The notes under the pieces are model-generated. The model ran no database searches. It was not told the DNA's origin and worked only from the letters and a program-made list of their open reading frames with translations. Made by a program: the position numbers and the translations under genes. From the IMG/VR virus record IMGVR_UViG_3300045136_000426, positions 1-37,379 of that record: a DNA stretch of 37,379 nucleotides; one strand, written 5' to 3'. Below, piece by piece: positions 1 to 37,379 of this stretch; positions within the stretch are counted from its first letter, which is position 1; every line of letters begins with the position of its first letter. Source of the DNA: a virus.

Positions 1-546
<546 letters not shown>

Positions 547-699
547 CACCGTTTGGCGCCGCCGGCACGTAGCCGATAGTCATTTCGGAACTTCAGCGCG
601 GAACGCCAGCAAGGCAGTTGGCACAGCCATGGCACTGTCATGGCACAACGAAGGCACAAACCGAAGTAAAGAAGTTTGGCTGACTATTGGCCTATGTTG
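547..699. other. Host intergenic stretch between hsdM and the prophage
   Basis: No convincing gene is seen here. The open frames are short and run out into the prophage. The stretch holds short repeats of the type TGGCAC (around 618-656). Joined to the right flank it would have formed the ordinary spacer between hsdM and the tRNA-Arg gene before the phage inserted. Confidence 0.6.
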
Positions 700-704
700 C
701 TAGC
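700..704. repeat. Left copy of the 5-bp target-site duplication
   Basis: CTAGC directly abuts the first base of the left inverted repeat (TGT at 705) and is repeated at 37201-37205, immediately after the right end. Mu-type transposition leaves a 5-bp duplication, so both length and position fit. Confidence 0.88.
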
Positions 705-730
705 TGTGATCGGCCAAGTGCTTTGAAAAG
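705..730 (+). repeat. Left terminal inverted repeat and transposase end site L1
   Basis: This 26-bp end matches the reverse complement of 37175-37200 at 20 of 26 positions. The core CGGCCAAGTG...TTGAAAAG (711-730) starts six bases from the end, as L1 does in Mu. The likely role is recognition by the transposase at 8831. Confidence 0.85.
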
Positions 731-847
731 ACAGGGAAGAAACAAAACTAAGTGGGAAGAAACGGGAAAAAAGGCCCGCAATCAAGCACTTAAAGGCGAT
801 TCTTGAGCGCTTTTGGCCACCTAGTGCTTGGCCAACCAGAACGCGCC

Positions 848-868
848 GCGGCCACGTGATTTGCAAAG
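848..868 (+). repeat. Probable transposase end site L2
   Basis: GCGGCCACGTG...TTGCAAAG has the same orientation as L1 and matches the right-end site R1 at 17 of 21 positions, including an 11-bp perfect block. It lies about 144 bp inside the left end. Mu likewise has L2 roughly a hundred base pairs inside L1, so the geometry fits a transpososome. Confidence 0.65.
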
Positions 869-981
869 CCACGGAGGCCGCACCAAAGCCCTCAAACGGG
901 CCGATAAGCCGCATAAACACTAGCTCTACGCAAAATGGCCGCGCCTTTGAGTGTAGCGGCGGTGAGCCTTCAAAGTGCCCG

Positions 982-1129
982 AACTAGTGACGACTTGTAC
1001 CTAGTTCAGAAGCCTTTCACTAGTTCTGCAACCCGTTGATTTTATTGATGAATATCGCCGTGCTTAAAAAATAGGCGCATCCTAACTAGTGACAGGCGTC
1101 ATGTGTATAACCCCTGTGGATAACTAGTG
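982..1129. repeat. Four copies of AACTAGTG (one inverted) in the left end
   Basis: Copies lie at 982-989, 1084-1091 and 1122-1129, with an inverted copy CACTAGTT at 1018-1025. A degenerate site, CCTAGTTC, lies near 1000-1007. Four 8-mers in 148 bp is far above chance. They may be binding sites for a phage regulator or accessory end protein; no function can be assigned from sequence. Confidence 0.6.
1102..1127 (+). repeat. Two 13-bp iterons with DnaA-box-like 9-mers, left end
   Basis: TGTGTATAA (1102-1110) and TGTGGATAA (1115-1123) are spaced 13 bp start to start. Read on the minus strand they are TTATACACA and TTATCCACA, both perfect matches to the DnaA box TTATNCACA. The same 13-bp array recurs near the right end at 37108. 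Confidence 0.6.
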
Positions 1130-1140
1130 CTAGCGAGCCA

Positions 1141-1563
1141 CTATAGAGGACGCTTCAAAACCCTCTGCAGGTGCCGTCTGGTGAGCTTGAATTCTTGGCA
1201 CACACGGAAGATGTGCTCGCCCGACTCGATGCGCCGAATGATCTCGCGGTCGCGCTTGGCCAGCAAGGCCTTCTTGCAGGCGGGTACGTACAGTGTCGAG
1301 CCCTTACCCCACTTGATCAATGCCTCAGCTGCATCATGCCCGATGGCCTCAACCAGCAGGTCGCTGATGAGGCCATCGCCGAGCTTGGCGGGCACCCGGA
1401 AGTCGTAGCCCGGCATCGCCTCTACGAGCTTCATCGTCGCATCGAAGCCGATCGCAGAGATCAGCTCCAACGCCGTCCCCGGCAACTCCAAGTCGGCGCG
1501 CGCCTGCTCTGCGACAGGGCGCGGCCCGAACATCTCCAGCTGACGGTCTTGGGGCTCGCTCAT
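1141..1563 (-). CDS. mor: Mor/C-family transcription activator
   Basis: This 140-residue protein fits the Mor transcription activator family. It has an N-terminal helical dimerisation part (LELISAIGFDATMKLVEAMPG), a middle block ending in a YVPACK-type strand, and a C-terminal helix-turn-helix (about residues 105-137: RDREIIRRIESGEHIFRVCQ, then LTRRHLQRVLK). In Mu, Mor and C bind dyad sites upstream of middle and late promoters that lack a good -35 box and recruit RNA polymerase. This is the only such protein here and is the last gene of the early operon, so it probably switches on the rightward late genes. The ATG at 1563 is chosen because ATGA overlaps the stop of gemA; the longer open frame reads into gemA. 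Confidence 0.85.
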   Translation of the reverse strand: MSEPQDRQLEMFGPRPVAEQARADLELPGTALELISAIGFDATMKLVEAMPGYDFRVPAKLGDGLISDLLVEAIGHDAAEALIKWGKGSTLYVPACKKALLAKRDREIIRRIESGEHIFRVCQEFKLTRRHLQRVLKRPL

Positions 1564-1994
1564 GCCGTCGGCGCTCCCTTCTTTCGCTGCTCGACGCCGA
1601 GCGCGGCGCTGATCGCGTGCAGCTGGTCGACGTGGCACCACTCGTATCGATCGACTCTGAACATCTGCGTAGCAATGCCGTCGGCGTATTCGTCCGGCAA
1701 ATTGCCCAAGCTGATGAGTTGCGCGCGAATACGGCGCACCAGCGGGATCTTCTCAGCGCTCGGCGTCGGCCTTTGCGGCCGCCGCGGCGTCTTGCTCGGG
1801 CGAGCTCGCCAGCCGCAGCGCTGGAAGTGCGCCAGCAGCTTGAGTCGTCCCTCATAGCTCAGCTCTGCAGCGGACCTCGCTCCAGCGACAGTCAACATAA
1901 TCGATCGATAGTCTTCGTCGCTCAATCCGAGTTGCTTCTTGGCCAGGTGAATCTTGGCCAGGTCGGCGCGGCGATCGTCCTGCACAGCGCTCAT
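1560..1994 (-). CDS. gemA: GemA-like regulatory protein (Mu gp16 family, DUF1018)
   Basis: The 144-residue product carries the DUF1018 signature. An N-terminal helical block (RADLAKIHLAKKQLGLSDEDYR) is followed by a second motif, SAAELSYEGRLKLLAHFQRCGW, and a C-terminal region beginning LVRRIRAQLISLG. GemA of Mu affects host gene expression and DNA relaxation; the biochemical activity is poorly defined. The ATG at 1994 overlaps the stop of the upstream HNH gene as ATGA, and its own stop overlaps mor the same way, so translation is probably coupled along the operon. Upstream in-frame codons back to 2120 lie inside the HNH gene and are not used here. Confidence 0.85.
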   Translation of the reverse strand: MSAVQDDRRADLAKIHLAKKQLGLSDEDYRSIMLTVAGARSAAELSYEGRLKLLAHFQRCGWRARPSKTPRRPQRPTPSAEKIPLVRRIRAQLISLGNLPDEYADGIATQMFRVDRYEWCHVDQLHAISAALGVEQRKKGAPTA

Positions 1995-2374
1995 AGCATC
2001 GTCCGTTGACCTTGCTGCTCGGAGTACACACGCCTCCAGAAGTCCAGCCGACGCGCATTGTTCTCTTCGTCGCTCACCGCTTCGAGGTGCGCCGGGTTGA
2101 TGCAGCACTTCACCCGGCACTTGTGATCGACGGTCTCGCCTTCTGCGAGCTTGCGGCCGGTCAGCTCCTCATACGCCACGCGATGTGCCCACTTCTTGCG
2201 CGGGGCGCCCTTGGCGCGATCCCAGAGCGTGAGTGATCCGTAGCCGTGATAGCTGCGCGCACCAATCCACACCCAGCACGCGCTGGCGTTGCCGGCGGCG
2301 TCTTTGTGGCCGTGGTGCTCGTCCACGACGTTGGCCAGCAGGCGCTCGGTCAGGTTACGGTACTTTCTAGCCAT
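1991..2374 (-). CDS. HNH endonuclease-like protein
   Basis: This 127-residue protein shows the three parts of an HNH nuclease: AHRVAYE with H64, VDHKC with D83-H84, and the NPAHLEAVSDEEN block with N93 and H96. Cysteines C86, C90 and C91 around the motif could bind a structural zinc. HNH proteins of this short type are found in many phages as free-standing homing-type nucleases or packaging helpers. Here it lies between a tiny membrane protein and gemA in the early operon, so a packaging role is less obvious. ATG 2374 overlaps the preceding stop as TGATG; its stop overlaps gemA as ATGA. Confidence 0.75.
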   Translation of the reverse strand: MARKYRNLTERLLANVVDEHHGHKDAAGNASACWVWIGARSYHGYGSLTLWDRAKGAPRKKWAHRVAYEELTGRKLAEGETVDHKCRVKCCINPAHLEAVSDEENNARRLDFWRRVYSEQQGQRTML

Positions 2375-2523
2375 CAGAACACCAGGCACAACAGCGTCAA
2401 GACGGCAAACGACACCAGAGCCAAGCGCAGGCAGGTTGCGGCATCCAGCTTCGCAAAAGCACGCGGAGACACACCGGCTGCGAGAATGCCAATCACCAAT
2501 CCGAGAGCGATGGCGGCACTCAC
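2374..2523 (-). CDS. Tiny membrane protein, 49 residues
   Basis: This is a short frame with a GTG start at 2523, overlapping the upstream stop as GTGA and ending TGATG into the HNH gene. Both junctions have the coupling pattern seen along this operon. The product has two hydrophobic stretches, ALGLVIGILAAGV (about 6-18) and LRLALVSFAVLTLLCLVF (32-49), with a short polar loop, so it is likely a two-pass inner-membrane hairpin. No family is recognised. It is one of four small membrane proteins in the early region. Confidence 0.6.
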   Translation of the reverse strand: MSAAIALGLVIGILAAGVSPRAFAKLDAATCLRLALVSFAVLTLLCLVF

Positions 2524-2864
2524 GATTGCACCTTGGCGGCCATGCCGATCTTGTCGGTGACGGTGCGCAGCCGCAGCGTGGCGCCATTGCTCGAGACCAG
2601 CTCCACAGTCTCCACCGAGCCGATCAGCGCCACCTTGCGCAGCGTCAGCTCCACCACATGCGCAACGCGTTCGCGCTCGGCGTCGCTGTACTTTCCTTTG
2701 TACTCGTCATCGCTCATCACGGCGGTGGCCAGCTCAATCACTTGCATCTTCATGTAGCCGCTCCAGTTAGAGGTGCCGGCCATCTCGCGGGCCGGCGGCG
2801 CGGCAAACGCCCGACGGAAACAAACAGGCCGCTCGACCTGTTTGCCGGAGGCATCGGTGCACAT
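2520..2864 (-). CDS. Hypothetical early protein
   Basis: No family is recognised. The clearest part is the last 77 residues, from MKMQVIELA at 2753, which are mostly helical (DAERERVAHVVELTLRKVAL) followed by short strands. The start is uncertain. ATG 2753 has a GGAG seven bases upstream. The codons between 2864 and 2753 still show GC-rich third positions in this frame, whereas those between 2924 (a possible GTG) and 2864 do not. I therefore draw the gene from ATG 2864, but 2753 or 2783 are possible. The stop overlaps the next gene as GTGA. Confidence 0.5.
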   Translation of the reverse strand: MCTDASGKQVERPVCFRRAFAAPPAREMAGTSNWSGYMKMQVIELATAVMSDDEYKGKYSDAERERVAHVVELTLRKVALIGSVETVELVSSNGATLRLRTVTDKIGMAAKVQS

Positions 2865-2887
2865 GCACAGTGCAGCGAGACCGTCAT
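2750..2887 (-). CDS. Doubtful 45-residue ORF overlapping its neighbour
   Basis: This alternative frame begins at ATG 2887 and ends with a TGA that overlaps the well-placed ATG at 2753 as ATGA, the junction type seen throughout the operon. The product is basic and proline-rich (VGRLPRRRPARWPAP) with no recognised domain. Its codon third positions are less GC-rich than those of the competing frame over the same bases. It is listed only because one of the two frames must account for 2754-2887. Confidence 0.15.
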   Translation of the reverse strand: MTVSLHCACAPMPPANRSSGLFVSVGRLPRRRPARWPAPLTGAAT

Positions 2888-2948
2888 CGCTTGCTGCTGC
2901 GGTTGTTCGGCATGCCCAGGACACTCACAGCTTGTCCTGCTCGCCTCG

Positions 2949-3203
2949 TCACGACGAGATGTGATTGAACGGAAGCACCTCGTCATTGCGACCGAGCTGC
3001 TCCGCCACGGGAAACAGGCCGAAAAAGGTCCGTGTAGTCTTGTCGTCGAACACCAGCTCCACGCTACGGTACTCGACGTCGTCGCCTTCTAGTGCCTTGC
3101 CGCACCAGCGCACGGTGCCTTCGCGGCCGTCGACGATCAGCTTGTCGCTGCAACGCACGCCGGATGGGATGTGAAACGGCTTCACGAGCCGCGGTGTCTT
3201 CAT
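2949..3203 (-). CDS. Hypothetical early protein, 84 residues
   Basis: The product looks like a small beta-rich protein: short strands such as KLIVDGREGTVRWCGKAL and YRSVELVFDDKTTRTFFGLF are separated by polar turns. I do not recognise the family. The start is well supported: ATG 3203 has an AAGGAG ribosome site that overlaps the stop of the upstream MazG-like gene, four bases away. It sits in the distal half of the early operon among accessory genes. Confidence 0.6.
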   Translation of the reverse strand: MKTPRLVKPFHIPSGVRCSDKLIVDGREGTVRWCGKALEGDDVEYRSVELVFDDKTTRTFFGLFPVAEQLGRNDEVLPFNHISS

Positions 3204-3207
3204 GGCC

Positions 3208-3498
3208 TCACTCCTTCTCGGGGCCGCGGTAGCGCACCGCGCTGTCGCCTTCGGTGGCGACGCGCATAGCCATCACCGCGACCTGTACGGCCTCGATCCA
3301 CACATCCTTCGCCGGCGCCTTTTGACGATCGTGATCGATGAGCGCCTTGGCCAACTCGCCGACCTCCTCGGTCAAGGCCATCATCTGGAGGTCGTTGCCA
3401 GCGAACAGCAAGCGCGCACGCTGCGCCTCAGAGAACACGTCATTCATGAACGTGGCGTCGAGCCACGACACGTCAACAGTGGGGCCCGTGTCCTTCAT
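3208..3498 (-). CDS. MazG-like (all-alpha NTP pyrophosphatase fold) protein
   Basis: The 96-residue, mostly helical product has an EExxE-type motif (residues 44-48, TEEVGELAKAL), the hallmark of all-alpha NTP pyrophosphatases such as MazG and phage dUTPase-like enzymes. The second metal-binding motif, normally ExxD, reads EAVQ (E69 to Q72), so the usual aspartate is replaced. The enzyme may be altered or inactive, or the assignment may be only a fold resemblance. Family members hydrolyse NTPs or (p)ppGpp-like substrates, which would suit an early gene that adjusts host nucleotide pools. ATG 3498 overlaps the gam-like stop (TGATG); a GTG at 3501 is also possible. Confidence 0.5.
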   Translation of the reverse strand: MKDTGPTVDVSWLDATFMNDVFSEAQRARLLFAGNDLQMMALTEEVGELAKALIDHDRQKAPAKDVWIEAVQVAVMAMRVATEGDSAVRYRGPEKE

Positions 3499-4010
3499 CA
3501 CTCTCCCCCCACCGCGGTCTTCACCAGCGTGTCCAGCTCGGTATCCAGCGCCTTCACGAAGGCGACGTCGGAGTCATGCGTCACCGTCACGCCCAGCTTC
3601 TTCAGCGTCGCTGCATCAAGCGACTCCAGGCCCTCCACACTTGGCCTCTTGGTCGTGATCAGCAGCTGAGCGAGCACTTCGTCGTTTCCGTCGAACATCT
3701 TCTCAATGCGCTCGACCACTTTCTTCGCGTCGCCGATCACCATCTGCCCCGGCTGCTTGCGGTAGCCGCACCTGATGTTGTGAAAGGTCTGGCTCTTCGG
3801 CTTGGCGAAGAGTTCCGGGTTGTCGCGCACCAGCTGCAGCAGCGCGCCGTGTGCCGTCTCGGCCTGATCGAGCGCCTTGCGGATCGCCGGAAGGTGCTGC
3901 TTTTTCAGCGCCTCCAGACCGCTTTGAAGGCTGTTCACGTACAGCTTCAAGGCCTCTCGGCGCTCTGCCAGCACCTTGCTGGCTTTTTCGATATCAGTCA
4001 GTTGAGTCAT
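3498..4010 (-). CDS. gam: Gam-like host-nuclease inhibitor
   Basis: This 170-residue protein has the layout of phage Gam-like DNA-end-binding proteins. An N-terminal helical or coiled part (IEKASKVLAERREALKLYV to about residue 65) is followed by a short strand region, KSQTFHNIRCGYRKQPGQMV, and a C-terminal part predicted to fold around GDAKKVVERIEKMF and LTTKRPSVEGLESLDAATL. Gam of Mu binds double-strand ends, is related to Ku, and protects phage DNA from RecBCD. Its place downstream of the transposition genes fits. ATG 4010 is chosen because upstream codons have no coding character; its stop couples to the MazG-like gene. Confidence 0.65.
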   Translation of the reverse strand: MTQLTDIEKASKVLAERREALKLYVNSLQSGLEALKKQHLPAIRKALDQAETAHGALLQLVRDNPELFAKPKSQTFHNIRCGYRKQPGQMVIGDAKKVVERIEKMFDGNDEVLAQLLITTKRPSVEGLESLDAATLKKLGVTVTHDSDVAFVKALDTELDTLVKTAVGGE

Positions 4011-4017
4011 GGGTGTC

Positions 4018-4233
4018 CTATTGAAGAGTGGATGGTGTGTCCTGGAACGGAGCCGTGGTGATCGCGAACACGCACTTGAAGTCCGCGCCAACGGCGACCC
4101 CCTCCAAGTGCAAATTGGCTGCGCCGGCTTGTCGAATGCGCTCATTGAGCTGCGCGAGCAGCGACATCAGCAGCGACTTTTCGAGTGCGCTCAGATCGAG
4201 CGGGGCAACTCTCTCCTGAGGCACCGCGCTCAT
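4018..4233 (-). CDS. Hypothetical early protein, 71 residues
   Basis: The product is unrecognised. The N-terminal half is helical (LDLSALEKSLLMSLLAQLNERIRQ) and the C-terminal half looks like two strands (LHLEGVAVGADFKCVFAITTAPF). ATG 4233 overlaps the preceding stop as ATGA, and the gene ends 7 bp before the gam-like start, so it belongs to the same transcription unit. Confidence 0.55.
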   Translation of the reverse strand: MSAVPQERVAPLDLSALEKSLLMSLLAQLNERIRQAGAANLHLEGVAVGADFKCVFAITTAPFQDTPSTLQ

Positions 4234-4610
4234 GACTGCACCTGCAGTTGGCCGAGCAACGCTGGCAGGCTGATCTTGCGCATGCGCGCCTCGGCGCGCA
4301 GGCTGTTCATCGCGCGGCTGCGCAGGAAGGCGCAGCCTTCTTCAAGCTCCTCGGCGGTCTCGGCCACAAAATAGCCGGTCTCTGGCGTGCCGACGATGGC
4401 AATGCCCTCTTCGCGCGCCGCGTTGATCACGCTGCGCAGCCGCCGCTCGGCGATGCTCAGCTTGCGCGCGAGGATCTCGGCGTGCATGCCCCGCGCGCGG
4501 CCCCTGCAGTTGGCCGAGAGGTAAGACACGACGATCGCCTGCAGCTGCGCACCGTCATCGATCAGGCCCAGCCTGTTCACCATCATCTCGTTCATCGCAC
4601 TTACCTGCAT
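4230..4610 (-). CDS. Small winged-helix-like early protein
   Basis: The 126-residue product has a central part resembling a winged helix: AEILARKLSIAERRLRSVIN as a helix-turn-helix, then GIAIVGTPETGYFVAET as the wing. A helical tail rich in R and E follows (FLRSRAMNSLRAEARMRK). Proteins of this design are frequent in Mu-like early regions and probably bind DNA, but no defined function is known to me. ATG 4610 is chosen for its GGAAGG ribosome site seven bases upstream; ATG 4595 is a weaker alternative. It overlaps the upstream membrane protein gene by 10 bp and the downstream gene by 4. Confidence 0.6.
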   Translation of the reverse strand: MQVSAMNEMMVNRLGLIDDGAQLQAIVVSYLSANCRGRARGMHAEILARKLSIAERRLRSVINAAREEGIAIVGTPETGYFVAETAEELEEGCAFLRSRAMNSLRAEARMRKISLPALLGQLQVQS

Positions 4611-4828
4611 TTGCAAACCTTCCAGAGTTGAACGGCCCAGACGGCCGTGTAGCCGCAAGCCACCACGAACATGCCCACCTGTCCTGCTTGCCAGGTCACC
4701 CAAAGCCAGAAGGGTTGCCCGGCCAGCCCAGCGGCTGCGGCCAAGCCGCGGTACTCCTCGCCCCCGTGCAACGCGGTCACGAGCGCGAGCAGGCCCGTGG
4801 CGGCAATCACGAGTTGCGCTGCGCTCAC
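4601..4828 (-). CDS. Small membrane protein, 75 residues
   Basis: This short protein has two or three likely membrane segments: LVIAATGLLALVTAL (6-20), a middle hydrophobic part (29-48) and GMFVVACGYTAVWAVQLW (about 52-69), ending in KVCKCR. The charged end would stay in the cytoplasm. The start is GTG 4828, overlapping the upstream stop as GTGA. No family is recognised. Small early membrane proteins in temperate phages sometimes act in superinfection exclusion, but nothing here proves that. Confidence 0.6.
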   Translation of the reverse strand: MSAAQLVIAATGLLALVTALHGGEEYRGLAAAAGLAGQPFWLWVTWQAGQVGMFVVACGYTAVWAVQLWKVCKCR

Positions 4829-5364
4829 GGCTCACCTCCTTGCCGGCGCGCGCGGTGCGCCAGCAGCTGCGCCACGCTGGTGAAGCCGCGATCCACGCTC
4901 GTGGTGAACCGCTCCTCGCGCATGCGAGTTGCGCCGTGCCGGCGGTCCGCCTCGTCAGCGCGCTCGACCGCGGCCTCGGCGCGGTCGGCCAGGCGCATCA
5001 CGATCTCGTACAGGTAGCCGTGGTCTTTCAGCGGCAACTGCAGCGTGCCCTTGTCCTGCGCGTCGAACACCGCGTCGAGCGCGGTGCTCCAGACATGCAG
5101 CGGCGCTTGCCATTCGCGGCCGCGGCGTGTGATGGCCGCACGTTGAATGTCAGCGCTGACCTCCGTCAGCAGCGCGGCATAACGATCCAAGCGCAGGCGC
5201 TGCGCGGCCGGCTTGAACAGCCGCAGGTAGCGCTCGAGCTTCGCGCCGAGCGGCAGGCTTTGCTTCACCACGCATGCCCAGGTGCGCCGCACCTCTTCAT
5301 GCGCGAGCAGCACATCCAGGCTCATCTCGGCGCCGCAGGCCGGGCAGCAGAGCACCGTGCTCAT
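4825..5364 (-). CDS. Conserved-type early protein with N-terminal zinc ribbon
   Basis: The 179-residue product starts with CCPACGAEMSLDVLLAHEEV, where the CPxCG pair looks like half of a zinc ribbon; no second CxxC pair is visible, so zinc binding may need a partner or other ligands. The rest is helical, with LPLGAKLERYLRLFKPAAQR and LPLKDHGYLYEIVMRLADRA as the most distinctive blocks and a charged R/E-rich tail. I believe homologues occur in other Mu-like prophages, but none has a known role to my knowledge. ATG 5364 and the stop both overlap their neighbours, as ATGA and GTGA. Confidence 0.65.
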   Translation of the reverse strand: MSTVLCCPACGAEMSLDVLLAHEEVRRTWACVVKQSLPLGAKLERYLRLFKPAAQRLRLDRYAALLTEVSADIQRAAITRRGREWQAPLHVWSTALDAVFDAQDKGTLQLPLKDHGYLYEIVMRLADRAEAAVERADEADRRHGATRMREERFTTSVDRGFTSVAQLLAHRARRQGGEP

Positions 5365-5723
5365 AGCTCGTACCCCAGATCCAACAGCCGGTAGGTGATG
5401 CGCTGTGTAAAGAACCCGCAGAGGTTGGCCAAAAGCTCCTCGGAGTCAAGCCGGCAGTTTGGCGCGGCCACAAGCGCGGCCGCGTGAGCGGTTTCGTGCG
5501 CAATCAGGTCGATGTTCACTCGATCTGCAGCCAGCACCACCGTGCCGATGACGCCGCGACGTCCCATCGGATCTGTCGTGAAGTAGCCGTGCGTGATCAG
5601 CTTGTGCTTTTTGCTGCGTGCGCCGGGACCGAACTCGGCCGCTACGTCACGGCAGGTCGGCAGCACGCGCACATGCAAGCGGTGGCCGAGTGCGCTGACG
5701 GTGAAGGCATGCAGCGGCTTCAT
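5361..5723 (-). CDS. HExxH metallopeptidase-like early protein
   Basis: The 120-residue product contains HETAH (H76-E77-H80) in a helix preceded by strands (GVIGTVVLAADRVNIDLI), with E95 and E96 about 15 residues later. This is the arrangement of a minimal zincin: two histidines and a glutamate bind zinc, and E77 acts as the base. It is compact and has no signal peptide, so it would act in the cytoplasm. The substrate is unknown; a regulator or host protein is conceivable. It could instead be a non-catalytic relative. ATG 5723 overlaps the upstream stop as ATGA. Confidence 0.6.
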   Translation of the reverse strand: MKPLHAFTVSALGHRLHVRVLPTCRDVAAEFGPGARSKKHKLITHGYFTTDPMGRRGVIGTVVLAADRVNIDLIAHETAHAAALVAAPNCRLDSEELLANLCGFFTQRITYRLLDLGYEL

Positions 5724-6349
5724 GCCAGCATCTCCTTGATCGGCTCGCGCACGCTCACGAGGAACTGCATCAATGCGGTGAACTGCGCCGGTGTCAGCTC
5801 CGTGCGCTGCTGCTCGGCGGCAATCAGGAAGCTGCCGTCGTCGAAGAGCGCAAAGCGCACGCGTTCCGGCGCGAGCGGCTGCGCGTGCGCCTTGCCGCTC
5901 ATGAGAACGGGTGCCTGTTTCGCATCGCGGCGCCTCTTGCGAGCGGGGCGAGCTGGCATCGTGTGCCCGGCACGCACCGCCGCGCCGGTGTCGAAAACGC
6001 TGTTCGGGCCCGGCCTGTTCTTCGGCGCCTTCCATTCTCCTGGGGCTTTCAGCGTGTGCGTGAACGTGCCGCGCTCGTCGTCGTCGCGCTTCTTGCGCGG
6101 AGGCGCACCGTCCGGTGGCGTATCGGCGAGCGCCTGCCTGCCGGCATCGGTGATCTGATAAGCCGAACCGGGGCCGCCGGTTGGCTCGATGAAGCCGGAC
6201 GCACGCAGGCGCTTGCCCGGAGTCGCCGATACTCTGAAGTGCTCGCGCAGCGACGGCAGGGTTACCGGGCCGACATCGGCCAGCATCTGCAGCATCTTGC
6301 AAGGTGTCGTTCGGCGGCCGCCGTAGTACAGCAAGGTGTTCGTGCTCAT
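5720..6349 (-). CDS. Early protein with N-terminal winged-helix domain
   Basis: The 209-residue protein starts with a likely winged helix (about residues 14-77: MLQMLADVGPVTLPSLREHF, then SGFIEPTGGPGSAYQITDAG). A long basic linker rich in K, R, P and D follows, and then a C-terminal part (about 160-209) with FALFDDGSFLIAAEQQRTEL and a closing helix. The first domain resembles MarR/ArsR-type DNA-binding folds. The target is unknown. ATG 6349 has a strong GGAGGTGA ribosome site. The middle basic stretch could also bind nucleic acid. Confidence 0.6.
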   Translation of the reverse strand: MSTNTLLYYGGRRTTPCKMLQMLADVGPVTLPSLREHFRVSATPGKRLRASGFIEPTGGPGSAYQITDAGRQALADTPPDGAPPRKKRDDDERGTFTHTLKAPGEWKAPKNRPGPNSVFDTGAAVRAGHTMPARPARKRRRDAKQAPVLMSGKAHAQPLAPERVRFALFDDGSFLIAAEQQRTELTPAQFTALMQFLVSVREPIKEMLA

Positions 6350-6353
6350 GACA

Positions 6354-6611
6354 TCACCTCCACAGCCACAGCAAAACGACGTAGGCCGCGGTGACCAGCG
6401 CCACTGCAGCCACCAATGCGGCGCCGATGACTTCGTACAGCCGGATGTCTTCAACTGTTGCCGGCTCACTCACCGGTTCGGGGCGTGCCTGTGCGCCAAG
6501 CCAAGCCTCCACACGGTTGAGCAAGACGCCCACCGCGTTGAGCGCGTGAAGACCGATCAGCACGCAGGCATTGCGCGCCTTGATCAGCAGATACAGGCCG
6601 AGCTTGTTCAT
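6354..6611 (-). CDS. Small membrane protein, 85 residues
   Basis: An amphipathic N-terminal region (LGLYLLIKARNACVLIGLHALNAVGVLL) is followed by a polar loop and a clear membrane segment near the end (VIGAALVAAVALVTAAYVVLLWLW, about 61-84). It probably has one or two membrane passes. No family is recognised. ATG 6611 overlaps the upstream stop as ATGA; the gene ends 4 bp before the next ATG. Confidence 0.6.
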   Translation of the reverse strand: MNKLGLYLLIKARNACVLIGLHALNAVGVLLNRVEAWLGAQARPEPVSEPATVEDIRLYEVIGAALVAAVALVTAAYVVLLWLWR

Positions 6612-6850
6612 GCCGCATCCCGCATCGGTTCTTGGTTCACGTGCACCGCCAGCGCGCGGCGGCCCGCAGTCCAGCCGTTGACCCAGGCCAGGTGCTGCTG
6701 GTTGTGCGCATGCATGCGCGCACGCGGCAAGTCGGTGTCGAAGGGGTATGGGTTCAGGCTCACCGGCTCGCCCTTTTCGGCGGCGGTCTTGCCTTCGAAG
6801 AACGCCGAGCGGATGTCGCCGAGCGTCGGTCGTTCGTGATGTTTGAGCAT
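6608..6850 (-). CDS. Rmf-like small protein, 80 residues
   Basis: The pattern FFEGKTAAEKGEP, then NPYP, then HLAWVNGWTAGRRA resembles ribosome modulation factor and the phage- and plasmid-borne proteins built on the same Rmf-like fold. Rmf binds 70S ribosomes and promotes dimers in starved cells. Whether this homologue binds ribosomes or does something else cannot be told from sequence. An early phage protein of this type could adjust host translation. It ends with an ATGA overlap into the membrane protein gene. Confidence 0.55.
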   Translation of the reverse strand: MLKHHERPTLGDIRSAFFEGKTAAEKGEPVSLNPYPFDTDLPRARMHAHNQQHLAWVNGWTAGRRALAVHVNQEPMRDAA

Positions 6851-6856
6851 GGTGTG

Positions 6857-7222
6857 TCAGCCTCTGCGGTTGGGGTTGTGAGGGCATGTACGGCAGGCCT
6901 GCGCGACTTCGCGCTGCAGCCATGTGATGGCAGCCGGGCGGCTGCGCTCGTCTTGGCACTGTCTGGTGCTGATCTCGCCCCAGTACGGGCACTGCACCGT
7001 CGCCTTCATGTACTGGCCGCGAATGCGCTCGGCCAGCTTGTCGGTGCGCGCGGTGTAGCGGCTACGCAGCAGCGCATTGACCACCGGCGCGCTGATGCCG
7101 AGCTCTTGCGCGACTTCGGCCTGGCTCTTGCCAAGGCCGCCTGCGGCCTGTGGCCGGATCTGCTGTTCCAGCGCCTCGAGTACGTCGTGCGGCAGCGCAA
7201 AGAAAGTCTTCACGTTGCTCAT
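6857..7222 (-). CDS. Helix-turn-helix regulator with C-terminal cysteine cluster
   Basis: The 121-residue product has an N-terminal helix-turn-helix (SQAEVAQELGISAPVVNALL, about residues 33-52) and a C-terminal part with four or five cysteines (CPYWGEISTRQC and ACRTCPHNP) that could bind zinc. The order HTH plus Cys cluster occurs in short regulators of Mu-like phages. It probably binds DNA within the phage, but the operator is unknown. ATG 7222 overlaps the upstream stop as ATGA. Confidence 0.65.
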   Translation of the reverse strand: MSNVKTFFALPHDVLEALEQQIRPQAAGGLGKSQAEVAQELGISAPVVNALLRSRYTARTDKLAERIRGQYMKATVQCPYWGEISTRQCQDERSRPAAITWLQREVAQACRTCPHNPNRRG

Positions 7223-7431
7223 TGCCGCAGATCCTTCGCGGTGCGAAGCGCAGCCGCAGCGAGCGTGCGATGCACGAACACGAGATGCTCGATCGCGCGC
7301 AACATGCTCGCTTGAATGCCTGTCAATAGCGCTTCGAAGGCCAACACGGGCAATGTGAGGAGCAGCAAGGCGGCAATGCCGACGAGCAGCAGCGTGGCTG
7401 TCGCGACGCGCGATGCCTTACTCGCAACCAT
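7219..7431 (-). CDS. Small membrane protein, 70 residues
   Basis: A short basic start (MVASKASR) is followed by a strong hydrophobic stretch (VATATLLLVGIAALLLLTLPVLAFEALLTGI, about 9-39) and a polar helical tail. It is likely a single- or hairpin-spanning inner-membrane protein with the tail in the cytoplasm. No family is recognised. The start ATG 7431 lies within the end of the preceding gene (14-bp overlap). Confidence 0.55.
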   Translation of the reverse strand: MVASKASRVATATLLLVGIAALLLLTLPVLAFEALLTGIQASMLRAIEHLVFVHRTLAAAALRTAKDLRQ

Positions 7432-8050
7432 CGCACACCTCCTGCGCGCTTTGCGCGACCACGATCTCGCCGGTGTTGCGGTCGAATACCACCTTGGCAC
7501 GCGTGATCGCAGGCGCCTTCGGACCGGTGTCACGCGCCAGACGATGGAGCGCCGGCGTTCCGGGCTTGGCGGCGCGCAGCTCCCTGAAGAAGCCCGCGCG
7601 CGCCAGCACCACCACATAGCTCTTGGCCGCCACCACACTCACCGGATGCGCGTCGGTGCTCGCGTGCAGCGCCACGTCGACATAGGTGAAGGTCTTGAGC
7701 ACGCGCATGGCCGTCCACATCGCTTCATTCAGGGGCGCGGGCAGCAACTGCCCATCGCGGCTGACACGCGGTGCGGCGATGCCGGTGTCCTTCACGAGCG
7801 TGAAGCCGGGGCTGGCGAACTTCGCGCAGGCCTTGCGCGAGCCGAGTTCGCCGCGCTTGAGGATGCCGGCGTTGGCCAAGCTCTTGACGTAGCAATCCAG
7901 CGTCTCGCGGCGCACCGGCGGTGTCGTGCGCAAGTCCACGTCGTCGGTGGTGAACACCTTGCCAACGCCGATCGAGCGGATGGCGGCCCACACGCGCTCG
8001 CGCGGCAGCAGGCCGGCGCGCGCTTCACGGCTGATGGTCGAGCGGCCCAT
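7418..8050 (-). CDS. Early protein with two winged-helix-like repeats
   Basis: This 210-residue protein appears to contain an internal duplication. Residues about 20-65 (VWAAIRSIGVGKVFTTDDVD ... LDCYVKSLANAGIL) and about 112-160 (MWTAMRVLKTFTYVDVALHA ... SYVVVLARAGFF) share the same helix, strand and helix spacing and the same [V/M]W-A-[I/M]R start. Each looks like a winged helix. The C-terminus carries VVFDRNTGEIVV. It directly follows the transposition ATPase, in the slot where Mu-like phages carry small accessory genes of unknown function. ATG 8050 overlaps the tnpB stop as TGATG. Confidence 0.6.
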   Translation of the reverse strand: MGRSTISREARAGLLPRERVWAAIRSIGVGKVFTTDDVDLRTTPPVRRETLDCYVKSLANAGILKRGELGSRKACAKFASPGFTLVKDTGIAAPRVSRDGQLLPAPLNEAMWTAMRVLKTFTYVDVALHASTDAHPVSVVAAKSYVVVLARAGFFRELRAAKPGTPALHRLARDTGPKAPAITRAKVVFDRNTGEIVVAQSAQEVCDGCE

Positions 8051-8781
8051 CAGCGGCCTCCGCGCGGCGCGGCGCCGTTGTACAGGTCGCCGTCGTAGTC
8101 GTCGCCGGCGGCGTTCTTGCCCCGCACGTTGCACCATGACGCGATGTTTTCGAGGTTGATCACGACGCGGCGCGTGACGCCGTTGCTCTCCTCGAGCACG
8201 CGCTTCTTCAGCTCGGCGCTGATGCTCACGTGCGGTACGTAGTGCTTGGCCAGCTTGTCGAAGTCGCTGCCGCTGCACTTGTGCGCGGGCTGCCACACCA
8301 GCACGCGGTTGTCGCAGCGCTCATGCCGCTTCATCTTCGCCGGCAGGCGCTCTTCGCCAATCAGCAGGATCGCGCAACCCGCTTGATCGTGAATGTCGCG
8401 GATCAGCTCCAGGCTGCGCGTCTCGACGATGCGGTCGACCTCGTCGACCACGAGCGGGCGCTCGCTGCGGCTGAGCTCCTCCACGATTTCATCGATCAGG
8501 CTGACGATCGTGCCGCGCGTGGCCAAGCCCATCGCGTGGCAAATCATCTCCGCCAAGCTCTTGGCCGTTTCGTAGGCGCGGCAGCTCACGTACACACCTG
8601 AGAAGGTGTTGGGGTTGGCCGCGTAAGCCGCGGCCTGCGTCTTGCCCAGGCCGCTTTCACCATACAACGCGCCGATGCGTGGCATGCCGCGCGGGGCGCT
8701 CTTCAAGCGCTCCAGCATCGTGTGCGCCGCCGTGATGTTGGACAGCAGTGCGAATTTGCCGGCCACCGAATTCTGCTTCAT
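8050..8781 (-). CDS. tnpB: Transposition ATPase (MuB-like AAA+ protein)
   Basis: The 243-residue protein is the AAA+ ATPase partner of the transposase. Walker A is GESGLGKT (41-48), Walker B is PLVVDEVD (109-116), and a sensor-like stretch, AGCAILLIGEERL, follows. The ATPase binds target DNA and delivers it to the transposase, giving target choice and immunity. It is shorter than MuB (312 residues), lacking a long N-terminal DNA-binding region, and so is closer in size to IstB/TniB-type ATPases. ATG 8781 is preceded by AAGGAA at suitable distance; the open frame to 8847 overlaps tnpA and lacks a better site. Confidence 0.9.
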   Translation of the reverse strand: MKQNSVAGKFALLSNITAAHTMLERLKSAPRGMPRIGALYGESGLGKTQAAAYAANPNTFSGVYVSCRAYETAKSLAEMICHAMGLATRGTIVSLIDEIVEELSRSERPLVVDEVDRIVETRSLELIRDIHDQAGCAILLIGEERLPAKMKRHERCDNRVLVWQPAHKCSGSDFDKLAKHYVPHVSISAELKKRVLEESNGVTRRVVINLENIASWCNVRGKNAAGDDYDGDLYNGAAPRGGR

Positions 8782-8830
8782 AATCACATTTCCTTTCAGT
8801 ACGCCCGGTGCGCCGGGCTTTCTTTTTTGC

Positions 8831-10996
8831 TCATTGCCCGGCTTCACGCAGCACGCCGTCTGCGTCGAGGCCGAACGCTTCGAACATCTGTTTCATCGCG
8901 CGCCATTCCGCACCCTGGCCGTACACCTCGAACCAGCTGCGCTCGTCTGCACCGAGCGCCTCGCCGCGTTGCACGCGGGCCTGCAGCCGGCTCCAGCGCG
9001 CGTAGCGCAGCTCAGGGGTGTCGATGGTCTTGATGGGTGCGGGCGCGGCCAGCCGGGCCTGAACACGCGCCTCGGCGGCAGCCAGCGCCGCCTCGTCGAT
9101 CGGCTGCGGCGCGGCGCGCTTGATCGACTCGATCACGGGGCCGACGTGTTCGATGCGCAGCTTCGGCAGCGCCAGCACGTTAGGGCTTGCAGCGACGGCT
9201 GCGTCGGTGCGCGATCGCAGTACCGCTTGCACCAGGCCGCGCGTGTCGACTTCGCGCGTCAGGGCACGCAGCTCGCGCTTTTGCTCGCGGATGACCTTGG
9301 CCTGGCGCGCGCGCCGCTCGTTGGCCACTTCGGCGGCGCTGATGCCCAGGCGCTCGTAGTCGAGCGCCTCGCACACGAAGCTGCCGTCCAGGTCGAAGAC
9401 GTAGCAGCGGCCGATATCCGCATCGTCGACCTTGCACTGGAACTGACGGCCTTCAAGGCCGCCCAGAGCAGCGGCATTGAACCAGCCGTGATCGATCTTC
9501 AGGCCCTTCTTCGTCAGGGTGCGGATGCCGCCGTCGCTGCTCGGCGCCAGCAGCATGTCGAGTGCGCGATCGTCGATCTGCAGCAGTGCACCGCGTGACG
9601 ACGCGGCGCGCTCGTCCGGCGAGCAGCCCAAGGAAGAATGCTCGCGGCTGTTGTATCGGTCGCACCAGCGGTCGAGCTCGGCCTGCAACTGCTCTGCGGT
9701 AAGCCGCAGTTCTACCGTCTCGCCTTGCATGAGACGCTGCGCAAAGCTGCGGCGCGACTCGATGGCTTTGCGCTCGGCTACGTTGTGCCCCACAAAGCCA
9801 TCGAGCAGTTCGAACACATCATGCAGGGAAGTGCCGAGGCCGCGCTCGATGTGCGGCTTCTGCTCAGGCGAGAACGGGGCGCACAGAGGGTGCTCGATAT
9901 CCAAGCCCAGCAGCGCCAGCTCGAGCTGACGGGCGGTGTAGTCCGCGCCGTTGTCCGTCTTTATCGCGCCGGGCTTGCCCCATGCGCGAATGCTGGAGCG
10001 CACCAGGCTCATGATCGCGCCGCTCCTGCTGGTGCGGCTGACCAGCAGGCGCATCCGGCGCGAGAAGACGTCGATCACGCCAATCACCGCATGGCGTGCG
10101 CGGTCGGCGAGGATCAGGTCGCCAGGCGTGCTGTCCATCTCCCACAGTTGGTTCACCGCGCGGATGCGTTCGCTCGCGTTGCCGGCGGCAGACATATAGC
10201 GGTTCTTCCACGCGTCTGGATTCGTCAGGGCCGTGAAGAGCTGGCTGTTGGCCGCCTTCCATTGCGCCAACGCCCTGCGGAAGCTGCGTTCGCTGGGCAA
10301 GCGCTCGAATTGCATGCGCAGAATGCGGTACAGATGCGCAGCGCCCAGGTGCGGCTTGTCGGTGAGCAAGGCGAGCACTGCGCGGCCCACGTCACCGTCC
10401 AGAACGGCGCTGCCGCCCCGTCGTGGGTTGCCACGCGGCGTGACGGCTGCGGCGCCGTGGAGTTGCAGCCCCAGGTGCCAGCGGCGCAGCGTGGCGCACG
10501 AAAGCCGTGTGACGTTGCGGCGCACTTCATCAGGCACCGCGCGGCCGGCGTGCCACAGCTGCATGAAGGCTTCGAGCGAGGGTTGCAGCGGGCCGCCAAG
10601 CTGCTCATGCAGGCGCCTAAACGCGAGCAGCACCTGCAGGCGTGCGTCGCGCACGTCCGCACGCCGCCCGGTCACGTTGGCGACCGCGGCCGTGCCGGCC
10701 AGCGCACCGTTAGCAGCTGTGGCCTGTGCGATCACCGCCCGCTGTCGCACCGCAGGCAGCAGCGGCTCGGCGCTGAGCGCCCGCTGTGCCAATGCCGCGC
10801 GCACCGGCGCCGGAAGCGATGCGCCAGCGTATTCCACGCCGCCGCCGCGCCCAATCCGCGTGCGCGCCTTCCAGCCCTCGCGCAGCGCGAGCTCGCGAAC
10901 GCGCTGCACATGCACAGGCAGGCCAGCGAGGCCCACCAGCTCGGAAGCGGTGAACCATTCACCCGCGTTGCGGGCCGGCTGAAGCACGGCGCTCAT
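8831..10996 (-). CDS. tnpA: DDE transposase A (Mu transposase family)
   Basis: The 721-residue enzyme cuts the phage ends and joins them to target DNA. The N-terminal part (about 10-60) looks like the winged-helix Mu DNA-binding domain. The RNase H-like core holds the catalytic triad: D288 in WEMDST, D348 in KTDNGADY, and E384 in PHIERG, 35 residues after the second aspartate as expected for D,D-35-E. Further on are the Mu-C-like barrel (about 470-560) and a charged C-terminal tail that would contact the ATPase. Length is slightly above MuA (663). Likely substrates are the end sites at 705, 848, 37153 and 37175. ATG 10996 overlaps the ner stop as ATGA. Confidence 0.95.
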   Translation of the reverse strand: MSAVLQPARNAGEWFTASELVGLAGLPVHVQRVRELALREGWKARTRIGRGGGVEYAGASLPAPVRAALAQRALSAEPLLPAVRQRAVIAQATAANGALAGTAAVANVTGRRADVRDARLQVLLAFRRLHEQLGGPLQPSLEAFMQLWHAGRAVPDEVRRNVTRLSCATLRRWHLGLQLHGAAAVTPRGNPRRGGSAVLDGDVGRAVLALLTDKPHLGAAHLYRILRMQFERLPSERSFRRALAQWKAANSQLFTALTNPDAWKNRYMSAAGNASERIRAVNQLWEMDSTPGDLILADRARHAVIGVIDVFSRRMRLLVSRTSRSGAIMSLVRSSIRAWGKPGAIKTDNGADYTARQLELALLGLDIEHPLCAPFSPEQKPHIERGLGTSLHDVFELLDGFVGHNVAERKAIESRRSFAQRLMQGETVELRLTAEQLQAELDRWCDRYNSREHSSLGCSPDERAASSRGALLQIDDRALDMLLAPSSDGGIRTLTKKGLKIDHGWFNAAALGGLEGRQFQCKVDDADIGRCYVFDLDGSFVCEALDYERLGISAAEVANERRARQAKVIREQKRELRALTREVDTRGLVQAVLRSRTDAAVAASPNVLALPKLRIEHVGPVIESIKRAAPQPIDEAALAAAEARVQARLAAPAPIKTIDTPELRYARWSRLQARVQRGEALGADERSWFEVYGQGAEWRAMKQMFEAFGLDADGVLREAGQ

Positions 10997-11295
10997 TTGA
11001 CAGCCTTGGCGCGTGGGAGCGCCTTAGGGCGCGAAACCTTGACCTTGCGCGTCAGGGCGTAGGCGCGGTCACGGGCCTCCAAATAGCGACTGGGCCAGAT
11101 CTGCTCGGGCCTCATCTGCAAGGCGTCGGCGACGATCTTTTCCGCGCCGAGCCACTTCATATAGAGGACGCGCTGGATGTGACTGTAATTGTGTCGGGCT
11201 GCGAGCTTACGGAGTGACAAGCCCCTCTTTTCAAGGGCTGCCTTCACATCCGCGGGGTGCCAATCCTTCGCTGCACCACTCTTTAGTGTGTCCAT
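10993..11295 (-). CDS. ner: Ner-like DNA-binding regulator
   Basis: The 100-residue protein matches the Ner/Nlp family: DWHPADVKAALEKRGLSLRK (about 11-30), then LAARHNYSHIQRVLYMKW and AEKIVADALQMRPEQIWPSR. Mu Ner binds near the early promoter and turns down both the early and repressor promoters after induction. A basic tail (KVKVSRPKALPRAKAVK) follows the domain. The start is ATG 11295; the alternative GTG 11313 would lie upstream of the predicted transcription start. No ribosome site precedes ATG 11295, and the promoter places the 5' end of the mRNA at or within two bases of it, so the message may be leaderless. Confidence 0.8.
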   Translation of the reverse strand: MDTLKSGAAKDWHPADVKAALEKRGLSLRKLAARHNYSHIQRVLYMKWLGAEKIVADALQMRPEQIWPSRYLEARDRAYALTRKVKVSRPKALPRAKAVK

Positions 11296-11313
11296 AGATG
11301 CAATTATGGACAC
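11288..11313. promoter_or_regulatory. Palindromic operator over the early promoter
   Basis: GTGTCCATA (11288-11296) and TATGGACAC (11305-11313) form a perfect 9-bp inverted repeat around an 8-bp spacer. It covers the -10 box, the predicted transcription start and the ner start codon, so bound protein would block initiation. The repressor at 11466 is the first candidate ligand; Ner is the second. Related half-sites CATAGACAC (11444-11452) and CATGGACAT (11465-11473) flank the repressor start. Confidence 0.75.
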
Positions 11314-11330
11314 AGTTCAGTGTGTGTCAA
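11303..11330 (-). promoter_or_regulatory. Early promoter (leftward)
   Basis: On the minus strand a perfect TTGACA (-35, 11325-11330) is followed, after 16 bp, by CATAAT (-10, 11303-11308), five of six to consensus. Initiation would fall at about 11295-11297. The stretch is AT-rich compared with its surroundings. This promoter would drive ner, the transposition genes and the whole early operon. Confidence 0.75.
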
Positions 11331-11465
11331 CCCCCAATATCACACTGCGATGTGTAGTGAATACCCTTATAGCGATGAAACAAAACGTAAATATTAGACA
11401 AGATCCCTATTAAAAGCGAATTAATCATCTATATTTTTGTGCTCATAGACACAATAGAGTGCTAC
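11314..11465. promoter_or_regulatory. Divergent control region, including a candidate repressor promoter
   Basis: This AT-rich segment separates ner from the repressor. A TATATT box (11430-11435) is the best -10 candidate for rightward repressor transcription; no good -35 precedes it, so the promoter may need activation or be weak. CACACT and ATGTGT form a loose dyad at 11341-11355, and the 6-mer AGTGTG recurs (11285-11290, 11319-11324, inverted at 11341-11346), suggesting further protein sites. Confidence 0.5.
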
Positions 11466-12401
11466 ATGGACATCGCCAAGTTGCTACGCGCAAAATTCAA
11501 GGCACCCGAGATCGAGCGCCAGGTGGCTGACGGTGAACTTGAATCCATCAGGCACGCCATGAAAGAAAAATCACAAGGCGATATGCCGTCTAAGACCAAC
11601 CGGCCGCATGCGTTCATGCGCTCCAAGCCGCTGCACGTCGGCTGGGAGCAGCTCTCAGTTGTGCTCACGGCGGCACAAGTGCCTGCTCAGTACATGGCGG
11701 GGGAGCCATTTGCGAGCAAGCGAGCGCTGCTCGAGCAGGCCTACAAGCAGCATCTCGGCGAGCGGCTTGTGGAGGCGCGCGGCCAGGTCAGCCTGGCCAG
11801 CTTGGCCGACCACCTCGGCCGCCATCTGAACGCCGTCAGCAAGTGGAATGCCGGCAAGACGATGCCGGATGCGTTCGATCTGTTGTGCTACGCGGCGTTT
11901 ACCGGCACAAACCCTTACTGGGTCCTCACGGGGCAAGGCCGCAAGGAAGACTTGCGCAATCAGCAGGCGCTGGCCGCCAACGATGACGAGTTCGTGTTGG
12001 TGCCGCGCTACTCGGTATCTGCCAGCGCAGGCGACGGCCGTGAAGTGGTCGACGAGGACGTCGTGGCGCAGTTTGCGTTTCGCAAGAGCTGGATACAACA
12101 ACGCGGGCTGCGGCCGGAGGCATTGAAAGTGGTGCGTGCCGACGGCGACAGCATGCAGAACACGATCTACGATGGCGATATGCTGCTGATCGACACCTCG
12201 ATCAGCCACGTGGTGACCGACGGCATCTATGTGATCGGCCGCAACGGTGACCTCTTCTGCAAGCGCCTGCAAATCATGTTCAATGGCGGGGTCACCATCA
12301 AGTCCGACAATCCGGCATATGCCGATCAGACCTTGGACGGCGAGGCGGCCTCTGAGCTCAAGGTCGTTGGCCGCGTGGTGTGGGCAGGAGGAGAGCGATG
12401 A
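11466..12401 (+). CDS. CI/LexA-type phage repressor with S24 peptidase domain
   Basis: The 311-residue product has a helix-turn-helix near 108-128 (SLASLADHLGRHLNAVSKW) and a C-terminal S24 domain with the Ser-Lys dyad: S229 in ADGDSMQNTI and K266 in DLFCKRL. SASAGDG (A188-G189) is a plausible autocleavage site, so RecA-triggered induction is likely. Mu's own repressor is not of this type; LexA-like repressors occur in BcepMu-like phages. About 100 residues precede the HTH, longer than usual for CI. ATG 11466 has only a weak ribosome site; later ATGs (codons 32, 40, 51) would shorten the extension. It should maintain lysogeny by binding the operator at 11288. Confidence 0.85.
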   Translation: MDIAKLLRAKFKAPEIERQVADGELESIRHAMKEKSQGDMPSKTNRPHAFMRSKPLHVGWEQLSVVLTAAQVPAQYMAGEPFASKRALLEQAYKQHLGERLVEARGQVSLASLADHLGRHLNAVSKWNAGKTMPDAFDLLCYAAFTGTNPYWVLTGQGRKEDLRNQQALAANDDEFVLVPRYSVSASAGDGREVVDEDVVAQFAFRKSWIQQRGLRPEALKVVRADGDSMQNTIYDGDMLLIDTSISHVVTDGIYVIGRNGDLFCKRLQIMFNGGVTIKSDNPAYADQTLDGEAASELKVVGRVVWAGGER

Positions 12402-12847
12402 AGCGGTTCATTTGCGTTGCGGTCGTGACTTTGGCGGACATCGCCTGCAGTTGGGCTCAAACGGCGCCGTCCTTGCCTGCAATGCTCGCGTCGATCGACG
12501 CGGGTAAGCGGGTGGAGGAGAACTCGCCGGAAGCCCGGCGCGTCGCAGCCGCGTTAAAGGATTTGCGATCTGTCTGCAAAGAGTCGGACGCACAGCTTGG
12601 CGAAGCCGCCAACACGACGCGCAAGATCGTTGCCGGCAAGGGCGGCTACGCCACCAATGCGGATATCCTTGAGGGCCTGTTTGCCATGAGCGCCGACTTC
12701 GGGTCGCGACAGACCTGCTCCTCCACGCTGGACAACTACGCTATACAGCGCACGGCGCCGAACGCATTCACGCATTCGATGGCGGTCGCGGTGATTCGGC
12801 ATTTGCACGCCGTAGCCTTTGAGGCGAGCCGGCAGCCGCGCAAGTGA
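12398..12847 (+). CDS. Exported protein coupled to the repressor gene
   Basis: The 149-residue product has a standard signal peptide (MKRFICVAVVTLADIACSWA, with cleavage likely before QTA) and a mature, mostly helical part with two cysteines, C60 and C114 by approximate count, that could form a disulfide in the periplasm. No family is recognised. ATG 12398 has an AGGAGG site and overlaps the repressor stop as ATGA, so it is probably translated from the repressor message. That would make it one of few genes expressed in the lysogen, and a candidate for lysogenic conversion or superinfection exclusion. A lysis role is also possible, since the lysis block follows. Confidence 0.6.
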   Translation: MKRFICVAVVTLADIACSWAQTAPSLPAMLASIDAGKRVEENSPEARRVAAALKDLRSVCKESDAQLGEAANTTRKIVAGKGGYATNADILEGLFAMSADFGSRQTCSSTLDNYAIQRTAPNAFTHSMAVAVIRHLHAVAFEASRQPRK

Positions 12848-12857
12848 CGCGCGTCAC
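12844..12857. promoter_or_regulatory. Perfect 14-bp palindrome before the lysis genes
   Basis: GTGACGCGCGTCAC lies between the exported-protein gene, whose TGA it includes, and the endolysin start at 12874. A near copy, GTGACGCGCGTCGC, precedes the protease gene at 22036. It may be a Mor/C-type activator site, although here it is only 16 bp from the next ATG, too close for a conventional promoter for that gene. Confidence 0.4.
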
Positions 12858-12873
12858 GCTGTTTTGAGGGGGC

Positions 12874-13377
12874 ATGCCCGGCATGCTGCCGGGCATGGTT
12901 GCCGACGCCATCAATGCGGCTGAGCAGCAGCTCAGCCCCCACTTTACTCTTGCCGAGATGACCGTCTCTCAGGTCGCTGCGCGTGCGGGCTTGGCGAATG
13001 TGCCGCCCTCGGCGGCGGTCGCCAACCTCAGGCGTGTCGCGAACCTGCTGGAAACGGTGCGCATCGTGCTCGGCGGCAAGCCGATCATCGTGACGAGCGG
13101 CTATCGCTCGCCGAGCGTCAACAAGCTGGTGGGCGGCGCCCCCAACTCGGCGCATTTGGACGGTCGGGCGGCCGACTTCATTTGCCCGGCGTTCGGCACA
13201 CCGCGCGAGGTGTGCCAGCAGCTCATTGACCAGGGGCTGCTGTTCGACCAGTTGATCCAGGAAGGTACCTGGGTGCACGTCGGCATGGCTCGCGCCGGCG
13301 AGACGCCGCGCCAAGAGGTGCTCACCGCACAGTTCTCGGCCGGCCGGCCGACCACTTACATCCGAGGCCTCGCGTAA
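12874..13377 (+). CDS. M15-type peptidase endolysin
   Basis: The 167-residue protein matches the peptidase M15A/M15_3 family of peptidoglycan endopeptidases. VTSGYRSPSVNKLVGG (73-88) is the typical lead-in, SAHLDGRAADF supplies zinc ligands H94 and D101, and WVHVGMA supplies H135. These enzymes cleave peptide stems or cross-links in the cell wall. No signal peptide is visible, so release needs a holin. ATG 12874 follows GAGGGGG at close distance; ATG 12883 and 12895 are alternatives. It is the first gene of the lysis block, and its stop overlaps the next start (TAATG). Confidence 0.88.
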   Translation: MPGMLPGMVADAINAAEQQLSPHFTLAEMTVSQVAARAGLANVPPSAAVANLRRVANLLETVRIVLGGKPIIVTSGYRSPSVNKLVGGAPNSAHLDGRAADFICPAFGTPREVCQQLIDQGLLFDQLIQEGTWVHVGMARAGETPRQEVLTAQFSAGRPTTYIRGLA

Positions 13378-13616
13378 TGGCGACGACTGACAATCACGCG
13401 GCAGCTGCGGGCGCCCCCAAGCCCTGGTGGAAAAGCAAGACGTTGTGGTTCAACGCCGCCTGCGCCGCGCTCGGCGTCGCCGAAGCACAGCTGCAGCTGC
13501 TCAAACCGCTGCTCGGCGACCAAGCCTATCCGATCCTTCTGTATGCGGTGATGGTCGGCAACGCGGTGCTGCGCATTGTGACGACTCAGGGTATTGCCCT
13601 TTCGGAGAAAAAATGA
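13377..13616 (+). CDS. Holin-like small membrane protein
   Basis: The 79-residue protein has a polar N-terminus, the motif PWWKSKTLWFNAACAALGVA as a first hydrophobic stretch, and YPILLYAVMVGNAVLRIVTT as a second, with a charged end. Size and place between the endolysin and the other lysis genes fit a holin. Proteins with this WWKSKT-type start are often seen next to M15 endolysins. The function is inferred from context only. Confidence 0.6.
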   Translation: MATTDNHAAAAGAPKPWWKSKTLWFNAACAALGVAEAQLQLLKPLLGDQAYPILLYAVMVGNAVLRIVTTQGIALSEKK

Positions 13617-14161
13617 AACGCAACCCCCTGCGCCTGATCGCGGCCGCCTTGGCCACGCTGCTTTTCCTGGTGACCGTCGCCGGCGCGCAAGAGCCGTCGA
13701 CCGCTGCTCCGGCGCCCAGCTTCGAGGTCGGGTTCAGTTCCAAGAGCGACCGCAGCGCCAAGCCGCTGGCCATCAAGGCGATCGACAGCGCCACGCAGCT
13801 GCTGCTGCTGGCGGCCTATCAGCTCACCGAGCCGGACATCATTCGCGCGCTGCTGCGCGCCAAGCAGCGCGGGGTGGACGTGCGCGTGGTGCTCGACAAA
13901 AGTCTCGCGAAGAAAGAGGCGCCGCAGATCATGCAGCAGGCCGGCATCAGCTGCACGATTCAGCGGCAGTACCAGATCATGCATCACAAGTTCATGGTCA
14001 TCGACAGCCTGAGCATCGAGACCGGCAGCTTCAATTACACGCGCAACGCCGATCGGAACAACGCCGAGAACGCGTTGGTCATCTGGAACGCGCCCAGCGA
14101 ACTGGTCAGCCAGTATCAGATGCAATGGCAGGCGCTGAACGAAGGCGGCACGCCATGCTGA
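13613..14161 (+). CDS. Secreted PLD-superfamily nuclease
   Basis: The 182-residue product has a signal peptide (MKRNPLRLIAAALATLLFLV, cleaved near AGA/QEP) and one HKD motif, HHKFMVID, with H124, K126 and D131, followed by GSFNYT. A single HKD with a leader is the make-up of Nuc-type periplasmic endonucleases, which act as dimers. It would degrade DNA in the periplasm or outside the cell. It sits inside the lysis block between the holin-like gene and the spanins, an uncommon place. ATG 13613 has GGAG upstream and overlaps the previous stop (ATGA). A phospholipase activity is possible but less likely at this size. Confidence 0.8.
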   Translation: MKRNPLRLIAAALATLLFLVTVAGAQEPSTAAPAPSFEVGFSSKSDRSAKPLAIKAIDSATQLLLLAAYQLTEPDIIRALLRAKQRGVDVRVVLDKSLAKKEAPQIMQQAGISCTIQRQYQIMHHKFMVIDSLSIETGSFNYTRNADRNNAENALVIWNAPSELVSQYQMQWQALNEGGTPC

Positions 14162-14775
14162 TGGTCGAGCTGCTGCTGTCGATCGCGATCTGGGCCGTGT
14201 TCGCGCCGCTGACGGTAGCGCTAACGATCATCACCTGGCTGATTTCGCCGCTGCTTCCGATGTTCACGATGACGGCCGCTGACGGCCACCGGTGGCTGGT
14301 CAAGCCGTTGCGCTGGTTCCAGACGCATGACGCGCCGCTGGACGAGATGTGGAAGAGCGGCCAGTACGATGCCGCGCTGCCCACGGGGCTTGCGGCACGC
14401 GCACGCGCCGGCAACAGGCCGGCGCAGTACCGCTGCGAGGCCGCGTGGCTGCGGCGCAACTCCGCCTACGGGTTCGCGCACTATGCATTCGGCTTCCAGG
14501 CAGTTGTTCACCTTGCAGGCGACTTCATCGTGCCGCCCACAGTGCTCTGGCACGTGCAGCGCGGCCGGTGGGACAGCGGCCGCAGCAACCTTGAGCTGCT
14601 GGTGATCGAAAGAGCCGACGGCGCAGTAGCTTGGATGCTCAACGCGCAATGGTTCTACATGACCACGCGCTTCGTGCGTATCCGCTTCGGCTGGAAGCTG
14701 GAGCGCACGGACGCCGACGGCCGCCGCATGATCGCGGCGCATGTCAATCCGGTGCGTCCGTGGAGCGCAGCATGA
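14155..14775 (+). CDS. Conserved phage membrane-anchored protein in lysis block
   Basis: The 206-residue protein begins with a long hydrophobic part (LLLSIAIWAVFAPLTVALTI, then WLISPLLPMFTM, about 4-42), likely two passes, followed by a soluble region rich in W, R and Y. RCEAAWLRRNSAYGFAHYAF is a block I associate with uncharacterised phage proteins found near lysis or tail genes. Function is unknown. ATG 14155 (AAGG nine bases upstream) is preferred; ATG 14161, overlapping the PLD stop as TGATG, is the alternative. A longer frame upstream from 13594 is only a shadow of the PLD gene. Confidence 0.6.
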   Translation: MLMVELLLSIAIWAVFAPLTVALTIITWLISPLLPMFTMTAADGHRWLVKPLRWFQTHDAPLDEMWKSGQYDAALPTGLAARARAGNRPAQYRCEAAWLRRNSAYGFAHYAFGFQAVVHLAGDFIVPPTVLWHVQRGRWDSGRSNLELLVIERADGAVAWMLNAQWFYMTTRFVRIRFGWKLERTDADGRRMIAAHVNPVRPWSAA

Positions 14776-15326
14776 CGGCGCTGGCAGCCTTGCTCGGCAG
14801 CATTCGCGGCTGGCTCATCGTCGGGCTGATCGCCGCGATCGTGGCCGCATCGTGGTGGGGCGTTCGCGAGATCGAGCGCGGCGGCTACGAGCGCGCGCGC
14901 CGCGAAGACGCTCTGGCGCGCGAGAAGGCGAACGAGCGCATCCGCGAGCTGGAGCGTTTCAACGCCGCTGCCGGCCGCGTGGTGGAGACGCGGTACGTGC
15001 AACGCACACGCCAGCTCGAGCTGGATGCCCAACAACGCGAGGCTTTGGCTCATGACTACATCCGTACGCACCCTGATTCTTTTACTTGTGCCGTCGATGC
15101 TGACGGCCTGCGCCTCTGGAACGGCGCCAACGCTGGTGAGTCTGCCGTGCAGCCCGCCCCCCAGCCTGACCGAGCCGTGCCCGCCGCCCCCGCCCGCAGC
15201 CGATGGCCGTTTCGCGACGCTGTACATGAATCACCTGCAGGCCATGAAGTACGCGCGAACGTGCCGGGCGCGTCACGCCGAGTTGTCGGCGTGGGTGAGC
15301 GCGAGCTGCTCGTCGGGCAGCCCTAA
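14772..15326 (+). CDS. Rz: Rz-like inner-membrane spanin
   Basis: The 184-residue protein has one N-terminal membrane helix (WLIVGLIAAIVAASWWGV, about 14-31) followed by a long charged, coiled-coil-like segment (residues 32-95), the usual form of an i-spanin. It spans the periplasm to join the outer-membrane lipoprotein encoded in the overlapping frame and fuses the two membranes at the end of lysis. The C-terminal part, where Rz1 overlaps, is proline-rich and low in complexity. ATG 14772 overlaps the previous stop as ATGA. Confidence 0.75.
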   Translation: MTALAALLGSIRGWLIVGLIAAIVAASWWGVREIERGGYERARREDALAREKANERIRELERFNAAAGRVVETRYVQRTRQLELDAQQREALAHDYIRTHPDSFTCAVDADGLRLWNGANAGESAVQPAPQPDRAVPAAPARSRWPFRDAVHESPAGHEVRANVPGASRRVVGVGERELLVGQP

Positions 15327-15345
15327 ATCAGAAAAAAGCCGATGA
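15052..15345 (+). CDS. Rz1: Rz1-like outer-membrane lipoprotein spanin, nested in Rz
   Basis: The frame lies almost wholly inside Rz in another phase. The 97-residue product has a lipoprotein signal peptide ending in the lipobox LTAC (C20) and a proline-rich mature part (CSPPPSLTEPCPPPPPAADG), both hallmarks of o-spanins. Mature length is somewhat above lambda Rz1. Its stop extends 19 bp past Rz. ATG 15052 is chosen because it starts the signal peptide. Confidence 0.8.
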   Translation: MTTSVRTLILLLVPSMLTACASGTAPTLVSLPCSPPPSLTEPCPPPPPAADGRFATLYMNHLQAMKYARTCRARHAELSAWVSASCSSGSPKSEKSR

Positions 15346-15482
15346 AACCGGTTCTAAACCCTCTCGATCCGAGTTCCGCGTGTTTGGTGGGTGTGCCTCT
15401 TTGCGGAGTCGGCACCGGTGGCGGTAACGTCACAGGCACACTCACCGCCCTCGATCAACGGCCATGCCTGCAGCCATCCTGA
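15342..15482 (+). CDS. Possible 46-residue ORF after Rz1
   Basis: ATG 15342 overlaps the Rz1 stop (ATGA) and the stop at 15480-15482 lies inside the next gene. The product (starting MKPVLNPLDPSSACLVGVPL, then CGVGTGGG) is glycine- and cysteine-containing and has no recognised domain. The junctions fit this operon, but third codon positions are less GC-rich than in neighbours and the ribosome site is weak. Confidence 0.35.
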   Translation: MKPVLNPLDPSSACLVGVPLCGVGTGGGNVTGTLTALDQRPCLQPS

Positions 15483-15772
15483 AGCGCCCCGCCGAGAAGT
15501 TCAGCCTGGCGTTCAGCTTTGCCGATGTGCTGACATCCGGCGAGACAATTTCCAGTGTCGCAGTCTCGGTGTCGGCGCGCAAGGCGCTGGATAGTGCACC
15601 CGCGGCGATGATCGCGGCGGCGGCCAGCATCGACGTGGCGAACAAGGCCGTGCTGCAGCCGATGCAGGGCGGTGTGGACAACGAGGACTATGTATGGCTG
15701 TGCACCGCCACACTGAGCAGCGGCCGGGTATTGCAGAAAAAGCTGCTGGTCGCGGTGCGAGCGGCAGGGTGA
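15464..15772 (+). CDS. Small phage protein, probably beta-sandwich
   Basis: The 102-residue product alternates short strands (KFSLAFSFADVLTSGETISS, then VAVSV; YVWLCTATLSSGRVLQKKLL). The pattern 'GETI ... T.SGR ... L.V' is one I associate with small Ig-like proteins that precede structural genes in many phages. Role unknown; possibly a minor structural or adhesion protein. The ribosome site is weak, so translation may depend on the upstream ORF. Confidence 0.55.
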   Translation: MPAAILKRPAEKFSLAFSFADVLTSGETISSVAVSVSARKALDSAPAAMIAAAASIDVANKAVLQPMQGGVDNEDYVWLCTATLSSGRVLQKKLLVAVRAAG

Positions 15773-15786
15773 CGATAGGGGATGCA

Positions 15787-16143
15787 GTGGATTTCCATCT
15801 GAATTTTGGCGAGGTGCTGACCATTGCCTTCACCGCCATCGGTGCCATCTGGGCGCTGATGAAGATGATCGCGCGCCATCAGGAGCAGGCGCTTCAGGTG
15901 CAATTCCGGTCGTTCAACGAGCAGCTGCGGGAGATGACCGACGAAGTCAAGCAGGACCGCGACGCCACGCAGCGCATCGAGCGTGATCTGTTCGCGCTGC
16001 GCGCCGAGCTGCCGCGCGACTATGTCCGCCGTGACGACTTCGTGCGCGTGATCGGCGAGGTGAACACCAAGATCGACAACATGGCCCTGCGCGTGGAGCG
16101 CGCCATTCTGCAGAACCGGGTGGGCAGCACCAATGACAATTGA
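15787..16143 (+). CDS. Mu gp25-like protein (DUF2730)
   Basis: The 118-residue product has an N-terminal membrane segment (VLTIAFTAIGAIWALMKMIA, about 10-29) and a long charged coiled coil, the form of Mu gp25/DUF2730 proteins that sit just before the terminase genes. Function unknown. GTG 15787 is preferred because AGGGG lies five bases upstream; GTG 15769, overlapping the previous stop as GTGA, is the alternative. Confidence 0.7.
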   Translation: MDFHLNFGEVLTIAFTAIGAIWALMKMIARHQEQALQVQFRSFNEQLREMTDEVKQDRDATQRIERDLFALRAELPRDYVRRDDFVRVIGEVNTKIDNMALRVERAILQNRVGSTNDN

Positions 16144-16444
16144 TCACCACAAGCAGCGCCGCGAGGCGATCCGCTGGCACCTGCTCAGCGCCATCAATGT
16201 GTCGCGGCCCGTGGCGCCCTACACCGAGGCGCTGTTGCCGATCATCCAGGCGGTGTACCGCGACGCTACGCACGCCGAGATCCGGCGCGAGCTCGACTAC
16301 CTCGAAGAGCGCGAACTGGTCAAGATCACCAAGGATCCGATGGACCGCTGGATCGTCGATCTCACTCGGCATGGCATCGACGTTGTCGAGTACACCGTCG
16401 CAGTCGACGCGGGCATCTCGCGCCCGCTCATCACGCAGGCGTGA
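16133..16444 (+). CDS. Mu gp26-like winged-helix protein
   Basis: The 103-residue protein has helices (REAIRWHLLSAINVSRP, then ALLPIIQAVYRDATHAEIRR) followed by LDYLEERELVKITKDPMDRW and a closing TRHGIDVVEYT, which reads as a winged helix with a beta wing. It occupies the slot of Mu gp26 between gp25 and gp27 and probably binds DNA or helps packaging. It overlaps the upstream gene by 11 bp. Confidence 0.7.
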   Translation: MTIDHHKQRREAIRWHLLSAINVSRPVAPYTEALLPIIQAVYRDATHAEIRRELDYLEERELVKITKDPMDRWIVDLTRHGIDVVEYTVAVDAGISRPLITQA

Positions 16445-16447
16445 GTC

Positions 16448-16981
16448 ATGCCGCGCAAGAGCAAGATCAACGACCTGCCAGTCGAGCTGCGAGAGTGGCT
16501 CGACGCTGAGCTGATTCGCCGTGGCTTCAAAGACTATGTGCAGCTGGCGCAAGCGCTGAAGGCGCAGGGCCACGATATCGGCAAGAACGTCGTGTGGCGA
16601 CACGGCAACCTGCTTGAAAAGCGCATGTCGCAGCTGAAGGTCGCCAGCGAACAGGCCAAGGCGCTGGTCACGGCTTCGCCCGACGAGGCCGGCGACATGA
16701 GCGAGGCGCTGCTGCGGCTGATGCAGGAAAAGCTGTTCCAGCTGCTGATGGAGATGGATGTCGACCCCGACTCCGCCAGCCTTGGCTCGATCGCCAAGGC
16801 CTTGGCACCGCTCATGCGCGCCAGCATCGCGCAGAAGAAGTACGCCGCCGAGGTGAAGGCCAAGGTCGGCGAGCAGCTGGCCAAGCTGCAGGCTCAAGCC
16901 GAGGGCGAGCATGGCGACAGGCGCGAGGCCGCGCTGGCCATGTTGCAGCGCGTGCGCGCCGTCTATGAGGGAGCACTGTGA
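16448..16981 (+). CDS. Terminase small subunit-like protein (Mu gp27, DUF3486)
   Basis: The 177-residue product matches DUF3486: KINDLPVELREWLDAELIRR at the start, then an HTH-like part (YVQLAQALKAQGHDIGKNVV) and a long helical C-terminal half. Mu gp27 is regarded as the small terminase partner that recognises phage DNA for packaging. It is directly followed by the large subunit, with the GTG start overlapping its TGA. Confidence 0.85.
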   Translation: MPRKSKINDLPVELREWLDAELIRRGFKDYVQLAQALKAQGHDIGKNVVWRHGNLLEKRMSQLKVASEQAKALVTASPDEAGDMSEALLRLMQEKLFQLLMEMDVDPDSASLGSIAKALAPLMRASIAQKKYAAEVKAKVGEQLAKLQAQAEGEHGDRREAALAMLQRVRAVYEGAL

Positions 16982-18303
16982 GCGATGCGGTGCTCTATCC
17001 GTATCAGCGCGCCTGGCTCAAGGACAAGGCGCGGTTCAAACTCGGCAAGTTCGCGCGCCAGACCGGCAAGAGCTTCACCACGACGCTAGAGATCACCGAC
17101 GACGTCTACGAGGCCGAGCTCACTGGTCGGCGCTCTCCGTGGGTCATGCTCAGCCGCGGTGAGCGCCAGGCCATCGAACTGATCGAGGAAGGCGTCGAGC
17201 GCCACATTCGTGCGTATGAGGCGGTGATGCGCAACCCCGGCCGCGAGACCCTGGAGTGGTACGACGAGGACAGCGGCATCAAGCGCCGCGGCCTGCAGCT
17301 GATCTTTCCGCACGGCAACAAGATTAGCGCATTGCCGGCGAACCCTGACACCGCGCGCGGCTTCAGTGCGAACATGTACTTCGACGAGTTTGCATTCCAC
17401 AAGGACAGCCGCAAGATCTGGGCCGCCGCCTTCCCGATCATCAGCGCCGGCTGGCGCGTGCGCGTGACTAGTACGCCCAACGGCAAGGCCAACAAGTTCT
17501 ACGACCTGGCTACCGACGCCAGCGGCACCTGGTCGCGGCACGAAGTCGATATCTACCGCGCCGTGGCCGAAGGCCTGCCGCGCGACATTGAAGAACTGCG
17601 CCGCGGCTTGATGGACGACGATATCTGGGCGCAGGAGTACGAGCTGCAGTGGCTCGACGAAGCCAGCGCCTGGCTGAGCTACGACCTGATCAACAGCGTC
17701 GAGCACGATCACGCCGGGCTACCGGAGCACTACGCCGGCGGCTCGTGCTTCGTCGGCTGCGACATCGGCCGCCGCAACGACAACTTCGTGCTGTATGTGC
17801 TCGAGCTCGTGGGCGACGTGCTGTGGCAGCGCGAGCTCATCGTGCGGCGGCGCATCAGTTTCGCCGAGCAGGACTTCCTGATCGACGATGTGTTCAACCG
17901 CTACAACGTGATGCGGCTGTGCATGGACCAGACCGGCATGGGCGAAAAAATGGTCGAGGACGCCCAGCGCCGCCACGGCACGCACCGCGTAGAGGGCGTG
18001 CTGTTCACCGGCGTCAACAAGCAGGCGCTGGCCAACGGTATCAAGCAGGCCTTCGAGGATCGCAGGCTGCGCATCGCGACCGGCGACGACAAGCTGCGCA
18101 GCGACCTACATGCGGTGAAGAAGACCACGAGCGCCACCGGCGCGCCGCGCTTCGATGCCGACGCCGACGACAACGGCCACGCCGACCGCTTCTGGGCACT
18201 GGCGCTGGCGATCAATGCGCAGGCTACGAACAAGGGGCCGGTGCGCGTCAGCAGCCGCCCGAGGCCGGGCCGCAACCTGTTGGCGGGGTATCTCCTCACA
18301 TGA
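16978..18303 (+). CDS. Terminase large subunit (Mu gp28-like)
   Basis: The 441-residue packaging motor has an ATPase part with a Walker A-like RQTGKS (27-32), Walker B YFDEF with D136-E137, and a coupling motif TSTPNG (about 165-169). The RNase H-like nuclease part has D262 (CDIGRR), D317 (CMDQTG) and D403 (NGHADRF) as likely metal ligands. It cuts and pumps DNA into proheads by the headful mode used in Mu, including flanking host DNA. It is shorter than Mu gp28 (551). The start is GTG 16978, overlapping the gp27 stop. Confidence 0.92.
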   Translation: MSDAVLYPYQRAWLKDKARFKLGKFARQTGKSFTTTLEITDDVYEAELTGRRSPWVMLSRGERQAIELIEEGVERHIRAYEAVMRNPGRETLEWYDEDSGIKRRGLQLIFPHGNKISALPANPDTARGFSANMYFDEFAFHKDSRKIWAAAFPIISAGWRVRVTSTPNGKANKFYDLATDASGTWSRHEVDIYRAVAEGLPRDIEELRRGLMDDDIWAQEYELQWLDEASAWLSYDLINSVEHDHAGLPEHYAGGSCFVGCDIGRRNDNFVLYVLELVGDVLWQRELIVRRRISFAEQDFLIDDVFNRYNVMRLCMDQTGMGEKMVEDAQRRHGTHRVEGVLFTGVNKQALANGIKQAFEDRRLRIATGDDKLRSDLHAVKKTTSATGAPRFDADADDNGHADRFWALALAINAQATNKGPVRVSSRPRPGRNLLAGYLLT

Positions 18304-18470
18304 AAGCGCACCAAAGCAGTGCGACCGATTTTCCGGCCCCAGGAGCCGCGATCGCACCCCCCGGAGTTACCCACGGTCGAGCCGATGTCCGATCGGCCCG
18401 TCTTAATGCCTTCTTAATGCCTCATCGTCGATTTGCGTTTGGTGCCGACCTGGGAGTTTTGACATGCTGA
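18300..18470 (+). CDS. Doubtful 56-residue ORF between terminase and portal genes
   Basis: ATG 18300 overlaps the terminase stop as ATGA and its own stop lies just inside the portal start, so both junctions look coupled. The product (starting MKAHQSSATDFPAPGAA) has no recognised domain and its third codon positions are not GC-rich. The bases include a short tandem repeat, CTTAATGCCTTCTTAATGCC (18400-18419). It may be only an untranslated leader for the portal gene, whose GGGAG site lies at its end. Confidence 0.22.
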   Translation: MKAHQSSATDFPAPGAAIAPPGVTHGRADVRSARLNAFLMPHRRFAFGADLGVLTC

Positions 18471-19969
18471 CGCCCGAAACCCTGAATTCCGGCCGATTTG
18501 TTGCCGAATTGCAACAGAGCAAACCGCTGGACGAAACGGCCGGCCACATCGCCACGCGGCAGACGGCCTGGGAGCTGACGAGCTTTTTCAACCTGCTGCC
18601 CAACCCGGACGAAGTGCTGCGCAAGATGGGCGTGAGCATCAAGGTCTATAACGACATCAAGAGCGAGGCCATCGTCAAGGGGCTGGTGGCGCGTCGCGAA
18701 GGCTCCGTGAAAAGCATGGAGCGTGGCTTCGATCGCGGCACAGCGAGCTCGCGCGTGGCCAAGAACCTCAAGGCGATTTTCGACGATCTGGATCATGCGC
18801 AGATCATTGAGGAAGGTCTGGACGGTGCCTTCAAGGGTTATGCCGTGTTCGAGGTCATCTGGGGCAAAGTCGGCAGCCTGCTCGTGCCAACCGGTGTCGT
18901 GGCCAAGCCGCAGCAATGGTTCGGCTTCGATCCGACGAACCGGCTGGTCTACCGCACGCGCAGCGCGCCGCTGGGCGAACCGGTACCAGACCGCAAGTTC
19001 ATCTGCATCGGCAAGAAGCGCACCTATGCCAATCCGTACGGCGAGGCTGATTTCGCCGCCTGCTTTTGGCCCGTGACGTTCAAGCGCGGCGGCCTGAAGT
19101 TTTGGGTGCAATTCACCGAGAAGTACGGCACGCCGTGGGCAATCGGCAAGCAGCCGCGGAACGCGAGCAAGGCCGACACCGAGCAACTGGCCGATCAGCT
19201 GGAGCAGATGGTGCAGGATGCGGTCGCCGTGGTGCCCGACGATTCATCGGTGGAGCTGGTGACGCTGAACACCTCCAGCAACGCCGAGCTGTACGAAAAG
19301 CTGTTGATGTTCTGCCGCGGCGAGGTGTCGATCGCGCTGCTCGGAAACAATCAGACCGTGGAGATGCAAAGCAACAAGGCCAGCGCGGCGAGCGGTCAGG
19401 AGGTCGAGCATTACATCCGCGATGCGGACGCGATGATGTTGGGCCAGCTATACAACCAGCTGGCGCTGTGGACCGCTCAATTGAACTTCGGCGACGTCGA
19501 ACTGCCCAAGTGGGAGTTCTGGGAGCAGGAGGAGGTCGACGAGACGCTGGCGAACCGCGACCGCACCCTGGCGCAGGCCGGCGTGACGTTCACGCCGGCG
19601 TACTGGAAGCGCACCTACAAGCTCGAAGACGGCGACATCACCGAGCGCACGTCGCCCGTGGATGGCAACGCGCCGCCAGTCGGCGGCAGCACCACCGACT
19701 TCGCTGACGCCGATATGCCGCCCGACCAGGCCGCGCTCGATGCGGCGGTGGCCAAGCTGCCGAAAGACGAGCTGCAGGCAGCCATGAAAGCGCTCATCGA
19801 GCCGGCGTTGAAGGCCATCGCTGCGGCGCAAACGCCCGACGAGGTGCGCCAGGCGCTCGAAGATGCATGGCCGGACATGGACGCCGGCAAGCTCGACGGT
19901 CTGATGAAGCGCGCCTACTTTGTGGCCGATCTGCTGGGCCGCGCCAGCGTCAAGGCAGAGGCGGCCTGA
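18464..19969 (+). CDS. Portal protein (Mu gp29, DUF935)
   Basis: The 501-residue protein matches DUF935 portal proteins. Features include the opening TRQTAWELTSFFNLLPNPDE, the core YAVFEVIWGK and FKRGGLKFWVQFTEKYGTPW, and LLGNNQTVEMQSNKASAASG further on. The C-terminal third is helical and Ala/Asp-rich. It forms the ring at the capsid vertex through which DNA passes. ATG 18464 has GGGAG eight bases upstream. Confidence 0.93.
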   Translation: MLTPETLNSGRFVAELQQSKPLDETAGHIATRQTAWELTSFFNLLPNPDEVLRKMGVSIKVYNDIKSEAIVKGLVARREGSVKSMERGFDRGTASSRVAKNLKAIFDDLDHAQIIEEGLDGAFKGYAVFEVIWGKVGSLLVPTGVVAKPQQWFGFDPTNRLVYRTRSAPLGEPVPDRKFICIGKKRTYANPYGEADFAACFWPVTFKRGGLKFWVQFTEKYGTPWAIGKQPRNASKADTEQLADQLEQMVQDAVAVVPDDSSVELVTLNTSSNAELYEKLLMFCRGEVSIALLGNNQTVEMQSNKASAASGQEVEHYIRDADAMMLGQLYNQLALWTAQLNFGDVELPKWEFWEQEEVDETLANRDRTLAQAGVTFTPAYWKRTYKLEDGDITERTSPVDGNAPPVGGSTTDFADADMPPDQAALDAAVAKLPKDELQAAMKALIEPALKAIAAAQTPDEVRQALEDAWPDMDAGKLDGLMKRAYFVADLLGRASVKAEAA

Positions 19970-19996
19970 TGTCCCTGTGCCAAGGCGGTATGGATC

Positions 19997-21328
19997 GTGA
20001 CTGACATCGACATCAGCTACGCCATCGGTCTGGAGCCGAAGCAGGCGGTCGAGTACTTTTCAAGCAAAGATGCGCAGGTCACCGGCCCGTGGACGGAATG
20101 GCTGGACGCCCAGCACGCGCGCAGCTTCACCGTGGCCAACGTCACCAAGCTGGAGGTGCTGAAGGACATCCAGGACTCGCTCGCGCGGGCGCTCAAGCAG
20201 GGAAAGACGCTCGAGCAATGGAAAGACGACCTGGTACCGATGCTCAAGCGCAAGGGCTGGTGGGGCCGTGACTACTCCACCGATCAGCTGCGCGACGCGG
20301 GACGCCTGAGCGCCGACGGCGAGATCGCCAAGGGCCTGACGCCGGCACGCCTGCGCACGATCTTTCAGACCAACATGCAGAGTGCCTACATGTCCGGGCG
20401 CTACGAGCAGATGGTCGAGCAGGCAGCCGAGCGGCCCTACTGGGAGTATGTGGCCGTGCTCGACTCGCGCACGCGCCCGGCGCACCGCGCACTCAGCGGC
20501 ATGGTGTTTCGCTACGACGACCCGGCGTGGATGGCCTTCTATCCGCCCAATGGCTTCAACTGCCGCTGCCGCGTGCGCAACTTCACGATGAGCGAGCTGC
20601 AGACGCGCGGCAAGACCGTCAGCGCGACGGACAAGAGCAACTTCAAAGCGGTCGACGGCACCACGAAGAGCGGCGACAGCTACACCGTGATGCAGTACTC
20701 CAGCGCGGCGATGCCGGGCGGCAAGTTCGCGCCCGATCCGGGCTTTTCCAACAACCCCGCGCAAACAGCGGCTGTGGAGCGGCTGCTCGACAGCAAAGCC
20801 CGCAACGTGCTGCCGCCCGGCGCGGCCGATGACGTGTTGCGGCAAACGCTGGCAGCGCCGGTGCGGCAGCCGGCGTGGCAGCAGTTCGCACGCGACGCGC
20901 AGGCTGCTTTGCGGCCGGTCGGCGGCGAATTCGCGGTAGGTGTGGCCGATGCGATGGCAGCGGACGAAGCGCGCCGCGGCGGCGCGGCCGTCGGCGACAG
21001 CGCGCTGCTCGTGGTGCCGGACGTCATGATCGCGGGTCGCAAGGGCCGGCGGCACGCCGTCAAAGGCGACGCACTCACACCCGAAGACTGGGCTGCGCTG
21101 CCGCAGGCCTTGGCCAGCCGCAGCGCCGAGTACTTCCTCGACGCCGAGAACCGCACGCTCATCATCACCTTGCCGTCGGCCAGCACGCGCGACGGGCTGT
21201 CCAGTGTGCGTACCGCATGGAAGTCGCCGCGCGACGGCGAGCCGCTCACTCTGGTGCACGCGCAACGCATCGCGCCGGTGAACACCGACCGCAAGCGCTA
21301 CAAGAGGTTGAACAAATCGGAGGAGTAG
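19997..21328 (+). CDS. Head morphogenesis protein (Mu gp30/SPP1 gp7) with likely nuclease tail
   Basis: The 443-residue protein has the SPP1 gp7/Mu F domain in its N-terminal half: TNMQSAYMSGRYEQMV (125-140), LDSRTRPAHRALSGMVF with D156 and H163, and the NGFNCRCRV cysteine pair (C189, C191). This minor head protein helps capsid assembly and may enter cells with DNA. Residues from about 320 to 443 (GRKGRRHAVKGDALTPEDWA, then DAENRTLIITL and LVHAQRI) look like a separate domain of the PBECR type (Barnase/EndoU/ColicinE5/RelE-like), which is often fused to this protein; that part is a lower-confidence call. The start is GTG 19997, 27 bp after the portal stop. Confidence 0.85.
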   Translation: MTDIDISYAIGLEPKQAVEYFSSKDAQVTGPWTEWLDAQHARSFTVANVTKLEVLKDIQDSLARALKQGKTLEQWKDDLVPMLKRKGWWGRDYSTDQLRDAGRLSADGEIAKGLTPARLRTIFQTNMQSAYMSGRYEQMVEQAAERPYWEYVAVLDSRTRPAHRALSGMVFRYDDPAWMAFYPPNGFNCRCRVRNFTMSELQTRGKTVSATDKSNFKAVDGTTKSGDSYTVMQYSSAAMPGGKFAPDPGFSNNPAQTAAVERLLDSKARNVLPPGAADDVLRQTLAAPVRQPAWQQFARDAQAALRPVGGEFAVGVADAMAADEARRGGAAVGDSALLVVPDVMIAGRKGRRHAVKGDALTPEDWAALPQALASRSAEYFLDAENRTLIITLPSASTRDGLSSVRTAWKSPRDGEPLTLVHAQRIAPVNTDRKRYKRLNKSEE

Positions 21329-21518
21329 GAAGGCACGGGGGCAGTGGATGGCGCAGTTTCCCACACAACTAGCGGATGCCCGGTAGCCAGCCCTTGCTGG
21401 ATGTCACCCCGTGTGAAAGCATCGTATCACCCTCTGTCGCCGGTTATATACGGCACGATGTATGTGACGTTGCGCGAGCATCGACTTTCCGTAAATCGAC
21501 TTATAGAGAGCGGAGTAC
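21329..21518. promoter_or_regulatory. 190-bp intergenic stretch inside the structural genes, possible promoter
   Basis: This is by far the largest gap in the late region and is less GC-rich than the genes. It holds a weak hairpin (CCAGC and GCTGG near 21382-21396), a TATATA box (21445-21450), a TTATAG box (21501-21506), and a direct repeat TCGACTT at 21481-21487 and 21496-21502. No good -35 precedes either box, as expected for Mor/C-activated promoters. No gene is seen. Confidence 0.4.
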
Positions 21519-22031
21519 ATGATCGACATCAGCATTGACAGCGAAGCCACGCTGCGCCGGCTGCAAGGTGTCGCGGCGCGCCTGGCCGACACGCGGCCGC
21601 TCACGCGCATGCTCGCGGGCATCATGCATCGCGCGGTCGAAGACAACTTCGAGCAGCAAGGTCGGCCGCGCTGGCCGAATCTGGCCGCCGCAACGATCGC
21701 CGGGCGTACCAAGCAGGGCACCTGGCCTGGCAAGATCCTGCAGCGCACAGGCAGCCTGGCGGCCAGCATCACGCAGGAGTCAGGCGCTGGCTTCGCACGT
21801 GTCGGCACTAACAAGGTGTACGCGGCGATTCAGCAGTTCGGCGGCACCACGCGGGCGCACGTCATCAGGCCGCGCAGCAAGCGCGCGCTCGCGTTCGGCG
21901 GTATCGTGGTGCGCGAGGTGCATCATCCCGGCAGTAGGATACCGGCGCGACCGTTCCTGGCCCTGACAGCAGACGACGAGCGCGACCTGATATCCGCCGC
22001 CGAGCAATTCGTCATACGCCCCTTTGGGTGA
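21519..22031 (+). CDS. Virion morphogenesis protein (Mu gpG-like)
   Basis: The 170-residue product matches phage virion morphogenesis / gpG proteins: LTRMLAGIMHRAVEDNFEQQ, then RPRWPNLAAATIAGR (the W-x-x-L block), KILQRTGSLAASIT, and the closing IPARPFLALTADDERDLI. It is thought to act in tail completion or head-tail joining. ATG 21519 has a GGAG site four bases upstream. Confidence 0.88.
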   Translation: MIDISIDSEATLRRLQGVAARLADTRPLTRMLAGIMHRAVEDNFEQQGRPRWPNLAAATIAGRTKQGTWPGKILQRTGSLAASITQESGAGFARVGTNKVYAAIQQFGGTTRAHVIRPRSKRALAFGGIVVREVHHPGSRIPARPFLALTADDERDLISAAEQFVIRPFG

Positions 22032-22035
22032 GTTG

Positions 22036-22049
22036 TGACGCGCGTCGCG
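22036..22049. promoter_or_regulatory. Near-palindrome matching the motif at 12844
   Basis: GTGACGCGCGTCGC differs at one base from the perfect palindrome at 12844-12857. It lies 56 bp before the protease start, with a possible -10 (TGTATC, 22084-22089) about 40 bp beyond its centre and no clear -35. That geometry would suit a Mor/C-dependent late promoter for the head genes; this is inference. Confidence 0.4.
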
Positions 22050-22104
22050 CTCTCGCCTGAAGCGCGCCTGGGCACAGTGCAGCCTGTATCTCAAAGGCTG
22101 ACAC

Positions 22105-23244
22105 TTGAAGCGCATCCACCTGTTCAAGGCCGGCACGCACACCGCGATGTCGGGTCAAACGCTGGATTTCAGCGAAGAGGAGTTGCGGCGCGCCGCGCAG
22201 GTCTATGACCCGGCGAGGCACGAGGCGCCGATCGTCATCGGCCACCCGCAGACGAATGCGCCGGCCTGGGGCTGGGTCCAGCAGCTTGACTACGCCGACG
22301 GAGAACTCTGCGCGACGCCGCATGAGGTCGACGAGCAGTTTGCCGAGCTGGTCAAAGGCGGCAAATTCAAGAAGGTCTCCGCCAGCTGGTACCTGCCCGA
22401 CGCGCCCAACAACCCGGTGCCGGGCTCGCTGTATCTGCGCCACATCGGCTTTCTGGGTGCGCAGCCGCCCGCGGTCAAGGGGCTCAAGCCCGTGGAGTTC
22501 GCCGACGCCGAAGGCACCGTGGAATTCAGCGCAGCGTTGAACGACAGCTGGCTCGCCGGCATGTTTCAGCGCCTGCGCGACTGGCTGATCAGCAAGGAAG
22601 GCCTGGAGCAGGCCGACCAGGTGATTCCGCAGTGGCAGATCGACAGCGTCAAGGAAATGGCGCTGCGCGACGAGCTGCAGGGCGCGGACAGCGTGATCAA
22701 CGACCTGGCCACCGGCCAGCCGATTCAAACCTCTTTCAGCGACCCAACGAAGGGAACATCGATGAGCAAAACAGTCGAGCAGCTCGAGCGCGAGCTGCAG
22801 GAGGAGCGCGCGCGCCGCGAAGCCGCTGAGGCGGCCAGCGCGCAGTTCGCGGAGCGCGAGCGCAAGGCACGGCGCGAAGCCGTGCACGCGGACAACGAGG
22901 CCTTCGCCGATCGGCTGGTGGCGCAGGCCAAGCTGGCACCCGCCGGCAAGGGCGTCATCGTCGCTTTGCTCGACGCCGTCGCCGCACCCGATGCGGTCGT
23001 GGAGTTCGGCGAAGGCGACGCGAAAAAGTCGCTTGCAAGCGCCTTCAAGGAGCTGCTCGAAGGCGCCTCGCCGGTCGTGGACTTCGGCGAGCACGCCACC
23101 AGGGGCAATGCCTCGGGCGCGGGCGCGCTCGATCCGGTGGCGCTCGGCAAAAAAGCTGCCGACTACGTCGAGGAGCAAAGGGCGCGGGGCGTCACCGTTA
23201 CGGTGCAGGACGCGATCGCGCATGTGTCCAAGCAGGCCGACTGA
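22105..23244 (+). CDS. Prohead protease with scaffold (Mu gpI/gp32-like)
   Basis: The 379-residue product has the Mu-I protease layout in the first 130 residues: FKAGTHTAMSGQTLDFSEEE, APIVIGHPQTNAPAWGWV with H47, and KKVSASWYLP with S92 or S94 as the possible nucleophile. The C-terminal part, from about residue 220, is the scaffold. The protease processes scaffold and capsid proteins during maturation. The start is TTG 22105 with AAGG upstream; the preceding codons have no alternative, and the first 14 residues belong to the conserved fold. Confidence 0.85.
   Translation: MKRIHLFKAGTHTAMSGQTLDFSEEELRRAAQVYDPARHEAPIVIGHPQTNAPAWGWVQQLDYADGELCATPHEVDEQFAELVKGGKFKKVSASWYLPDAPNNPVPGSLYLRHIGFLGAQPPAVKGLKPVEFADAEGTVEFSAALNDSWLAGMFQRLRDWLISKEGLEQADQVIPQWQIDSVKEMALRDELQGADSVINDLATGQPIQTSFSDPTKGTSMSKTVEQLERELQEERARREAAEAASAQFAERERKARREAVHADNEAFADRLVAQAKLAPAGKGVIVALLDAVAAPDAVVEFGEGDAKKSLASAFKELLEGASPVVDFGEHATRGNASGAGALDPVALGKKAADYVEEQRARGVTVTVQDAIAHVSKQAD
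22762..23244 (+). CDS. Nested in-frame scaffold protein (Mu gpZ-like)
   Basis: An internal ATG at codon 220 of the protease gene is preceded by AAGGGA seven bases upstream, so a separate 160-residue scaffold can be made from the same frame. It begins MSKTVEQLERELQEERARRE, a strong coiled coil, and continues with helical segments. In Mu the scaffold gpZ is made the same way from inside gene I. The ribosome site and coiled coil support this, but production is inferred. Confidence 0.75.
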   Translation: MSKTVEQLERELQEERARREAAEAASAQFAERERKARREAVHADNEAFADRLVAQAKLAPAGKGVIVALLDAVAAPDAVVEFGEGDAKKSLASAFKELLEGASPVVDFGEHATRGNASGAGALDPVALGKKAADYVEEQRARGVTVTVQDAIAHVSKQAD

Positions 23245-23280
23245 ACGTATCAACCGCAGAACGCTGAGGAGCATCACACC

Positions 23281-23652
23281 ATGATTCTGCTTGCCAAGGG
23301 CCGTATCGCAACCGCTGCGACGCCCGCGTACACAATCGTCAAGCCGGGCGGCAGCGCCAACGGCATGCAGCCCGCAGCGGCTGCCACCGACAAGCTCATC
23401 GGCGTGAATGCCGACGTGGCCAAGGCCATCGGCGAGTTCGGCGATGTCGTCGTCGCCGGCGAGGCGCTCGTGCTCGCGGGGGCTGCGTTCGCCGAAGGCG
23501 ACCTGCTGACCAGCGACGCGCAAGGCCGCGCGATCACCGCCACCGCGGGCGCAGGCAGCAACGTGCGCACGATCGGCTACGCATTGGAGGCGGCGACCGC
23601 CGCCAACCAGGTCGTGCCGATCATGGTCGTTCCCGGCAGCTTCCAAGGCTAA
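23281..23652 (+). CDS. Head decoration / capsid accessory protein
   Basis: The 123-residue, Ala/Gly-rich product carries IGVNADVAKAIGEFGDVVVA, GEALVLAGAAFAEGDLLTSD and a closing IGYALEAATAANQVVPIMVV. This alternation of short strands is typical of DUF2190-like decoration proteins that stabilise capsids. It sits between scaffold and major capsid genes, as in many Mu-like phages. ATG 23281 has a GAGGAG site. Confidence 0.75.
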   Translation: MILLAKGRIATAATPAYTIVKPGGSANGMQPAAAATDKLIGVNADVAKAIGEFGDVVVAGEALVLAGAAFAEGDLLTSDAQGRAITATAGAGSNVRTIGYALEAATAANQVVPIMVVPGSFQG

Positions 23653-23688
23653 GCGGCCGAGCCCCATCACCGAACCAGGAGTCCTTAC

Positions 23689-24645
23689 ATGGCTGCAGAA
23701 GCATTTGACATCCACCCGCAGCTCACCGCTGTGGCGGTGGCGTACAAGAACCCGCAAGAGACCTACATCGCCGACAAGATCCTGCCGCGTGTGCCGACCG
23801 GCGAGGTGTTCAAGTGGACGAAGTACTCGCCCGAGCAGGGGTACACCATCCCCAACACCTACGTGGGCCCGAAGAGCGAACCGAACATGATCGACTTCCA
23901 GGGCACGGCCGTCACCGATCAGACCAACGACTACGGCCTGGAAGACTTGGTGACCAACCGTGAGATCAAGGCGTTCGAAGAAATGCCCAAGCCCGCGAGC
24001 GGTGGACCCATTCCGCCGATGGAGATCAGCGCCATGTTCCTGAAGGGGCTGATCATGGTGGCGCGCGAGATTCGTGCCGCCGGCTTGGTGTTCAACGCTG
24101 CGAACTATCCCGCCGGCAATCAAGCGACGCTATCGGGCACGAGCCAGTGGTCCGACCAGGTCAACAGCAACCCAGTGCTCGCGATTCGGCAGGCGATGGA
24201 CGTGCCGCTGATCCGCCCGAAGTACATGGCGCTCGGCCGGCAAGTGTGGACGATGCTGTCGACGCACCCGAAGGTGCTCCAGGGCGTGTTCCGCACACAG
24301 CAGACCGGCGGTGTGGCCAGCATTCGCGCAGTGGCCGATCTGCTGGAGCTCGACGACATCTTCGTTGGCGACGGTTTCTACAACACCGCCGGCCGCGGTC
24401 AGGCGCCGGTGTACCAGCGCGTCTGGGGCAAGCATGCCCTGCTGTTCTCTAGCAGCCCGATGAGCGCGATGGCCGGCCAGCCCACGTTCGGCTTCACTGC
24501 CCAGTTCGGCGACGTCATCGCGGGCACGCTGCCGGCGCCCGAGAAGGGCCTGCGCGGCGGCGTGCGTGTACGCGTCGGGGAAAGCGTGAAGGAGGTGCTG
24601 ACCGCACCAGACGCAGCCTACTTCTTCCAGAACGCGGTTGCTTGA
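23689..24645 (+). CDS. Major capsid protein
   Basis: The 318-residue protein starts FDIHPQLTAVAVAYKNPQET and YIADKILPRVP, a start common to a group of phage major capsid proteins of HK97 fold. Further blocks include NDYGLEDLVTNREIKAFEE, RPKYMALGRQVWTMLSTHPK and ELDDIFVGDGFYNTAG. No removable delta domain is apparent. It forms the icosahedral shell. It directly follows the decoration gene, with AGGAG upstream of ATG 23689. Confidence 0.88.
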   Translation: MAAEAFDIHPQLTAVAVAYKNPQETYIADKILPRVPTGEVFKWTKYSPEQGYTIPNTYVGPKSEPNMIDFQGTAVTDQTNDYGLEDLVTNREIKAFEEMPKPASGGPIPPMEISAMFLKGLIMVAREIRAAGLVFNAANYPAGNQATLSGTSQWSDQVNSNPVLAIRQAMDVPLIRPKYMALGRQVWTMLSTHPKVLQGVFRTQQTGGVASIRAVADLLELDDIFVGDGFYNTAGRGQAPVYQRVWGKHALLFSSSPMSAMAGQPTFGFTAQFGDVIAGTLPAPEKGLRGGVRVRVGESVKEVLTAPDAAYFFQNAVA

Positions 24646-24696
24646 TGTTGACGCATGCGGCGCTGGTGAGCGCCGCACATCGAGAAAGGACACGCA

Positions 24697-24873
24697 ATGG
24701 CCACCAAGAAGCAAGCCGAGACCAAGGACTACGTTGTGCTCACGCCGGTGGAGCATGACGGCAAGCGCTATCCAGCAGGCGCGACGCTGTCGATCGGGGA
24801 GGACGATGCCGCGCCCCTGCTGAAGGTCGGCGCGATCGCCGAGCCGGCGGCGAAAGACGAACCGAATCAATAG
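24697..24873 (+). CDS. Small phage head-region protein, 58 residues
   Basis: This short gene starts at ATG 24697 with AAAGGA seven bases upstream. The product (YVVLTPVEHDGKRYPAGATL, then SIGEDDAAPLL) matches the short phage proteins of the type 'HDG..Y.AG..L.l.e..A..Ll..GA' found between capsid and gp36 genes. The fold is probably a small beta-rich domain. Role unknown. The following 115 bp hold a small palindrome (GGTCGC/GCGACC at 24873-24886) and a direct repeat CCTTAGCG (24886-24903). Confidence 0.7.
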   Translation: MATKKQAETKDYVVLTPVEHDGKRYPAGATLSIGEDDAAPLLKVGAIAEPAAKDEPNQ

Positions 24874-24988
24874 GTCGCCCGCGACCTTAGCGGGCCTTAG
24901 CGCCCAGAGCTCTATGCCCAGCCGGTGGAAGGCCGGCGCCTCGATGTGAGGGCTGCGTGCAGTGTTGACATCAAGGCTGACACAAACC

Positions 24989-25435
24989 ATGAGCTACGCA
25001 ACCCCTACTGACCTGATCGCGCGCTTCGGCGAGCGCGAGGCCCGCGCACTCGCCGATCGGCTGGGCACCGGCGAGATCGACGAAAGCGTGCTGCAACGCG
25101 CGCTCGACGAGGCGAGCAGCGAGATGGACGGCTACCTCGGCGTGCGCTACGCACTGCCCCTGCCGACCTTGAGCCAATCGGCGACCGCCCTGGTGCGCAA
25201 CATCTGCCTGGACGTGACGCGCTATCGCCTGGTGGGCACCGAGACGATGAACACGGACGAGATCGAGAGCCGGTACAAGCTCGCGATCAAGCAGCTCGAG
25301 GCGCTGCGCGACGGCAAGCTCTTCATCGGCGACATTTCCTTGAAGCCCGCCGGCGGCGACGTGAATACCGCCGGCAACAACGCCGTGCGCGTGCGGCAAC
25401 AAGTCTTCTCCGAAAACGCCCTCGGGGGCTATTGA
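24989..25435 (+). CDS. Head completion protein (Mu gp36, DUF1320)
   Basis: The 148-residue product matches gp36/DUF1320: SYATPTDLIARFGEREARAL, LQRALDEASSEMDGYLGVRY, and LVRNICLDVTRYRLVG. It is helical and probably forms part of the head-tail connector. ATG 24989 is chosen because conserved residues begin there; the frame is open back to 24962. Its stop overlaps the next start (TGATG). Confidence 0.88.
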   Translation: MSYATPTDLIARFGEREARALADRLGTGEIDESVLQRALDEASSEMDGYLGVRYALPLPTLSQSATALVRNICLDVTRYRLVGTETMNTDEIESRYKLAIKQLEALRDGKLFIGDISLKPAGGDVNTAGNNAVRVRQQVFSENALGGY

Positions 25436-26028
25436 TGGGCACCCAAGCCATCACCGCGCCGGTGTACAAGCTCATCGAGGAGGCCATGCTCGCACAGCTG
25501 CGCGCGGCGCAGCGGCCGTACGCGGTCAAGAGCATCGAAAGCTACGCCGGCCAGCTCGACGACGACGCCTGGGAATGGCTGCGCGGCACGCCGGCCGTAT
25601 GGGTCAGCTTCGTCGGCGCACCCGAAGTGACGATGAAGGGCAGCCGCACCGTCAAGGTGAACGGCAAGTTCATGGTCGCAGCCGCGCAGCGCAACATCAA
25701 CAACAACGCCGTGGCGCGGCTCGGCGACGCAGCTGAGCCCGGTGTGTACCAGCTGCTCGAGGACAACAAGCTGGCCTTGTGGAACCAGCAACTCGGCCTG
25801 CCGATCCAGCCGTTGATGCCCGGTGCAACACGTCAGCTGTTGGTCGGCCGCACCCGCGGCGGTGAACCATTGGCCGTGTACGCCCAAGAGTTCGAGACGT
25901 GGTGGATGGAACAGCTGCCCGAGCCCGGCGCGACGCCCGACGGCGAGCTGCGCAGCATTTATCTCAACTACTTCCTGCAGCCCGACGACGCCACGCAGGA
26001 CGCACAAGACCAAGTCACGATCAGCTAA
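25435..26028 (+). CDS. Mu gp37-like tail terminator/completion protein (DUF1834)
   Basis: The 197-residue protein fits the Gp37/DUF1834 family: YKLIEEAMLAQLRAAQRPYA, VKSIESYAGQLDDD, TPAVWVSFVGAPEV, and QEFETWWMEQLPEP near the end. It is thought to act at the tail end of the neck. ATG 25435 overlaps the gp36 stop, and its TAA overlaps the next ATG (TAATG). Confidence 0.85.
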   Translation: MGTQAITAPVYKLIEEAMLAQLRAAQRPYAVKSIESYAGQLDDDAWEWLRGTPAVWVSFVGAPEVTMKGSRTVKVNGKFMVAAAQRNINNNAVARLGDAAEPGVYQLLEDNKLALWNQQLGLPIQPLMPGATRQLLVGRTRGGEPLAVYAQEFETWWMEQLPEPGATPDGELRSIYLNYFLQPDDATQDAQDQVTIS

Positions 26029-26138
26029 TGGAAAACCAGCACCGTCGCATCGCCGGCTACCGCGAGCTCAACGAGCAGGAGATGGGCCTGAACTGCAAAC
26101 CGGCTTCATGTGCGATCGCTCAGCCGATCAACTTTTAG
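26028..26138 (+). pseudogene. Decayed gene resembling the Acb2/Tad1 hairpin (DUF7681) family
   Basis: The 36-codon frame starts MENQHRRIAGYRELNEQE, which matches the opening I recall for small DUF7681/Acb2-type phage proteins (QHR.I.GYREL..eEi.LMN). It then stops matching. Twenty bases on, another frame reads ELQTGFM (26090-26110), a C-terminal motif of the same family, and the original frame then reads AIAQPINF before the stop, again family-like. The simplest reading is an internal deletion joining head to tail, plus a second small deletion. Intact members of this family sequester cyclic nucleotides and block CBASS immunity. The assignment is from memory of the family pattern. The ATG keeps a TAATG overlap with gp37. 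Confidence 0.5.
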
Positions 26139-26146
26139 AGGATGAC

Positions 26147-26344
26147 ATGGCCATCAAAGTCAAAGTCAGCGACCCGCAACTGAAGGTTCCGCGCGAGGAG
26201 AACCCTCGAACCTACATCACCGGTGCCGACGGTGTGATGGAGGTCGAGGACTCCGCGTACTACCGCCGCCGGATCATCGACGGCGAACTGATCGAGGTCG
26301 ACGGCAGGGGAAAGCCTGTATCGGCCGACGGCAGCAAGGCCTGA
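26147..26344 (+). CDS. Mu gp38-like protein (DUF2635)
   Basis: The 65-residue product has the DUF2635 pattern: IKVKVSDPQLKVPREENPRT, then YITGADGVMEVEDSAYYRRR and IIDGELIEV. It is always found just before the tail sheath gene in Mu-like phages; function unknown. ATG 26147 has GAGGA upstream, lying over the stop of the decayed gene. Confidence 0.82.
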   Translation: MAIKVKVSDPQLKVPREENPRTYITGADGVMEVEDSAYYRRRIIDGELIEVDGRGKPVSADGSKA

Positions 26345-26403
26345 CGCCGAGCCTCCTCGCCCCGCACTTTACGCACAGCACCTGGATTCATTGAGGACAC
26401 CGT

Positions 26404-27825
26404 ATGGCCAGCCCGAATATCGCGTTTGATACCATCCCCGCCAGCCTGCGCAAACCAGGCCGGTACTTCGAGTTCAACAACAAGCTCGCGGTGCGCACGC
26501 TGCCCAACAACAAGCAGCGCGTGCTGATCATCGCGCAGATGCTGGCCAGCGGCACGGCGGCGGCCAACCAGATCGTGCAGGTCTTCGATGCGGAGACAGC
26601 GGCCGCACTGTTCGGCCGCGGCAGCCAGGCGCACCGCATGGTGGCCAATGCCATCCAGGCAAATCCGTACGTCAGCCTGTTCGTCATGCCGATCGCCGAC
26701 AGCGGCACCGGCGTCGCGGCCACCGCGACCGTCACGGTCACCGGCACGGCCACGGCCAACGGCTCGGTCACGGTGACTATCGGTGATGACGACGTCGTCG
26801 TACCGGTGACCAGCGCCGATGCGCAGAACGCCATCGCCGCGAACATCAAGGCCGCGATCGATGCCTACATCAACACGCCAGTGTCGCGCAGCGTGGCGGC
26901 AAACGTGGTCACGCTCACCGCGCTGAACAAGGGCACGGTCGGCAACAACCTGCGCCTGGCCGCCACCAGCGGCGCACCGGGCGTGGCGGTGGCTGTGACC
27001 GCGTTCGCCGGTGGGCTGAACGATCCCGCGCTCACTACGCCGCTGGCCAACGCGTTCCCGAGCAGTTATGAGATCTACTGCGTGCCCTACGCCGACGCCA
27101 CATCGCTGGGCGCACTCAAGACGCACCTGAGCAACGTCAGCAATGCCATCGAGCAGCGCGGCGCGATCGGTGTGTACGCCACCGTCGGCACGCTCAGCGC
27201 GGCTACGACGCTGGCTGCAGCACTGAACAGCGAGCGCCTGACCGGCGGCTTTCTGAAGAACGGCTACACGCCGCAGGAAGAGATGGCGGCCGCCTATGCG
27301 GCGATGATCGCCTTCGAGGAAGACCCGGCTCGGCCGCTCAACACCCTGACGCTCACGGGCGTGCGGGTGCCCCTGATCAGCGACCGGCTCACGCGCACCG
27401 AACAAGAAAGCTGCCTGTACAACGGTGTGACGCCGTTCGAGTGGCAGCCGGGCGAGGTAGTCGGCATCGTACGTGCGATCACGACGTACACCGTGAACGC
27501 AGCGAGTGTGGCGGATGTGAGCTGGCTCGACCTGACCACCATCCGCACGATGGAGTACGTGCGCAAAGCCTGCCGCGAGCGCATCAGCCTGCGCTTCCCG
27601 CGCGAGAAGCTGAGCGACAAGACCGCGCAGCGCGTGCGCAGCGAACTGATCGACGTGCTGCTGAAGATCGAGGAGCTGGAGATCATTGAGAAGGTGCAGG
27701 ACAACCTGCCCGGCCTGATCGTCGAGCGCGACCTGCAGAACGTCAACCAGCTGAACGCCAAGATCCCGACCGACGTGGTCAACGGCCTGCACATCTTCGC
27801 GGGCCGTATCGATTTGTTGTTGTGA
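26404..27825 (+). CDS. Tail sheath protein (Mu gpL-like)
   Basis: The 473-residue protein matches contractile tail sheath subunits: PASLRKPGRYFEFNNKLAVR, LPNNKQRVLIIAQMLASGTA, VFDAETAAALFGRGSQAHRM, a variable central domain, and the C-terminal strand and helix region ENLPGLIVERD-like (DNLPGLIVERDLQNVNQLNA). It contracts to drive the tube through the envelope. ATG 26404 begins MASPNIAFD, the usual start. Confidence 0.94.
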   Translation: MASPNIAFDTIPASLRKPGRYFEFNNKLAVRTLPNNKQRVLIIAQMLASGTAAANQIVQVFDAETAAALFGRGSQAHRMVANAIQANPYVSLFVMPIADSGTGVAATATVTVTGTATANGSVTVTIGDDDVVVPVTSADAQNAIAANIKAAIDAYINTPVSRSVAANVVTLTALNKGTVGNNLRLAATSGAPGVAVAVTAFAGGLNDPALTTPLANAFPSSYEIYCVPYADATSLGALKTHLSNVSNAIEQRGAIGVYATVGTLSAATTLAAALNSERLTGGFLKNGYTPQEEMAAAYAAMIAFEEDPARPLNTLTLTGVRVPLISDRLTRTEQESCLYNGVTPFEWQPGEVVGIVRAITTYTVNAASVADVSWLDLTTIRTMEYVRKACRERISLRFPREKLSDKTAQRVRSELIDVLLKIEELEIIEKVQDNLPGLIVERDLQNVNQLNAKIPTDVVNGLHIFAGRIDLLL

Positions 27826-27913
27826 GAGAACGCTCGGGAGTCAGCCGCAGCGAGTTGAGTGGCGGCCTCAACTGAATACCCCGCCGAGAACATTTTGAAC
27901 GAGGAGCGCCGAC

Positions 27914-28294
27914 ATGGCAGGAGCCAACCTGGTTGAGTACGAAGGCCACATCTTCATGGAAGTGAATGGCCAGGAGATCGAGGTGATCAGCCTCGACGAA
28001 GCCGACAGCGTCGGCCGCAAGCCGGTGCAGACCATGAAGCGCAGCCGCCGCATCGCTGGCTTCACGCGCTTGATTCGCACGTTCGACCTGAAGTTGACCG
28101 TGGCGATTCCCATCACGGGCGAGATCGACTGGGCGTCGATCGAGGGCGCGAAGATCACCAAGGTGAGTCCGGACGGCAGCAAGCGCGTCAGCTATCTGGG
28201 CTGCTTCGTCACCGGCGTCGGCGACAAGCACAGCGTGAACAATGAGGCGGCGCGCGACATCAGCGTCACCGCCGTCGATCGTGTGAACGAGTAG
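27914..28294 (+). CDS. Tail tube protein (Mu gpM-like)
   Basis: The 126-residue product has the pattern of Mu-like tube proteins: EGHIFMEVNGQEIEVISLDE, then MKRSRRIAGFTRLIRTFDLK and the strand-rich C-terminal half. It stacks in rings inside the sheath. The 88-bp gap after the sheath gene holds a 7-bp stem hairpin (AGTTGAG/CTCAACT, 27853-27873) without a T-run, and a GAGGAG ribosome site. Confidence 0.88.
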   Translation: MAGANLVEYEGHIFMEVNGQEIEVISLDEADSVGRKPVQTMKRSRRIAGFTRLIRTFDLKLTVAIPITGEIDWASIEGAKITKVSPDGSKRVSYLGCFVTGVGDKHSVNNEAARDISVTAVDRVNE

Positions 28295-28298
28295 CGCC

Positions 28299-28685
28299 AT
28301 GCCCGAGCAGCGGCTGACGACCGAAGGTGAGTTGCCAATCGGCGTGACCGTGGACGGCGTCACGCATGCGCGCTTCGTGCTGCGTCAACCGACGGTGCGC
28401 GACAACATCGCCGCGATTGACGAGGTGGGCACCGACAACCCGGTGGCGCTGAGCGCAGCCCTGTACGCGCTGCAGCTGGTCGAGCTCGGCACACTGAAGC
28501 CGGAGCAGATCACCTATGAACTGATCTGCGACATGCATCCGGCGGATTTCAACGCGCTCGATGCTGCTGCGGGAGAACTCGCAAAAAAAGCGCTGCCCGC
28601 CGCAGCGGGCGAGCCAATTGGATCAAGCTCTGCGTCGCTCTTCATCGGCTTGCTGGCGTCGGCTATTCGCAGGCACAAGAACTGA
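28299..28685 (+). CDS. Tail assembly chaperone, short form (Mu gp41-like)
   Basis: The 128-residue product matches the Mu gp41 position and style: GVTHARFVLRQPTVRDNIAA, then an acidic and helical middle. It is the upstream chaperone of a pair that loads the tape measure protein during tail assembly. A run of seven A (28583-28589) followed by a GC-rich hairpin lies at codon 96-97 and should send part of the ribosomes into the -1 frame, giving the longer form. Confidence 0.8.
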   Translation: MPEQRLTTEGELPIGVTVDGVTHARFVLRQPTVRDNIAAIDEVGTDNPVALSAALYALQLVELGTLKPEQITYELICDMHPADFNALDAAAGELAKKALPAAAGEPIGSSSASLFIGLLASAIRRHKN

Positions 28686-28939
28686 CCGTCGATGAAGCAC
28701 TGGAGATTCTGCAAGCCGCCGTTCCTGATGCCGTTCGAGCCAAGGCGCCGAAGCGCTCGGTAAGCCTACGGAACAAAGCCTTGCAACGCAGAGAACGCCG
28801 ACGCCGACGCCATGCCCAACAATCTGAACATCGCCCTGACGCTGAGCCTCAACGACCGGCTGGTCAAGCCGATCGAGCGCGCTCTGAAGGAGATTCAGAG
28901 CAACATCAAAGCGCTCGAGAAGGACCTGTCCGGCGTTGA
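28299..28939 (+). CDS. Tail assembly chaperone, -1 frameshifted long form
   Basis: A shift at A AAA AAA (28583-28589) continues in the -1 frame for about 116 codons to a TGA at 28937-28939, giving about 213 residues. The shifted part has coding character (ANWIKLCVALHRLAGVGYSQ, then LTVDEALEILQAAVPDAV) and no start codon of its own, so frameshifting is the obvious way to express it. The last 43 codons overlap the tape measure gene and are Arg/Gln-rich. Programmed -1 shifts at this place are known for Mu and most long-tailed phages. Confidence 0.75.
28583..28610 (+). promoter_or_regulatory. Programmed -1 ribosomal frameshift signal
   Basis: The slippery heptamer A AAA AAA is in the correct phase (zero frame GCA AAA AAA GCG). 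A perfect hairpin follows: GCCCGC (28595-28600), loop CGCA, GCGGGC (28605-28610), starting five bases after the heptamer. Slippery run, spacing and stem together are the standard layout of a -1 shift site. Confidence 0.82.
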
Positions 28940-30743
28940 GAAAGCGAGCGCCGCTGCCGACCGGGCGATGGCGAGTATGAAGGGGCCCGAGCAGGCCCTG
29001 CGCGCCACGCAGGCGGCCGCACGCGAGACGGAGAAGTGGGCGCGCGTCGTAGACGGCTTGCAGCGCGCATGGCGAGGCGCGGGCATGGCGATCAACGCCG
29101 TGAGCGCCACGACTGCGGCCCTTGCGGCGGCGAAGATGGTGACGCGGGAGCCGCTGCAGCAGGCGCGCGACTACCACCGCGCGCTGGTGATGGCCTCGAA
29201 CACGGCATTCAGCGAGCGCGACACGGCTGGGCGCGTGGCCGGCGCGAGGCAAATGGACGCCGACATCCGCGCTGCGCTTCGTATCGGCGGCGGTACACGC
29301 GAAGGGGCGCTGGCGGCGCTGCAGAAGATGTATGCCAGCGGCCAGTTCAAGGATGAAGAAGTGCGCGGGCTGCTGCCCGACATCATGAAGGTGCACAGCG
29401 GCACCGACGCCGACCCGTTCTTGCTTGCGCAGGCCGCGAGCGACTTCAAGCAGCAGGGCTATGACGTCGCGACGATCCGCAAGATGTTCGACATGATGGA
29501 CAACGCCGGCAAGCTCGGCAGCTTCGAGATCAAGGACATGGTCAGCGCGCTGCCCAAGCAGATGGGCGCGATGAACATCGCGGGCATGCGGGGCGTGAAG
29601 GACGTGGCCAGCGTGCTGGCCATGAACGAGGCGGCCATGACGGTCGCAGGCACGCCCGAGCAGGCGGCCGTGGTGGTCGAGAACTACCTACGCGGCATCA
29701 ACAGTCAGCATGTGAGCAACATCGTCAAGCGCAACTTCGGCGTCGATGTGGCGCAGTCGCTGGCGCGCTATCGCGAGGCGGGCTACAACCCTGCCGAAGC
29801 TTTTGCGCAAATGACCGAAGAGCACTTCATCTCGAAGGACAAGAACTACCTGGCCATGCGCGAGCGCGCGCGCAACGCACCGGAGGGCGAACGCAAGGAG
29901 ATGTACGCGCAGATGGCCGACATCCTGCGCGGTGGCACGATCGGCAAGGTGTTGCATCAGCAGCATGAGCTGATGGGGCTGGTCACCCTTCTCGAGCATG
30001 GCGACAACTACCGGCGCATCAAAAGCGACACGCTGAAGAACTTCAGCGCCGGCACCGTGCAGGCCGACTTCGACGCCATCGCCGGCACCGATGCCTTCAA
30101 GGTGCAGCAGGCCGAAAACGCGAAGCTGTTCGCGCTGACCGATGCGGTCGACCCGGTCAACAAGGGCTTTGCGACGCTGGCCGACCGAACCGTGCAGCTA
30201 TACACGGCGTTTCCCGCGCTTGCGCAGAGCATCGAGGGTATCAAGCTGCTGGTCGCCACGGCGGCCGCTGCGCTCGCCGGCTTCGGTGCGTTCAAGCTGC
30301 TCAGCGGCGCCGGCGCCGGCGGCGCGGCTGCTGCCTCTGCGGCGGCCGATGCGGCCATCGGTACCGGTGGAGCGGCGGCGGTAGGCGGCGGGGCACTCGG
30401 GCTCGGTGCGCTGGGTGCCGGCATTGTATTGCCGGGCGCGGCCATGTCACTGGCGTCGGCCAAGGTGGCCGCCGGCCAGGCGGCGATCGCCGATAACCCT
30501 CTATTGTCCGCCATGAGCGGCGATATGGGTTTTGCTGCGGCGATCATGAACGCCTCGGGCGGCGCCAAGGAGCCCTCGCCCGAGGTCGCGCCGCTATCGA
30601 CTGCGGAGGCGCAGCGGCTCAATGGCGAGGTGGTGGCTGCGATCGACCGGCTGGCGGGGCGGCCGCTCCAGATCGCAGTCGATGGCCGCGTGATCGCCGA
30701 GGCGACGCAGGCCACGCAGGGTCGCGACGCGCGGAGGCAATAG
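28812..30743 (+). CDS. Tail tape measure protein (Mu gp42-like)
   Basis: The 643-residue protein opens with an amphipathic, coiled-coil-like stretch (LVKPIERALKEIQSNIKALE), followed by a long helical body and a hydrophobic Ala/Gly-rich segment (about 475-555) able to enter membranes. This is the make-up of tape measure proteins, which set tail length and are ejected into the cell. It is short for the family, consistent with a short or moderately long tail. ATG 28812 lies inside the frameshifted chaperone frame; a run of CGCCGACGC precedes it instead of a clear ribosome site. Confidence 0.85.
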   Translation: MPNNLNIALTLSLNDRLVKPIERALKEIQSNIKALEKDLSGVEKASAAADRAMASMKGPEQALRATQAAARETEKWARVVDGLQRAWRGAGMAINAVSATTAALAAAKMVTREPLQQARDYHRALVMASNTAFSERDTAGRVAGARQMDADIRAALRIGGGTREGALAALQKMYASGQFKDEEVRGLLPDIMKVHSGTDADPFLLAQAASDFKQQGYDVATIRKMFDMMDNAGKLGSFEIKDMVSALPKQMGAMNIAGMRGVKDVASVLAMNEAAMTVAGTPEQAAVVVENYLRGINSQHVSNIVKRNFGVDVAQSLARYREAGYNPAEAFAQMTEEHFISKDKNYLAMRERARNAPEGERKEMYAQMADILRGGTIGKVLHQQHELMGLVTLLEHGDNYRRIKSDTLKNFSAGTVQADFDAIAGTDAFKVQQAENAKLFALTDAVDPVNKGFATLADRTVQLYTAFPALAQSIEGIKLLVATAAAALAGFGAFKLLSGAGAGGAAAASAAADAAIGTGGAAAVGGGALGLGALGAGIVLPGAAMSLASAKVAAGQAAIADNPLLSAMSGDMGFAAAIMNASGGAKEPSPEVAPLSTAEAQRLNGEVVAAIDRLAGRPLQIAVDGRVIAEATQATQGRDARRQ

Positions 30744-31985
30744 ATGAGCTGGGAGAGCAACCTTCAGATCGCCTCGTTCAAGGGTGCGACGTTCGATGTC
30801 GAGGCCATCGAAGACCTGCACGCGCGCGCGGTCGCGCTGCATGAATACCCCTATCGTGATGGAGCCGACGTCGAAGATCTGGCCCAGCATGCGCGCCGCT
30901 GGCGCTTCAAAGTCATCTTGTGGGGCGACGACTACGAAGGTGCGTTCGGCGCGCTTATGGACGCGCTCGACGAGGGAGGCGCCGGCGCGCTGATGCATCC
31001 CGTGCTTGGCGGTATTGCCAAAGCAGTGGCGACGAGCTGGAACTTCGAGCACTCGGTGGAGCTGTGGAGCGGCGTTCGCGGCACGATCGACTTCGTCGAA
31101 GACACGACGCGCGACCCGGTGTTCACCTCGAGCTCGCCGGTCTCGGCCGCCGATGCAGTAGAGGCGCAGGCCGACGCGGCCGATGCAGCCGCGGACACAG
31201 CACTGGTCGCCACGGCACAAACGGTGGCGGCCGCGGGCGACCAGTCGCGGCTCGATGCGTTCGTCAACAACTTGAGCAATTCGGTGGGCTCGTTCTTGGT
31301 GTGGCTGAGCGACACCTCGCTTCAGGTGACGTTGAGTGGTCAGAGCTACGGCCAGTATCCGACGGCCTTTACGTCGGACGTCTCGGCCGTCCTGCAGACC
31401 GCGATCAACGGTCTCGCGTTCGGCGGCCGCAACATGGCGTTCGCCGTGCCGAACGTGACACCCGCCGCCGGCGACGGCCTGGCCGATTACGCGTTGACCG
31501 TGCGGCGCATGAATGCCGCCGCGTCGGCCGTACCGACAGGCACCCCGGATGCCGTCGCGATCAATGCTCATGCCAACGTCCGCGCTGCCACGATGATCGC
31601 GCGCGCCGCCTCTATCGTGCTGGCTGCCGAGGTGGAAACTCCGCTGCTGTCGCGCGACGACGTCGAGCAAGTCGCCTCTCAAGCCCGCACGGCCGTTCAA
31701 GCGGCGATTGTCGCGGCGCGTGCCGCCTTCGGCGTGGAGCAAGCGAACGCGATCGGCGTCGCATTGCGCGCCACCGGTAGCGCCGTGCAAGAGGCCGCGC
31801 TGGCCGTGGTGACCCTTCGGCCGCCGCTGGTCACGCAGCCTGCACCCGTGACCGGCCCGCTGCGCCTGGTGGCCTTTGCGCTATACGGCGATGCCACGCG
31901 TGCGCAGGAGATTGCGCGCCTGTCACGGTATGGGCGTGATCTGTTCATTGCCAAGGGCCAGCCGTTGTACGTCTATGCGCAGTGA
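30744..31985 (+). CDS. DNA circulation / tail protein (Mu gpN-like)
   Basis: The 413-residue protein has the DNA_circ_N domain at its N-terminus (SWESNLQIASFKGATFDVEA, DLAQHARRWRFKVILWGDDY, and GGAGALMHPVLGGIAKA). This is the Mu gpN family, a baseplate or tail-hub protein also credited with holding DNA ends. The rest is Ala-rich and helical. It starts right after the tape measure stop and overlaps the next gene by 11 bp. Confidence 0.88.
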   Translation: MSWESNLQIASFKGATFDVEAIEDLHARAVALHEYPYRDGADVEDLAQHARRWRFKVILWGDDYEGAFGALMDALDEGGAGALMHPVLGGIAKAVATSWNFEHSVELWSGVRGTIDFVEDTTRDPVFTSSSPVSAADAVEAQADAADAAADTALVATAQTVAAAGDQSRLDAFVNNLSNSVGSFLVWLSDTSLQVTLSGQSYGQYPTAFTSDVSAVLQTAINGLAFGGRNMAFAVPNVTPAAGDGLADYALTVRRMNAAASAVPTGTPDAVAINAHANVRAATMIARAASIVLAAEVETPLLSRDDVEQVASQARTAVQAAIVAARAAFGVEQANAIGVALRATGSAVQEAALAVVTLRPPLVTQPAPVTGPLRLVAFALYGDATRAQEIARLSRYGRDLFIAKGQPLYVYAQ

Positions 31986-33081
31986 AGATGTCATTGAGGT
32001 GTTGATCGGCGGCCAGGTGCACTCTGGCTGGCAGCGCTATGAGATCGACAGCGACCTGCTGACGCCGGCCGATGCATGGCACGTCACCGTGATGCAAGCC
32101 GACCTCGCAGTGCCCAAGGTGCTGGTGCCCGGTGCCGATGTGAAAGTGCGCGTCGGGGGCGAAACAGTACTTCAGGGCGTCCTCGACGAATGGCAGCATC
32201 GTGTAGACCGCGACGGTCATGAGCTGCAGCTCGGCGGCCGTGATGGCGCCGGCGTGCTGATCGACTGCAGCGCGCCGATTACGAGCACGCAGCAGCTCAC
32301 GCTCGATCAGGTTGTGGCACGCATCGTGCGTCCGCTAGGCATCACGCGTATACGGATTGATGCGGAGAAAAAGCTCACGCGCGAGAAGGTCAGCACCGAG
32401 CCGGGCGACACAGCGTGGGACGCGCTGCGGCGCGCCGCGGAAGCCAATGGGCTGTGGCCCTGGTTCGAGCCCGACGGCACGCTGGTGGTGGGCGGCCCAC
32501 GCTATGACACGGAGCCAGTCGAGCAGCTCATCATGCGGCGCGACGGGCAGGGCAACAATCTGCTCAACCTGGCCGAGCGCCGCGCCATGCATGACCGGCA
32601 CAGTGAGATTACGGTGCTCGGGCAGGCCCATGCGGTGGGTAACCGGGACGGGCGACCGAACGTCAAGGCCACGGTGCGCGACACGGGGGTGAAGACATAC
32701 CGCCCGCGCGTCGTGGTCGACCATGAAGCGGTGAACGAGTCGATCGCAACCGCGCGCGGCAAGAAGCTCGCGAGCGACGAACGCGTAAAGAGTTATGAAC
32801 TGCGCGCCGAGGTCAAGGGTCACCGCACGTCGCGTGGCGTGCTGTGGACGCCTGGCCAGAGGGTCACGGTGCGCAGCGAGCCGCACGGCATCGACGGCGT
32901 GTATTTCCTCATGAGCCGCCGCTTCAGCGGCGACAAGTCGCGCGGCCAGCGCACCGTGCTGTCGCTGCGCGAGGACGGCGTATGGACGCTGTATGCGCAC
33001 CCGAGCAAGCGCCGCCATCGTCGCGGCAAGAACAGCCTGCCCGGCGTGGTGGTCGGGCCTGGCGAAGGAGCGCCGCAGTGA
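31975..33081 (+). CDS. Baseplate hub protein (Mu gpP/gp44-like)
   Basis: The 368-residue product matches Mu gp44: EDVIEVLIGGQVHSGWQRYE, LQGVLDEWQHRVDRDGHELQ, and ARGKKLASDERVKSYELRAE, followed by TPGQRVTVRSEPHGIDGVYF. It is the hub (gp27/gpD-like fold) that holds the spike. ATG 31975 is chosen because conserved residues begin there; upstream codons overlap gpN. Confidence 0.9.
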   Translation: MRSEDVIEVLIGGQVHSGWQRYEIDSDLLTPADAWHVTVMQADLAVPKVLVPGADVKVRVGGETVLQGVLDEWQHRVDRDGHELQLGGRDGAGVLIDCSAPITSTQQLTLDQVVARIVRPLGITRIRIDAEKKLTREKVSTEPGDTAWDALRRAAEANGLWPWFEPDGTLVVGGPRYDTEPVEQLIMRRDGQGNNLLNLAERRAMHDRHSEITVLGQAHAVGNRDGRPNVKATVRDTGVKTYRPRVVVDHEAVNESIATARGKKLASDERVKSYELRAEVKGHRTSRGVLWTPGQRVTVRSEPHGIDGVYFLMSRRFSGDKSRGQRTVLSLREDGVWTLYAHPSKRRHRRGKNSLPGVVVGPGEGAPQ

Positions 33082-33659
33082 GCCCCGCGGAGATCGCCAA
33101 ACGGGAGGTGCAGCGCGCCATGAGCGGCGTGCGTGGGGCTTTTCGCGGCTTGCTCAGCTCGATGCAGCTGGACAAGCGCGTACAGCTCGTCACGCTCGAC
33201 GGGCTCGCCGGTGAGAAGCAGCCGGATGTCGAGCTGATGCAGCAGTTCGGCTTCACCAGCGCGCCGCCGGTGGGCTCGCAGGTGATCGTGCTGCCGCTGG
33301 GCGGCCGCAGCAGCGCGTCGGTGATCGTGGCCACCGAGAACGGCAACTACCGCTTCAAGGTCACGACACAGGGCGAAGTAGCGCTCTACAACCAGTGGGG
33401 TGACCGCGTGTATCTGAACGCGGCGCGGCAGATCGAGATCACCTCGCAGTCCAAGGTCACGGTGAACACGCAGACCTGCGAGGTGAACGCGAGCGCGGCG
33501 ATGACCATCACCACGCCACAGCTCAACGTGAGCAACAACGTTTCAGTAGGCGGCACCCTCACGGCGGCGGTGGACGTGGTCGGCGGCGGCAAGAGCCTGA
33601 AGACACACGTGCACTCCGGGGTGCAGCCGGGCGGCAGCAATACGGGAGGGCCGGTCTGA
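33078..33659 (+). CDS. Baseplate spike protein (Mu gp45/gpV-like)
   Basis: The 193-residue protein has an OB-like N-terminal part (QLVTLDGLAGEKQPDVELMQ, PPVGSQVIVLPLGGRSSAS) and a repetitive beta-helix C-terminus (VTVNTQTCEVNASAAMTITT) ending in THVHSGVQPGG. The HxH pair, H177 and H179, is the site that binds iron at the spike tip in Mu gp45 and P2 gpV. It pierces the outer membrane. The start is GTG 33078, overlapping the gp44 stop. Confidence 0.9.
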   Translation: MSPAEIAKREVQRAMSGVRGAFRGLLSSMQLDKRVQLVTLDGLAGEKQPDVELMQQFGFTSAPPVGSQVIVLPLGGRSSASVIVATENGNYRFKVTTQGEVALYNQWGDRVYLNAARQIEITSQSKVTVNTQTCEVNASAAMTITTPQLNVSNNVSVGGTLTAAVDVVGGGKSLKTHVHSGVQPGGSNTGGPV

Positions 33660-34039
33660 TGGATGCTTTCATCGATCCTTACACCCGCGACTACGTGCCC
33701 GACCCAACGCGCATCGGTGACTTGCAGCGCGCGCCCGGCGCTGGCCTGGCCAATCGCGTTTACATCCGCCTGATGCTGCCACTGGGTAAATGGTGGGCTG
33801 CGCCGCAGATTGGCTCGAGGCTGCACGAGCTCGCGCGCGAGAAGGACGTGACGCGCGTCGCTGTGCTGGCCAAGCAGTATGCGGTGCAAGCTTTGCAGCC
33901 ATTGCTCGATGACGGGAGTGCCGCGAGCGTGGACGTGCAGGTCGAGCGGCCCGGCAATGGACGCCTGAGCTTGAACGTCACGGTGCGCGATGCGATCGGG
34001 CGGCGCATCTATTTCAACTTCCCGGTGAAGGTGGGTTAG
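33659..34039 (+). CDS. Baseplate wedge protein (Mu gp46-like)
   Basis: The 126-residue product fits the gp46/gpW-like group: LANRVYIRLMLPLGKWWAAP, LAKQYAVQALQPLLDDGSAA, and VTVRDAIGRRIYFNFPVKVG at the end. It joins hub and wedge in the baseplate. ATG 33659 overlaps the spike stop as TGATG. An internal GTGACGCGCGTC at 33847 matches the palindromic motif upstream of lysis and head genes but lies inside coding DNA. Confidence 0.88.
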   Translation: MDAFIDPYTRDYVPDPTRIGDLQRAPGAGLANRVYIRLMLPLGKWWAAPQIGSRLHELAREKDVTRVAVLAKQYAVQALQPLLDDGSAASVDVQVERPGNGRLSLNVTVRDAIGRRIYFNFPVKVG

Positions 34040-34041
34040 AG

Positions 34042-35106
34042 ATGCCTTTCACAGTGCCGGCTTTCGAGGACATTCGCGGCCGCTACTTGCAGGCGGTGCG
34101 CAACGTCATGCCACAGGCCGCGATCGGCCCGGACAGCGACCACTGGATTCGCGCGACCGCGATCGCAGCAGTCGTAGAGGACCTTTTCGCCCATCAGTTG
34201 TGGATCATGCGGCAGATGTTTCCCGACACGGCCGACGTTGATCGCATGGAGAAGATGGCCAACCAGCGCGGCCTGGTGCGCAAGCCGGCGGCGGCCGCGA
34301 GCGGCACGCTGCAGTTCGCCGGGTCTGTGGGCGCCGTCGTCCCGTCGGGAACGCAGGTGTTCGATGCGCAGGGTAATCGCTTTGCGAGCACCGTAACGGC
34401 AACCATCGGCGCGGGAGGCACCGCGACGGCGACGGCGCTGGCAGTGACAGCCGGCGCGGCCGGCAACGTCGCGGCCAACACCGCAGCGACCGTGGACACG
34501 CCCCCGACCGGCATCACCGGCGCCACCATCGTGGCGATGTCCGGTGGCGCCGACGTCGAGAGCGATGCCTCGCTGCTGCAACGGCTTTTGCTGCGCATGG
34601 CCTCACCGCCGCAGGGTGGCGCGAAGACCGACTACTTGCAGTGGGCGCTGGCGTTCCCAGGCGTGGCACGCGCCTATGTGTACGACCTTCGCCGCGGTAT
34701 CGGCACCGTCGACGTGGTGCCGTTCCCGGCCACCGGCTTGCCTTCAGCGCAGCTGATCAGCGATCTGTACAACTACATCAATCCGCTGCGGCCTTTGGGT
34801 CTGGGCATGACCGGCTTTCAGGTCATCATGCCCACCGCGGTGAACGTGGCAGTGGCCGCGACACTAACGCTCGCGTCAGGTTACACGATCGCAGGCTTGA
34901 CGAGCGCCATCACGGCGGCAGTCAACGCGGAGTTCACATCGCTGGCGCCAGGCGATACTGTCTACCGCTCGCAGCTCATCGGCGCGATCACCAATGTAAA
35001 GGGCGTGCTCGACGCGAACCTCACCTCCCCAGCCGCGAACGTGCCGACCGTGGTTGACGCGTCGAACATGCAGGTGGGCGTGCTCAACGGGATCACGCTG
35101 TCATGA
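34042..35106 (+). CDS. Baseplate J-like protein (Mu gp47)
   Basis: The 354-residue protein matches baseplate J: DSDHWIRATAIAAVVEDLFA, MEKMANQRGLVRKPAAAASG, GTQVFDAQGNRFAS, and GGADVESDASLLQRLLLRMA with PPQGGAKTDYLQWAL. The central part is strand- and Ala/Thr-rich. It forms the wedge that triggers sheath contraction. Its stop overlaps the next ATG (ATGA). Confidence 0.93.
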   Translation: MPFTVPAFEDIRGRYLQAVRNVMPQAAIGPDSDHWIRATAIAAVVEDLFAHQLWIMRQMFPDTADVDRMEKMANQRGLVRKPAAAASGTLQFAGSVGAVVPSGTQVFDAQGNRFASTVTATIGAGGTATATALAVTAGAAGNVAANTAATVDTPPTGITGATIVAMSGGADVESDASLLQRLLLRMASPPQGGAKTDYLQWALAFPGVARAYVYDLRRGIGTVDVVPFPATGLPSAQLISDLYNYINPLRPLGLGMTGFQVIMPTAVNVAVAATLTLASGYTIAGLTSAITAAVNAEFTSLAPGDTVYRSQLIGAITNVKGVLDANLTSPAANVPTVVDASNMQVGVLNGITLS

Positions 35107-35672
35107 TGAACGTCAGCATTCAAGACGCGCTGGCGCTGTGCCTGCCCTCGTGGGTGTTGGACCCGACAGGGCAGTATGCCCAGCGCGAACTTGCGGCCAC
35201 CGCTGCGCCCTTGCAAGACGCATGGACGAATTCGCTCACGCTGTATGAAGAGCAAGACCCGGCCTCGGCATTTGCGACCTTCGATCGCTGGCAGGCGGTC
35301 AACGGACTGCCGGATCAGTGCACGCCTGACGGCCTCACACTGAGTCAGCAGCGCGACCGTCTGCTGACCAAGATCGCCTCGCCAGGCGGCCAGTCGGCGG
35401 CCTACATGGTGCAGGTCGCCGCAAGGCTGGGGTTCACCATCACGATCACGCAGTTCGACGCGCACACGGTGGCCAGCGCCGTCGACGAGCCACTGGCGGG
35501 AATGGACTGGCGCTACCGCTGGCAGGTCAATGCCGTGGCCGCCGGCATCACCTTCAGCACCGTCAGCGACCCGGTCGACACGCCGCTGGCCACCGGCGCG
35601 GCCAATCCGCTGGAGTGTGTCTTGAATCAGATTCGACCGGCGCACACACAGATCACGTTCATATACTCATAA
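35103..35672 (+). CDS. Tail protein (Mu gp48-like, DUF2313)
   Basis: The 189-residue product has the DUF2313 pattern: QDALALCLPSWVLDPTGQYA, QDAWTNSLTLYEEQDPASAF, FDRWQAVNGLPDQCTPDGLT, and PLECVLNQIRPAHTQITFIY at the end. It links the baseplate wedge to the tail fibres. ATG 35103 (ATGATG) overlaps the gp47 stop; the second ATG at 35106 is equally possible. Confidence 0.88.
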   Translation: MMNVSIQDALALCLPSWVLDPTGQYAQRELAATAAPLQDAWTNSLTLYEEQDPASAFATFDRWQAVNGLPDQCTPDGLTLSQQRDRLLTKIASPGGQSAAYMVQVAARLGFTITITQFDAHTVASAVDEPLAGMDWRYRWQVNAVAAGITFSTVSDPVDTPLATGAANPLECVLNQIRPAHTQITFIYS

Positions 35673-35680
35673 GGGTAACT

Positions 35681-36493
35681 ATGGAACTCAGAAACTGGCT
35701 TGCTAATGCAGGGGCTGCACCCCCGCCACTACCGGGAGCACCGTCGGTCGGCTATCCCCAGGAGGGTGCCACGCGCACGACACCGGGCGCTTACTGGTAT
35801 TACCAGACGGCCGAAGAGCTACGCAACGTATTGCTCCGCGCCGGACTGACGCCAGACCCCGCCACGCTCACGCAGCTGAGTCAGGCGATTCGGCGTATCA
35901 ATTGGTCCAACCTCACGACCATTACAGCGACGGGGTCATTGACCGCTGACAATTGTGGTTTGGTGCTGGTCAACGCCGCGGGCGGCAGCATCACGATCAC
36001 GCTGCCAGCCGCGAACGTGATGGCACCGCAGGCGGCGAAGTTCGTGTTCCGGCGCACCGACTCCAGTGCAAACACGGTGACCGTGCAGCGCGCCGGAGCC
36101 GACACGATCGACGGCGGCACAAATTTCACGCTGCAGGCCTCGGGCGGCATGCGCGAGATTTACAGCGATGCGGGCAGCGCGTGGTATTCAGTGGACTCGC
36201 TGGAGACGTACTTGTTTGCATCGCCGGGGTGGGTGAGGCTGCCCAGCGGCTTGATCATTCAGTGGGGTCAAGCCAGCTCCTCATCCGCCGCTGCGAACAA
36301 CGCCGTCGCAACATTTCCCGTCACGTTTCCCAACGGCTGCTTATCGGCAATTGCGCAAATTGGCGGCAATTCGGCGGGTAACTACACGGTCCAGGTGTCC
36401 ACCTTTAGCGCGTCGTCGGTGACGATGACCGTGCAACTGAATGGTGCCTATACCAGCGGTGTGGCGGTGTACTGGATAGCGATCGGGCGATAG
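35681..36493 (+). CDS. Tail fibre protein
   Basis: The 270-residue protein has a short N-terminal part with a conserved-looking segment (GAYWYYQTAEELRNVLLRAG), a middle of alternating strands (SLTADNCGLVLVNAAGGSIT), and a C-terminal tip with WVRLPSGLIIQWGQ followed by VATFPVTFPNGC. This tip is typical of gp53-like receptor-binding domains. It is small for a fibre, and there is no invertible segment or second fibre gene. ATG 35681 follows AAGGG at good distance; the longer frame overlaps gp48. Confidence 0.82.
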   Translation: MELRNWLANAGAAPPPLPGAPSVGYPQEGATRTTPGAYWYYQTAEELRNVLLRAGLTPDPATLTQLSQAIRRINWSNLTTITATGSLTADNCGLVLVNAAGGSITITLPAANVMAPQAAKFVFRRTDSSANTVTVQRAGADTIDGGTNFTLQASGGMREIYSDAGSAWYSVDSLETYLFASPGWVRLPSGLIIQWGQASSSSAAANNAVATFPVTFPNGCLSAIAQIGGNSAGNYTVQVSTFSASSVTMTVQLNGAYTSGVAVYWIAIGR

Positions 36494-36502
36494 GAGAGCA
36501 AG

Positions 36503-37060
36503 ATGTTTTACTCGAAAAGTACCGGGGGCTTCTACACTCCCGAGCTGCACCCGGAGATGCCGGACGATGCCGTGGAGGTCGATGACTCGGAGTACACGGC
36601 GCTGATGCAGGCGCAGGAAAAGGGCCAGGTGATCATCGGCAACCTAGCCGGGCGCCCGATTGCCGTGGACGCGTGGCAGGCCATGTCGCTGGAGCAGGCG
36701 CGTGCCGACAAGCTGGCGGAACTGGCTGCGCTGTGCGCTGCCGAGATCACGGCGGGCATCGAGAGCGGCGCTCTCGGCGAGAAGCACATCTACCCGTCGC
36801 TGCAGACGGACCAGGCCAACCTGACGGCTAGCGTGGTGGCGTCGATCCTTCCCGGCGTCGACGACAAGTGGGTCACCCCGATCTTGTGTCGCAACCCGGC
36901 TGGCCTATGGGCATACCGCGATCACACCGCGCGGCAGGTGCAGCAAGTCGGCAATGACATGAAGAACGTGATCCTCACCGCTCGCGTCAAGCGCGCTAAA
37001 TTGGCCGACGTAGCCATGACAGCGAGCTCGATCGCGGCCTTGCGCGCCATTAAGTGGTGA
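36503..37060 (+). CDS. Tail fibre assembly protein
   Basis: The 185-residue product starts MFYSKSTGGFYTPELHPEMP, DDAVEVDDSEYTALM, the usual N-terminal Tfa pattern. A later part resembles DUF4376 (ARADKLAELAALCAAEITAG ... GEKHIYPSLQTDQANL). Tfa proteins help fold or attach the fibre. It directly follows the fibre gene with AGGAG upstream of ATG 36503 and is the last gene of the prophage. Confidence 0.85.
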   Translation: MFYSKSTGGFYTPELHPEMPDDAVEVDDSEYTALMQAQEKGQVIIGNLAGRPIAVDAWQAMSLEQARADKLAELAALCAAEITAGIESGALGEKHIYPSLQTDQANLTASVVASILPGVDDKWVTPILCRNPAGLWAYRDHTARQVQQVGNDMKNVILTARVKRAKLADVAMTASSIAALRAIKW

Positions 37061-37107
37061 GCTGTTCGTGCCGGTGCCGATCGCGGCTAAATCGTTCGTC
37101 GAAGGCG

Positions 37108-37146
37108 TGTGGATAAGGGTTGTGAATAACCGTTGTGGATAAGTGC
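37108..37146 (+). repeat. Three 13-bp iterons with DnaA-box-like 9-mers, right end
   Basis: TGTGGATAA (37108-37116), TGTGAATAA (37121-37129) and TGTGGATAA (37134-37142) are spaced exactly 13 bp apart in the same direction. Their complements TTATCCACA, TTATTCACA and TTATCCACA are perfect DnaA-box matches. A two-copy array with the same 13-bp period lies near the left end at 1102. Confidence 0.7.
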
Positions 37147-37152
37147 GTCCCA

Positions 37153-37173
37153 CTCTTCATTCCACGTGGCCGA
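37153..37173 (-). repeat. Transposase end site R2
   Basis: On the minus strand this reads CGGCCACGTGGAATGAAGAG, differing from R1 at one base over the 20-bp core. R1 and R2 are 22 bp apart, the same step as R1-R2 in Mu. The 17-bp direct repeat is 37156-37172 and 37178-37194. Confidence 0.78.
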
Positions 37174-37174
37174 A

Positions 37175-37200
37175 CTTTTCATTCCACGTGGCCGCTTACA
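37175..37200 (-). repeat. Right terminal inverted repeat and transposase end site R1
   Basis: On the minus strand it begins TGTAAGCGGCCACGTGGAAT and matches the left end (705-730) at 20 of 26 positions. It ends exactly at the CTAGC duplication. The core site starts six bases from the end, as in Mu. Confidence 0.85.
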
Positions 37201-37205
37201 CTAGC
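37201..37205. repeat. Right copy of the 5-bp target-site duplication
   Basis: CTAGC follows the last base of the prophage (37200) and equals 700-704. Removing 705-37205 restores an uninterrupted host sequence reading ...ATGTTGCTAGCGCGCCC. Confidence 0.88.
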
Positions 37206-37290
37206 GCGCCCACTTGACGAGGGACTCGACGCCCACTCTTGGCGACCGGATGGCGAGTAGCTAGTAAGCACTGCGTCGCGCAGCCAGTAG

Positions 37291-37366
37291 TGGCGCGCCC
37301 GGCGGGGATCGAACCCACAACCTCTGGCTTCGGAGGCCAGCACTCTATCCATTGAGCTACGGGCGC
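37291..37366 (-). tRNA. tRNA-Arg (anticodon CCG)
   Basis: The minus strand folds as a full cloverleaf of 76 nt with an encoded CCA. The acceptor stem GCGCCCG (from 37366) pairs with CGGGCGC (37301-37295), followed by discriminator G and CCA (37293-37291). The anticodon stem is CTGGC/GCCAG with loop CTCCGAA, anticodon CCG at 37333-37331, reading CGG. The T arm carries GGTTCGATCC. The gene is host DNA, lies 85 bp beyond the target duplication, and points its 3' end toward the prophage. It is intact and is not the insertion site. Confidence 0.95.
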
Positions 37367-37379
37367 ATAGCCCAAGTGG

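Follow-up and report, generated by a model that had tools for sequence, protein, structure and literature searches.

The gp37-gp38 interval of a Mu-like phage

The stretch of DNA analysed here, referred to as the window, is 37,379 nucleotides long and carries the gene set of a Mu-like phage, including a MuA-type transposase, Gam, Mor, and a tail cluster with gp36, gp37, gp38, and the sheath (Table 1). A search of phage records for DNA similarity to it returned no match. Elsewhere in the window, a PLD-like domain protein (13427-14161; PF13091, E=4.1e-23) is encoded directly after an M15 peptidase gene (12874-13377).

A 118-nt interval separates the stop of gp37 from the start of gp38 and contains one open frame of 36 codons on the plus strand (26028-26138), with the translation MENQHRRIAGYRELNEQEMGLNCKPASCAIAQPINF. 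Its ATG (26028-26030) overlaps the gp37 stop codon in the sequence TAATG, such that both the start codon and the coupling to gp37 are retained, as a first-pass annotation of this DNA had noted; the frame closes with TAG at 26136-26138. No promoter or terminator was found in the interval. Three-frame translation places the head, MENQHRRIAGYREL, and the tail, AIAQPINF, in the frame of the ORF, and the motif PELQTGFM in the frame used further on by gp38, bearing out the earlier observation that ELQTGFM is present in a different frame.

Alignment to the intact, 74-codon acb2 gene of a relative (L170, described below) resolves the interval into three retained parts and two deletions whose lengths cancel in frame, with a sum of 114 nt, so that approximately 38 codons are missing relative to the L170 gene. 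Residues 20-27 of the remnant frame are out-of-frame sequence, and the exact breakpoint of the first deletion is ambiguous by some nucleotides in this alignment. The first-pass annotation had envisaged a gene that lost its middle, shifted frame, and then lost a few more codons; the deletion lengths agree with these component events, but their order, like the exact breakpoints, is not recoverable from a single sequence.

Table 1. Features of the window and of the acb2 remnant, with supporting matches
Feature	Position	Strand	Support or remark
Whole window, IMG/VR virus record of a Mu-like phage	IMGVR_UViG_3300045136_000426, positions 1-37,379		
gp37 (Phage_Mu_Gp37), upstream neighbour of the remnant	25435..26028	+	PF08873, E=2.3e-33
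acb2 remnant, 36 codons, very probable pseudogene	26028..26138	+	own Acb2 profile; alignment to L170 acb2
Retained head, codons 1-19 (MENQHRRIAGYRELNEQEM)	26028..26084	+	39/57 nt identical to L170
First deletion junction, approximate	26085..26086	+	~103 nt lost, 1 mod 3, given a 74-codon ancestor; size estimated from L170 alignment
Penultimate Acb2 motif PELQTGFM, frame differs from head	26087..26110	+	19/24 nt identical to L170 (TDLQTGLM)
Second deletion junction, approximate	26108..26111	+	~11 nt lost, 2 mod 3; tail returns to head frame; size estimated from L170 alignment
Retained tail CAIAQPINF and stop	26109..26138	+	18/30 nt identical to L170
AGAGGA, likely gp38 ribosome-binding site	26137..26142	+	read from sequence, role putative; overlaps remnant stop codon
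gp38 (DUF2635), downstream neighbour of the remnant	26147..26344	+	phrog_208, E=2.4e-11; PF10948, E=1.4e-4, below cut-off
Tail sheath gpL, query for relatives	26404..27825	+	phrog_165, E=7e-163

Relationship of the remnant to Acb2

Acb2 is a phage protein that soaks up bacterial alarm molecules, acting as a cyclic-nucleotide sponge against CBASS. The short frame had been proposed to keep the head and tail of this family, and both ends are supported. A profile built in this work from 59 intact Acb2 proteins matches the ORF with E=1.8e-6, its first 19 residues corresponding to the Acb2 N-terminus with the head pattern [DE]NQHRxIxGYR, and the head also matches phrog_29522 (E=9.4e-5). The best match among PDB entries is a solved Acb2 structure, 8h2j (E=0.0048). 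At the other end, the two tail motifs, PELQTGFM (26087-26110) and CAIAQP (26109-26126), which lie in two frames, jointly score 30.7 bits against the family’s own tail, compared with maxima of 9.5 bits for 4375 stretches from elsewhere in the window, on both strands, and 16.0 bits for 20,000 shuffles. Likewise, when the interval is aligned with gaps to the unbroken L170 gene, the score is 72.6, where shuffled sequences (n=2000) give a mean of 24.5, a standard deviation of 5.7, and a maximum of 52.

The expectation of a family match by HMM thus held for our own profile and for phrog_29522 but not for PF24729 (Acb2_Tad1_hairpin), which gave no match to the remnant, as did PADLOC. The silence of PF24729 probably reflects a model that begins only at residue 10 and depends on helices that are missing here. 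In keeping with this, the two long antiparallel helices of Acb2 do not register in the remnant as the Pfam hairpin over its curated cut-off, and the C-terminal signature LQxGxMxxxRAxAQP, in frame with the head in Acb2, is present in the DNA but split across two frames. The locus therefore holds what is expected of an acb2 pseudogene: recognisable parts of the gene in their original order, a frame-breaking loss, and an unbroken version of the gene at this locus in a related phage, albeit one that is not the window phage’s sister in the tree.

The locus had been labelled “Acb2/Tad1-type”, of which the first half stands and the second does not. Tad1 is distinguished by a beta-sheet part that precedes the hairpin (PMC12043709). 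The remnant opens directly with the Acb2 head, and its family matches in the PDB are to Acb2 only. Judged from these features, the proper name should be Acb2 and not Tad1, the hairpin alone being shared.

An intact counterpart at the same junction

A full gene had been predicted at this locus in relatives, and one was found. Among the relatives collected through the tail sheath is a Mu-like phage contig, L170 (IMGVR_UViG_3300047678_000041), in which an uninterrupted acb2 of 74 codons fits precisely between gp37 and gp38. Its product, MDNQHRKISGYSELSADEIALMNEIKAKGAELGALVEKLRAQPGLDQRWVSIGSTDLQTGLMALTRSVAQPTTF, matches PF24729 with E=7.8e-18 (64.9 bits against a cut-off of 27) and PDB entry 8h2j with E=9e-17. 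L170 is the only intact relative found at this junction; a further search for acb2 adjoining gp37 in acb2-centred locus sets returned L170 alone again. Both genes could be placed in 114 relatives (the window counted); in nearly all of these, gp37 and gp38 are less than 40 nt apart, with a gap of 30 nt or less in almost every relative other than L170, indicating that acb2 is accessory at this position. The closest DNA relative (G177/L369, among 400 genomes of the likely host family) has no gene there.

L170 was considered as a sister phage of the window and rejected, being nested in another subclade of the gp37 and sheath tree, and for this reason the two insertions cannot be taken to share an ancestor. 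Accordingly, the earlier proposal that this lineage once carried an Acb2 sponge is favoured by the alignment and by L170 itself, although descent from one common insertion does not follow. Either an old gene has often been lost or more than one insertion has occurred at the same junction, and the L170 gene may be a separate insertion.

Other relatives display further arrangements in this region. PF24729 hairpin proteins without the NQHR head are encoded after the sheath in a Variovorax locus (L093, 6419-6655) and further downstream in the tail cluster of another (L205:7408-7689); from these positions, acb2-like genes move around the Mu-like tail cluster. In some relatives, other reading frames occupy the gp37-gp38 junction (L149:4475-4741 and L207:2606-2858), where small accessory genes thus seem to insert.

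Decay of acb2 and alternative explanations

Taken as a whole, we are highly confident that the 36-codon frame is an acb2 pseudogene. In the ancestor of this Mu-like phage, a full-length, accessory acb2 (about 74 codons) would have lain between gp37 and gp38. It would then have undergone a minimum of two deletions, the larger taking the body of both long helices and the smaller falling near the end, which would have left the start, the out-of-frame penultimate motif, and the tail that are seen in the alignment. The remnant product should not bind cyclic nucleotides, because neither the helical hairpin nor the hexamer, which in Acb2 binds cyclic di- and trinucleotides, could form. Both ends of the gene probably persist as signals of its neighbours, namely the overlap of the gp37 stop with the acb2 start and the gp38 ribosome-binding site on the acb2 stop. 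Two observations count against simple decay: the second deletion restored the frame, as neutral decay would do one time in three, and the head looks little changed at conserved residues. A short peptide maintained by selection would account for both as well.

The cause of the loss was most likely relaxed selection, judging from the probable host. The window begins with an approximately 530-nt fragment (1-528) resembling the 3′ part of an hsdM-type host type I methylase (PF02384 N6_Mtase, E=2.4e-19). Because this flank shows up to 91% nucleotide identity with a genome from the family to which Polaromonas belongs, the host is probably a member of that family. Of 300 genomes from this likely host family, 28 have a CD-NTase (SMODS) over the cut-off, a figure that applies at family level only. 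CBASS-like exposure is thus patchy in this family, and relaxed selection would suffice.

Alternatively, the same pseudogene could be the outcome of selection: Panoptes, or another defence that senses sponges, would kill cells when Acb2 sequesters the decoy nucleotide of that defence, and phages that break acb2 would survive. Acb2 can indeed be a liability under Panoptes, since acb2 was the only mutated gene in 14 of 15 T4 escapers, with frameshifts and large deletions among the lesions, and T2 and PaMx41 have been cited as wild examples (PMC12657218); Pseudomonas phage FBPa48 adds a further natural deletion. However, mCpol, the Panoptes synthase domain, was over the cut-off in none of the 300 genomes of the likely host family, making this driver less likely here, although other sponge sensors may occur, and the window itself is silent on cause. 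We regard selection-driven loss as unlikely for this locus, and are similarly doubtful of its extension, in which wild phages of unrelated groups (the window phage, FBPa48, PaMx41, and T2) repeatedly purge acb2 by different lesions since sponge-sensing defences make the sponge costly. Under repeated purging, the gp37-gp38 remnant would record such pressure in a group of hosts for which no sensor of this kind was detected here.

Another explanation holds that the 36-residue frame is a working micro-protein that joins the two ends of Acb2 and might, for instance, act as a dominant-negative or a reduced ligand-binding peptide. The restored frame at the tail and the conserved head would suit such a product, and FBPa48 independently possesses a 34-aa fusion of head and tail. 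Yet residues 20-27 derive from out-of-frame sequence, no second exact copy of the remnant was found in viral contigs, a set that may lack the records closest to the window, and at least 114 complete head-bearing frames are listed there, with none shorter than 70 aa among the matches listed. A conserved 36-residue peptide, the outcome against which the first-pass annotation had staked its reading, is therefore rejected on the lengths of these listed frames.

Short forms do occur in two phage records, PaMx41 and FBPa48, each the result of a broken gene. In PaMx41, codon 37 of an otherwise complete gene is a stop, and the short product (gp24; 36 residues, the same length as the remnant) gives no CBASS protection, whereas the long form protects (PMC10419184, PMC12043709). 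The FBPa48 form (L007:1489-1605) is a plain internal deletion, 177 nt lost in frame relative to its own genus, in which the full 93 residues were read in PaP2, PaMx33, PaMx43, PaMx46, Neko, Ph_15, and 20Aug470; no mention of this loss was found in the cited Acb2 literature. A functional micro-protein is consequently very improbable. Separately, phrog_29522, a 42-position PHROG of unknown function, matches the short PaMx41 gp24 product at 95 bits and was seen with L367:302-409 and L007; it is probably composed of truncated Acb2 from broken acb2 genes.

An assembly or sequencing error in an intact gene would be compatible with the window being a single metagenome-derived record, but it is very improbable, given that some 114 nt are missing at two separate, cleanly joined places while the neighbouring genes are intact and the gene cluster is otherwise normal. 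Finally, chance resemblance in an unrelated short spacer, suggested by the silence of Pfam and PADLOC, has a negligible probability and is refuted by the joint motif test, with the own-profile match, the gapped alignment, and the unbroken L170 gene at this junction also opposing it.

Significance and comparison with known systems

Decay of acb2 at this junction is a further instance of a known event, natural losses having already been published for PaMx41 and T2. The window shows a temperate, Mu-like phage that has naturally lost its cyclic-nucleotide sponge in a way that point mutation could not reverse; a relative has the intact gene at that junction. Alongside the losses in PaMx41, T2, and FBPa48, this case speaks for ready gain and loss of acb2, as would be expected if the gene were useful against CBASS and otherwise useless or harmful. 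It also serves as a warning that short “hypothetical proteins” with an Acb2 head, such as those of phrog_29522, are likely truncated acb2 genes.

Four systems invite direct comparison. The L170 gene occupies the same gp37-gp38 junction in the same orientation, and its head, penultimate motif, and tail align in order with those of the window; unlike the remnant, which has lost about half of the gene, it is open throughout and encodes the full hairpin (PF24729). The wild-type gp24 allele of PaMx41 is likewise a natural, broken acb2 with the head kept and a match to phrog_29522, but its lesion is a single stop codon that leaves the rest of the gene intact and revertible, whereas the window allele has lost sequence that point mutation cannot restore. 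In ORF 20 of FBPa48, the middle is lost and the head is joined to the tail, much as in the window, although this unrelated podophage did so through one in-frame deletion and has no out-of-frame stretch. Finally, the T4 acb2 (vs.4) escapers from Panoptes also lost the gene by frameshift and deletion (PMC12657218), but they arose under laboratory selection with a known driver.
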